From Prevotella sp. (GTDB lineage Bacteria > Bacteroidota > Bacteroidia > Bacteroidales > Bacteroidaceae): DNA of 47,712 nt. Below are positions 1 to 47,712 of this stretch, piece after piece. The stretch lies in the NCBI GenBank assembly GCA_017627765.1, contig JAGAGD010000059.1, positions 1-47,712 on the forward strand, given 5' to 3'. Positions within the stretch are counted from its first letter, which is position 1. Every line of letters starts with the position of its first letter. Below the pieces are notes generated by a model. The model did not search any database. It worked only from the letters and a program-made list of their open reading frames with translations, and had not been told where the DNA came from. A program made the translations under genes and the position numbers.

Positions 1-379
1 GCTTAAACTATGTAAACGAACATAAGGAATGAAAAAGTGAAAGGTGTCCTTTCGCGATGCGAAACGTGGCATATCGCAGTGCGATATGTGGCATATTGCA
101 GTGTCAAACGTGCCCTTTCACACTGCGAAAGATGCCCTTTGATTTTTTTAACAGTTATGAGTTTTTAGACGAAACGTATAATGCCTTGATATTGAACGAT
201 TTACTAAAAAGAGCGAAAAGCTGCCAAATACTCGCATATTTTGCAACTTCATTTCGCTCGGTCGTAAAATTTTAAGTTATGGGCAAGGTTAGTTAATCAA
301 TTTTTTACCCAACTCCGCTCTGAAAATTGCAAGTTTTCCTCTCGGCAAAGACAAGAAAAGAAAAATTGCTTTCAGATTG
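1..379. repeat. Right part of 625-bp dispersed non-coding repeat
   Basis: This stretch matches the reverse complement of 16429-16805 almost base for base over long blocks and ends at a shared TTTCAGATTG. It opens with an array of about four imperfect palindromes with a 21-23 nt period (about 50-140), such as TTTCGCGATGCGAAA and ATATCGCAGTGCGATAT, separated by GTGGC or TGCCC spacers. A larger stem-loop follows at 211-259. The only reading frame, at 57-275, has no recognisable protein character. The rest of the element lies at the opposite end of the window. Confidence 0.85.
211..259. repeat. Conserved stem-loop inside the dispersed repeat
   Basis: GAGCGAAA at 211-218 pairs with TTTCGCTC at 252-259, and an inner TGC pairs with GCA around an 18-nt loop. 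The same position in the inverted copy (16549-16600) forms a 17-bp stem with one mismatch. The outer stem bases differ between copies but stay paired. Confidence 0.6.
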
Positions 380-524
380 TTATGAGTTTTCGGATTATTC
401 AGATGAGCTATAATCATAACCACAACCATGCACAATTAAAAAATAGTGGGATTTGATTTTTTGTAAAACTAATAATTAAAAACACAAAAACTAAAAAGAA
501 AGTGGATAGTTACGGACTGTTTTG

Positions 525-556
525 TTTGGTTTTCTCCTTTCTAAATAGTAACTTTG
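525..556 (+). promoter_or_regulatory. Bacteroidetes-type promoter for the SpoIID/AmpG operon
   Basis: TTTG at 525-528 is followed after exactly 20 bases by TAACTTTG at 549-556, matching the primary sigma factor consensus of the phylum (TTTG-N19..21-TAnnTTTG). Transcription would begin near 562, giving a leader of roughly 85 nt before the start codon at 650. Bases 380-524 between the repeat and this promoter are AT-rich and hold nothing else I can recognise. Confidence 0.8.
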
Positions 557-649
557 CAGCGAATATATTTATTCTTCTGATTTGTCAAATGTCTTTTTGA
601 GGGCTGCAGACGAGTTTGAAGACAGATTTATTTTAATTTATACATATTT

Positions 650-3600
650 ATGAGAGAGAAAATACAATGCTTCCTGCCATGTAACTCGCTGACAGAAGCA
701 GAACAGAATATAGCCCAGTTGCTTGGCGACAAGACTATAGGCAGCGTTACGCTTCTGGTTAATGACGAGGCAATGCTGGGAGAGCAATTACCTGCAAGAT
801 GCCAGATGATTAAGATTGAAGGTCTGACTTCGTCGGAAACGATTAAGCAGATGTCTGAGGTGCTTACGGCAGAATATGCGCTTATAATACTGAAAGAAAC
901 ACCTTTTGTTCTTGGTCAGTATGCTCTTGAACGAATGTTGAGAACTGCCAGAGAGACAAGTGCGCAGTTGGTTTATAGCGACTATTATAAAGAAGAAAAA
1001 GAAAATAAAGATAATAGTTTGCAAGATGCCTCAAACACCCAGCACTCAGTACTAACCCGCCATCCCGTTATCGACTATCAGGCTGGCAGTCTGCGCGATG
1101 ATTTCGATTTCGGTTCAGTCATTCTCGTGAGAGGAGACAGCCTGCGCGAGTATGCTGTTCAGGCTGATGGCAACAACTATAAATATGCAGGAATATACGA
1201 TTTACGCCTGTTCCTGAGCAGAAGAGGACAATTGTTTCATATTAACGAGATGCTCTATACAGAGCAAGAGTTTGACCTTCGTCGCAGCGGTGAAAAGCAA
1301 TTCGACTATGTTAATCCACGAAACCGCGAAGTGCAGATTGAGATGGAACAGGCTGTAACCAGTCATCTTGAACAGATTGGTGCAAAGATAGAGACTGGAA
1401 ACTATTCGGATATAGACTATAAAGAAGAAGATTTCCCCGTTGAGGCTTCTGTTGTCATACCAGTTTTCAATAGAGAGAAGACAATTTGCGATGCGGTTGA
1501 CTCCGCACTTAGTCAGCAGACCAAGTTCCCGTTCAATGTAATCGTTGTTGACAATCACTCTACTGACAAGACAACTGAACTGCTTAATAAGTACGATGAC
1601 AAACGGCTTATCCACATTGTGCCTTCGCGCCACGACCTCTGTATTGGCGGCTGCTGGAATGTGGCAGTCAACGACGAGCGATGCGGAAGGTTTGCTGTGC
1701 AACTCGACAGTGACGACTTGTATTCTTCGCCACGAACATTGCAGCAGATAGTTGATGCATTCTATAAACAGAAGGCTGCAATGATAATAGGTTCTTACCG
1801 TATGTGCGACTTTGAACTGAATACTCTGCCTCCTGGAATTATTGACCATAGAGAGTGGACTGACTCTAACGGACCAAACAACGCACTGCGAATAAACGGA
1901 CTCGGTGCGCCTCGCGCATTCTACACTCCGATGCTCCGACACCTCAGATTCCCAAACACAAGCTATGGCGAAGATTATGCGCTCGGGCTGGCTTTCAGCA
2001 GAAAGTACAGAATAGGCAGAATCTATGACGAACTGTATCTTTGCCGAAGATGGGGAGGAAATAGCGATGCAGCCTTGTCGGTGGAGAAGATAAATGCAAA
2101 CAACTTGTATAAAGACCGCTTGAGAACAATAGAGCTGTTTGCGCGTCAGCAGTTGATTGCAGGACAGACCGCTACACGCGAGGAAGACTCGTTGCAGCGT
2201 TTCTTCTACAGACAGTTAGAGAGTTGGGACGATGCCCGTAAACGCTATGACGACCTGCGACACGTCAAGACTCGCGAAATAAATATAGGCGACTTTACGG
2301 CTACTGTGCAGTATAATCCTGCAAGAATTGTCTCAACTGGTGCAAGCATTGACAAAAAGACTATAAGTGAGCGTCCTTGTTTCCTCTGTGAACCGCAACG
2401 CCCGTCGTGCCAGATAGTGAAACACATCGACCATAGGTTTGACTTTCTCGTCAATCCTTTTCCAATTCTTCCTCAGCATTTCACTATTCCTGCACTTAAA
2501 CATCAACCGCAGCGCATAGAAGACAACTATCTGGAAATTAGAAGGATATTGCAGATGTTCCCCGATCTAACCGTTTTCTATAACGGTCCGCAATGCGGAG
2601 CATCGGCGCCAGACCATCTTCACTTGCAGGCAGGACGCAATCTTAGACTGCCTTTGCAGACACAGTGGCAACGGCTTAGCCGCAATCTACAGCCTGTTTT
2701 GGAATATAACAATAGTCTGAAACATACAGCAGGAAATCATCAGACAAGCACTGGCGGAATGAAAGAAGGCATCTACCGCATACTTGACTATCCGTGTGCG
2801 GCAATGCTGCTTTATAGTAATACAACAGAGAGCGACGACTATCTGTTCAGAAAATTATATGCCGCAATGCTAACTGTAACAAAGAACGATGACCAGCAAG
2901 GTAAGGAAAAACCAGAACCGATGATGAACATCGTAAGCTGGAAGCAAGGCGGAAGCAACATCAATGTTATTTTCCTTCGCAGAAAACACCGTCCTGATTG
3001 CTACTTTGAGCAAGCAGAAAGGCAACTGATGGTCAGTCCTGGTGCATTAGATATGGCTGGACTGATAATTACACCGCGCGAGAACGATTTCCTTACTATC
3101 ACCGACAGCGAAGCAGAGGATATTCTCAACGAAGTTTCATATAGTGAAGAGCAAGTTGAGAGACTAATAAATCTGCTTACAATCCCAGAGTCGGACAAGC
3201 GCTTGCTTAAGTCAAAAAGAAAAGAGGAACCGCAGGTTAAGGTTGGAATTGTAAGTGCAGAGAGCATTAGTTTCACTCTCAACGGTCAGTACTCAGCAAA
3301 AGGCGCAATGATTAGCGGACCGCAAAAGGTTGAATTCTCTGAAGGAGGAATTTTGTGGAATGGTAATCAGTATCGCGAACTGACATTCCTGCCGAAAGAT
3401 TCTCATTCTACATTCTCGCTGGAAGATGTTACGATAGGAGTGAATTTCCACTGGCAGCGCAAGGAGACCGAGACATTTGAAGGAACACTGCGCCTCGTTG
3501 TTGAAGCAGACAAGATATGCGTTATCAATGAATTGCCAGTAGAAAACTACTTGAAAAGTGTTATTTCGAGTGAGATGAGGGCAGATGCCTCAATAGAATT

Positions 3601-4459
3601 GCTGAAGGCTCACGCCGTAATTTCGCGCTCATGGCTGATGGCGCAGCTGCAGCGCCGACAGGAAAAGGCTGCAGGAAAAGACAACAATTTCTTCTCTTTC
3701 CAGAAAACTAAGAATAGTTTGATAAAATGGTATGACAGAGAAGACCACACCATATTTGACGTATGTGCCGACGACCATTGCCAGCGCTATCAGGGAATTA
3801 CAAGGGCTACGCGCAAGGAAGTGGCACAGGCTGTAGCAGAGACACGCGGAGAAGTGTTGCTGTCAGGCAATGAAATTTGCGATGCACGCTTCAGTAAATG
3901 CTGCGGCGGGCAGACAGAAGAGTTCCAGTATTGTTGGGATGACAGCCAGAAACCTTATCTTGTAAGTGTTCCCGACCCATACTGCAACACCGACGACAAG
4001 CAGATTCTCCGTCAGGTATTGAACGACTACGATCTTGAAACGGCTGACTTCTATAATTGGAATGTGAGATATACTGTGGAAGAACTTACGCAGCTCGTGG
4101 CTAAGAATACAAAATTAGACTTAGGAGAGATAACCGACCTTGTTCCGATGGAGCGTGGAAAGAGTGGCAGAATATGGAAACTGAAACTCTGTGGCACTAA
4201 AGGTGAGTTCATAATTGGAAAGGAACTTGAAATCAGAAGAGTGCTGAGCGATTCGCATCTCAAGAGCAGTTGCTTTGATGTTGAGCACGAAACCGATGAA
4301 GAAGGAAACACTGTGGCATTCGTCTTGAACGGAAAAGGATGGGGGCATGGTGTGGGATTGTGCCAGATAGGAGCAGCCGTGATGGGTGAGAAAGGTTTTA
4401 ACTACAGGGAAATATTGCTCCACTACTATCAAGGTGCAGATGTCTCAAGAATATATTAA
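650..4459 (+). CDS. Glycosyltransferase 2 / DUF4922 / SpoIID (LytB) fusion protein
   Basis: This 1269-residue protein has three domains. A GT2-type glycosyltransferase spans about residues 263-500, with a VVIPVFN start, a VVDNHSTD loop and a DSDD metal site. It is preceded by a weaker glycosyltransferase-like stretch (residues 1-130). A DUF4922 domain (about 530-815) carries HLHLQAG near residue 657, like the histidine motif of HIT/galactose-1-phosphate uridylyltransferase folds. A SpoIID/LytB domain (about 860-1269) includes [15 protein letters not shown] and ends with [12 protein letters not shown]. SpoIID-type domains act on or bind peptidoglycan glycan strands. No signal peptide is visible, so its location is unclear. 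Two AmpG-like permease genes follow at short spacing, which supports a role in wall turnover or recycling. Domain calls are firm; the combined function is inferred. Confidence 0.85.
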
Positions 4460-4511
4460 CAGATAACTTTAAGTAAAGACTAAGAATTAAAGCCAATTAG
4501 ATAGAGGGATA

Positions 4512-5816
4512 ATGAATAAGAAAAGTAATAGAACCAGTAACATGATGGAGTGGATTCGCTCTGGATCATGGGTAGCAACTTCTAATTTTGCAGAAGGTAT
4601 TCCATACGTTGCGGTAATGACCTTGTCGCTGATTATGTATAAAAACATGGGACTGTCGAATACAGAAGTAACGCTATATACATCATGGCTTTATCTGCCT
4701 TGGGTCATTAAGCCTTTATGGAGTCCATTTGTTGACGTGTTGAAGACAAAGCGTTTTTGGATACTTCTTATGGAACTTGTAATTGGGGCGACATTGGCAG
4801 GCGTGGCTTTCACTCTGCCTACAAGCTTCTGGTTGCAGGGAACACTGTGCTTTTTCTGGCTTATGGCTTTCTCAAGCGCAACCCACGACATTGCTGTGGA
4901 CGGTTTCTATATGCTCGGCTTAGACCAGCAAAAACAGTCGGTCTTTGTTGGTGTGCGCAGTTTTTTCTATAGGGTGAGCATGATTTTGGGGCAAGGCGCA
5001 CTGGTAATGCTTGTCGGTAAATGGCTTGAAGAAACGGGAAAAGTAGCATATTCGTGGAGTCTTGTGTTCTATCTTATGTCTGCGCTTTTCATTTGTTTAT
5101 TCATATTCCATGCTCTTATACTGCCTAAGCCAGACGAAGACGGAAAAAATGAAAAATCAAGTGCTAAGGATATTTGGAGAGAACTGATAGACACGGTTGT
5201 TACTTTCTTTAAGAAACCGCAGGTAATAGCAGGAATATGCTTCATGCTTTTCTACAGAATGCCAGAAGGGCTGCTTGTAAAGATTTCAACACTTTTCCTT
5301 ATAGACAATCCGAGTTGTGGAGGTTTAGGTCTTACAGAGGTGCAACTTGGTCTTGTTCAGGGAACAGTTGGTGTTGTAGGACTTGTTGCTGGAGGTATTA
5401 TCGGAGGTATTTTGGCAGGAATATATGGACTGAAAAGATGCCTTTGGCCGATGGTCTGCTCCATAACACTGCCCGACCTTGTGTATGTTTACTTAGCATA
5501 CGCTCTGCCTGCAAACCTTGCAGTTGTTAATGTCTGTGTGTTTATAGAACAGTTTGGCTACGGATTCGGCTTTACGGCATATATGCTATACCTTATATAT
5601 TATAGTCAAGGAGAACATAAGACGTCACACTATGCTTTGTGTACGGCATTTATGGCACTCTCTATGATGTTGCCCGGAATGGTTGCAGGAGCACTTCAGG
5701 AGGTAGTAGGCTATCGTCTTTTCTTCATAATAGTTATGCTTTGCTGCCTTATAACTTTCCTTGTTGCTTCGTTTGTTCGTATTGATGCAGATTTCGGAAG
5801 AAAGAAAAAGGAATAG
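4512..5816 (+). CDS. AmpG-like MFS permease, copy 1
   Basis: This 434-residue integral membrane protein has about 12 hydrophobic segments. It belongs to the AmpG/PAT branch of the major facilitator superfamily: the FAEGIPY start, KPLWSPFVD after the second segment and SSATHDIAVDG resemble the corresponding motifs of E. coli AmpG. AmpG proteins import anhydro-muropeptides across the inner membrane for recycling. The gene begins 52 bases after the SpoIID fusion gene, with no terminator between them, so co-transcription is likely. The substrate is inferred from family and context; a different sugar or peptide cannot be excluded. Confidence 0.82.
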   Translation: MNKKSNRTSNMMEWIRSGSWVATSNFAEGIPYVAVMTLSLIMYKNMGLSNTEVTLYTSWLYLPWVIKPLWSPFVDVLKTKRFWILLMELVIGATLAGVAFTLPTSFWLQGTLCFFWLMAFSSATHDIAVDGFYMLGLDQQKQSVFVGVRSFFYRVSMILGQGALVMLVGKWLEETGKVAYSWSLVFYLMSALFICLFIFHALILPKPDEDGKNEKSSAKDIWRELIDTVVTFFKKPQVIAGICFMLFYRMPEGLLVKISTLFLIDNPSCGGLGLTEVQLGLVQGTVGVVGLVAGGIIGGILAGIYGLKRCLWPMVCSITLPDLVYVYLAYALPANLAVVNVCVFIEQFGYGFGFTAYMLYLIYYSQGEHKTSHYALCTAFMALSMMLPGMVAGALQEVVGYRLFFIIVMLCCLITFLVASFVRIDADFGRKKKE

Positions 5817-5872
5817 AAACTGATAGTTGATATAGTAACTTTAGGAAACTTAATAAACTGAAGAATAATAGA

Positions 5873-7177
5873 ATGGACAAAGACATCCATATAAATGAAT
5901 TGGCTGCAAAGAAGAAACTTTGGCTGTGGCTGCCTTCACTCTATTTTGTGAAAGGCATACCATACGCTGTGTTGACTATTCTTGCTATGGTTGTCTTTAA
6001 AAGAATGGGACTTTCAAATGGTGTCGTTACGTTCTATATCTCTTGGTTCTTGCTCGGATGGATAGCCAAACCACTATGGCGACCTGTTGTTGATACGTTG
6101 ATTACCCGCAGGTTCTGGGTTCTGCTGACGGAGTTGCTTATGGCTGCCTTGCTTTATGTTATAAGCATTGTCATGGTGAAAGATTCTTGGCTGGGCTACT
6201 CATTCTTCTACATGCTTCTGCTTTCCGTTGTGGCTTGTACCCACGATGTTGCGGTAAACAATTACTACATTGAGCAACTCAACAGGCATTCTTCGCCACG
6301 TTTTGTTGTAATTCGTAGGATATTCAGTGGAATTTCGTTGCTGATAGTTAGTGGTGTAATGGCTATGGTTGGCGGTAACATGGAGGTGATAACAAGGAGA
6401 ATAGACAACTCTTGGGCATTTGTTTTCTATCTTCTCTCAATTGTCGTGGCTATTTTCTTTATTTACCATCTGATAGTTCTACGTCGTCCTTCAGACGATA
6501 TGCCTATAGTTTATAGGTTCAGCGTTAAGAAGTTCCGTAGGATGTTCCGTCGCAGGGCTGTTGCTTTCTTCAGAAAACCGAAAGCATTACATTCTATTAT
6601 TTTCCTCGTTCTTTATCCAGTAAGTTTCGGCTTGTTGACAAGGGTTTCCGTATTATTTCTCATTGACCGACCAAGTTATGGAGGGTTAGGACTATCACCG
6701 CAAGACTTTGGTTTTGTAGAAGGTACGGTAGGTGTGTCAGCACTCATTGTAGGTGGTATATTTGGACTGCTCTTGAAGTCGCGTTTTGGCTTGAGGCGCA
6801 GTCTGCTGCTAATGACATTGTCGTTGCTACTTGCACCATTGCCATTTCTTCTGCTAAGCTTTGAGTTGCCGCAAGAACTGTTTTTCATCAGCATTTGCAT
6901 AGCAGCAGAACATTTTCTCATAGGCTTCGGACTGAATGCATACCTGGCGTATCTTGAGCATTTTAGTCGGGGCATCCACTCGTCTGCACATAAAGGCATG
7001 AGCATGGCTATCACAGCATTTTCACTTATGGTGACGGGTATGATTTCTGGCGATTGGCAAGAGGCTGTAGGTTATCAGAATTATTTCACTTATGTTACCA
7101 TTTCTGGATTTATAATGATCATAGTCCTGCCACTTGTTTACGCAAAAGATTTGCCACATAGTTCTAAAGACGAATAA
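5873..7177 (+). CDS. AmpG-like MFS permease, copy 2
   Basis: This is a second 434-residue permease of the same family, 56 bases after the first. Shared signatures are VKGIPYAV, KPLWRPVVD, ACTHDVAVNNYY and RPSYGGLGL. The two are clearly paralogues of equal length but are far from identical, so this is an old tandem duplication. Two adjacent AmpG-type carriers suggest either different muropeptide substrates or a heteromeric carrier. Neither idea can be tested from sequence alone. Confidence 0.8.
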   Translation: MDKDIHINELAAKKKLWLWLPSLYFVKGIPYAVLTILAMVVFKRMGLSNGVVTFYISWFLLGWIAKPLWRPVVDTLITRRFWVLLTELLMAALLYVISIVMVKDSWLGYSFFYMLLLSVVACTHDVAVNNYYIEQLNRHSSPRFVVIRRIFSGISLLIVSGVMAMVGGNMEVITRRIDNSWAFVFYLLSIVVAIFFIYHLIVLRRPSDDMPIVYRFSVKKFRRMFRRRAVAFFRKPKALHSIIFLVLYPVSFGLLTRVSVLFLIDRPSYGGLGLSPQDFGFVEGTVGVSALIVGGIFGLLLKSRFGLRRSLLLMTLSLLLAPLPFLLLSFELPQELFFISICIAAEHFLIGFGLNAYLAYLEHFSRGIHSSAHKGMSMAITAFSLMVTGMISGDWQEAVGYQNYFTYVTISGFIMIIVLPLVYAKDLPHSSKDE

Positions 7178-7252
7178 AGGTATTAATATTATTTTATTGC
7201 AATTTTCTTATTTATTATAATGAAAGTTGCAAAAAAATATGGTATGTTGCTA

Positions 7253-7279
7253 TTGTTTCGAGAAACTTTAGTATATTTG
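7253..7279 (+). promoter_or_regulatory. Probable promoter of lemA-htpX
   Basis: TATATTTG at 7272-7279 fits the -7 box TAnnTTTG. The -33 side is weak: only a TTG at 7253-7255, closer than usual. The leader to the start at 7334 would be about 48 nt. Confidence 0.5.
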
Positions 7280-7333
7280 CGGAGTTAAAAACAGATTAAT
7301 TTATAGTGAAACAAAAATAAATTTTGAAAAACT

Positions 7334-7897
7334 ATGACAGTATTTTTGATTATTTTAGGAATTATCGTGCTTTTAGGAGCATGGGCGGTAGGCATCTATA
7401 ACAATCTTGTTCGCCTGCGCAACAATCGTGAAAACGCTTTTGCCAACATTGATGTTCAACTGAAACAGCGCCACGACCTCGTTCAGCAGCTTGTTGCAAC
7501 AGTAAAAGGATATGCGACTCACGAGAAAGAAGTGCTTGAAAAGGTTACTAATGCGCGTGCCGCAGCTATGTCTGCTAATACAATCAACGACAAGATTCAG
7601 GCAGAAAACGCTCTCAGCAGTGCACTTGCTGGACTTAAAGTCTCTGTTGAGGCTTATCCAGACCTGAAGGCTAACCAGAACTTCTTGCAGTTGCAGAACG
7701 AACTGGCTGACATAGAAAACAAGCTGGCTGCTGTTCGTAGATTCTTCAACTCTGCAACAAAGGAACTCAACAATGCTGTTCAGACGTTCCCTTCAAACAT
7801 CCTTGCTGGAATGTTTGGCTTTACAAAGCAGCCTATGTTTGAAGTCTCTACTGAAGAGAGAACTGTGCTCGACAAGGCTCCAGAGATTAACTTCTGA
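7334..7897 (+). CDS. lemA: LemA family protein
   Basis: This 187-residue protein has one N-terminal membrane segment (about residues 3-22) followed by a long helical domain. The stretches YNNLVRLRNNRENAFANID, VQLKQRHDLV and the LVATVKGYATHEKEVLE region are hallmarks of the LemA family. Length is normal. LemA proteins are membrane-anchored with the helical domain outside the cytoplasm, and their biochemical role is not settled. The stop codon is two bases before the next start, so it is translationally close to an HtpX-like protease. This LemA-M48 pairing is common in bacteria and suggests joint work in membrane protein quality control. Confidence 0.93.
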   Translation: MTVFLIILGIIVLLGAWAVGIYNNLVRLRNNRENAFANIDVQLKQRHDLVQQLVATVKGYATHEKEVLEKVTNARAAAMSANTINDKIQAENALSSALAGLKVSVEAYPDLKANQNFLQLQNELADIENKLAAVRRFFNSATKELNNAVQTFPSNILAGMFGFTKQPMFEVSTEERTVLDKAPEINF

Positions 7898-7899
7898 TA

Positions 7900-8904
7900 A
7901 TGAAGTACGTAGGTCTATACACGCAAGTAAGGCGAAACAACCGTCTGACGGTGTTCTTGCTGCTTATGTTTCCTGTAATTATACTGATTACAGTATGGGT
8001 TTTCTTGCTGTTGGTCAACTACTTCGGAAACGGATATTATAACGAGTATGGCGAGTTTGTGAACCAAGTAAGCATGTCTGATGTGAATTATTATTTCCTT
8101 CAGGCATTGCCTTGGGTTGTCGGTGGAGTAGGTGTATGGTTCTTGTTCGCTTATTTCAACAATACGGCTATGATAAAAAGTGCTACAGGAGCACGCCCGC
8201 TTGAAAGAAGAGAGAATCCACGTGTCTATAATATAGTGGAGAATCTGTGCATGACATGCGGAATGAATATGCCGAAAGTGAATATTATTGACGACCCTAT
8301 GCTCAATGCTTTCGCGTCTGGTATTGATGAGAAAAGCTATACTGTTACTGTTACCACAGGGCTGCTTGACACTCTTGACGACAGGGAACTTGCTGGAGTG
8401 ATAGGACATGAACTTACGCATATTCGCAATCGCGACACACGACTGCTTGTTGTCAGCATTGTTTTTGTTGGTATCATCAGCACGATTATGAGCATGACGG
8501 TAAACTTCATTGACGTTATAATGCGAACAGGAGGTGCTTCACGACGCAGCAATGACGATAAGGGAGGTGGCATTTCAATAATAGTTGCCTTGATTATTGC
8601 TCTTGTTTGCAGTGCTATTGCCTATTTTTTCACATCTATTACTCGCTTTGCTATTTCCCGCAGACGTGAATATATGGCTGATGCAGGAGGTGCTGAGCTA
8701 TGCGGCGACCCACGAGCATTAGCATCCGCACTGCGCAAGATATCGGAGATGACGGGATTGCAGCAGGTAAAGCGTGATGATATTGCCCAGCTTTTCATCG
8801 CTCGTCCTCAGGCTTTAAATGGAAAAAGAACTAATTTCTTGTCATCCCTTTTCGCTACTCATCCCGATATAAACAAGCGAATAGAGATATTAGAGCAATT
8901 CTAA
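7900..8904 (+). CDS. M48 family (HtpX-like) membrane metalloprotease
   Basis: This 334-residue protein has two N-terminal membrane segments (about residues 16-45 and 68-90), the zinc motif GHELTH followed by IRNRD, then two further hydrophobic segments. A REYMAD-type third zinc ligand region follows (RRREYMADAGGAEL). This is the standard order for HtpX/M48B proteases, which cut misfolded membrane proteins. Start at 7900 is set by coupling to lemA. A strong hairpin terminator follows at 8961-8993. The gene is HtpX-like; I leave the symbol blank because several M48 subgroups share these motifs. Confidence 0.9.
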   Translation: MKYVGLYTQVRRNNRLTVFLLLMFPVIILITVWVFLLLVNYFGNGYYNEYGEFVNQVSMSDVNYYFLQALPWVVGGVGVWFLFAYFNNTAMIKSATGARPLERRENPRVYNIVENLCMTCGMNMPKVNIIDDPMLNAFASGIDEKSYTVTVTTGLLDTLDDRELAGVIGHELTHIRNRDTRLLVVSIVFVGIISTIMSMTVNFIDVIMRTGGASRRSNDDKGGGISIIVALIIALVCSAIAYFFTSITRFAISRRREYMADAGGAELCGDPRALASALRKISEMTGLQQVKRDDIAQLFIARPQALNGKRTNFLSSLFATHPDINKRIEILEQF

Positions 8905-8960
8905 TTGTCTTCCAGTTGTAGTGAGGCTATATTGAAATAGAAGATAATATGCAAATAGAA

Positions 8961-8999
8961 ATATGCAGAGCAATTAAAAGTTGCTCTGCATATTTCTTT
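8961..8999 (+). terminator. Terminator of lemA-htpX operon
   Basis: A perfect 13-bp stem (8961-8973 with 8981-8993) around a 7-nt loop is followed by a T-rich tail. Confidence 0.8.
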
Positions 9000-9060
9000 A
9001 TGGTATAAGTATATTTAGTCCGACTTTTGTCTGACATGAATCAGATAGATGTATAAAAAT

Positions 9061-9090
9061 AAAGCCCGAATCACTTGATTCGGGCTTTTC
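9061..9090 (-). terminator. Terminator downstream of initiator tRNA
   Basis: A perfect 13-bp stem (9061-9073 with 9076-9088) with a 2-base nominal loop is flanked by A and T runs, so it could work in both directions. It lies just 3' of the tRNA on the minus strand. Confidence 0.8.
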
Positions 9091-9093
9091 TAG

Positions 9094-9166
9094 TTGCGGA
9101 GGCAGGACTCGAACATGCGACCTCCAGGTTATGAGCCTGGCGAGCTACCAACTGCTCCACTCCGCG
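9094..9166 (-). tRNA. Initiator tRNA-fMet (CAT)
   Basis: The minus strand folds as a 73-nt cloverleaf with loop CTCATAA (anticodon CAT), D stem GAGC/GCTC and TTCGAGT T-loop. It has two initiator hallmarks: a C1 to A72 mismatch at the top of the acceptor stem and an A11-T24 pair in the D stem. The anticodon stem is CCAGG/CCTGG, so only two of the three G-C pairs usually found at 29-31/39-41 are present. The T stem has a T-C mismatch at 52-62. The 3' CCA is not encoded (genomic CTA follows A73). Confidence 0.92.
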
Positions 9167-9187
9167 ATGTTTCTTATTTTGTGGCTG

Positions 9188-9219
9188 CAAAGGTATACAT
9201 TATTTTGTATACATGCAAA
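9188..9219 (-). promoter_or_regulatory. Promoter of initiator tRNA
   Basis: On the minus strand TTTG (plus positions 9216-9219) is followed after 20 bases by TACCTTTG (9188-9195), an exact consensus arrangement. Transcription would start a few bases upstream of mature tRNA position 1. Confidence 0.75.
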
Positions 9220-9337
9220 TATTTTCTGCCTTTTTTCTTTATTTCTTATGTTTTTTCTTTCTTTTTTAGATTTAAATCTTATTTTTTGCAGTTATATAGC
9301 CCCTTTTGTTGTGTATTTTCTTCTTTATGATAGCAAA

Positions 9338-9400
9338 AAATTACGGCTGGAAGCATATCCCAATGAATGGTTTGCAAATGCTTTCAGCCGTAAAAATGAT
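9338..9400 (-). terminator. Terminator of the GH20 gene
   Basis: Arms TTACGGCTGGAAGCAT (from 9341) and ATGCTTTCAGCCGTAA (to about 9395) pair nearly perfectly. On the minus strand the hairpin runs into a T tract. It lies about 35 bases after the GH20 stop codon. Confidence 0.75.
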
Positions 9401-9431
9401 TATGATTTTTATTTGAAGTTTTATCTGCTAT

Positions 9432-11687
9432 TTAGTGAAAATAAAGATTTTCAGTTTGCAGACGGTTGCCTTCTGGGCTATTTATGAACAGTCGTAGCAT
9501 TCCTCCGTTGTGGTCGAAATAGCGTACTTCAATCTTGTGCAGTCCTGCTTTCAGAGCCTGTTGGCAGACCATCTCATGAGGAGATTGCTCGCGGTCGTTG
9601 TCAACAACCATATTTCCGTCAATCTTTAGCCAACTGCCATCGTCGCTCATCAGTGCGAATGTATATACTCCGTCAGATGGGATGCGGATATATCCGTTTA
9701 TTATCAGTCCGATGTTTCCTTTAACTTCGTTAGGAATCTTTACATCGTCAATGATATAATCGTTGTTGAATTTTGCTTGAAGAATATTCTTGCAGGTTGT
9801 TCCAGCAAAGTCATACCATCGAGCTACGAGTCCTTTTGAAAGTGCTTCTGGCTCTGCTATAGGTTCAAGAAGTCCTTGCTTAATAAAATCTGCCTGAACC
9901 ATTTCGTCAGGCTTACCGTCAGGGTTGAATGCGCGAATAATGAAATGCGTAGTTTCGTCAACAATTATTGGTTTTGTGTAGACAGGCGATTCATTGTCAG
10001 GAAATGTTCCGTCTGTAGTATATCTTATTGTCGCAAGCGGGTCTTTGCTTGTCACAGTAAGTGTTCCATTTTTAGTAAACGCATTGACATTGTGGAAACC
10101 GTCAAGGCTTGGTGTGCGATAAGGTACGCCGAGACGATGCAGCAGAGTGAAATGGCTTGTCAGTCGGTTGTAGAAGTCATCATAGTTTTTACGTTCAGGT
10201 TGACTCCATGCAAGTTCGGAGAGAGCGAGAATGCGTGGGAAATACATATAGAGCATTCTGTTTCGTGACGGCAGCCACTCGCCCCAAAGGTTTGCCTGTA
10301 CTCCAATAATATGTTTCATCTGTTCATTGGACAGAGTGTTTGGCATCAGTTCATAGTCGTAAATCTCCTGCATGCTTGTGCGTTGTTCTTTCTGTGATAG
10401 ATATAGTGGAGATACGGGTGAGAAGATAAGGTCATTACCATGAGCCGTAGCCTCGCTTATTGCAGAAGGAACCCATGTGCGCCACCACATCACCGTTGAT
10501 GTTTTAGAAAGTCCGCCCTCAATTATTTCGTCCCATCCAATCATTCTCTTGCCTTTGCTGTTGAGATATTTTTCCATCTCATGAATAAACCATGATTGCA
10601 GTTCCTCTTCGTTTTTCAGGTTGTTGTCCTTAATTCTGCGCTGACAGTCGGCACATGCTTTCCAGTTGTCTTTCTCAACTTCATCGCCTCCAATGTGGAC
10701 ATATTCAAAAGGAAACAACTGGCACACTTCGTTCCAGACATTCTTGCAGAACTGCAAAGTCTTGTCTTTACCAGGACAAAGCGGCGATGTGAATACTTTT
10801 CCCCAACCCGTCTTTTCGAAGCAAGCCAGTCCGTCGTAGCAGTCTATAGCAGCAAGCATGTGGCCTGGCATATCTATTTCTGGTACAATCTCAATTCCGT
10901 GTTGCTTAGCATAGGCTACAACTTCGCGGATGTCGTCTTGTGTGTAATAGCCACCATACTTCTTTATTTCACTGCCATTAGCCATGCTGAAAGTGCGTAG
11001 TCTGTCTTCTGGCAACAGCATGTCGGGATTGTTTTCTGTCTCAGCCATTTTCAGGCAGACTGAGTCTTGATTGTTTAGTGTGCGCCATGCTCCTTCCTCA
11101 GTCAGTTTAGGATATTGCTTAATCTCTACTCTCCATCCCTGATCATCGGTAAGATGCCAGTGAAAGCGGTTGAGTTTATACATTGCCATAAGGTCAATAA
11201 CTTCAAGAATCTCAGGCTTTGTGAAGAAGTGGCGAGAGCAGTCAAGATGGAATCCGCGCCAATTAAATCTTGGGTTGTCTTTGATTTCAACTGCTGCAAT
11301 CTGTCTGTTGTCAATAATCTGGCGAAGTGAAGCTATTCCGCAGACAATGCCTTCATAGGTCGGTGCTGTAATCATAACACCCCGTTTATTTACCTTCATG
11401 CTATAATAGTCTGTCTGACTTTGTACGGCTATAACTATGTCTCCCTTTGCCGCCATTTTAGCTTTCAGTTGAAGTCCTGTCAGTCGCTTGATAGCTTGTT
11501 GCAGATAGTTAGCCGCAGGTTTCAGTTCTGCAGAACTATATGCGATGGTAGTATTTGCCTTAATCACAAAATATCCTTCTCCCCATGTCAGTTGTTGGGG
11601 AATAGGGATAATGTCATTCTTCGATTGCATAGATATGGCAAACAAAACAGTTGCTATTAGTGCTATGGTTCTTTTCAGTTGTTTCAT
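9432..11687 (-). CDS. GH20 beta-N-acetylhexosaminidase with PA14 domain
   Basis: This 751-residue secreted enzyme has a signal peptide over residues 1-22. It then shows an N-terminal GH20b-type domain (about 25-140) and the catalytic barrel (about 142-500), with HWHLTDDQGWR at 176-186 and the acid pair D335-E336 in HIGGDEVEKD. A chitobiase-type beta domain (about 530-605) and a C-terminal PA14-like domain (about 615-740, with SDDGSWLKIDG) follow. GH20 enzymes release terminal GlcNAc or GalNAc from glycans by substrate-assisted catalysis. In this host the substrate could be mucin or other host glycans, or peptidoglycan-derived sugars. No lipobox is seen, so it is probably periplasmic. It stands alone with its own terminator. 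Confidence 0.93.
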   Translation of the reverse strand: MKQLKRTIALIATVLFAISMQSKNDIIPIPQQLTWGEGYFVIKANTTIAYSSAELKPAANYLQQAIKRLTGLQLKAKMAAKGDIVIAVQSQTDYYSMKVNKRGVMITAPTYEGIVCGIASLRQIIDNRQIAAVEIKDNPRFNWRGFHLDCSRHFFTKPEILEVIDLMAMYKLNRFHWHLTDDQGWRVEIKQYPKLTEEGAWRTLNNQDSVCLKMAETENNPDMLLPEDRLRTFSMANGSEIKKYGGYYTQDDIREVVAYAKQHGIEIVPEIDMPGHMLAAIDCYDGLACFEKTGWGKVFTSPLCPGKDKTLQFCKNVWNEVCQLFPFEYVHIGGDEVEKDNWKACADCQRRIKDNNLKNEEELQSWFIHEMEKYLNSKGKRMIGWDEIIEGGLSKTSTVMWWRTWVPSAISEATAHGNDLIFSPVSPLYLSQKEQRTSMQEIYDYELMPNTLSNEQMKHIIGVQANLWGEWLPSRNRMLYMYFPRILALSELAWSQPERKNYDDFYNRLTSHFTLLHRLGVPYRTPSLDGFHNVNAFTKNGTLTVTSKDPLATIRYTTDGTFPDNESPVYTKPIIVDETTHFIIRAFNPDGKPDEMVQADFIKQGLLEPIAEPEALSKGLVARWYDFAGTTCKNILQAKFNNDYIIDDVKIPNEVKGNIGLIINGYIRIPSDGVYTFALMSDDGSWLKIDGNMVVDNDREQSPHEMVCQQALKAGLHKIEVRYFDHNGGMLRLFINSPEGNRLQTENLYFH

Positions 11688-11763
11688 GTTTGTTATATGA
11701 TTGATGGGTTATTATAACAATATTTGTACTTATTTCTATTAATTGTTCCTTTTGCCAGACAAA

Positions 11764-13791
11764 TCAGAATAGTTCCATTTGTTGTGGCTGTTGTTCACCG
11801 AACTGGCTTATAAAGTCATCCTCTGAAATTATTGGAATACCAAGTTGCTTGGCTTTCTGATTCTTTCCTGATGTCGACTCAATATCGTTGTTTATTAGAT
11901 AGTTAGTGATGCCACTCACGCTTCCAGTCACCTTTCCGCCTTGCCGCTCAATGTAGGCTTTCAGTTCGTTTCGGTTTTTATAGTGATGAACATCGCCAGT
12001 GATTACAAACGTAAGTCCTTCGCATCTTCCCCCCGTCTTTACTGGTTCCTCCTGACTTATTGTGAGTTCATCAAGCAGACGCAGCAGTTTATTGTGATTG
12101 TTTTCGTCTTTACACCAAGTAATAAACGATGAGGACTTTTCTGGTCCTATGCCGTCAATGTGTGAGAAGTGTTCAGCATCATCAGTCGTGTAAGCAGTGC
12201 TTATCAGTTCTTCAAAAGAATATGCAGAAAGCAAGCGGCGGCAGACATCAAGACCGCATAACGGAATGTTGAGAGCATATAGCAGTCGGTGTGCTTCTAC
12301 GTTTCGAGAGTTGCGTATGGCCTGTAACAGTTTGCTTACAGAGCGTTCTCCAAAGCCTTCAAGCGCAGCCATCTGCCAAGCATAGTCGTTCAGGTGATAA
12401 ATGTCGGCATATTCCTTAACCCATCCTTCGTTGATTACTCTCGACAGAGTCTGTTCCGACAGTCCGTCTATGTTCATACCTTCCTTTGATACAAAGCGCG
12501 AAAACTTTTTCAGTTCTTTTGCTGGGCAGTTCGGATTCTGACAGTGAAGAGTCTTTGTTCCGCTATTCTCGCTAACTCGTATTGCTGTAGCATGATGACA
12601 AACTGGGCATTCTTCAGGTATTGTAAGTTTGCCAACCTTCTTGTCTACGCTTATCACCTTCGGAATGATTTTGTTGGCTTTGATTACCTGCATTTGTGTA
12701 CCTGCATCGCCAATGCCCAGTCGTTCACATTCGCTGATGTTGCATAGCGAGGCACGTTTGACGGTTGTTCCTTCCAGTTCCACAGGCTCGAATACTGCAA
12801 CTGGAGATATAGTGCTTGCTGCGCACGACCATTCAATATGGTCGAGAATGGTTTGTGCTGCCTCGTCTTTCCATTTGAAAGCCAAACCTGCGCGAGTTGC
12901 GTGGTGTCCTGTGATACTTCCAGTTTCAGCAAAGGCCGTATCGTCGTAGGTTATTACAAGTCCGTCAACAGGATAAGGGTTAGCATTTGAAGTTACTTTT
13001 TTTGTGAAAAGTTCAATGGTCTCATCAACATTATCATATAAAGGAGTGTCAACAAGCATTCGTTCAACACATTTAAAACCTTGCCCCTCAAGCCATGTCA
13101 TGCGATTGCCCCATGAGTTTATTTCGTTATCAGTAGAATTAATTTCATCTTCATCAATATGAACAAGAGTAAATGGAATCCATGTAACATTCCTACGTTT
13201 CACTTCTTCAGTGTCTTTCAGCGTCATTGTGCCCGAAGCGAGATTGCGAGGATTAGCATAGTCTTCTCCACTTTCTATGAGGAAGCTGTTAAAATCATCG
13301 TAGGATATAACTGCTTCGCCACGAACAACAAGATGTCCTTCATATCTTATTTTTGCAGGAATGCCGTTTATAGCCTTAGCCAGATGAGTTATGTTGGTGC
13401 CTATGTGTCCGTTTCCGCGAGTAACGAGTTTCTGCAGTCTGCCTTTGTCGTATGTGGCAACGAGAGTAAGTCCGTCGAGTTTCCACGAAATCCAGATAGG
13501 TTTTCCTTCAGCCCATTTCACGATGTCTTCTATTTTTTTAGTCTTTGCAAGTGAGAGTGCAGCATATTCGTGTTCCTCTTTCTGGCCTGCTATATTGTCT
13601 TCTGAAACCTTCTGAGTAGGAGAATCGGGCAGTATTTCGCCAGTTTCCTGTTCAAGCCGTTTCAGTTCGTCGAACTTAGCATCCCATTCATAGTCAGTCA
13701 TCAACTCTGTCTGACCGTTATAATATGCCTCAGAAGCGCGGTTTAGCTCTTCTGTCAGCATTCTCATCTTCGTTTTCTTGTCTTCATTCAT
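11764..13791 (-). CDS. ligA: NAD+-dependent DNA ligase, divergent type
   Basis: The 675-residue protein has the bacterial LigA order: domain Ia (DYEWD near residue 33), adenylation domain with nucleophile Lys104 in KLDG, VTRGNG, VVRGE and NPRNLASGT, then OB fold, a four-cysteine zinc finger (CPVC...CQNPNC), helix-hairpin-helix repeats and a C-terminal BRCT domain. It departs from usual LigA at several conserved places: ANPRNLASG for NPRNAASG, and AASTISPVA where the OB fold normally reads GRTGxITPVA. It may therefore be a second ligase rather than the replicative one. I chose the ATG at 13791 over 13833 because it puts DYEWD at the usual distance from the N terminus and has a purine-rich AAAGAAG before it. 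Confidence 0.85.
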   Translation of the reverse strand: MNEDKKTKMRMLTEELNRASEAYYNGQTELMTDYEWDAKFDELKRLEQETGEILPDSPTQKVSEDNIAGQKEEHEYAALSLAKTKKIEDIVKWAEGKPIWISWKLDGLTLVATYDKGRLQKLVTRGNGHIGTNITHLAKAINGIPAKIRYEGHLVVRGEAVISYDDFNSFLIESGEDYANPRNLASGTMTLKDTEEVKRRNVTWIPFTLVHIDEDEINSTDNEINSWGNRMTWLEGQGFKCVERMLVDTPLYDNVDETIELFTKKVTSNANPYPVDGLVITYDDTAFAETGSITGHHATRAGLAFKWKDEAAQTILDHIEWSCAASTISPVAVFEPVELEGTTVKRASLCNISECERLGIGDAGTQMQVIKANKIIPKVISVDKKVGKLTIPEECPVCHHATAIRVSENSGTKTLHCQNPNCPAKELKKFSRFVSKEGMNIDGLSEQTLSRVINEGWVKEYADIYHLNDYAWQMAALEGFGERSVSKLLQAIRNSRNVEAHRLLYALNIPLCGLDVCRRLLSAYSFEELISTAYTTDDAEHFSHIDGIGPEKSSSFITWCKDENNHNKLLRLLDELTISQEEPVKTGGRCEGLTFVITGDVHHYKNRNELKAYIERQGGKVTGSVSGITNYLINNDIESTSGKNQKAKQLGIPIISEDDFISQFGEQQPQQMELF

Positions 13792-13852
13792 ATCTTCTTT
13801 GTTATTGGGAAAAGGCTGTAATTCTTTATACATTGTTCTAAAACTCTGCCTG

Positions 13853-13860
13853 CAAATTTA
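13853..13860 (-). promoter_or_regulatory. -7 box upstream of the DNA ligase gene
   Basis: TAAATTTG on the minus strand fits TAnnTTTG. I could not find a good TTTG at the -33 position. Both possible ATG codons of the ligase lie downstream. Confidence 0.5.
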
Positions 13861-13959
13861 CATAATTCTTAAGATTTTACCAAGCATTTCATTTGTTTTC
13901 AATTCTTATCAACGGCTTTGTCTTTTCTGAATTATGGCATGGAAAGCAAATATTCTTCA

Positions 13960-14222
13960 TGACTTTGGCTGTGCCGAACTTAATTAGCACTCGGAAATGA
14001 AAAGAAAAAACAATTTTCTCTTTTACATTTCGCTCGTTTTTCCGTAACTTTGTGGTTAGAGTAACACGAAGTTACTTCAACTCGGCATAAAAAATGAAAG
14101 CATTCATTTTGTTCTGCCCTCGCTTTTTCGTAACTTTGGCTGTGCCGAACTTACTCAGCACTCGGAAATGAAAAGAAAAACGAGTTTCTCTTTTACATTT
14201 CCCTCGTTTTTCCGTAACTTTG
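13960..14222. repeat. Direct repeat pair of about 90 bp ending in a promoter box
   Basis: Two similar blocks (about 13965-14055 and 14135-14222) share a segment starting GGCTGTGCCGAACTTA, then GCACTCGGAAATGAAAAG, then a T-rich run, and end in CGTTTTTCCGTAACTTTG. A third, partial CTCGCTTTTTCGTAACTTTG lies at about 14120-14140. Each block ends in TAACTTTG, a -7 box; the last (14215-14222) is placed to serve the gene at 14257. The 420-base gap 13834-14256 holds only these repeats and the ligase promoter. Confidence 0.7.
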
Positions 14223-14256
14223 CAGAATATTTATAAAAAGAGTAGAAAGAAAAAAG

Positions 14257-14919
14257 ATGAAGGTTATAGTATCTGATGAGATAGAACAGGTCTGCAAGCA
14301 GTTTGTTGGCGCTTGTGTTGAGGCTGATGTGGTCAACACTCCTTATTCCGAAGGGCTTTGGAAAGAAATAAATGAGCTTGGCAGCCAATTCAGGGCTACG
14401 CTAACCACAGAGTCACTGAAGAAGTTGTCGAGCATAGAAGCTACCCGCCGAGTCTATAAGGCTTGCGGCAAAGACCCCTCGCGTTATCGTCCCGCATCTG
14501 AGGCTCTTATTCGTAGAATGTTGCAGGGCAAAGAGTTGTATCAGATTGACACATTGGTTGACCTAATCAATTTGGCAAGCATAAAGTTCGGATATAGCAT
14601 AGGCGGTTTTGATGCCGATAAGTTCGTTGGCGACACTCTCACTTTGGGAGTTGGCAAGGCTGGCGAACCATACGAGGGTATTGGCAGAGGCATGATAAAT
14701 ATTGAGGGACTGCCCGTATATCGTGATGAAAAGGGTGGGGTAGGTACACCTACAAGTGACAATGAGCGGACAAAAATAGAACTCTCAACACGCCGTCTGG
14801 TCGTTCTCATCAATGGCTATGACGGAAACGAGAGCAGAGTGCGTGCCAATGCGGAGTTCATTCAGGAACTGCTGCGCCGCTACTGCCAGAGCGATGGCGG
14901 CACGTTCTTTGAATATTGA
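14257..14919 (+). CDS. B3/B4 domain protein (PheT-like tRNA editing domain)
   Basis: This 220-residue protein resembles the B3/B4 domain of the beta subunit of phenylalanyl-tRNA synthetase, found as a free-standing protein in many bacteria. Supporting stretches are ATRRVYKACGKDPSRYRPASEAL and the following LYQIDTLVDLINLASIKFGYSIGGFD region, near residues 63-115. In PheRS this domain hydrolyses mis-charged Tyr-tRNA; the free-standing forms are thought to act on tRNA or aminoacyl-tRNA, but their substrate is mostly unknown. It is monocistronic and convergent with the Nudix gene, with only about 20 bases between stops. The start follows a purine-rich AGAAAGAAAAAAG. Confidence 0.82.
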   Translation: MKVIVSDEIEQVCKQFVGACVEADVVNTPYSEGLWKEINELGSQFRATLTTESLKKLSSIEATRRVYKACGKDPSRYRPASEALIRRMLQGKELYQIDTLVDLINLASIKFGYSIGGFDADKFVGDTLTLGVGKAGEPYEGIGRGMINIEGLPVYRDEKGGVGTPTSDNERTKIELSTRRLVVLINGYDGNESRVRANAEFIQELLRRYCQSDGGTFFEY

Positions 14920-14939
14920 TTTGAAGTCAGTCGCTTAAA

Positions 14940-15326
14940 TCAAAACTCAAAAGTCTCAATAAGTTTTCGGTCTGCGTCAGTCCAGTTGAGGTTGAGCAGT
15001 TCGTGCTTTGGCAACCATTTATAGTCTAAATGTTCCAAAAGTTTAAAATCCCCATCGCCGCCTTTGCATAAGTAGGCGGTGAGAGACACTTCGAAGTCAT
15101 CATACTCGTGGGCTATTTTACCTATTTTCTTACCCACAAAGACATCCCAGTCCATTTCTTCCTTTATTTCCCTTATCAGCGTCTCGTGGTCGCATTCTCC
15201 TTCCATGCGTTTTCCTCCAGGAAACTCCCAACGCTCTGATATGTAGGGATAGTGTGAGCGGCAACGCTGCATGCACAGATATTTCCCGTCGCGTTCAATT
15301 ACTGCTGCAACAACTTCATGTTTCAT
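14940..15326 (-). CDS. Nudix hydrolase, MutT / (d)CTP pyrophosphatase type
   Basis: This 128-residue single-domain protein carries the Nudix box GGKRMEGE...LIREIKEEMDWDV at about residues 37-62. The catalytic REIKEE core is complete, and the later glycine of the consensus is aspartate, as seen in related small MutT-like proteins. Such enzymes hydrolyse oxidised or non-canonical nucleoside triphosphates to monophosphates and protect the nucleotide pool. WEFPGGK and the short length fit the MutT/NudG group, but exact substrate cannot be read from sequence. Confidence 0.88.
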   Translation of the reverse strand: MKHEVVAAVIERDGKYLCMQRCRSHYPYISERWEFPGGKRMEGECDHETLIREIKEEMDWDVFVGKKIGKIAHEYDDFEVSLTAYLCKGGDGDFKLLEHLDYKWLPKHELLNLNWTDADRKLIETFEF

Positions 15327-15349
15327 GTTTCTTTAGTTTTTTTAGTTTG

Positions 15350-15460
15350 TAAGTTTTATAGTTGACGAGCTATATTAGTTCATAGTGCAAGATGCACAGG
15401 TTATAGTTTACTATTTAAAGTTAAGGTTATCGTCCCGTTCCCGTTAATTGTCAATTATAG
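15350..15460. repeat. Short degenerate repeats 3' of the SDR pseudogene
   Basis: Segments such as CATAGTGCAAGATGCACAG, TTTAAAGTTAAGGTTA and CCCGTTCCCGTTAA resemble the CATAGTGCA and GTTAAA/CCCGTT arrays at 16285-16425 on the other side of the SDR gene. Confidence 0.5.
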
Positions 15461-15467
15461 AAGAGTC

Positions 15468-16215
15468 TCACTTTGTCAGCTTGATTTTCCGCCAGATAAA
15501 ACTTGGAATCCCGCGCCATAGTGCTGTAAGTATTGCCCAGCGCCAGTCTATTATGCAGATGTGGCGACGGTGGTTTATAGCACTTATGATTTTGCGGGCC
15601 ACACTGTCAGTCTTCAGTAGCAAGGGATAATTATTCCCCGCCATTTAGTAGGTCGGTTGCAACAAAACCTGGTCGTATGTCAGTAAACCGAATGTTCAGA
15701 TGTCTTGTTGCTGCAAGTTGTTCGAGCGACTCAATGTATTTATTCTGAAAAGCCTTTGTTGCAGAATAAGCGGGAGCAGGTCCAAGCCCCTTCGTTCCTG
15801 CAACAGAACTGATTATTACAATATGCCCGCCCCTGTTTTTGCTCATATACTGGAAGGCAGCATCAATCATTCGTGTAAAGCCTAACGCATTGGTCTCAAC
15901 GGTTTTCAGTTCTTTCTGTTCGTCAAGTTCTGGGTTCATCCATCCTACACCCGACGAGTGAAAGTATAAGTCCATTCCTCCAGTCTTCTCAATCAGTCTC
16001 TGAAGCCCTTCGGTTGCGTTGCTGCTGTTAACGTCAATCGCTCCGATTTCAATCTTTTGAGCATCGCTTGCTTTTGAGACAGACTCTTCTCTCAGCTGTT
16101 CGAGCTTGTCTGTTCGTCTTGCTCCGAGACCGACGCTCCAACCGTCACATATAAGCAGACGTGCCACTTCGCGTCCGATGCCCGACGATGCACCAATGAC
16201 TATTGCTCTTTTCAT
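15468..16215 (-). pseudogene. SDR family oxidoreductase, frameshifted near the C terminus
   Basis: A short-chain dehydrogenase starts at the ATG at 16215 (MKRAIVIGASSGIGRE, the Rossmann GxxxGxG motif) and keeps the catalytic ISS...YSATK residues. The frame hits TAA at 15631, just after LLNGGE. In the next frame the protein continues as NNYPLLLKTDSVARK and ends with WRGIPSFIWRKIKLTK at 15468, a typical SDR C terminus with a membrane-associating tail. One extra G in the GGGG run (plus-strand CCCC at 15636-15639) explains the break. The gene may be a recent pseudogene, phase-variable, or an assembly error. Upstream in-frame codons come from a CATAGTGCA repeat and are not part of the gene. Confidence 0.8.
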
Positions 16216-16220
16216 ACTTG

Positions 16221-16228
16221 CAAAGTTA
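16221..16228 (-). promoter_or_regulatory. -7 box directly abutting the SDR start codon
   Basis: TAACTTTG on the minus strand ends five bases before the ATG at 16215. With initiation 5-8 bases after this box, the mRNA would have little or no leader. The -33 side is weak. Confidence 0.5.
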
Positions 16229-16284
16229 CAAATTTTAATTGACAATAGACTAATGAAATGCGATAAATGTTTTGTTATTATGTT

Positions 16285-16425
16285 CATAGTGCATAATGCA
16301 TAGTCTTTGACAGTGCATAGTGCATAGTGCATAGTTGTTTTAGTTGACAGTTAAAGTTAACGTTAAAGTTAAAGTTAAAGTTAAAGTTCCCGTTCCCGTT
16401 AAAGTTAAAGTTAAAGTTAAAGTTC
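16285..16425. repeat. CATAGTGCA and GTTAAA tandem repeats
   Basis: Several copies of an 8-base GTGCATA unit (about 16285-16335) are followed by about ten GTTAAA hexamers interrupted by CCCGTTCCCGTT (about 16348-16424). They abut the end of the large dispersed repeat. Such arrays can change length by slippage. Confidence 0.8.
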
Positions 16426-16428
16426 TTT

Positions 16429-17053
16429 CAATCTGAAACCAGTTTTCGGTTTCCTGCCCTTGCCAATCGAAATACTTGCAATTTTCAGAGGCGAGTTCGG
16501 TATAAAATTGATTAACTAAACCTGCCCATAACTTAAAAATTTACGACCAAGCAAAAAGAAGTTGCAAAATATGCGAGTATTTGGCAACTTCTTGTTGCTT
16601 TTAGTAAATCGTTCAATATCAAGACCTTATACGTTTCGTCTTATAATACATAAGTGTTAAAAAAGTCAAAGGGCATCTTTCGCAGTGCGAAAGGGCACCT
16701 TTGGCACTGCAATATGCCACATATCGCACTGCGATATGCCACGTTTCGCATCGCGAAAGGACACCTTTCACTTTTTCGTTCCGCACACTTGTTCACATAG
16801 TTTAAGCCGATTGATTAACAATTAAACGCTTTTTTGCATTTCGCCTTGTTCCAAACGGAAAATCTTTCTCCAGAATGGGAATTCGGTTTGTCAAGATTTT
16901 TTACTTTTTTCGTCAAAAAATCGGACTGATTTTGGAAGTTACGGTTTGTAAGTTGACTGTAGGCAAGTTAACGTTGCGTTGAAAAATTGAGAGCAGTCTG
17001 GATAATCTGAAAAAACAGGGGCACTAAGAATGGTATGAAATATTTTGACAAAA
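16429..17053 (-). repeat. Complete copy of the 625-bp dispersed non-coding repeat
   Basis: This is the intact copy, inverted relative to the two window-end halves. Read on the minus strand it runs from TGTCAAAATATTT through a conserved CTTGACAAA and GGCTTAAACTATGT core, the palindrome array (about 16665-16765), the 17-bp stem-loop (16549-16600) and on to TTTCAGATTG. It holds no credible reading frame and no clear terminal inverted repeats. Its 625-nt length equals that of the two end halves (379 + 263 minus 17 overlapping bases). Confidence 0.85.
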
Positions 17054-17216
17054 ATAAAAAAAAAGCATCGTTTGTTCTATGTCAAAAAAACAGGGGAGAG
17101 GGAGGTTTGCATAGTTTTAGCCTTGATTTCGACAAGCCAAAAAGGTTTACTGCAATAAAAAAAAACTGCAAAATGCCTTGATGAACATGAAATTCCCAGA
17201 GGTATTAAAAAAAAAG

Positions 17217-17271
17217 AAAACGGTATTTATCCGTATTGCCAATTAATCAGCCGAAGGATATATACCGTTTT
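17217..17271 (-). terminator. Terminator of the cobalamin operon
   Basis: AAAACGGTAT (17217-17226) pairs with ATACCGTTTT (17262-17271), with further pairing inside the loop. On the minus strand the stem ends in a T run. It follows the stop of the gene at 17323. The rest of the 17054-17320 gap shows only A runs. Confidence 0.75.
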
Positions 17272-17322
17272 GATGATATGATATAAAGAAATTTTATTGC
17301 AATTCTGCTTATTATAATGAAA

Positions 17323-19104
17323 TTATTTCACAACAACTTTTCTCATGCTTCCATCGCTCATGCGTATGATGTTGATACCGCGCTGCGGAGCGTGGATGAG
17401 TTTGCCGTCTATTGTGTAGCGTGCTACTTCTACAGCGGTTGTCGTCCTGGCTATGGTGTTCTCGCTGATTGCGGTTTCGTCGGCAACACCGTTGAAGTTA
17501 TCCATGCAGAAATAGCCAGGAGTAGTCATTCCCCATTCATTGTTGCGAGAACTGCTGACGGCAAATGCCAGCGTCCTGATCTTGCCGAGTGACGACAGGT
17601 CAACCCACTGCCAGTTGTTTATGTACCTATGTTCTGCTGCGTTGTCAGAGCGATAGTCGGCAAGATAGACATCTGCGGTTGCGGTTGTGTTGTCGCTGCG
17701 TGTGGCGGTAATTGTCAGCTTACACCAGTCGCCTGTTGCGAAACAACCGTCAGTCTGTCCGTCGCCCTCAAGATATGCCTTCACGTTCCATGCAGAGTTT
17801 GTGATGTAGAAACCAGAGATTTCTTGGTCTTCATCGCCTACGACCTCAATAGCCTTGCTGGCTGAGGGGAAGAATACTCCAAAGTTGGCAGAACCATTAT
17901 ATCCGCTTCCGATGCAGTTGTTATACTGGCTTGTCGTGTAGTCAACAAAGTTGTTGGCAGTCATGTTGCTAATAGCCATTCCCGCCCAGCTGCCCCATTG
18001 AGGGTTGTATAGGTTTGTGAAGCGGAAGCCGTTAGACTGATAGATGTTCTTGCAGACTTCTGCGCCCCATTCGTCGGTAATCTTCTCGCCTGTCATGTTG
18101 CTTCCGTTCCACGAGCTCTCTGCCTGCAGGATGTAGTCTTCGAAGTCGACTGTACTGAACATTGCTTCGTCGATGGTTGCAAGCGACTGGTCAAGGTGCA
18201 AGTCCCAAGAGCCGACAACTTCAGTAGATGTTTCGCCCAGCCATCCGCATTCCTGATTGAGGGCTGTGTAAACACGGACAAAGTCAACAAAATCGAGCTT
18301 AACAGGGTTGCGGTTGCTGTCTACTGCCCAAGAGATGTCGAAGGAACTGCCCTCAACATCGGTTGCTACGAGGTTGTCGACATATCCCCACTCGAAAGCG
18401 TCAAGACGCCAATATTCGGGATTGGTGCTTGTCTGCACGCCATTGTCAGGCAGTCGGGTTCCTGTCAGCGTATAGTTGTCGGCAGGTATCCACATCGGGT
18501 AGTAGTCCTGGTCGTGGAATGGGATTTCGTTGCCGTCGTCGTCTAATTCGAAGGCGCGTTTCATGGTTCCAGACTCTCCCTGGCTGTCAGTCCAGTCGGT
18601 TGTCTTTTGCTCGTTGCGGCTATAGGTGATAGAGTAGCCGTAGGTTGGGTTTTGTGCACTTCCAGCCAGTTCAAACCATTCGTCGTCTGGCAGTCCGTTG
18701 CCGTTGGTATCCTTTGAAACCATTACTATGCCAGGTTCTGAGCCGTTTTCGTAGGCATTACCTCTGACTACAAAGTCTTTCGCTCCTTCGATGTTGGCAA
18801 TGCTGTGGTCGAAATGGAAGGTGATGTAGCCGCCGAAGCTTCCAAGCGTAACGAGAGAATACTCTCTGTCTTTAGGGGCACCTTTCAGCAGGTTGGTGCA
18901 TTTCTCAATAATCTTTGCTTCGTTGTCGCCCTCATCAAACTTTGGGTAGATGTTTACAAACTGTCCTGGTGCAGGTCTGTACTCGTCAACAGCCGTCAGA
19001 TACTGGCTGTGGCTTTCAACATCGTCTTTTCGTTGGGCTGTTGCCGTCAGCGATGTGGCAGCAAGCAGCGCAATTGCTGATAGTGTTTTGTAGTTTTTTT
19101 TCAT
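17323..19104 (-). CDS. Secreted protein with DUF4465-like domain and T9SS-type tail, in the cobalamin operon
   Basis: This 593-residue protein has a signal peptide ending near ATAQ (residue 23) and no lipobox. An N-terminal domain (about residues 35-315) contains SFGGYITFHFDHSIAN, DTNGNGLPDDEWFELAG and FVDFVRVYTALNQ, as in Bacteroidetes cell-surface proteins. The second half (about 330-540) contains SWNGSNMTGEK, NFGVFFPSASK and ISGFYITNSAWNVKAYLEGD, resembling DUF4465. The end, YTIDGKLIHAPQRGINIIR, resembles a type IX secretion sorting tail. It follows the BtuG-like lipoprotein, so an extracellular cobalamin-binding or cobalamin-scavenging role is plausible. BtuH-type B12-binding proteins are a possible comparison, not verified here. 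Confidence 0.75.
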   Translation of the reverse strand: MKKNYKTLSAIALLAATSLTATAQRKDDVESHSQYLTAVDEYRPAPGQFVNIYPKFDEGDNEAKIIEKCTNLLKGAPKDREYSLVTLGSFGGYITFHFDHSIANIEGAKDFVVRGNAYENGSEPGIVMVSKDTNGNGLPDDEWFELAGSAQNPTYGYSITYSRNEQKTTDWTDSQGESGTMKRAFELDDDGNEIPFHDQDYYPMWIPADNYTLTGTRLPDNGVQTSTNPEYWRLDAFEWGYVDNLVATDVEGSSFDISWAVDSNRNPVKLDFVDFVRVYTALNQECGWLGETSTEVVGSWDLHLDQSLATIDEAMFSTVDFEDYILQAESSWNGSNMTGEKITDEWGAEVCKNIYQSNGFRFTNLYNPQWGSWAGMAISNMTANNFVDYTTSQYNNCIGSGYNGSANFGVFFPSASKAIEVVGDEDQEISGFYITNSAWNVKAYLEGDGQTDGCFATGDWCKLTITATRSDNTTATADVYLADYRSDNAAEHRYINNWQWVDLSSLGKIRTLAFAVSSSRNNEWGMTTPGYFCMDNFNGVADETAISENTIARTTTAVEVARYTIDGKLIHAPQRGINIIRMSDGSMRKVVVK

Positions 19105-19236
19105 ATTTTTGTTGTGTTATGATTGTTGTTATTATTGAAAAGTTATTTAACTGTCATATATTGTTAATTTAAAGTTGTCGTGTTTAAAAGCATAAAGGAG
19201 AAATGCAATTATAAAAAATGGCTTGGCTTTTCTCTG

Positions 19237-20421
19237 CTAATTGTCTTCAGGCAGTGCAGGATATGTCTTTGAGAGGAAGGCAATGCGCGAGGGTATTTGC
19301 CCCGTAAGAGTGTCCCATCGGTAGTTTCCTTCACTGTCGAAGCAAAACAGGTAGCCGCTTGATGTGTAGTTGGTTGCGTCTAACACATAAATGTCGCCTG
19401 TGATGGGGTGAAGGGCCAAGCCGTAGACTGTTTGAAAGTTTCTTCCGTCGGGCATGGTAACTGGTTGGCGGTTGACAATCTCCAGTGTGTTCATGTCAAT
19501 TATTCCGAATTGAGGTTTGTTGCCGACTGTGCCGAAATAGTAGATGGAATCGCCGCGAAAGGCAAAGTCTGTTACTCTTGTTTTCACAGAGTCAGCAAGT
19601 TGCATCTGCCCATCCTTGTCGCGTTCAAGCAGGTAGAGTCTTGAGGGAATGCCCATTCTGTCGCCTCGCGAAGCCACCCACACTCTGCCCTTGCTGTCGG
19701 CTCGCAGACGGAACAGATTAGGTGCAACGCGAATTTTCCTTTCTTCAGTGAATGTATTCAAGTCAATCACGCTTACGGTCCAGTCATATCCCTTTCCCTG
19801 CATTGCCTGATATCCGCCACTATTTGCAACATAGAGTTTGTTGTCAACAATGTCAAGTTCATCGGGCTGATAGCCTACGGTGACAGTTCCAACCACCTTA
19901 AGCGTTGTTGTGTCAACCTTGTAGACGCTGCCAAGCACCGATGTACCTCCAACGGGACCAACATAAGAACTGACATAGGCGTATCCGTCGGAAAAACAGA
20001 CATAGCGGCAATTTGGAATGTCAATATGTCCACGACTGACAGCAGTATATTTATCACATACTTCAATCTTATTTGAGCAGTTGATGACGAGCCATAGTTG
20101 GTCGCCATATATCTTTACGTCGTTGCCAACGTCGCCAAGTTCCATTACCTGATTAGGGTTTCGTTCTGGAAAAATATTGCGCAGATAGGTTGAACTGGCA
20201 AAGTCGTAGTAGTCGAGAGAAGCTTGGTTGCTGCCCATGTTTCCCTCGTTGATGACATAGAATCCGAGATATTCTGTTATCGTAGAATTTGTTGTGTCGC
20301 GGCTAATGCTGTCTTCTCCGTCGGTGATGTCAGCCATAGGGTAGTAGACTTGCAGTTCGTCGCGGCAAGATGCTATGGTGAGGAATGTTGCGAAGAGCAG
20401 AAAATATCTGAATAGTTTCAT
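19237..20421 (-). CDS. btuG: BtuG-like surface lipoprotein (YncE/DUF5074-type beta-propeller)
   Basis: This 394-residue protein has a lipoprotein signal ending in TIASC (Cys about residue 19). The mature part is built of propeller repeats: VINEGNMGSNQASLDYYD, VGNDVKIYGDQLWLVIN, YVCFSDGYAYVSSY and VGYQPDELDIVDNKLYVANSG are typical of YncE/DUF5074 proteins. In Bacteroides the BtuG lipoprotein of this fold caps the TonB-dependent receptor BtuB and captures vitamin B12 with very high affinity. Here it directly follows a TonB-dependent receptor gene downstream of a cobalamin riboswitch, which makes the BtuG assignment strong by context. Confidence 0.85.
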   Translation of the reverse strand: MKLFRYFLLFATFLTIASCRDELQVYYPMADITDGEDSISRDTTNSTITEYLGFYVINEGNMGSNQASLDYYDFASSTYLRNIFPERNPNQVMELGDVGNDVKIYGDQLWLVINCSNKIEVCDKYTAVSRGHIDIPNCRYVCFSDGYAYVSSYVGPVGGTSVLGSVYKVDTTTLKVVGTVTVGYQPDELDIVDNKLYVANSGGYQAMQGKGYDWTVSVIDLNTFTEERKIRVAPNLFRLRADSKGRVWVASRGDRMGIPSRLYLLERDKDGQMQLADSVKTRVTDFAFRGDSIYYFGTVGNKPQFGIIDMNTLEIVNRQPVTMPDGRNFQTVYGLALHPITGDIYVLDATNYTSSGYLFCFDSEGNYRWDTLTGQIPSRIAFLSKTYPALPEDN

Positions 20422-20474
20422 CTTCTTGTTTTTGTAATAAATGTTATTCTATGTGTTTTGTTGTGTTGCTGTTT

Positions 20475-22526
20475 CTAAAACATTATCTCTACGCTCAAGC
20501 CATAGTTGCGCTTAGGCATAGGATAGTTGACTATTACATCATAGTCCTGACTCAGCAGATTATTCACTTCGAGGGTAATGCGCCAGTCAGCACGCTGCCA
20601 TCTGCCTTGATATGACAGAGTAACATCGCTGGTGTACCATGGCTCTATATGATTATAAATTATGTTTTCTTGCCCGAAATATCTGTCGCCAGCATAAATA
20701 AAACTGTAGTTGGCTGTCCACTGCTTATAGTTAATGCCAATGATTGCAGAACCACTGTTGTAGGGCACGTATGGAATCTGGTCACGGTAGTAAGGTGTTG
20801 ACGGGTTGGTTACGTCGCGTGCATCTTGATATGTATATTGCAAACGTCCTGTAATGGTAAGGTTCTTCATTGGCTGCAAGTCGGTTTCTATCTGAGCATC
20901 AATGCCCTTTATGTGGACACGACCAAGATTGAGCATAGTCCAACGAAACTGCTGTCCTTTGGGATAGGCAATAATCTTGTCGTGAACAGTATTGTAATAT
21001 CCGTCTACTTGTGCACCAAAATGGCGGATAAGTCCACTCTGATAGTTCTTGTTGACAACAAATCCAAAGTCGTACTGAATAGCAGATTCTGGTTTAAGTC
21101 TGGAATTGCCTAAGTCGGTATAATAAAGATCGTTGAAAGTAGGCATTCTGAAACTCTTCTTTATGAATGCACGTATAGAGAAAACATGACTGCGGAAAGG
21201 ATAGACGTTGACAAAGAGTGCAGGGGTTAGAGTGCTAAGAGAGTTGTGGCGTTTGCTGCTCTTTTCTTCGTCATCAGTGAAAATATTGTTTTTCTTTGTC
21301 CAGTCGTTAATAAAAGAGCCAAGCAGTGAGGCTTGCATCTTGATGCGCCACATGTCTAAGGCTGTGGCTAATGAGACAAGATTGGAAAGGCGGGTAGGGT
21401 AGGCAAAACCAAATGTAGAGGCATTCAGTTTGTTCCATCTAAGGTCATAACTAAGCGAAGCGCTCCATGAGGGCAGAATCTCATAGACGTTTGAGGTAGT
21501 AATGTAGACTTCCTGTTGATAGTAACGATTGTCAACGGGCAGAATCGTAGTGTCGCGATTGATGTAGTGGGTGCGGTAATATGCATATTTTGCCATAAGA
21601 CGGGAGCTGAAACGCTCAGAAAAACTCTTCTGCCAAGCAGCCTGGATGAAAGTGTTGAGGTCGCCTTGTCGCTCACCGCGTCTCCATACATTGTTTACAA
21701 TAGCACCAGGTATTCCACGCTGAGAATTATATAGATAAGCCTTTGCATTCCATTTGCCGTTGGTTGTTCGTCCGTAGATATTGGCTTCAATGCGTTCTGC
21801 GTGTATATCTCCGTTTTGTCGTGTTGCAGTTGTGTCCCAAGCGGTTGTTCCGTCTATGTTTATGCGGCGATAGCGGAACTTATATTTGCCGCTCGAAGTG
21901 AGAGCACTTGCAAGGAGTGACGCATTCACCTTGTTGCTAATGCGCTGCTCATAGACCGAAGAAAAACTGTAGAGGTCGCTCGATGCTGTTTTCAGTTTAA
22001 TGCGGAAATGTTTTTTCTCACCATCTTTGAAGCGAGGTATGCGTGTCCTTATGTAGACTGAGCCTGCATTGCCATAGTCGGATGCAGTCTGAAAGATTCC
22101 GCTTTTCTGACCGTTGTATAGAGAAATCTCTTCAACGTTATCAAGAGAAAACTGTCCGAGGTCTATCTGACCGTTTTGAGCATTGCCAAGTTCTATGCCG
22201 TCGTAGTAGATTCCAAGATGATGAGAACCCATAGAACGGATGTTGACAGTCTTAACTCCTCCAACGCCTCCATAGTCTTTTAGCTGAATGCCTGAGAAGT
22301 AGCGCATTGCATCGGCTATGCTATGAGAGCTAAGACGTCGGAGCTGTTCGCCAGAAAGTTTCTGTGAAGGTATTACTTCCTGAAACATAAGCCGCCCAGT
22401 AACAACCACCTCGTCGATAGACAAAGTGCTATCGCTTAGTTCCTTTGCCGTTTGGGATGAGCCAGACGTGTTGTATAAAACAAGCAGGCAGAAAGCAATT
22501 ATATATTTAAAGTTAGCTATGTTCAT
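20475..22526 (-). CDS. btuB: TonB-dependent outer membrane receptor, BtuB-type
   Basis: This 683-residue outer membrane barrel has a signal peptide (cleavage around SGSSQ, residue 24), a TonB-box-like DEVVVTG, then a plug domain (LSGEQLRRLSSHSIADAMRY through NVEEISLYNGQ) and a 22-stranded type barrel ending in an aromatic residue (SVEIMF). There is no N-terminal carboxypeptidase-like repeat as in SusC proteins. It is the first gene after a cobalamin riboswitch and is followed by a BtuG-like gene, so the substrate is very probably cobalamin or another corrinoid. Confidence 0.88.
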   Translation of the reverse strand: MNIANFKYIIAFCLLVLYNTSGSSQTAKELSDSTLSIDEVVVTGRLMFQEVIPSQKLSGEQLRRLSSHSIADAMRYFSGIQLKDYGGVGGVKTVNIRSMGSHHLGIYYDGIELGNAQNGQIDLGQFSLDNVEEISLYNGQKSGIFQTASDYGNAGSVYIRTRIPRFKDGEKKHFRIKLKTASSDLYSFSSVYEQRISNKVNASLLASALTSSGKYKFRYRRINIDGTTAWDTTATRQNGDIHAERIEANIYGRTTNGKWNAKAYLYNSQRGIPGAIVNNVWRRGERQGDLNTFIQAAWQKSFSERFSSRLMAKYAYYRTHYINRDTTILPVDNRYYQQEVYITTSNVYEILPSWSASLSYDLRWNKLNASTFGFAYPTRLSNLVSLATALDMWRIKMQASLLGSFINDWTKKNNIFTDDEEKSSKRHNSLSTLTPALFVNVYPFRSHVFSIRAFIKKSFRMPTFNDLYYTDLGNSRLKPESAIQYDFGFVVNKNYQSGLIRHFGAQVDGYYNTVHDKIIAYPKGQQFRWTMLNLGRVHIKGIDAQIETDLQPMKNLTITGRLQYTYQDARDVTNPSTPYYRDQIPYVPYNSGSAIIGINYKQWTANYSFIYAGDRYFGQENIIYNHIEPWYTSDVTLSYQGRWQRADWRITLEVNNLLSQDYDVIVNYPMPKRNYGLSVEIMF

Positions 22527-23061
22527 TGTGTGAATTGAGCTTTTTTCATCGCTTGGTAGTATTTTTTATGTGCAGAAAAAGAATCGGAAAGACTGAAAAC
22601 ACTATAGAAACTGCCCCCAATGGCATCTCACCATAGGGACAGTTTCTTCATGATCAGGTATTTAGAGATTTTGTTTAAAATATATTTTCTCACTTTCTTT
22701 CATCCTTTAAATTCTTGCAAATAATTATGGAAACTTGCTGAAATACTGAAGGTTTTATGTAAAGTGCTCTGATTTAAGTTCAAAAACCAGAGCACTTCTA
22801 AGGAGCTTCAGGTTAGTGTTTTCGGAAAACAACTAATCATAAAATTTCAATCCATAATCTAATTTAGCGAACAATATATTTACTCGTGAGACTCTATGTG
22901 TCACACTTTTTTCTTTAAGGTTGCAAACTAAAGCCTTGGGGAGAGGATATAGCTATACATCATGACACACAAAGCACTTTTTTTATGGGCCATTGTAGTT
23001 TTTATACCGATGTATAAGTATCTCTTACAAATGCTTTCCTCGAAGCCCAGCAAGACTAAAG
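22527..23061 (-). other. Long untranslated leader between cobalamin riboswitch and btuB
   Basis: About 535 bases separate the aptamer from the btuB start. Two strong hairpins lie in it: one at about 22609-22648 (GAAACTG pairing with CAGTTTC, with CCC/GGG and TGG/CCA inside) and one at about 22759-22796 (AAGTGCTCTG with CAGAGCACTT). Neither is followed by a clear T run on the minus strand. I see no convincing gene; a 21-codon frame beginning at about 22993 lacks support. Confidence 0.5.
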
Positions 23062-23253
23062 TGCAACGGCAGGTCTTCTGACTTATAGTCCGATAGCGAA
23101 CGCCTTCCCAAAGTTTTGTATAAGTTACGAATTGTAATTTAAACCTCAGTGGCACTTCTTGTTCGCATCGCGAAAAGGACTACTTACAGCAGCGGGACTG
23201 TTGGAGACTTTCACTCCATTCCCTTTTTAATCACGTTGTTAGTGAACCTGTTG
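23062..23253 (-). ncRNA. Cobalamin riboswitch
   Basis: On the minus strand the conserved elements appear in order: AACAGGTTC, AAAAGGGAATGGAGTGAAA, CAGTCCCGCTGCTGTAAG, GCCACTG (the B12-box-containing core), GGGAAGGC, and AAGTCAGAAGACCTGCCG at the 3' side. This is the standard cobalamin aptamer layout. It lies upstream of a TonB receptor and BtuG-like gene, as expected for repression of uptake by B12. The variable arm contains a TTCGCGATGCGAA palindrome. Confidence 0.93.
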
Positions 23254-23258
23254 CGCTG

Positions 23259-23289
23259 CAAAGATACGATTAAGCGAGGAAAGAACAAA
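23259..23289 (-). promoter_or_regulatory. Promoter of the cobalamin riboswitch operon
   Basis: Minus-strand TTTG (plus 23286-23289) and TATCTTTG (23259-23266) are separated by 19 bases, a consensus match. Transcription starts just upstream of the aptamer. Confidence 0.8.
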
Positions 23290-23410
23290 GAAAAAATGAA
23301 ATTTTTTTTGTTTTTTCTTTTTATTTCGAGTGGAAGTATCTTATTTAAAGATAAGATTAAGCGAGGAAAGAGCAAAGAAGAAATGAAATTTTTTTGTTTT
23401 TTTCTTACAA
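23267..23410. repeat. Direct repeat duplicating the riboswitch promoter
   Basis: A block of about 52 bases beginning GATTAAGCGAGGAAAG occurs at about 23268-23320 and again at about 23354-23405. The second copy again has TTTG (23373-23376) 19 bases before a near -7 box TATCTTTA (23346-23353) on the minus strand. Confidence 0.75.
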
Positions 23411-23528
23411 TTTAAATCAACTACAGGCTTATTATAATATTCTTTTCGGGGTAAGTGATTAGTTATAAGTTAGTTTTATTTATTATAATTTGTTGCAATT
23501 ATATAGTTCGCCTGATTTGATAAAATAA

Positions 23529-23570
23529 AAAAGAGAACAAGCATTTGTTGCAAATACTTATTCTCTTTTC
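23529..23570 (-). terminator. Terminator of the M6 protease operon
   Basis: AAGAGAACAAGCATTTG pairs imperfectly with CAAATACTTATTCTCTT. On the minus strand the stem ends in TTTT and it lies about 60 bases after the protease stop. Confidence 0.7.
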
Positions 23571-23631
23571 ACTAATATATATACCTTATTTTATATATAG
23601 TATATTTTGTTATTATTCATGATGTTGTTTC

Positions 23632-25938
23632 TTACTTGATAATTTTCTTACCATTGATGATGTAGATTCCCTTGCCGAGATTAGCTTTATTTACTCTTAC
23701 ACCTTGCAGATTATATATAGCGTTGTCGTAAGCTTTCTCTGTTATTTCATTTATGCTGTTTGGGTCTGGATCGTTGCCATTAGAGTTGTTTATGTCATCG
23801 TTCACAATTTCGCCATCAATAGAAATCTTCAAAGCAGGACGGTTTATGTTCTCATTCTTGATGTAGGCTTGAAGAGCTCTTATGAATTTTCCTTCAGAAG
23901 TTGTTTCCTCATCAACTTGTGCAGAATCTTCTTCGCCATTGCCATTGTTTCTTATTGTAGTATTAGCGAAGTAGTCTTTATTTACATAGAAACTGTTGTC
24001 GTCTAATTTCGCCATAATTCTGCTGCCGATAAACTTGAAATTGTCTTTCTCAATCTCTATAGTCTCATCGTCGGCTGTAACATTCATCTGAATCAAATTG
24101 CCAATATCGTTAAGCTCGGCACTTGTACTTACTTTGATTAGTACTGGAGTATTTGCAGGAATGCCTTCAGATGTTACTTCAAAGTTAAGTATGCCACCTT
24201 CTTCATCAGCACCAGTAAATACTGCAACTACCGCTTTTCGTCCGAAAGAACTTTTCACTTGCTCATTGCTCATTGCGAAAGGCAACCAAAGTGTTTCCCA
24301 CTCATTTGACGCAAAAAGGCGGTTAGTATGAATATTGTAGACTCCTGCATCCCATTTCTGAGCAGTCTCGCTGCGTTCGTTCAGATAGAGAGTGCGATAT
24401 GTAGGATTATCTTCTGTTGCAAGTCTGAATCGGAAATCAATAGTTCCGTCATCGTTCAGTGTGATGTCGGTTACTTCTCGGTTTTCAAGTTTTTTCCTCG
24501 TGTTTTCCCCGTTATACTGGATTGCTGCTGGAACAGATGTGCTTGTCCAGCTGTTATTATTTCTGTAAGGATATGGGTCGCCAGCATCGGCACTCTTATA
24601 ATATCCTCCTTCATTGTTGTCGGCATGGAAGATGGTGCAGCGTTGATGCCCATTGTAATAGTTTACAGCATTAACCATATTAAATTCCCATATACTCTTG
24701 TCATAGTCAACATGAAGTATAAGCATTCCTTTGCCTGGCAGACCTTCGTCCCAAGACACGGGCTGGCGGTTTTCAAGCAGATAGTATTCTGTTCGTCGTG
24801 GGTTATCACCATATATGATATAGCTCTCGCCACCTTCTGTAAGTCCTTTCATACCTTTAATGTTTACAGAATCGGTTAGTTCAATAGGAGTGAGCCATCC
24901 ACATACCATGCGCTCATAACTTGTATAGGCAGCAGGCGAGAAACTATCACCATTGTAGTTGCCACTACTCATTAAGTCCCAAGAACTCATGCCGAAGTTG
25001 CTGCCTTGTGTGTCATAAAGGTCTGGGAATCCCATGCAGTGTGAAAACTCATGGCATATTGTGCCGATACCATCAATACTAGTGCCTGTAGCATTAGCCA
25101 ACTCAGAAGAACATGCATAGTTGTTTAGTGTCACTCCATTCAGCACTAGTTTTTCACCAAATGCTGCTTGCAGCTGCCACATGTGAGGCCAGATGGTGTT
25201 CTTTCCTGCACCTTGTGCCTGATTGTAACCAGCATAGATTACGAACACTTGATCAACTTCATTGTCGCCGTCCCAGTCATAATCTCTGAAATTAACTTTA
25301 TCGGCTACAGCTTCAAGTGCTTCCTTAATCATGTGGGCTGGTCTAATATCGTTGCCATCGCTTCCTTGATCTTGTCCATAATATGCAATGTTGTTTGCAA
25401 GTTCAATAGGACCTAATACATCAAATTCAAGGTCGAACTTTCCATAACTGTTGTCATAGAAATAATCGCGAACACTTCCCTTGAAGTTTCCTTCATTATA
25501 TCCACGTTCATTTACAATACGATTGAATGTTGCTTGAGGATCATCCATTGAAAACTTCTTGTCTGTGAAATTAGCAAGTATTATTAGACCCTTGCGCTGT
25601 CCACGAAATATTGCCTTGTCTTTTACTTCACCAACCCTGCGCATAGTAGATAAATCGCGTTGTGCCTTGCGCTTGGCTGCGTTGTTGTGAAGTTTCTGCA
25701 TTGTTTCCGCATTCTGCATTTCATAAACTTCATCGTCAACGGCAATATAGTTATTGCCTTGTGCGTCTGTGTAGTAATGGAAATGTTCATCTCCCTGTAG
25801 TGTTACCTCTACAGATGTTCCGTCGGTTAAAGTAATAGTACGTTTTATGCCACGTTTGGCTGGAATAGCATTTACTCCAATAGAGAGCAAAATACCAACT
25901 GCGGCTGTCATGAGTCGCATGGAAGTTGTTTTCTTCAT
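23632..25938 (-). CDS. Secreted M6 family metalloprotease with T9SS-type tail
   Basis: This 768-residue protein has a signal peptide (cleavage near NAIPAKRG, residue 25). A propeptide-like region (about 25-95) contains TLTDGTSVEVTLQGDEHFHYY. The M6 catalytic domain (about 110-450) has the zinc motif HEFSHCMGFPDLYD near residue 295 and MSSWDLMSSG with the Met-turn. A beta-rich region follows, and the C-terminal tail IYNLQGVRVNKANLGKGIYI has the form of a type IX secretion sorting signal. M6 (immune inhibitor A-like) enzymes degrade extracellular proteins. A free-standing copy of its N-terminal region is encoded immediately upstream in the same operon. Confidence 0.9.
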   Translation of the reverse strand: MKKTTSMRLMTAAVGILLSIGVNAIPAKRGIKRTITLTDGTSVEVTLQGDEHFHYYTDAQGNNYIAVDDEVYEMQNAETMQKLHNNAAKRKAQRDLSTMRRVGEVKDKAIFRGQRKGLIILANFTDKKFSMDDPQATFNRIVNERGYNEGNFKGSVRDYFYDNSYGKFDLEFDVLGPIELANNIAYYGQDQGSDGNDIRPAHMIKEALEAVADKVNFRDYDWDGDNEVDQVFVIYAGYNQAQGAGKNTIWPHMWQLQAAFGEKLVLNGVTLNNYACSSELANATGTSIDGIGTICHEFSHCMGFPDLYDTQGSNFGMSSWDLMSSGNYNGDSFSPAAYTSYERMVCGWLTPIELTDSVNIKGMKGLTEGGESYIIYGDNPRRTEYYLLENRQPVSWDEGLPGKGMLILHVDYDKSIWEFNMVNAVNYYNGHQRCTIFHADNNEGGYYKSADAGDPYPYRNNNSWTSTSVPAAIQYNGENTRKKLENREVTDITLNDDGTIDFRFRLATEDNPTYRTLYLNERSETAQKWDAGVYNIHTNRLFASNEWETLWLPFAMSNEQVKSSFGRKAVVAVFTGADEEGGILNFEVTSEGIPANTPVLIKVSTSAELNDIGNLIQMNVTADDETIEIEKDNFKFIGSRIMAKLDDNSFYVNKDYFANTTIRNNGNGEEDSAQVDEETTSEGKFIRALQAYIKNENINRPALKISIDGEIVNDDINNSNGNDPDPNSINEITEKAYDNAIYNLQGVRVNKANLGKGIYIINGKKIIK

Positions 25939-25982
25939 TTTTTGTTAAATTTTTGTTTAGTTTTTGAGTTGGTTATTATCTT

Positions 25983-26273
25983 TTATTTTTTTGCAGCATA
26001 TCGTTTTGCACGTCGTTTCATTGCTTTTTTGCGTAAACGCTCCATCTGCTTACTTGTTTTCTTAACAAAAACATCTTGTTTCTTTTCTATATATGCATTT
26101 CCAAAAGAATCACGATAGAAATGGAAATGCTCGTCGCCAACAAGTTCTACCTTTACTTGTTTGCCGTTTTTCAGAGTGACATTGCGCCATATTCCACGCT
26201 TAGCTGGGACTGCAATAGCGGTTGCTGAAATGCAGAAAGCTGTAGCAAGTAAAAATAATTTTACACTTTTCAT
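25983..26273 (-). CDS. Free-standing homologue of the M6 protease propeptide
   Basis: This 96-residue protein has a signal peptide (about residues 1-22) and then AVPAKRGIWRNVTLKNGKQV, VELVGDEHFHFYRDSFGNAYI and a very basic tail (KKAMKRRAKRYAAKK). It matches residues about 24-95 of the protease encoded 44 bases downstream (same AxPAKRGI start, GDEHFHxYxD core and KRKAQR-like basic end) but has no catalytic domain. It could be a dedicated inhibitor or folding helper for the protease, as known for propeptide-like inhibitors of other bacterial proteases, or a remnant of a second protease gene. The intact signal and reading frame favour a working small protein. Confidence 0.8.
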   Translation of the reverse strand: MKSVKLFLLATAFCISATAIAVPAKRGIWRNVTLKNGKQVKVELVGDEHFHFYRDSFGNAYIEKKQDVFVKKTSKQMERLRKKAMKRRAKRYAAKK

Positions 26274-26358
26274 GTTTAAAATAATTTAAGTTGTTATTAA
26301 CAGAATGATAATACTGTGTAATAATTTCAGGTTGTTGTTCTTATGATTCTTAGACCAA

Positions 26359-26390
26359 CAAAATTACATATTAAGTTTGAAACTAACAAA
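26359..26390 (-). promoter_or_regulatory. Proximal promoter of the M6 protease operon
   Basis: TTTG-N20-TAATTTTG on the minus strand, in the left unit of the 64-bp duplication. The leader to the ATG at 26273 would be about 80 nt. Confidence 0.7.
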
Positions 26391-26422
26391 AATAAAACTT
26401 CTTTTTATGATTCTTAGACCAA

Positions 26423-26454
26423 CAAAATTACATATTAAGTTTGAAACTAACAAA
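26423..26454 (-). promoter_or_regulatory. Distal promoter of the M6 protease operon
   Basis: This is the same sequence as the proximal promoter, 64 bases further upstream, in the right unit of the duplication. If active, transcripts from it read through the proximal copy. Confidence 0.65.
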
Positions 26455-26555
26455 AATAAAACTTCTTTTTCTAATAAATTAATAATTTTTGCGCCTAAAT
26501 GCTAATAATGTGTGTACTTTTATTATATATTCTTTTGTCTTGAATGAATATAAAA

Positions 26556-26592
26556 AAGCGGCAGAGCCTTGATAATAAAGACCCTGCCGCAC
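26556..26592 (-). terminator. Terminator beyond the distal ppdK-end-like site
   Basis: GCGGCAG (26558-26564) pairs with CTGCCGC (26584-26590), and on the minus strand the stem runs into TTTTTT. It has the same position relative to the adjacent site as the terminators at 28256 and 30440 have to theirs. Confidence 0.7.
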
Positions 26593-26636
26593 AATTATGA
26601 AAAGTTTAAAAGATTTATTCTTATACAGTAGGCGGG

Positions 26637-26735
26637 CGGCGGCTAACGGATTCAGATTATCAGTCACTTATTGAGTTAACGTGAAGTTCTGTAACCTAAA
26701 AATTTACACATCCCGCACGTTTTTACATGCTCATA
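26637..26735. other. Cassette boundary site 3 (degenerate core plus left arm)
   Basis: CGGCGGCTAAC (26637-26647), 7 bases, GATTATCAG (26655-26663), 51 bases, GCACGTTTTTACA (26715-26727), then CTCATA. The same elements with spacings 7 and 50 occur at 28331-28426. The core here no longer matches the end of ppdK beyond its GGCGGCTA part. Confidence 0.7.
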
Positions 26736-26772
26736 TCGTTTTTTCATAACAGAAAGTTTATGATTAAAAATG

Positions 26773-27855
26773 TCACAATGCCTTTACTAAAGCTCCATAT
26801 AGCGACTGAATATCTTGTTTCAGTTTCTCGAATCCTTCGGATTTTTCAAGGGTTTGTTCGTTTATGTATAGTCTTTTGTTTACTTCTATCATGATTGAGT
26901 GATATTTTGTCGGTACGGAAAACGTCTTGCTGTTGGAGAAAGGGTCATTCTTTCCCACTTTGTATCCCTTTGACTTAAAATGTTGAACAATGTTACCTAT
27001 AACTACCTCGCTAGGGCGGGTCTCGTCATCATTGTACCCAATACAAATGTCAATGTCAGGAGGATTAGAGTCCAGCAGGTTTGGCAATGCCGAAAAACTG
27101 TGGCAATCTATCAAAAGTATGCTTCCTGACAATCCTACTATTTTCTTTGAAACTTCTGAATGGAAATCTGTATATAGGGCAAATGCTTCGCTTTTTCCAC
27201 AATATGAACGTATAACCTTACCATATCCATCCCTGCGTGGAACCCAACGTGAATAGGATAATCCCAGTCCTTCCTTTTCTAGGGGATCGTTAATCAAACG
27301 CTCGACGTCACAATAAAGTCTGCAATAAGGAAATATTATGTTGTAGATGTTATTTGTTTCTTGCTCGGGAACAAATAATTCATCGGTATAATAGTCAATG
27401 AGCAACCGCTCCTCTTCATCAAGATCGTCAAAGTTGTTTTTTCCGTTAGGAAAGGAAATTGATGAATGTGGGATATGAAGAATAAGGTTTTTGTAATGAC
27501 GGTTGTCTTCATTATATACCCTGAAAAACTTTAAGATGGGGTGTAGTCCACAATCGAGTTTATATTCTTGGAGCAGCTTCGCCATTGGAGCTACAAAGCC
27601 ATCTTGAAAAGACCATCCGCCATGAGGACAGGCAGGGAGAAGATTAACCACTCTGAAGAAAATCGCGAGAAAAGCCTCGTCGGACAATTCATACCCGATT
27701 TCTTCTTCAAGATGGTACTTTAATGTTCTGAGTGCAACTTTCGTTCCAACTTCATGAAGGAATGAAACGTCTTCTAAACTATCAAGAAACGTATGATAGC
27801 TTAAATCTCCATTGAGATGTCTTTCATCCCATGACATAACTTTTTTCTTTTTCAT
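26773..27855 (-). CDS. N-formylglutamate amidohydrolase-like protein with extra N-terminal domain
   Basis: Residues about 123-350 of this 360-residue protein fit the N-formylglutamate amidohydrolase family: HIPHSS (the usual PHSG position), CDVERLINDP, LLIDCHSF and SIMIEVNKRLYI hold the expected zinc and substrate residues. The family hydrolyses N-formylglutamate or related N-acyl amino acids. Residues 1-122 (with WDERHLNGDLSYHTFLDSLE and PACPHGGWSFQDGF) are an added domain I do not recognise. The gene is alone in its cassette, has its own promoter at 28148-28178 and is preceded by a long leader with a terminator, so its expression may be attenuated. No histidine-utilisation genes are nearby, so the physiological substrate may differ. 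Confidence 0.75.
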   Translation of the reverse strand: MKKKKVMSWDERHLNGDLSYHTFLDSLEDVSFLHEVGTKVALRTLKYHLEEEIGYELSDEAFLAIFFRVVNLLPACPHGGWSFQDGFVAPMAKLLQEYKLDCGLHPILKFFRVYNEDNRHYKNLILHIPHSSISFPNGKNNFDDLDEEERLLIDYYTDELFVPEQETNNIYNIIFPYCRLYCDVERLINDPLEKEGLGLSYSRWVPRRDGYGKVIRSYCGKSEAFALYTDFHSEVSKKIVGLSGSILLIDCHSFSALPNLLDSNPPDIDICIGYNDDETRPSEVVIGNIVQHFKSKGYKVGKNDPFSNSKTFSVPTKYHSIMIEVNKRLYINEQTLEKSEGFEKLKQDIQSLYGALVKAL

Positions 27856-27945
27856 TGTTATTACTATTAATTGTTATACAAAAAAATGTGCTCCGCTGAA
27901 CATTGTGGGTATAACGACAAGTAACAACATTTGATTATGAAGAAT

Positions 27946-27990
27946 AAAAAATCCCTATATGCCGTTGACACGATCATATAAGGAAATCTA
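27946..27990 (-). terminator. Intrinsic terminator inside the leader of the amidohydrolase gene
   Basis: On the minus strand TCCTTATATG (plus 27975-27984) pairs with CATATAGGGA (27952-27961) and is followed at once by six T. It lies about 90 bases before the start codon, so it would act as an attenuator or end a small RNA. Confidence 0.7.
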
Positions 27991-28145
27991 CTGTTTCTGA
28001 GCTTAAATGAGTTTTTTGGCGTATGCCCACATCTGCTTTTCAGCTCGCCACCGTGACTCTTCGGAATTGCTCTATTCTTGAAGCTCGGTTGGCACGCATT
28101 TCTGCGTTCTTGATGTAAATTTCCGAATTTCTTTATCAATTCTGC
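27991..28145 (-). ncRNA. Candidate structured leader RNA or small RNA
   Basis: Downstream of the promoter at 28148-28178 the minus strand shows several possible helices: TTCGGAA (28121-28127) with TTCCGAA (28060-28066), a 5-bp hairpin with GAAA tetraloop (28094-28107), GCCAACCG (28086-28093) with CGGTGGC (28047-28053), and GGCG with CGCC (28046-28049, 28018-28021). A terminator follows at 27946-27990. I do not recognise it as a known riboswitch class. It could be a riboswitch-like attenuator or a 190-nt small RNA. Confidence 0.5.
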
Positions 28146-28147
28146 TG

Positions 28148-28178
28148 CAAAGATACTAGAATAAAACTAAGTGGCAAA
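28148..28178 (-). promoter_or_regulatory. Promoter of cassette 1 leader and amidohydrolase gene
   Basis: Minus-strand TTTG (28175-28178), 19 bases, TATCTTTG (28148-28155): full consensus. Confidence 0.75.
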
Positions 28179-28196
28179 ATAAACACCACAAATATT

Positions 28197-28432
28197 GCAC
28201 ATTTTGCGACGTTTTCACTCTAAAATCGTCAGAATGCATCATGCATACATAAAGTAAAAGGACCTGCCCAAACGGACAGGTCCCTTTCATTATATCAGAG
28301 AGTTTAATTACTCCTCTACGGCTGCCTGCGCGGCGGCTAACAGGTGCTGATTATCAGCGTATTACAGAGCTGTTGTAAACTACTGGCGACTCTTTGCGAC
28401 ACATTCTGCACGTTTTTACACACTCATAAATT
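28197..28432. other. Cassette boundary site 2 (right arm, terminator, ppdK-end core, left arm)
   Basis: GCACATTTTGCGACGTTTT (28197-28215) with AAAATCGTC, then a terminator hairpin, then a 22-base core (28318-28339) identical to the last codons of ppdK. In the ppdK frame this copy encodes LAAAQAAVEE-stop. After it come 9 more bases, GATTATCAG (28349-28357) and GCACGTTTTTACA (28408-28420). The right half repeats the sequence at 30390-30524; the left half repeats 26637-26735. Confidence 0.8.
28256..28290 (-). terminator. Duplicated ppdK-type terminator
   Basis: GGACCTG (28260-28266) and CAGGTCC (28277-28283) form the stem around CCCAAACGGA, nearly identical to the ppdK terminator at 30440-30472. 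Confidence 0.75.
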
Positions 28433-29080
28433 ATTATTTATATTAAATTTAGATGTGTCATATGAACCTTTATAGAGTTTTTCTGTTCCTTCTCTTGTAA
28501 AAAACCTATTCCTTATAGGTGTCCAATCACCAACCTCGATACTTCCATCAAAAAAACACAATCTATCATGTACTTTATCTGTTCCGGTTTTTCCCAAGGA
28601 ACGATAAGTTGGTACAGGTTCTATGACCTGCCCGTCTGATTCATATATCAACTTAGGCATACTCTCATTCTTGCATGCATTCAATATTTCATCTTTACAA
28701 TTCAAAGGACCAGCTATAATCAAACCACTATTATCTTTTATTGCCCTAATAAGAATTCCGCCAAATTTGCCTTCGTTATTCTTATAATGACTATCAAAGC
28801 AAATATCTATTCCGCTAAGATGATAAAACAACTGTCCTCCTTGATAATTATCACGAGGATATGTCACTTCTTGCCATTTATTTAGATTTTTGTCTTTCAA
28901 ATACATTGCCCTATCATAATAATAGAATTCTATTTCTGCAAAACGGAAAGTTTCATTCCCGCATGCGAGATGATAGTTGCTAAATAGTTCACGTGCAATT
29001 TCTGCACATTTAACTTGGATACTTTCATAGTTCGATAATCCTTCAAATGGATTCTTAAATAGTTCGAAAACTTTTTCCAT
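28424..29080 (-). CDS. Uncharacterised protein of cassette 2
   Basis: I do not recognise this 218-residue soluble protein with confidence. It has no signal peptide or membrane segment. Notable stretches are FAEIEFYYYDRAMYLKDK (about residues 46-63), GGQLFYHLSGIDICF (about 81-95), GGILIRAI, AGPLNCKDEIL and RLCFFDGS. The order of an aromatic-rich YHLSGIDICF, then GGILIRAI, then GPL slightly recalls the alkyladenine DNA glycosylase fold, but catalytic residues cannot be assigned, so this is only a hint. It lies 71 bases after the deiminase-like gene, with a possible -7 box of its own (TATATTTG at 29106-29113). Its stop lies within the left arm region of the cassette. Confidence 0.6.
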   Translation of the reverse strand: MEKVFELFKNPFEGLSNYESIQVKCAEIARELFSNYHLACGNETFRFAEIEFYYYDRAMYLKDKNLNKWQEVTYPRDNYQGGQLFYHLSGIDICFDSHYKNNEGKFGGILIRAIKDNSGLIIAGPLNCKDEILNACKNESMPKLIYESDGQVIEPVPTYRSLGKTGTDKVHDRLCFFDGSIEVGDWTPIRNRFFTREGTEKLYKGSYDTSKFNINNNL

Positions 29081-29105
29081 GATTCATTTCTTTTGATTTA
29101 TTTTG

Positions 29106-29113
29106 CAAATATA
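29106..29113 (-). promoter_or_regulatory. Possible -7 box before the unknown cassette gene
   Basis: TATATTTG on the minus strand fits TAnnTTTG, but there is no TTTG at the -33 distance. It may allow transcription separate from the upstream deiminase gene. Confidence 0.4.
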
Positions 29114-29151
29114 CTAAAAAATGGACGTTGTCCCTATTGGTAACGGAAAAA

Positions 29152-30150
29152 CTATCGCTTACATTTGGTTTTAAGCATATCATCAATCTTGTTTTTGATT
29201 TGATCTTTCTTATAATCTTCCAAATCTATTATGGGAATGCGTGCACATTTCGCTAATACTTTAAGATAATTCTCATTGATAGTCCATGTTAGGCAATTTA
29301 ATGCTCCACCATTCTCAGCTATAAAATCTCGCATCTGCACTTGATAGATATTGTCTTCATACTCGGGGTATAGTTGCTTGTATTGGGCCAATGTTTCCGC
29401 GTCTGTGACTTCATCTCCAAGTCCTGGAATGATAATGAAGTCGCATGTTTGTAAACTGTTGATATATGCCCAACTCAAGTCATCATATTTGCTTAGTTCG
29501 AGTTCTATGACTTCAAAATGCTTTGCCAGTGATGAATACATCTCTTGAGCTATCTTGTCATCGTACAGTTGCAGATTTACCAATACTTGAGGCTTGCCAG
29601 ATTTACTTATACCAACATACCTAACTATTCCATCCGTGTGACCAAAGATATCTTCTTTATCCCATGGAAGCCAAACGATTGTCAAGTCTGGTGACTGGAA
29701 AGCACATTTAAGAAGACACTCTATTTGCTCTTTGCTGAAAGATGGATTTTCGTTGAAAACTTTTTCAGTCATGACTACGTATTCCGTTTCTTTGCCTTTT
29801 TTCTTTCCTTTACAGAATACCATATTACCTCCGTCAACGACGAACGGAATATCCGCAATTTCGTAATTTTGTGCAAATGGGCAGTTTTTTATGACTTTAT
29901 CAACATTTGTAATGTACTTCTTCTTGTCTTGAAGATAATCTGGATTATAAACGAACTTAACGAAAACATACTCATCCATTTGTATTGGCATAAAATCTCT
30001 TACCCAATAGTCTTTCGTGTGAGAAACAGTTCCCATACCTTTGTGATATGTCCCAATAATGTCCCAAAGTTCTAATTTCAGTTCGGGGTAGTGTCTTTCC
30101 AACAGGCTTGAAAAGACAACCTTACTTTTTTCTTTTTCTGTTATTATCAT
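29152..30150 (-). CDS. Agmatine deiminase / peptidylarginine deiminase family protein
   Basis: This 332-residue cytoplasmic protein belongs to the guanidino-group hydrolase fold. It has YWVRDFMP at residues 48-55, DGGNMVF at 106-112, GHTDGIVRY at 170-178 and the nucleophile Cys286 in NGGALNCLTW, all matching catalytic positions of agmatine deiminase and Porphyromonas-type PAD. It lacks a signal peptide, unlike secreted PAD. The usual partner N-carbamoylputrescine amidase is not adjacent, so a role in the agmatine pathway is not supported by context. Sequence around the motifs is divergent (WVRDFMP for WxRDxGP), so the substrate may be another guanidino compound. A promoter is at 30202-30234. 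Confidence 0.82.
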   Translation of the reverse strand: MIITEKEKSKVVFSSLLERHYPELKLELWDIIGTYHKGMGTVSHTKDYWVRDFMPIQMDEYVFVKFVYNPDYLQDKKKYITNVDKVIKNCPFAQNYEIADIPFVVDGGNMVFCKGKKKGKETEYVVMTEKVFNENPSFSKEQIECLLKCAFQSPDLTIVWLPWDKEDIFGHTDGIVRYVGISKSGKPQVLVNLQLYDDKIAQEMYSSLAKHFEVIELELSKYDDLSWAYINSLQTCDFIIIPGLGDEVTDAETLAQYKQLYPEYEDNIYQVQMRDFIAENGGALNCLTWTINENYLKVLAKCARIPIIDLEDYKKDQIKNKIDDMLKTKCKR

Positions 30151-30201
30151 ATCGCAATTCTTTTTTTTGTTAACATGATGATTCGTCGACTAATCACGGC
30201 G

Positions 30202-30234
30202 CAAAGATACAACATATTTAATACTTGGGCCAAA
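30202..30234 (-). promoter_or_regulatory. Promoter of cassette 2 genes
   Basis: Minus-strand TTTG (30231-30234), 21 bases, TATCTTTG (30202-30209). The leader is about 45 nt. The gap 30151-30492 otherwise holds the cassette right arm and the ppdK terminator. Confidence 0.7.
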
Positions 30235-30389
30235 CTTTTTTGTTAACTTTTGTTAGAGTTTTCGGAATAGTAATTTATTGATTATTAATATGTTATATGA
30301 ATATTTGCATTAAAATTCCCATCGTATTTATATTATAAAAATTACATGTTTTATGTCTATGAATTAAAGTGCTAAGGAAAAATAATGAT

Positions 30390-30524
30390 GCACATTTTGC
30401 GACGTTTTACCACCAAAATCGTCTGGAGATAAAACATAAAAAGGGACCTGCCCAAACGGACAGGTCCCTTTATTAAATATGTCAGAGTTATTTTACTCCT
30501 CGACGGCTGCCTGCGCGGCGGCTA
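30390..30524. other. Cassette boundary site 1 (right arm, terminator and ppdK 3' end)
   Basis: GCACATTTTGCGACGTTTT at 30390-30408 with AAAATCGTC, then the terminator, then the last codons of ppdK with the 22-base core (30503-30524) also found at 28318-28339. This is the site 2 right half repeated at about 2.2 kb distance. Confidence 0.8.
30438..30474 (-). terminator. Terminator of ppdK
   Basis: A perfect AAAGGGACCTG/CAGGTCCCTTT stem (30440-30450 with 30461-30471) around a 10-base loop with T-rich flanks, about 20 bases after the ppdK stop. Confidence 0.85.
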
Positions 30525-33213
30525 GACGTGCGATAGGCACACGGAATGGTGAGCAAGAAGCATAGTCGAGACCAATCTTAGCACAGAACTTAACTGATGA
30601 TGGTTCACCACCATGCTCACCGCAGATACCTGTGCGGAGAGTTGGACGAACAGCACGACCCTTTTCAACAGCCATCTTAACCAACTGGCCAACGCCCTTC
30701 TGGTCGAGTACCTGGAATGGGTCAACCTTCAGAATCTTCTTGTCGAGATATACTGGGAGGAATGATGCGATGTCGTCGCGGCTGTAACCGAATGTCATCT
30801 GTGTCAAGTCGTTAGTACCGAATGAGAAGTACTCTGCCTGTTCAGCAATGCGGTCAGCGGTGAGAGCAGCACGAGGGATTTCAATCATTGTACCAACCTC
30901 GAATTCTACTTCTATGCCGTATTCTGCAAATACTTCCTTAGATACGTTCTTTATGATTTCTTTCTGCTGTTCCAACTCGTGGAGTGTACCAATCAGTGGA
31001 ACCATGATTTCTGGCATTGGGTTCTTTCCTTCTTTCTTCAGTTCGCAAGCTGCACCGAGGATGGCACGTGTCTGCATAGCTGTGATCTCTGGGAATGTGA
31101 TACCTAGACGGCAACCACGGTGCCCCAACATTGGGTTGTTCTCAGAAAGTGATTCAACGCGGCGGCGAATAGCCTCAACGCTTACACCCATTTCCTTAGC
31201 CATTGTCTCCTGACCTGCTGCATCGTGTGGTACAAACTCATGGAGTGGTGGGTCGAGCAGACGAATGTTTACTGGCAGTCCGTCCATTGCTTCGAGGATA
31301 CCCTTGAAGTCAGCCTTCTGATAAGGAAGGAGTTTAGCAAGAGCTTTCTCGCGTCCTTCAACAGTGCTTGAGAGAATCATCTCACGCATTGCGATAATCT
31401 TCTTATCTTCGAAGAACATGTGCTCAGTACGTGTCAGACCAATACCTTTAGCTCCGAATGCGCGAGCAATCTGTGCATCGTGTGGAGTATCGGCATTGGT
31501 ACGAACCTGCAGTTTTGTATATTTGTCGCAAAGGTCCATAAGTTCCTTGAAGTCGCCGCTAAGTTCAGCAGCCTTTGTTGGAACTTCGCCTGCATATACC
31601 TGTCCTGTTGTACCGTTGATAGAGATGAAGTCACCTTCTTTATAAACAACACCATCGATTTCAACAGTCTTAGCCTTATAGTCAACATTTAGTGCGCCAA
31701 CACCAGATACGCAGCATTTACCCATACCACGAGCAACAACGGCAGCGTGAGATGTCATACCGCCACGAGCTGTCAGGATTCCTTCTGCGGCAGCCATACC
31801 TGCGAGGTCTTCTGGTGAAGTCTCAATACGAACAAGTACTACTTTGTGTCCGTCTTCGTTCCAAGCCTTTGCGTCGTCAGCGTGGAAAACAATCTGACCA
31901 CAACCTGCACCTGGAGAAGCTGGCAGGCCTTGAGCTATAACCTTAGCCTTAGAAAGTGCCATCTTGTCGAATACAGGGTGGAGAAGTTCATCTAGCTTGT
32001 TTGGCTCGCAGCGCATGATGGCTGTCTTCTCGTCAATCTTTCCTTCGTGAAGCAGATCGATAGCAATCTTAACCATTGCAGCACCTGTACGCTTACCGTT
32101 ACGAGTCTGTAAGAACCAGAGTTTGCCTTCTTGTACGGTGAACTCCATGTCTTGCATGTCGTGGTAGTGGTTTTCAAGTTTTTCCTGAATAGCGTTCAGT
32201 TCAGCATAGATTTCTGGCATTGCCTCTTCCATAGAAGGATACTTAGCAGCACGCTCTTCTTCAGAGATACCTGCACGCTCAGCCCAACGCTGTGAACCTA
32301 TCTTAGTAATCTGCTGTGGTGTACGGATACCAGCAACAACGTCTTCGCCCTGTGCGTTTACGAGGTACTCACCGTTGAATATGTTTTCTCCGTTAGCGGC
32401 ATCGCGGCTGAAGCATACACCTGTAGCACTTGTATCGCCCATGTTTCCGAATACCATAGCCATAACAGAAACGGCTGTTCCCCATTCGTCAGGAATACCC
32501 TCCATTTTGCGGTAGAGGATAGCACGCTCGTTCATCCAGCTGCGGAATACTGCGCAGATTGCACCCCAGAGTTGTTCGATAGGATCGTTAGGGAAGCTCT
32601 TGCCTGTGCGTTCCTTGATGGCATCCTTGAAGAGTCGAACAAGTTTCTTCAGTTCGTCTACTGTCAAGTCTTTATCAAGTTTGATGCCGCGTTCAGCTTT
32701 AACGCTTTCGATAATTTCTTCAAATGGATCGATATCTTCCTTGTTTACAGGCTTCATTTCCAAAACGACATCGCCATACATCTGTACGAAACGGCGATAA
32801 GAGTCGTAAACGAAGTGAGGATTGTTGGTCTTTCTAACCATTCCTTCAGCAACCTCGTCGTTCAAACCAAGGTTCAAGATGGTGTCCATCATACCTGGCA
32901 TTGAAGCGCGTGCACCAGAACGAACTGATACAAGCAGTGGGTTCTCAACATCACCGAACTTTGAATTCATCAGAGTCTCGATATGTTTTACAGCTGCGTT
33001 AACTTCGTCTTGCAGCAACTCCATGATCTTTTCCTGACCAACTTTGTAGTATTCGTTGCAGCAGTCGGTTGTGATTGTGAAACCTGGAGGCACTGGTACA
33101 CCGATAAGGTTCATTTCGGCAAGGTTAGCACCCTTACCACCAAGAGCCTCTCTCATTTTAGCATTACCTTCAGCTTTACCGTTACCAAAGGTATAAACTC
33201 TTTTTTCGCTCAT
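30493..33213 (-). CDS. ppdK: Pyruvate, phosphate dikinase
   Basis: This 906-residue cytoplasmic enzyme interconverts pyruvate + ATP + Pi and phosphoenolpyruvate + AMP + PPi. It has the N-terminal ATP-grasp domain (GGKGANLAEM at about 26-35, SVRSGARASMPGMMDT), the swivelling phosphohistidine domain with His489 in GGMTSHAAVVARGMGK, and the C-terminal PEP/pyruvate barrel (GLTRTEHMF, HRGCRLGI, FSFGTNDLTQMTFG, CGEHGG). Full length. Its last ten codons (LAAAQAAVEE-stop) and terminator recur at 28257-28339, so the 3' end appears to be an insertion target for small cassettes. A strong promoter lies at 33262-33293. Confidence 0.97.
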   Translation of the reverse strand: MSEKRVYTFGNGKAEGNAKMREALGGKGANLAEMNLIGVPVPPGFTITTDCCNEYYKVGQEKIMELLQDEVNAAVKHIETLMNSKFGDVENPLLVSVRSGARASMPGMMDTILNLGLNDEVAEGMVRKTNNPHFVYDSYRRFVQMYGDVVLEMKPVNKEDIDPFEEIIESVKAERGIKLDKDLTVDELKKLVRLFKDAIKERTGKSFPNDPIEQLWGAICAVFRSWMNERAILYRKMEGIPDEWGTAVSVMAMVFGNMGDTSATGVCFSRDAANGENIFNGEYLVNAQGEDVVAGIRTPQQITKIGSQRWAERAGISEEERAAKYPSMEEAMPEIYAELNAIQEKLENHYHDMQDMEFTVQEGKLWFLQTRNGKRTGAAMVKIAIDLLHEGKIDEKTAIMRCEPNKLDELLHPVFDKMALSKAKVIAQGLPASPGAGCGQIVFHADDAKAWNEDGHKVVLVRIETSPEDLAGMAAAEGILTARGGMTSHAAVVARGMGKCCVSGVGALNVDYKAKTVEIDGVVYKEGDFISINGTTGQVYAGEVPTKAAELSGDFKELMDLCDKYTKLQVRTNADTPHDAQIARAFGAKGIGLTRTEHMFFEDKKIIAMREMILSSTVEGREKALAKLLPYQKADFKGILEAMDGLPVNIRLLDPPLHEFVPHDAAGQETMAKEMGVSVEAIRRRVESLSENNPMLGHRGCRLGITFPEITAMQTRAILGAACELKKEGKNPMPEIMVPLIGTLHELEQQKEIIKNVSKEVFAEYGIEVEFEVGTMIEIPRAALTADRIAEQAEYFSFGTNDLTQMTFGYSRDDIASFLPVYLDKKILKVDPFQVLDQKGVGQLVKMAVEKGRAVRPTLRTGICGEHGGEPSSVKFCAKIGLDYASCSPFRVPIARLAAAQAAVEE

Positions 33214-33261
33214 AATTTGATTTATGGATTTTATTTACTTAGTGTTTTTAATACTAATTTG

Positions 33262-33293
33262 CAAAAATACTATAAATCTTGCATATTTACAAA
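33262..33293 (-). promoter_or_regulatory. Promoter of ppdK
   Basis: Minus-strand TTTG (33290-33293), 20 bases, TATTTTTG (33262-33269). The leader is about 40 nt. Bases 33300-33520 between this and the rlmD promoter hold nothing I recognise. Confidence 0.75.
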
Positions 33294-33525
33294 CATTTAG
33301 CAAAAAAAGTGCCTTTTTGCGTAAACATTTTTCATTTTTATGATTGTTTAGAAGGCATTTTGCTTGTTTTTCACTTCTTAAGTTATTAAGTTCATGATTT
33401 TTATAGTCCTTGTTTTTTTCTTCTATGCATATATATTTTAGACTCACCATGTTCAGTTATTTTTATTAGCTGATCATCAAAAAGTTCAATGATATAGCGC
33501 AAATTATTGATGTAGTGGGGATTTA

Positions 33526-33557
33526 TTTGTCGGTTATCTTATTTTTTCTTACTTTTG
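33526..33557 (+). promoter_or_regulatory. Promoter of rlmD
   Basis: TTTG (33526-33529), 20 bases, TACTTTTG (33550-33557). Because transcription would begin near 33563, the ATG at 33581 and not the upstream one at 33515 must be the start. Confidence 0.7.
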
Positions 33558-33580
33558 CAGCCAAATACTATTGTAAAACG

Positions 33581-35119
33581 ATGAGACGTAAGAAGCTATT
33601 ACCAATATTTGAAAATGTAACAATAACTGATGTCGCAGCCGAAGGCAAGTCGCTGGCTCGCATAACTATTCCTGCTCACGATGGAACGGAAGAAAGCCAA
33701 CTCGTTGTGTTTGTTCCTTGGTGTGTGCCTGGCGATGTCGTTGACCTTCAAGTTAGAAGAAAGAAGCATAGTTATGCCGAGGCAGAAGTAATCAGATACC
33801 ATAAATATAGCGAACTGCGAACAGAGCCAATGTGCCAGCACTTTGGTGTTTGCGGAGGCTGTAAGTGGCAGAATCTCCATTACGAACAGCAGATACAGTT
33901 TAAGCAGAAGCAAGTTTATGACCAGCTAACCCGCATAGGCCATCTTCAGTTACCACTTCCTGGCGAGAAAGATGATGACAATGGCATTGAGTTTCGTAAG
34001 ATATTGGGTAGCGTGAAAACAAGAGAATATCGCAATAAACTTGACTTCGGATGTGCTAATAAACGATACCTAACCCGTGAGGAAATTGCACAGCTACCGC
34101 CTGCTGAAGAGAATGACGGAGTTTTGGAGAGTGCAAAGAACAAACCTGCCGTAGGTTTCCACATAACTGGTGCTTTCGACAAGATTCTGCCTATTGAGAA
34201 ATGCCATCTTATGGACGATCTCCACAATCAGATTAGGAATTCCATTCGTGACTATGCCGCAGACAACAATCTTTCGTTTTTCGACCTTCGCGAACAGCAT
34301 GGACTGTTGCGCGACATCATAATTCGCAATTCAAATACTGGAGAATGGATGGTTATAGTTCAGTTCTCTTTAGGCGATGACAAAAAGAAAGACGAGCAGC
34401 AGGCACACGACTTGCTTCAGTTCGTAGCAGACAAGTTCCCGCAAATAACCTCTCTCCTTTATGTTTATAATCAGAAGTGTAACGATACATTCGGCGACCT
34501 GCCCGTCTATGTGTTCAAAGGCAATGACCACATCATTGAGACTATGGAGGAACTGCGATTCAAGGTAGGTCCTAAGAGTTTCTATCAGACAAACACAGAA
34601 CAGGCATACCATCTATATTCTGTGGTCCGTTCATTAGCTTTCATGCATGATTACGACAACTCTGATGAAACGGCACTCCCATTAGTCTACGACCTTTATA
34701 CAGGTACAGGAACAATAGCCAATTTCGTTGCTCGCAAGGCACGCAAAGTAGTTGGAATAGAGTATGTGCCAGAGGCTATTGAGGATGCAAAAGTAAACTC
34801 TAATCTTAATAATATTGACAACACACTGTTCTATGCAGGCGATATGAAAGATATTCTTACAGACGAATTCATCTCGCAGCATGGCAGGCCAGACGTTCTC
34901 ATCACAGACCCGCCTCGTGCTGGCATGCACCCAGATGTAGTAAAGACTATTTTGCGAGCTGCACCAAAACGCATGGTGTATGTTAGTTGCAATCCGGCAA
35001 CGCAAGCACGCGACTTAGCAGAACTTGTCGCAGAATATCAAATTAGAGTAGTCCAGCCAGTAGACATGTTCCCGCATACTCCTCATGTAGAGAATGTTGT
35101 TCTTCTTGAGAGAAAATGA
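33581..35119 (+). CDS. rlmD: 23S rRNA (uracil-5-)-methyltransferase, RlmD/RumA type
   Basis: This SAM-dependent enzyme of 512 residues methylates C5 of a uridine in 23S rRNA. After an N-terminal TRAM domain (ENVTITDVAAEGKSLARI) it has the iron-sulphur cysteines CQHFGVCGGCKWQ and a later EKCHLM. The Rossmann part has SFYQTNTEQA, YDLYTGTGTIANF, TDPPRAGMHP and the catalytic cysteine in VYVSCNPAT. Those motifs define the RlmD/RlmCD (RumA) family. In Bacteroidetes the single family member could act at U1939 or more than one site. The upstream MGIYLSVILFF extension is rejected because it overlaps the promoter. Confidence 0.92.
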   Translation: MRRKKLLPIFENVTITDVAAEGKSLARITIPAHDGTEESQLVVFVPWCVPGDVVDLQVRRKKHSYAEAEVIRYHKYSELRTEPMCQHFGVCGGCKWQNLHYEQQIQFKQKQVYDQLTRIGHLQLPLPGEKDDDNGIEFRKILGSVKTREYRNKLDFGCANKRYLTREEIAQLPPAEENDGVLESAKNKPAVGFHITGAFDKILPIEKCHLMDDLHNQIRNSIRDYAADNNLSFFDLREQHGLLRDIIIRNSNTGEWMVIVQFSLGDDKKKDEQQAHDLLQFVADKFPQITSLLYVYNQKCNDTFGDLPVYVFKGNDHIIETMEELRFKVGPKSFYQTNTEQAYHLYSVVRSLAFMHDYDNSDETALPLVYDLYTGTGTIANFVARKARKVVGIEYVPEAIEDAKVNSNLNNIDNTLFYAGDMKDILTDEFISQHGRPDVLITDPPRAGMHPDVVKTILRAAPKRMVYVSCNPATQARDLAELVAEYQIRVVQPVDMFPHTPHVENVVLLERK

Positions 35120-35273
35120 TTTTAAGGGAGCTATAACTTCAGACTGATATGATTATAAGGTGAAAACGAAGTTTACAGAATTAAATGACAGGATATTCAT
35201 GAACTAAATGAAGTTGATTATTTCCGAAACTTCTATCATCTTAATAAATTTAATACGAAGCGGCATGAAATAG

Positions 35274-35303
35274 CAAAAGGCGCACTCATGATGCGCCTTT
35301 TGT
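35274..35303. terminator. Bidirectional terminator between rlmD and the DUF4332 gene
   Basis: AAAAGGCGCA (35275-35284) pairs perfectly with TGCGCCTTTT (35292-35301) around a 7-nt loop; A and T flanks serve both converging genes. Confidence 0.85.
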
Positions 35304-35305
35304 TG

Positions 35306-35713
35306 TTAATACTCCATCATTGGAGGCAGTTCCTTTGCTTGGTCAATCATTTTCTGAAGTTCTGCAACAACAGGAACGCGGTTGCAGATGTTTTTAGCAA
35401 CATTCACTTCCTCAAGTTTTGGTTGCAGATTCTCTGCCACTCTGTGGCGGAATTCCTTCACTGTGTCAACCCCAGCCGCCTCAAGCAGTTCTGCGAATTG
35501 TGGACCTACGCCGTTTATTCTCATCAAGTCGGTGTGGTTAGTCCAAGTGAGAATAAGTTTCTCAGAAATACCAGTTTCCTCTGCTAAAGCCTTTCTGCCT
35601 GCAGGTTTGCAGCACTTCTCCAGCAACTTCTCGTCGGTGTCGATACCAGCAGCCATCAGTTTCTCTGCATACACGGGACCTATGCCCTCAATGTCAATAA
35701 TCTTGTACTTCAT
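35306..35713 (-). CDS. DUF4332 / helix-hairpin-helix protein
   Basis: This 135-residue protein consists of two helix-hairpin-helix-like units: IEGIGPVYAEKLMAAGIDT (about residues 8-26) and INGVGPQFAELLEAAGVDT (about 66-84), as in the DUF4332 family and the nucleic-acid-binding HhH motifs of ribosomal S13-type and ligase-type proteins. Function is unknown; binding of DNA or RNA is a reasonable guess. It is a single gene between convergent rlmD and divergent coaW. Confidence 0.8.
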   Translation of the reverse strand: MKYKIIDIEGIGPVYAEKLMAAGIDTDEKLLEKCCKPAGRKALAEETGISEKLILTWTNHTDLMRINGVGPQFAELLEAAGVDTVKEFRHRVAENLQPKLEEVNVAKNICNRVPVVAELQKMIDQAKELPPMMEY

Positions 35714-35918
35714 GTTTTTTTAGTTTTTAAGAGTTATATAATTAAGATGTAGAAATTAAGTTCTGTCTTAATTGTAGTTATGTCAGACAACTTGTAATAA
35801 CTCTTACAAAGTTATAATTTTTATTTCATTTTGTATAGTAAAAATCCGTAATTGTAATAAAATTTAACAACTGAGTGTATTTCTTTGTCTTTTTTACTCT
35901 GTTTTCATCTAAATAATT

Positions 35919-35926
35919 TATTTTTG
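35919..35926 (+). promoter_or_regulatory. -7 box before coaW
   Basis: TATTTTTG fits TAnnTTTG. No TTTG is found 19-21 bases upstream, so the call is tentative. It lies inside the long upstream open frame that begins at 35885, which argues against that start. Confidence 0.45.
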
Positions 35927-35995
35927 CACCAGAAAAACAATGATTATATAATAACGAGTATTAATTATCAGTTTTCAATTATCAATAAAAATAAG

Positions 35996-36817
35996 ATGGG
36001 AATGGTAATCGGAATAGATGTAGGCATCAGCACTACGAAGATAGTAGGAGTTAGAGACATGAAGGTTGTGTCGCCACTGCGCATTACAGCCAACGACCCA
36101 GTTACATCTCTCTATGGTGCTTTCGGAAAATATTTGTATGACAATAAGATTGAACTGAGCGACATCGAGCAGATAATGCTGACAGGTGTCGGCAGTGCAT
36201 ATATAAACACCCCAATCTACGGACTTCCTACGAATAAGGCTGAAGAGTTTATTTGTGATGGACTTGGTGCAAGATTTGAATCTGGTCTCGACCGCTTCAT
36301 AACGGTTAGCATGGGTACAGGAACTTCGCTCGTTCTTGTTGATGGCGACGACATTCGCCACATTGGTGGTATAGGCATCGGTGGAGGTACGCTTCAAGGA
36401 CTTTCAAAGATAATACTGCAAACTTCAGACGTGAAGCAGTTGCAGTCGCTCGCAATCAAAGGAGATATATCTAAGATAAACTTGTTGATAGGCGATATTA
36501 GTGCCAAACCTCTGCCTGGACTTCCTATGGATGCTACGGCATCGCTCTTCGGAAATGCTTCGACAACAACATCGCGTGAAGACATTGCTCTCGGACTAAT
36601 TCACATGGTATTGCAGGCAATTGGCAGTGCCTCTGTTCTCTCTTCTATCAATAGCGACATTAAAGATTTTGTACTGATAGGTCAGCTCACGCTTTTTCCT
36701 CAGTGTAGGGATGTCTATCCAAAGCTTGAACGACTCTATGGTGTGCGATTCCGAATACCTAAGTATTCAGAATTCTGTACGGCTATAGGAGCTGCTCTTT
36801 CTCACGTTCTGAAATAG
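35996..36817 (+). CDS. coaW: Type II pantothenate kinase
   Basis: This enzyme of about 273 residues has an actin-like ATPase fold: GIDVGISTTKIVGV at the N terminus (phosphate-1 loop), ISVSMGTGTSLVLVD-like VSMGTGTS near the middle, GGTLQGLSKIIL, and IGQLTLFPQCRD. These match the type II (eukaryote-like, staphylococcal) pantothenate kinases, which phosphorylate pantothenate as the first step of coenzyme A synthesis and are usually not feedback-inhibited in the same way as type I. I chose MGMVIGIDVG at 35996 (36002 is also possible); the 37 codons before it lie over the promoter and look non-coding. Confidence 0.87.
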   Translation: MGMVIGIDVGISTTKIVGVRDMKVVSPLRITANDPVTSLYGAFGKYLYDNKIELSDIEQIMLTGVGSAYINTPIYGLPTNKAEEFICDGLGARFESGLDRFITVSMGTGTSLVLVDGDDIRHIGGIGIGGGTLQGLSKIILQTSDVKQLQSLAIKGDISKINLLIGDISAKPLPGLPMDATASLFGNASTTTSREDIALGLIHMVLQAIGSASVLSSINSDIKDFVLIGQLTLFPQCRDVYPKLERLYGVRFRIPKYSEFCTAIGAALSHVLK

Positions 36818-36860
36818 TTTAATAGCTTTAAATTAAAGGAATTATACCCCAAATATAAGC

Positions 36861-36904
36861 ATAAAAAAGCATGTACTTCAATGTCATTGAGTACATGCTT
36901 TTTC
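36861..36904. terminator. Bidirectional terminator between coaW and galK
   Basis: AAAAAAGCATGTACT pairs with AGTACATGCTTTTT around a short loop. It can end both converging transcripts. Confidence 0.8.
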
Positions 36905-36924
36905 CATTGTTCTATTTTTAGTTA

Positions 36925-38088
36925 TTATAATAATCTTCTTGCACCGTCGCCAATAACTACGTCTATGATCTTTGGCTCGATTGCGAATTTCTGCTGGTAT
37001 TCTTTCTTTACCTTGCATATGAAATCATTGTAAAGTGCATCTTTCACGAGATTTATTGTGCAACCTCCAAAGCCGCCTCCCATTATTCTTGAACCAGTAA
37101 CTCCACTGTTGCGGGCTATATCAACGAGGAAATCAAGTTCTTCACATGACACATCATACTCCTTTGAAAGTCCTTCATGGGTTTCATACATCTTTTTGCC
37201 AACAGTCTCATAGTCGCCAGCAACAAGAGCGTCGCAGACTGCAAGCACGCGGTCTTTCTCGCCTAATACGAAGTGGGCACGGGTATAGTCTTCTTCGCCA
37301 ACAGCCTGACGAACTTCTTCAAGTTGTTCCCAGGTGCAGTCGCGCAGAGTCTCAAACTCTCCTTCGGGGTGTAGTTCGGCTATTTTCCTGACAACATTCT
37401 CGCAAGAGTTGCGCCTGTCGTTATATGGTGAACCTTTCAACTCGTGTTTGACGCATGAATTGACCAATACCAGTCTATATCCTTCAGGTTTGAATGGGAA
37501 ATATTCAAACTCGCGTGAACGGCAGTCAAGGCGCATCAGTTTGCCAGCCTGTCCGAAGATGCTTGCAAACTGGTCCATGATTCCACATTTCACTCCACAG
37601 TAGTTGTGCTCTGTAGCTTGACCTGCGAGAGCCATATCCCATTTCTCTAACTTGTTGTCGCCGAATAAGTCGTTCATTGCATAGGCAAAACAACTCACAA
37701 GTGCTGCAGATGATGACATACCTGCACCGATAGGAACATCGCCAGAGAAAGCTGCATTAAATCCCTTAACATCAACGCCACGCTTGCGCATCTCCTGAAC
37801 AATGCCGTAGATGTATCGTGCCCACGAGGTGCGTGGACCTATGGGGTCGTCAACCTTAAACTCTATTTTGTCTTTCATGTCTATGGCATAGCAGATGATG
37901 GTATTCAAACTGTTTGGTCTTACCTCTGCCATTATGCCGCTGTCAATAGCGCCTGGGAAAACAAAACCACCGTTATAGTCCGTATGTTCGCCTATAAGGT
38001 TAATTCTGCCTGGCGCAAAGTATATATTACCAGTCTTTCCGTCGAAGTGTTTTATAAATCTACTTCTTACATGTTCTATTGTTCTCAT
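36925..38088 (-). CDS. galK: Galactokinase
   Basis: This 387-residue GHMP kinase phosphorylates galactose at C1 in the Leloir pathway. The galactokinase signature GRINLIGEHTDYNGG is at about residues 27-41, the ATP loop VPIGAGMSSSAAL at about 115-127, the catalytic-base region CGVKCGIMDQF, and the third motif RIMGGGFGGCTINLV at about 336-350. Length is normal. It is the last gene of a galM-transporter-galK operon. Confidence 0.96.
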   Translation of the reverse strand: MRTIEHVRSRFIKHFDGKTGNIYFAPGRINLIGEHTDYNGGFVFPGAIDSGIMAEVRPNSLNTIICYAIDMKDKIEFKVDDPIGPRTSWARYIYGIVQEMRKRGVDVKGFNAAFSGDVPIGAGMSSSAALVSCFAYAMNDLFGDNKLEKWDMALAGQATEHNYCGVKCGIMDQFASIFGQAGKLMRLDCRSREFEYFPFKPEGYRLVLVNSCVKHELKGSPYNDRRNSCENVVRKIAELHPEGEFETLRDCTWEQLEEVRQAVGEEDYTRAHFVLGEKDRVLAVCDALVAGDYETVGKKMYETHEGLSKEYDVSCEELDFLVDIARNSGVTGSRIMGGGFGGCTINLVKDALYNDFICKVKKEYQQKFAIEPKIIDVVIGDGARRLL

Positions 38089-38137
38089 GTCTATTTGAGC
38101 TTTTGAGCTGATTGGTTTTTTGTAAATTCTTGATAGT

Positions 38138-39427
38138 TTACTTTTCGTTCTTGCAACCTACAAGTCCGTAGACAAGCAGATAAGCAAGCATTGCAACAAC
38201 GAGCCAGTAGCTGTTGATGTCGCCTACTGTACCTGCCATGAGGTTCTGGATGAGAGGCATTACGCCGCCGCCAACTACCATTGTCATGAAAAGTCCTGAA
38301 GCTGATGCTGTGTATTTTCCAAGTCCTTCTGTTGCAAGATTGAAGATGCCGCCCCACATTACAGATGTGCACAAACCGCATAGTACAAGGAATACACATT
38401 TTACAGGTATTGTTCCGCCTGTGAACTTAAAGATAGCCAAATCTACTGGCGAAGCCTCGGAACCAGGAAGTGTAATCGTGCTGCTTGTAGGCATGATGAT
38501 TGCTATAATAATCAAGGCTATTGCCACAGTTGAAACCACTATAAGTTGAGTGCGTGATGAAACTTTGCCGCTGATAAACGAACTTGTGAAACGGCCAACT
38601 AGCATCAATAGCCAATATATGGCTGCAATGGTTCCTGCAATGGCTGTGCTGCCTAATACACCACCTTTGGCTATTGGCTCACTCAGATAGAATATCAACT
38701 GACCAGGAATACCGACTTCTATGCCGACATAGAAAAATATAGCAATGATTCCAAGCACAAGATGACGATAGCCTAATGCGCCCTTGACACCTGCCAAAAC
38801 GTCAGACTTCTCTGTCTCAGGTTCTGTTATCTTAGTGAAGTATATAATCACAAACGAGAATGCAAAAATAGCCATTGCAATCATCAGCAATGGAGCAACT
38901 GCTGTCATTGATGTGTCTTTCGTTATGGTTCCAATCATAGAGCCAGCTAAGAGAGGTGTCAGAGTTCCTGCCAACGAGTTTAGTGTTCCACCAGTCTGAA
39001 TGAGTTGGTTGCCTCGATTGCCGCCTCCTCCTAGCAGGTTGAGCATAGGATTGACAACTGTATTGAGTATACATACGCAGAAACCGCAGATGAATGCACC
39101 AAGAAGGTAGACAACGTATGTGCTTATGGCTTCAGCGCTGAGTGTGCTCGACAGGTATTGAACGCATATTCCGATGAATCCAAGCGCAAGAGCAACCAGT
39201 GCTGTGCGTTTATAACCTATCTTTGTAATCATCATTCCCGCAGGAATACCCATGAAGAGATAGGCTGCAAAGTTCATCATGTTGCCCATCATTCCTGCCC
39301 ATTCATAATGCTCTTTCCATATAGTTCCGAATGGAGCAGCCATGTTTGTTACGAAAGAAATCATTGCAAAGAGGAACATCATTGCGATAATTGCAATAGT
39401 TGTTCCGTTGTTTTTTGTCTGTGTCAT
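38138..39427 (-). CDS. MFS sugar transporter, probably galactose
   Basis: This 429-residue permease has about 12 membrane segments. It resembles FucP/GluP-type MFS sugar carriers (FVTNMAAPFGTIWK, GIPAGMMITKIGYKRTALVALALGF, a central loop with EPETEKSD, and NPMLNLLGGGGNRGNQLIQTGGTLNSLAGTL, a glycine-rich stretch typical of this sugar-porter branch). Position between galM and galK makes galactose (or glucose/galactose) the likely substrate. It is 49 bases upstream of galK. Confidence 0.85.
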   Translation of the reverse strand: MTQTKNNGTTIAIIAMMFLFAMISFVTNMAAPFGTIWKEHYEWAGMMGNMMNFAAYLFMGIPAGMMITKIGYKRTALVALALGFIGICVQYLSSTLSAEAISTYVVYLLGAFICGFCVCILNTVVNPMLNLLGGGGNRGNQLIQTGGTLNSLAGTLTPLLAGSMIGTITKDTSMTAVAPLLMIAMAIFAFSFVIIYFTKITEPETEKSDVLAGVKGALGYRHLVLGIIAIFFYVGIEVGIPGQLIFYLSEPIAKGGVLGSTAIAGTIAAIYWLLMLVGRFTSSFISGKVSSRTQLIVVSTVAIALIIIAIIMPTSSTITLPGSEASPVDLAIFKFTGGTIPVKCVFLVLCGLCTSVMWGGIFNLATEGLGKYTASASGLFMTMVVGGGVMPLIQNLMAGTVGDINSYWLVVAMLAYLLVYGLVGCKNEK

Positions 39428-39540
39428 TGCTTATTAACTTTAACTATTGAATGAATTATTATTTTTCTTGTTTTAGTTTTCAACTGTAGTGTCGGATTAT
39501 TTTATATCTGGATAAAACAAACTATCCAATATATCATTAA

Positions 39541-40626
39541 TCATTTAATCCTTAATCCAAAACAATACATTGTCTTCTGCTTGTATTCTTCGCCTGGTCT
39601 TAAAACAACAGATGGGAAGTAAGGGTGGTTAGGAGAGTCGGGGAAATGCTGAGCCTCGAAGCAAATTGCAGAGCGGCGCGGGAAAGTAGCACCATGTTGT
39701 CCGCTATACCCATCAGCCCAGTTGTCGGTATATACCTGCAGACCTGGTTCTGTTGTATAGACCTCCATAGTGCGGCCTGTAGACGGCTCTTCTATTCGCG
39801 CAGCAAATGAGAGTTCACCTTCTTCGTGCTTGTTAAGAACGAAACAATGGTCATAGCCTGCTCCATTCCTAATCTGCTCATTGTCTGCATCAATATCTTT
39901 GCCTATAGCCTTAGGTTCTCTAAAGTCAAAAGGAGTTCCTTCAACGAAACGAATCTCACCAGTTGGAATGGAAGTTTCGTCAATTGGAAGATAATAATTT
40001 GCATTTATCTGGCAAATCAGTGGTTCAATAGATGGGGTAGGGTTGGCTATGCCTGCAAGTGAGAAGAAACCATGACTTGTAAGGTTTATTATAGTTTTCT
40101 TGTTAGTCGTAGCCATATATTCTATTGAAAACTCGTCGTTGTCACTGAAAGAATAAACCACTGTTATCTTGACTTCCCCAGTAAAACCTTCTTCGCCGTA
40201 TGCAGAGATAAGGCTCAAGACGAGAGTGCGCTCGTTCATCTGCAACGGCTCCCATACACGGGCATGAAATCCAGTAGGACCGCCATGTAGCGAATTAGGA
40301 CCATTATTGATTTTCAATTGATATTCTTTGCCATTCAGTTGGAATCGTCCGCGACAAATCCTGTTAGCGTATCTTCCTACAAGTGTAGAAAGAAAAGGTT
40401 CTGGAGAGTTTATTACGTCTTGAATGTTGTCATGGCCTTGAATTATGTTTGCCATATTGCCATGCTTGTCTGGAACCATGATGGCAACCATCGCGCCTCC
40501 ATAATTAGTTATAGCCACTTCGTGTCCCTTGCTGTTTCGCAATATGAATAAGTCTGTTTTGCGTCCGTCTATGGTGGCTTGAAAGTCCTCACGCCTCAAA
40601 CCGCAAATGTTTCCTGATTCAGTCAT
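39541..40626 (-). CDS. galM: Aldose 1-epimerase (galactose mutarotase)
   Basis: This 361-residue cytoplasmic protein has the GalM beta-sandwich motifs: TNYGGAMVAIMVPDKHG near the start, GRYANRICRGRF, NNGPNSLHGG with the catalytic histidine, NLTSHGFFSL with the second histidine, GYDHCFVL, and EAQHFPDSPNHP with the catalytic glutamate region. It interconverts alpha and beta galactose and feeds the galactokinase encoded two genes downstream. First gene of the operon; the 113-base gap after it shows no terminator. Confidence 0.93.
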   Translation of the reverse strand: MTESGNICGLRREDFQATIDGRKTDLFILRNSKGHEVAITNYGGAMVAIMVPDKHGNMANIIQGHDNIQDVINSPEPFLSTLVGRYANRICRGRFQLNGKEYQLKINNGPNSLHGGPTGFHARVWEPLQMNERTLVLSLISAYGEEGFTGEVKITVVYSFSDNDEFSIEYMATTNKKTIINLTSHGFFSLAGIANPTPSIEPLICQINANYYLPIDETSIPTGEIRFVEGTPFDFREPKAIGKDIDADNEQIRNGAGYDHCFVLNKHEEGELSFAARIEEPSTGRTMEVYTTEPGLQVYTDNWADGYSGQHGATFPRRSAICFEAQHFPDSPNHPYFPSVVLRPGEEYKQKTMYCFGLRIK

Positions 40627-40687
40627 AGTTTATCTTTTGGTCTTTTTTATTACGAAAAAAATAACTTTATTGCTAAAAGTTGTCATG

Positions 40688-40695
40688 CAAAAGTA
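40688..40695 (-). promoter_or_regulatory. -7 box of the galactose operon
   Basis: TACTTTTG on the minus strand, about 62 bases before the galM start. The -33 element is not clear, which would suit an activator-dependent promoter, but that is only inference. Confidence 0.45.
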
Positions 40696-40810
40696 AGAAA
40701 AAAGAAACTAAAAAGGAAATAAATGCCTAAAAAGACATAGATTAAGGGTGTTAAAAACAATTAAGAGTGAGTTAAACGAACAAAGAAGATATATAATTTA
40801 ACCGAAGTTT

Positions 40811-40946
40811 CGGAAATCCCAACTTTCAACTTTTAAGGTTTTAATCTCGCTTCGCTTATAGGTTTTGGGTATATGAATCTTATTTTATCTTATTATCTTA
40901 AACCAGAAAGCCTTGTGAACATTAAAAGTTGAAATATGGAACTTCC
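40811..40946. repeat. Inverted repeat pair (MITE-like) between galM and folC
   Basis: CGGAAATCCCAACTTTCAAC plus TTTTAA (about 40811-40836) is matched in reverse complement by the block ending CTTCCG at about 40922-40948, sharing TTCAACTTTTAA and CGGAA ends over about 26 bases with a few mismatches. The pair encloses about 85 AT-rich bases. It could be a small miniature transposable element or a long hairpin terminator. Bases 40696-40810 show nothing else. Confidence 0.55.
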
Positions 40947-40952
40947 GAGACT

Positions 40953-42242
40953 CTATTTCTTTAAGAATGTGAGTAGGTCTGCAACAATGTAGCTGCTTCC
41001 GCCTATGAATATGAAATCATCAGTAGCTGCATCAGTAAGCGCAGCTTTGTATGCTTGCTCTACATTTGCAAATCTTACACCTTTAAGGTTTCGCTTTATT
41101 CCTTCGCTCTCAATTTTTTCTACGGGTATTGCACGGTGGGTTGAGGCTTGTGTCCAATAGTATTGTGCGTCGACGGGAAGCATGTTCATTACATGTTCAA
41201 GGTCCTTGTCGTCTACCATTCCGAATACAATACGGCGGGTGTGGCATTTCTGCTGCTTTATCTGTTTGCTCAAGAGTTGCCATCCTGCTACATTATGCCC
41301 CGTATCGCAAATGACAAGTGGATTTATTTGTAGCCGTTGCCACCGGCCCATAAGGCAAGTAAGGTCTGCTACATTGGTAAAGCCTCTCTTTACAGCATCT
41401 TCACTTATGTTGAAACCAATGTTCTTCAACTCGTTTATTGCACAGAGAATTGTGGCGGCATTGAGTTGCTGGCATTGACCTCCAAGCTGACCTGTTATTT
41501 CTCCGTAGTCATTTGTAAAATAATACATCTTGCCATCATCGGTTGTGTGATAGTCTTTTATCAGTTGTTCGTCGGCTGCAAAGTGTATTGGAGCAGACAA
41601 CTCGTTAGCCTTTTGCTCAAATACAGGGCGTGTATCTGCGTTATACTCTCCAATGATAACAGGTACATTATTCTTAATAATACCGGCTTTCTCGCCAGCT
41701 ATTTTTGCAAGTGTATTACCGAGGAACTGGGTATGGTCAAATGAAATATTTGTGATAATAGAAAGTAGTGGTGTAATGATGTTTGTACAGTCAAGCCTTC
41801 CTCCAAGACCTACCTCGATTATTGCAATGTCAACATGCTGTTCTGCAAAATACTTGAAAGCCATTGCTGTGGTAAGTTCGAAAAAGGAAGGGTGAAGAGG
41901 TTCAAAGAAAGACCGCTCTTGTTCAACAAAGTCAATAACATACTGTTCAGATATAGGCGTGCCATTGATTCTGATACGCTCGCGAAAGTCTATAAGGTGT
42001 GGCGATGTGTAAAGACCCACGCGCATGCCTGCTGATTGAAGAATTGCGGCAAGCGTGTGCGAAACAGAGCCTTTTCCATTAGTTCCTGCTACATGGATTG
42101 TCTTGAACTGACGATGAGGATTGCCAAAGTGTTCGTCGAGTGCGATAGTGTTTGACAGCCCCTCCTTATATGCAGAAGCACCCACGTGTTCAAACACGGG
42201 GGTGCTATTGAATAAATATTCTGTTGTTTCCTTATAATTCAT
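40953..42242 (-). CDS. folC: Bifunctional folylpolyglutamate / dihydrofolate synthase
   Basis: This 429-residue Mur-ligase-like enzyme adds glutamate to dihydropteroate and to folates. The P-loop VAGTNGKGSVSHTLA is at about residues 51-65, followed by GLYTSPHLIDFRERI, the carbamate-lysine region and EVGLGGRLDCTN, FDHTQFLGNTLAKIAGEKAGI, and the C-terminal DTGHNVAGW. Normal length. It follows dnaJ by 55 bases in the same direction and may be co-transcribed with grpE-dnaJ. Confidence 0.94.
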   Translation of the reverse strand: MNYKETTEYLFNSTPVFEHVGASAYKEGLSNTIALDEHFGNPHRQFKTIHVAGTNGKGSVSHTLAAILQSAGMRVGLYTSPHLIDFRERIRINGTPISEQYVIDFVEQERSFFEPLHPSFFELTTAMAFKYFAEQHVDIAIIEVGLGGRLDCTNIITPLLSIITNISFDHTQFLGNTLAKIAGEKAGIIKNNVPVIIGEYNADTRPVFEQKANELSAPIHFAADEQLIKDYHTTDDGKMYYFTNDYGEITGQLGGQCQQLNAATILCAINELKNIGFNISEDAVKRGFTNVADLTCLMGRWQRLQINPLVICDTGHNVAGWQLLSKQIKQQKCHTRRIVFGMVDDKDLEHVMNMLPVDAQYYWTQASTHRAIPVEKIESEGIKRNLKGVRFANVEQAYKAALTDAATDDFIFIGGSSYIVADLLTFLKK

Positions 42243-42297
42243 TATTTATAAGTTGATGAGGGTAATGAATAATTTCATGCTTCACTGTTATGAAAAA

Positions 42298-43479
42298 TCA
42301 GCTGAAATAGTTGCGGAATCGTTCAAAGATAGAGCGTTTTGTAGAGTTGTCGCCCTTGAAGTTGTCGCTTTCTTTCATCTTAGAGAGCATATTCTTCTCT
42401 TCATGCGACAATTCCTTTGGTACATATACACTGATGTTTATCAGCAAGTCGCCCATGCCTTGTCCGTAGCCTTGCACAGCAGGAAGTCCTTTGCCACGCA
42501 GGCGTAGAGTTTTGCCAGGCTGAGTGCCTGGCTCAATCTTTACATGAGCACGAGTACCCTCTATAGTAGGAATCTCAACAGTGCCGCCAAGAGCAGCTGT
42601 AGGGAAATCGAGCAACAGGTTGTAGATTACGTTGTTGCCATCACGGACAAATGTGTCGTTAGGTTCTTCCTCTATGAAGACCTGAATGTTTCCAGTTATG
42701 CCGTTGTGCTTTCCTGCATTTCCCTTGCCAGGAACATTTATAACCATTCCGTCAGCAACACCAGCAGGAATATTTATTTCTACAACTTCTTCACCTTTTA
42801 CAACTCCTTCGCCATGACAATTATGACACTTGTTCTTTATGACGGTACCTTCTCCACCGCAAGTAGGGCAGGCGCTTTGTGTCGTCATGATGCCAAAAAG
42901 ACTCTTCTGCTGACGAGTTACAACACCAGAACCATGACATGTTGGGCAAGTCTCAGCTCCGCTTCCTCCCTCAGCTCCAGTACCATGACAGTGAGAGCAG
43001 GTAACATCTTTCTTTACTTTAAATTTCTTTGTTACTCCAGTCAGCACTTCTTGCAGTGTAAGGCGAACTTTCAGACGCAGGTCGCTGCCTCTGTATTGAG
43101 GACGTTGAGCACGACCTCCGCCGCCGAATCCTCCTCCGAAGCCGCTGAATCCTCCGCCAAAGCCTCCTCTGCCTCCGAACACATCGCCAAACAAGTCGAA
43201 GATGTCGTCCATAGAGAAGCCTCCGCCGCTGAATCCTCCGAAACCTCCCATACCAGCAGGACCGTCGAAACCAAACTGGTCATACTGTTGGCGCTTCTTC
43301 GGGTCGTGCAGTACATCATAGGCTTCGGCTGCCTCTTTGAATTTCTCTTCGGCAGTCTTGTCGCCAGGATTTCTGTCAGGGTGATATTTAATGGCAATCT
43401 TTCGATATGCCTTTTTTATTTCGTCTTCTGAAGCGTTTTTGTCAACGCCAAGAACCTCGTAATAATCTCTCTTTGCCAT
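42298..43479 (-). CDS. dnaJ: Chaperone DnaJ
   Basis: This 393-residue Hsp40 has the J domain with HPD ([10 protein letters not shown], about residues 30-39), a very glycine- and phenylalanine-rich linker (about 75-130), four zinc-binding repeats ([32 protein letters not shown]) and the C-terminal substrate domain. It delivers unfolded proteins to DnaK and stimulates its ATPase. It lies 113 bases after grpE. dnaK itself is not in this window. Confidence 0.97.
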
Positions 43480-43592
43480 TATCTTAATTCAGTATTTTGA
43501 ATTTTGAGTTATGAATTGTCGGCTTTGTCGTTTTTAGAGTCTTGAGTTATAAGTTTTAAGTTGTGAGTCCTTAACAGCTTATTCTCAGAGCC

Positions 43593-44204
43593 TTATTGTC
43601 CGACAGCTACTTTAGCGTGACGAATTACCTTGTCGTTTAGAGTATATCCAGTCTGTACGCAGTCAATCACCTTACCTTTCTTGTCATCGCCCATGCCTGG
43701 AACCATTGCTACTGCTTCGTGGAAGTCGGTATCGAAATCCTTATCTTCTGTTTCAATCTTTTTTACGCCAAGTCCTTCAAGAGTCTTCATCAGTTTCTTG
43801 AAAATAAGGTCCATGCCTTCTTTCATAGCTTCGATGTCTTCGGTCTTGTCGGCATTAGCCATAGCGCGTTCCATATCGTCGACAACAGGCAGAATTGCAT
43901 CAACTGTTTTCTCAGCACCATTGAGTATAAGTTCGGTCTTTTCCTTTAGTGTACGTTTACGATAGTTTTCAAACTCAGCAACTTTTCTTAGATACTGGTC
44001 TTTTAGTTCTGCTATCTCAGCTTCAGCTTTCTCTAAAGGGTCTTGTTCTTCAGCTTTTTCTTCAGCTTCTTCTTGTTTTTCGTCGTCTTTACACTCTTCG
44101 GCAGTCTCAGCCTTGTTTGATTCTTCTTTTTCCTCCTTTGCGGCAGCTTCCTCAGTGTTGCCGTCTTCTATTTCAATTTTCTTTTCTATATCTTCTTCTT
44201 TCAT
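43593..44204 (-). CDS. grpE: Nucleotide exchange factor GrpE
   Basis: This 203-residue protein has a highly acidic N-terminal tail (residues 1-65, mostly Glu, Lys and Ala, predicted flexible or coiled coil). The GrpE core follows: a long helix with DQYLRKVAEFENYRKRT, then ILPVVDDMERAM, MDLIFKKLMKTLEGLGV, FDTDFHEAVAMVP and the C-terminal beta wing ending KVIRHAKVAVG. It releases ADP from DnaK. First gene of grpE-dnaJ(-folC). Confidence 0.96.
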   Translation of the reverse strand: MKEEDIEKKIEIEDGNTEEAAAKEEKEESNKAETAEECKDDEKQEEAEEKAEEQDPLEKAEAEIAELKDQYLRKVAEFENYRKRTLKEKTELILNGAEKTVDAILPVVDDMERAMANADKTEDIEAMKEGMDLIFKKLMKTLEGLGVKKIETEDKDFDTDFHEAVAMVPGMGDDKKGKVIDCVQTGYTLNDKVIRHAKVAVGQ

Positions 44205-44267
44205 TGTCTTAAACTTTACAATAGATTATCGTAGAATAACATTACAAATAATGTGCCAAACCATATA

Positions 44268-45899
<1,632 letters not shown>

Positions 45900-45920
45900 T
45901 TATTTTATTATTTTGGGCTG

Positions 45921-45928
45921 CAAAGTTA
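45921..45928 (-). promoter_or_regulatory. -7 box of the ABC-F gene
   Basis: TAACTTTG on the minus strand 36 bases before the start codon. The -33 region is not clear. Confidence 0.5.
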
Positions 45929-46046
45929 CGAAATAAAGCTGAATAATCGTTCTGTTTTGTGAAGATTAACTCAAATACACCTATTAAATAATGCTGACGT
46001 CAAGAAAAACAATAAGATTTAGATGAAAATAATTGTTTTTTCATGT

Positions 46047-46883
46047 TTACAATTCAATCACATGCGGTCTTATTTCTGTATCGTGGGTGGCAAGACTTTC
46101 AATGCAGTTGGCATCCATTGACTGCTCACGAATCCACTGAAGCGATAGGCGTTGTTTGTTCTTATCAAGTGCCACACCGCTGGTAATCATTTCTTTCCAC
46201 GACTTTGTGGCATAGCCGCCGTCGGAGAATAGAAGAACGTAGCGACCTTCTTCGTTTGTTATCTTTACTGCACACAGCCCGTCGCAATGTCCTGGAATGT
46301 TAATCATCTTAATTGAACCATCTCCGAATAGGTCGAAAGACTTTTTTGCAGGACCTTCTGAACCATTCCACTCAAATGTATGCAAGTCAACATCTTTCCA
46401 CCATTTCTTTTTATAGCGTATAAGACTGTTTTTGCGTGCGCAGTCCAGTTCTTCGGCTGCACACAAGATATGCTTTGCATCGCGTACAGCTTCCAATCCG
46501 TTAGCATGGTCGCAGTCAAGATGAGTCAGCAAGACATAGTCAAGTTAGTTTGGCATGATGCCCATTTCAGACAGCTGTTCGTCAACAGCTTTTCCAAGCG
46601 GAATCCTTCCTTGATTTACATGATAGAGTATGCATGACCCAAGACTCTTTATCTGTGCTTTCTTGTCATAGAATCCTTCAGGCGACATGTTGCGATGCCA
46701 ACCTGTGTCAACAAGAATTAGGCCTTTCGGGTGCTCAATGAGATAAACTGAAACAGGCAGCCAAATCTACTCATTCTTAGGAGTTGTCAATCAAGATGCT
46801 TTCAGCATGTTGCAATTGTCTCCGCCAAAAGGTAAATGGGGCGATACACGTACTTCGCCAGTATGCATTACATGAATCTTCAT
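46047..46883 (-). pseudogene. MBL-fold hydrolase (AHL-lactonase-like) with three nonsense codons
   Basis: Read from the ATG at 46883, one frame encodes a 278-residue metallo-beta-lactamase-fold protein with LILVDTGWH, the metal motif THLDCDHANGL, IPGHCDGL and LLFSDGGYA. It resembles the N-acyl-homoserine-lactonase-like group. Three codons are stops: TGA at 46791-46793 (codon 31), TAG at 46767-46769 (codon 39) and TAA at 46545-46547 (codon 113). There is no frameshift and the rest reads well, so inactivation is recent. The C-terminal part from 46532 is an open frame but would lack the first strands of the fold. The divalent-metal motif is intact. Confidence 0.85.
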
Positions 46884-46950
46884 TGTTGTATGTGTTTAAT
46901 TAATTATTGTGCTTTATTTAAGAACAATTTTAATAACAGTTTTTTCTGAT

Positions 46951-47307
46951 TCATAACAGTTGCTCTTCTCTCCAATGAGTGTTGCAATCAAAGCAATAAC
47001 AGTTACCTAACTCATCCATTATAGTGTTACCGCTAAAGCACTCTGGGCAATGCGGTGTGTTGTCAATGTCTACATGTTGCATTGGCCTATGTCTCTTCTT
47101 TTGGGTGTTTCCGTTTTTATCTCTGCTTATATAAACTACAACAGCAAAGGTAACACAGAATACTGCAATGACAGTGCATAGTGTAGCGCCGCTACCAAAA
47201 TCAAAAACATTGATGCACATAGCGATTGTCAGTATTTCTGCCGCAACAATGAACACTACTTTTGCCAAGCATCCAGTTAATACCCATGTTACACTTTGTT
47301 TTGTCAT
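46951..47307 (-). CDS. Small membrane protein with C-terminal zinc ribbon
   Basis: This protein of about 118 residues starts at MTKQSVTWVLTG. Two hydrophobic segments (about residues 8-33 and 38-58) are followed by a basic stretch (KKRHRP) and a zinc-ribbon-like CPEC...CYCFDC near the C terminus. The longer start at 47343 overlaps the -7 box at 47341-47348 and is therefore unlikely. The family is unknown to me; many small proteins with two membrane helices and a zinc ribbon are uncharacterised. Confidence 0.65.
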   Translation of the reverse strand: MTKQSVTWVLTGCLAKVVFIVAAEILTIAMCINVFDFGSGATLCTVIAVFCVTFAVVVYISRDKNGNTQKKRHRPMQHVDIDNTPHCPECFSGNTIMDELGNCYCFDCNTHWREEQLL

Positions 47308-47340
47308 ATATCTAAGGATATGAAATTCTATTATGTATTG

Positions 47341-47348
47341 CAAAGGTA
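47341..47348 (-). promoter_or_regulatory. -7 box of the zinc-ribbon membrane protein gene
   Basis: TACCTTTG on the minus strand. The -33 side is unclear. It sets the start codon at 47307. Confidence 0.5.
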
Positions 47349-47449
47349 GAATAAAAACATGAGATTAAAAAAGAAATGAATGAAAATTCCTTAAAGTCAG
47401 TTCTCGGTTTCGTTGTTGTTTCCATTGAAAAAACACACTATTTTTACTC

Positions 47450-47712
47450 GTTTTGTCAAAATATTTAATACTATTCTGAGTTCTCTGATTTTTCAGATTA
47501 TTCAGACTATTCTGAATTTTTCAACGGAACGTTAACTTGTCTACAGTCAACTTACAAACTGTAACTTCCAAAATCAGTCCGATTTTTTGACGAAAAAAGT
47601 AAAAAATCTTGACAAACGGAATTTTAATTCTAGAGAAAGATTTTCCGTTTGGCACGAGGCTGAATGCAAAAATGTGTTTAATTGTTAATCAATCGGCTTA
47701 AACTATGTAAAC
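47450..47712. repeat. Left part of 625-bp dispersed non-coding repeat
   Basis: It matches the reverse complement of about 16790-17053: TGTCAAAATATTT, TTTTTCAACG, AACGTTAACTTG, CAGTCAACTTACAAAC, CCAAAATCAGTCCGATTTT, CTTGACAAA, GATTTTCCGTTTGG and TTAATTGTTAATCAATCGGC all occur in the same order. The window ends in GCTTAAACTATGTAAAC, identical to its first 17 bases. Confidence 0.85.

Follow-up and report, generated by a model that had tools for sequence, protein, structure and literature searches.

Two integrase-less gene blocks bounded by copies of the ppdK 3' end in Prevotella

Boundary sites and gene blocks behind ppdK

In the window, a stretch of 47,712 nucleotides of a Prevotella sp. contig, three boundary sites behind ppdK bound two blocks of 2.2 kb and 1.7 kb (Table 1). 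The original prediction had proposed this arrangement from the sequence alone, and sites, arms and right-end profile confirm it. Twenty-two bases of 30503-30524 are found again without any change at 28318-28339, and the 21-base core has two exact matches in the window while 100 dinucleotide shuffles, with up to three mismatches allowed, yield none. Exact matches to CGGCGGCTAAC-N7-GATTATCAG start at both 26637 and 28331 (0 expected) and those to GCACATTTTGCGACGTTTT at 28197 and 30390 (0.02 expected), and the two terminator-like repeats of family D9 are 97% identical. The spacing from GATTATCAG to GCACGTTTTTACA amounts to N50 (28349-28420) and N51 (26655-26727), a pattern with no matches beyond these two in the 2.48-Mb assembly (88% complete). 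Every detail of the prediction that was checked, namely the 22-base repeat, the near-identical terminators, the GCACATTTTGCGACGTTTT copies and the N7/N50/N51 series, has thus proved accurate.

Table 1. Positions of ppdK, the boundary sites, the terminator-like repeats and the block genes in the window.
Feature	Position	Strand	Basis
ppdK (pyruvate phosphate dikinase, 906 aa), target gene	30493..33213	-	Pfam PPDK_N, PEP-utilizers, PEP-utilizers_C
Site 1: core, final ppdK codons and stop (TAGCCGCCGCGCAGGCAGCCGTCGAGGAGTAA, minus strand); block 1 left end	30493..30524	-	
Terminator-like inverted repeat, block 1 left end (GGACCTGTCC type)	30440..30471	-	repeat family D9
Left arm-like motif, block 1 (CGTCGCAAAATGTGC, minus strand)	30390..30408	-	
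Block 1 gene: PAD_porph-family protein, 332 aa	29152..30150	-	Pfam
Block 1 gene: protein of 218 aa without Pfam family	28424..29080	-	Pfam
Block 1 right end including site 2: arm GTGTAAAAACGTGCAGAATGTGTCG ... CTGATAATC-N7-GT, then core	28303..28428	-	profile match 120.5 bits, site 2 itself being in the profile
Site 2: displaced core, ppdK end and stop; block 2 left end	28308..28339	-	
Terminator-like inverted repeat, block 2 left end	28256..28287	-	repeat family D9
Left arm-like motif, block 2	28197..28215	-	
Block 2 gene: N-formylglutamate-amidohydrolase-family protein, 360 aa	26773..27855	-	Pfam PF05013, E 4.5e-27
Block 2 right end including site 3: arm TGTAAAAACGTGC ... CTGATAATC-N7-GTTAGCCGCCGC and decayed ppdK end	26613..26736	-	profile match
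Terminator-like inverted repeat behind the decayed third end	26558..26590	-	read from sequence

The third site scores 56.7 bits (E 7e-16) against a right-end profile compiled from 36 sequences of the window genome and others, which include the second site but not this one. It extends the right end of block 2 to about 26613, compared to the boundary at 26637 originally proposed. With its ppdK end decayed, this boundary is probably the oldest of the three; the inverted repeat behind it is, as judged from the sequence, probably the terminator of an older ppdK end.

As predicted, neither block contains a recombinase, according to Pfam searches of the three main proteins and an integrase profile run against all open reading frames of at least 90 aa. 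Pfam, used alone on the same three proteins, reveals no conjugation or mobilization genes either, PADLOC gives no match for them, and blastn finds no plasmid matches for the two blocks. The sole integrase match in the window assembly, 88% complete, is a distant one (27% identity, contig 59). Relatives of the FGase-like protein of block 2 are present in 3 of 69 other genomes searched, within stretches lacking a ppdK-end site; this cargo is therefore not specific to the array.

The ppdK end across the genus

The core pattern is present in 175 of 299 genomes of the genus (reversed control 0); in at least 21 of the 299, a single contig holds the ppdK end two or more times on the same strand. Among related species we observe empty, one-, two- and three-block states, and the same junction is found again with many different contents across genomes. 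Between species, the comparison proposed in the original prediction reveals such variation; the gene order identical in all genomes which it had named as speaking against itself is not what we find. Block 1 occupies different array positions in two species. An integrase of the family described below is absent from 25 of 28 complete units of 1.4-20.5 kb, all picked by hand. The units carry terminators of their own and genes on both strands, and short ones of one to four genes occur in direct repeat. A scan of 61 proteins from 22 units yielded, among the families listed (25 of 66 for Pfam, 25 of 75 for PADLOC), Fic and AbiE toxin-antitoxin-type genes, glycoside hydrolases, transporters and amidohydrolases. 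A Fic block common to two species pairs has diverged about as much as its flanks; in the pairs compared its sequence looks inherited rather than newly moved, and it was dropped as a sign of recent transfer. Simple counting of arm motifs gives 20 observed against 4.9 expected and 18 against 4.0, but also 11 against 3.6, and does not tell the units apart from ppdK ends that have no displaced site.

In integrons, small gene cassettes that lack an integrase line up at a single site, and the original prediction had likened the blocks to them. A resident integrase that collects free cassettes one behind another would suit short direct-repeat units of one to four genes at a single site and the exchange of a unit between species. 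Nevertheless we regard it as very improbable, and the likeness as overdrawn: no integron integrase or attC-like anatomy was seen, the boundaries are copies of the end of a protein-coding gene, the units possess terminators of their own and have genes on both strands, neighbouring units differ in end type, and those units which do bear an integrase are themselves elements at the site.

One tyrosine-integrase family is encountered at ppdK: of its 25 near-full-length genes in these genomes (identity of 43% or more, covering no fewer than 404 of 498 residues), 21 lie directly behind ppdK. For 20 of the 25, tblastn places ppdK just upstream on the contig, in 19 cases at a distance of 183-423 bp and in one of 1.7 kb; for one further gene, ppdK sequence is present where the contig ends. 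Of these 20, one is located on the opposite strand, and partial integrases behind or near ppdK also occur (G386). A TraG homologue adjoins the family integrase in three genomes (G091, G548, G249), and the complete phage genomes BKO1-TP3 and BS-TP4, devoid of ppdK itself, carry a ppdK end 326 bp and 290 bp before the integrase, respectively. Compared with solved structures, the profile of the family has no match at E 0.01. A phage origin of the window's own ends was discarded after exact IMG/VR scans with its right arm, its terminator and two more arm patterns had returned 0 matches.

We consider it very probable that the ppdK 3' end is an insertion hot spot at which the window's blocks are integrase-less units, resembling cis-mobilizable elements (CIMEs), that were inserted site-specifically. 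The ppdK 3' end would serve as attB for the tyrosine-integrase family of Bacteroidales conjugative elements and temperate phages, with the joined ends of an element holding a copy of the last ppdK codons, the stop and the terminator. Insertion would thereby supply ppdK with a new end and push the old one to the far side. Two such events, involving CIME-like elements of 2.2 kb and 1.7 kb without integrase, would produce the window, the outer unit being the older one with its far end decayed. The predicted pair of site-specific insertions, each bringing its own gene end, is accordingly supported. Alternatively, the ppdK terminator region might have been duplicated by homologous recombination without any site-specific insertion, and tail/terminator segments of about 100 bp are indeed shared by arrays of different species, while the two copies of block 1 differ in them. 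To this we attribute next to no probability: displaced copies start in the core and are preceded by arms absent from ppdK, one junction is joined to many contents, as the right-end profile demonstrates across genomes, the integrase family sits at the same place, and phages carry the junction. Duplication of the terminator by itself was rejected on account of the arms on displaced copies, which ppdK lacks.

Origin and movement of the integrase-less units

Block 1 is also present in another species, G338, at another array position and with different neighbours on both sides. The two copies agree in 1911 of 1951 bases (98%) compared to 582 of 705 (83%) for ppdK, and the PAD_porph-family and 218-aa proteins of this block have counterparts in G338 of 98.5% and 95.3% identity. 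As the identity exceeds that of ppdK and the neighbours differ, these sequences indicate that block 1 travelled as a unit. In their tail/terminator segments of about 100 bp the two copies differ from each other.

It is conceivable, though we doubt it, that both blocks entered with an integrase, which a deletion removed once they had been inserted, and that they are scars no longer able to move. The decayed third site, the partial integrases near ppdK and the complete genome of Segatella baroniae B14, which has a three-block stack but in which the family's integrase was not detected at E 1e-30, are consistent with such decay in situ. It is also favoured by an integrase-less block in G381: 2161 bp of it are 97.7% identical to the right end of a 92-kb unit in another genus, which starts from ppdK and bears integrase and TraG. 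The G381 block hence is a chimera composed of a left end with a truncated gene and the last 2.16 kb of the 92-kb unit. The stretch shared with the 92-kb unit also speaks for the hot-spot reading, as do the right ends of the integrase-less G440 unit and of the G474 unit, which is cut by the contig start; these match those of integrase-bearing G496 and G413 (95%, about 165 bp each). Ends common to integrase-less and integrase-bearing units thus exist for end types other than the window's. Against decay in situ, both ends of block 1 are intact, and its 98% identity between species in different contexts argues that it moved after integrase loss or without ever having had one. We infer that the window's blocks were inserted through an integrase acting in trans, or by accretion with an integrase-bearing element, rather than through an integrase of their own since lost, and that they may still be able to move. 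Neither a circular form nor a strain-level empty site was seen; this weighs against the main reading, as do the distant integrase of the window assembly, the inherited-looking Fic block, the undiscriminating arm-motif count and the absence of the window's left-end type and right arm from integrases of the family.

The window's end type is characterised by the GGACCTGTCC tail, the left motif CGTCGCAWAATRTGC and the right arm GTGTAAAAACGYGC. Its left end marks 11 of 26 units without an integrase, against 0 of 26 that bear one (Fisher p 0.0003; classes defined after the data had been seen, sites picked by hand). The right arm is found once in each of 13 genomes out of 299; 11 of these copies come with a full displaced core, one is truncated and one decayed behind ppdK. 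This distribution would fit a dedicated non-autonomous class, comparable to satellites or gene cassettes, whose ends never occur with an integrase and which a partner moves in trans. Yet the classes were set post hoc on hand-picked sites, and the GGACCTGTCC tail is a weak marker because it is also the native ppdK tail of the clade: in G401, G519 and G578 it stands at a ppdK end although no displaced site is there. Nor was an integrase-bearing partner found for this end type among the 26 integrase-bearing left ends, at the right-arm loci of the 299 genomes or in IMG/VR. A tyrosine recombinase linked to the same arms, for which the original prediction had suggested looking, did not emerge either: in the 13 genomes no integrase of the family stands beside the right arm, and the left-end type is the one missing from integrase-bearing units. 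We consider a dedicated class unlikely. Less likely again is the wider proposal that units with these ends form a standing class of never-integrase cassettes in Prevotella relatives, spreading small cargo (PAD-like, FGase-like, Fic) behind ppdK and moved in trans by integrases that conjugative elements or phages targeting ppdK bring in.

Relation to known elements

At rlmH of staphylococci, SCC elements are likewise stacked in tandem, some with and others without recombinase genes, and each restores the 3' end of this protein gene. They use large serine recombinases, in contrast to the tyrosine integrases at ppdK. The closest kind for the window's units are the CIMEs, described from Streptococcus at the ends of rpmG, rpsI, fda, rplL and tRNA genes; these cargo-bearing units of 1.2-13 kb have kept the attachment site at either end but have no genes for recombination or transfer, and they occur in tandem at a protein-gene 3' end (PMC5704250, PMC7563491). 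The window's units resemble them in retaining attL and attR, in their tandem arrangement and in being integrase-less, and differ from the streptococcal CIMEs in phylum, site and integrase family (PMC5704250, PMC7563491). CIMEs arise from an ICE or IME by deletion and move by accretion with one; derivation from an ICE is seen for the relative in G381, not for the window's own blocks, and no ICE or IME lies beside the window's stack. Both ppdK as an attachment site and tandem integrase-less elements at gene ends are thus already known from published work (PMC11005914, PMC5704250, PMC7563491). New are the stacks in Prevotella relatives, one of them in a complete genome without detected integrase of the family, and the window's left-end type, which among the 26 and 26 units compared is borne by integrase-less ones only.

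In the gut-type bacterium of the window the ppdK end would represent a collecting point for mobile genes. The end of one housekeeping gene is shown to be a landing site common to conjugative elements, phages and small integrase-free units in many genera of one family, and units that have no integrase can carry small cargo from species to species. Copies of the ppdK end may provide a simple marker for hidden cargo islands and offer a reason for metagenome contig breaks at this place.

The original prediction knew of no such system at ppdK; a 20-bp attB in the ppdK 3' end has, however, been published for PvCTn and 19 related conjugative transposons, including stop-codon regeneration and experimental transfer (PMC11005914). 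As a ppdK-specific conjugative transposon transfers in the laboratory (PMC11005914), movement of integrase-less units in trans becomes directly testable. Target, imperfect direct repeats at both ends and the regenerated stop are common to this Bacteroides/Phocaeicola family and the window, whose insertions lie in the ppdK 3' end and regenerate the stop (PMC11005914). PvCTn-type elements are large and encode their own integrase and T4SS, whereas the window's units measure 1.7-2.2 kb, are stacked and have neither: Pfam and the integrase profile detect no BVU3359-like integrase or T4SS genes in the blocks, the rest of the assembly offering the distant 27% integrase only. In position, the integrase family described here resembles BVU3359, the integrase of PvCTn (PMC11005914). 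The PvCTn motif given in the same source, GYSGCNCARGCKGCHRTHGA, fits the window except for GCA in place of GCK at the fourth motif codon.

Anatomy of the ppdK end and its two blocks

Read on the minus strand, ppdK terminates in TAGCCGCCGCGCAGGCAGCCGTCGAGGAGTAA; a terminator of the GGACCTGTCC type comes next, and then the motif CGTCGCAAAATGTGC. Block 1, the first of two integrase-less units lying behind the gene, ends on its right side with GTGTAAAAACGTGCAGAATGTGTCG...CTGATAATC-N7-GT, directly after which the ppdK end, the terminator and the motif are found a second time. Block 2 is closed by a right end which is related to that of block 1 and holds a decayed ppdK end. This third site is recovered at E 7e-16 by a profile of 36 right ends among which it was not included. 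The repeats noted behind ppdK in the original prediction are all exact and exceed chance expectation, and the observation that repeated ppdK-end sites enclose the blocks is confirmed. Two further repeats of this region are listed together with the gene content of the blocks.

Features of the window and cargo of the two blocks
Feature	Position	Strand	Description	Source
ppdK	30493-33213	minus		Pfam
Block 1 cargo			PAD_porph-family protein (332 aa); protein of 218 aa assigned to no Pfam family	Pfam
Block 2 cargo			360-aa protein, N-formylglutamate-amidohydrolase family	Pfam
Tandem duplication	26341-26470		64 bp, 2.0 copies, 100% matches, just outside site 3	
Direct repeat	23260-23326, 23347-23413		67 nt, 88% identity, AT-rich stretch without long ORF	

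Stacked ppdK ends and the integrase family behind ppdK

The ppdK-end pattern (LAAAQAAV[ED]-like DNA) is present in 175 of the 299 genomes of the genus set, while its reversed control gives 0 matches in the same genomes. At least 21 genomes harbour two or more same-strand copies on a single contig, a lower bound for which 20 genomes were re-queried. The complete genome of Segatella baroniae B14 (NZ_CP091799.1), a member of this set, contains ppdK and three displaced copies within 11 kb, the farthest being decayed. The retrieved stretches comprise stacks of one to three units as well as ppdK ends with no displaced site detected. Displaced sites are of several arm types, and adjacent units of one stack are mostly of unlike type, as read off rather than counted. 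On several contigs of metagenome-assembled genomes (e.g. G338:C30, G585:C9, G467:C42 and G575:C84) a copy of the core, i.e. the last ppdK codons, lies about 77-86 bp from the contig end, as if assembly had stopped at the repeated site.

On a 15.7-kb contig of Candidatus Minthosoma equi (G238), which belongs to another genus, the gene of a 492-aa tyrosine recombinase (Phage_int_SAM_5, E 6e-6) starts about 250 bp past a displaced core; a 498-aa relative in G584 starts 201 bp past the end of a ppdK match. A search of the genus with this integrase at E 1e-30 yielded matches in 59 of the 299 genomes. They comprise 25 near-full-length genes in 23 genomes (43% identity or higher across 404 residues or more); all other matches are partial or of general type at 25-36% identity. 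Twenty of the 25 lie behind a ppdK match on their own contig, 19 of them at a distance of 183-423 bp. Among these 20, the integrase of G496 follows a 3' part of ppdK at a distance of 1.7 kb, and that of G504 is on the opposite strand. A further one (G541) follows ppdK sequence at the edge of its contig, and four (G457, G357, G343 and G584:C60) have no ppdK link on their own contig. The family-level set of 301 genomes from 30 genera has the integrase in 27 genomes, representing 14 genera (E 1e-80). R348, H349, H372 and Y382 are kept in the alignment of its members, the position of the first arginine varying between R, Q and H, and seven of ten members are assigned as integrase by their commonest PHROGs family. 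In G496 (contig C3, around 155.3 kb) the first ppdK end is followed after 55 kb by a second, 3' part of ppdK (506-aa ORF), which bears the integrase-carrying unit. Contig 59 of the window's own assembly carries a distant integrase (27%) together with TraG-like stretches, which is another conjugative element.

Relatives of the integrase are encoded at 61 loci of IMG/VR, in 28 of which a ppdK-type core is present within 700 bp upstream, ten of these including ppdK itself. In the complete genomes of the Bacteroides phages BKO1-TP3 and BS-TP4 the core and a stop codon precede the integrase by 326 bp and 290 bp, respectively, with no ppdK there. Since these genomes hold core and stop codon without the gene, the replacement end is brought by the incoming DNA. 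The predicted insertion at the ppdK end is supported.

Shared ends and relation to known elements

Three of the 28 complete units picked by hand, which measure 1.4-20.5 kb with a median of 3.7 kb, carry the integrase, and no other ORF of at least 90 aa in these units matches the integrase profile at E 0.1 or better. One contig of G091, a genome of another genus, contains ppdK, the integrase, a TraG-family gene (TIGR03783, above cut-off) and, 92 kb off, a displaced site. An integrase-less block in G381 is 97.7% identical to the terminal 2161 bp of this 92-kb unit, its G091-type right part being fused to a different left end with a truncated gene, which marks the block as a deletion derivative. 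The right ends of integrase-less G440 and of a G474 unit cut by the contig start match those of integrase-bearing G496 and G413, both at 95% over about 165 bp. The integrase-less left end of G497 resembles the integrase-bearing one of G353 (189 of 219 aligned bases).

The left-end type of the window is found in 11 of 26 integrase-less compared to 0 of 26 integrase-bearing left ends, in classes defined post hoc on hand-picked sites. The window-type tail is also the native ppdK tail of the clade. Of 33 such tails, 14 are the last in their stretch and lack the left motif, including ppdK ends without any displaced site; 12 bear the motif (8 followed by another site) compared to 2 of 81 other tails. 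Thirteen of the 299 genomes have the right arm pattern of the window, each a single time. Eleven of these copies have a full displaced core, that of G407 has a truncated one, and in G533 a decayed one lies 2.8 kb behind ppdK. An integrase-bearing unit with the window's ends was found neither among the compared genomes nor, by exact patterns, in IMG/VR; this absence is weak, the right ends known from integrase-bearing units being few in number: those of G496, G413 and G091, plus an atypical case in G418. At locus L009 the core of a window-type right end gives way to unrelated sequence past CAGGC; this site was either truncated or is not at ppdK.

According to PMC11005914, the conjugative transposon PvCTn and 19 relatives have a 20-bp motif at the 3' end of ppdK as insertion site, the stop codon being regenerated, and five more elements with related integrases were observed at ppdK. 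The words "tandem", "array", "satellite" and "Prevotella" are absent from its text. Cis-mobilizable elements (CIMEs) have, as defined in PMC5704250 and PMC7563491, lost integration and transfer genes and retained attL and attR. Those of S. salivarius measure 1.2-13 kb and occur in tandem at the 3' ends of rpmG, rpsI, fda and rplL. The literature searched, PMC11005914 included, yielded no account of integrase-less stacks at ppdK. The novelty originally claimed is reduced to CIME-like stacks at an already published attachment site; what is new is this variant at ppdK, with one end type for which no integrase-bearing unit was found.

Movement of individual units

Block 1 is also present in G338 between two other sites, with 1911 of 1951 bases identical; the ppdK genes of both genomes share 582 of 705 positions. 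The two copies of the block agree from the left motif onward; the tail and the terminator, which precede this motif, differ. In G338 the block is preceded by a right end of a different type, not by ppdK, and downstream the sequence diverges past the second tail. Block 1 has thus moved horizontally as a bounded unit.

A Fic block was located at 12 loci, behind ppdK or within a stretch of an array. G468 and G569 are 90.5% identical through ppdK and the Fic block; between G585 and G262 the block shows 88% identity and its surroundings 86-91%. In both pairs it is about as diverged as its flanks, which argues against general recent mobility. At these 12 loci (e.g. L032:4042-5337, L112 and L110) the DUF4172-Fic gene is accompanied by a second gene that varies (204, 131 or 410+184 aa); these may be the changing partners of a Fic system of toxin-antitoxin type.
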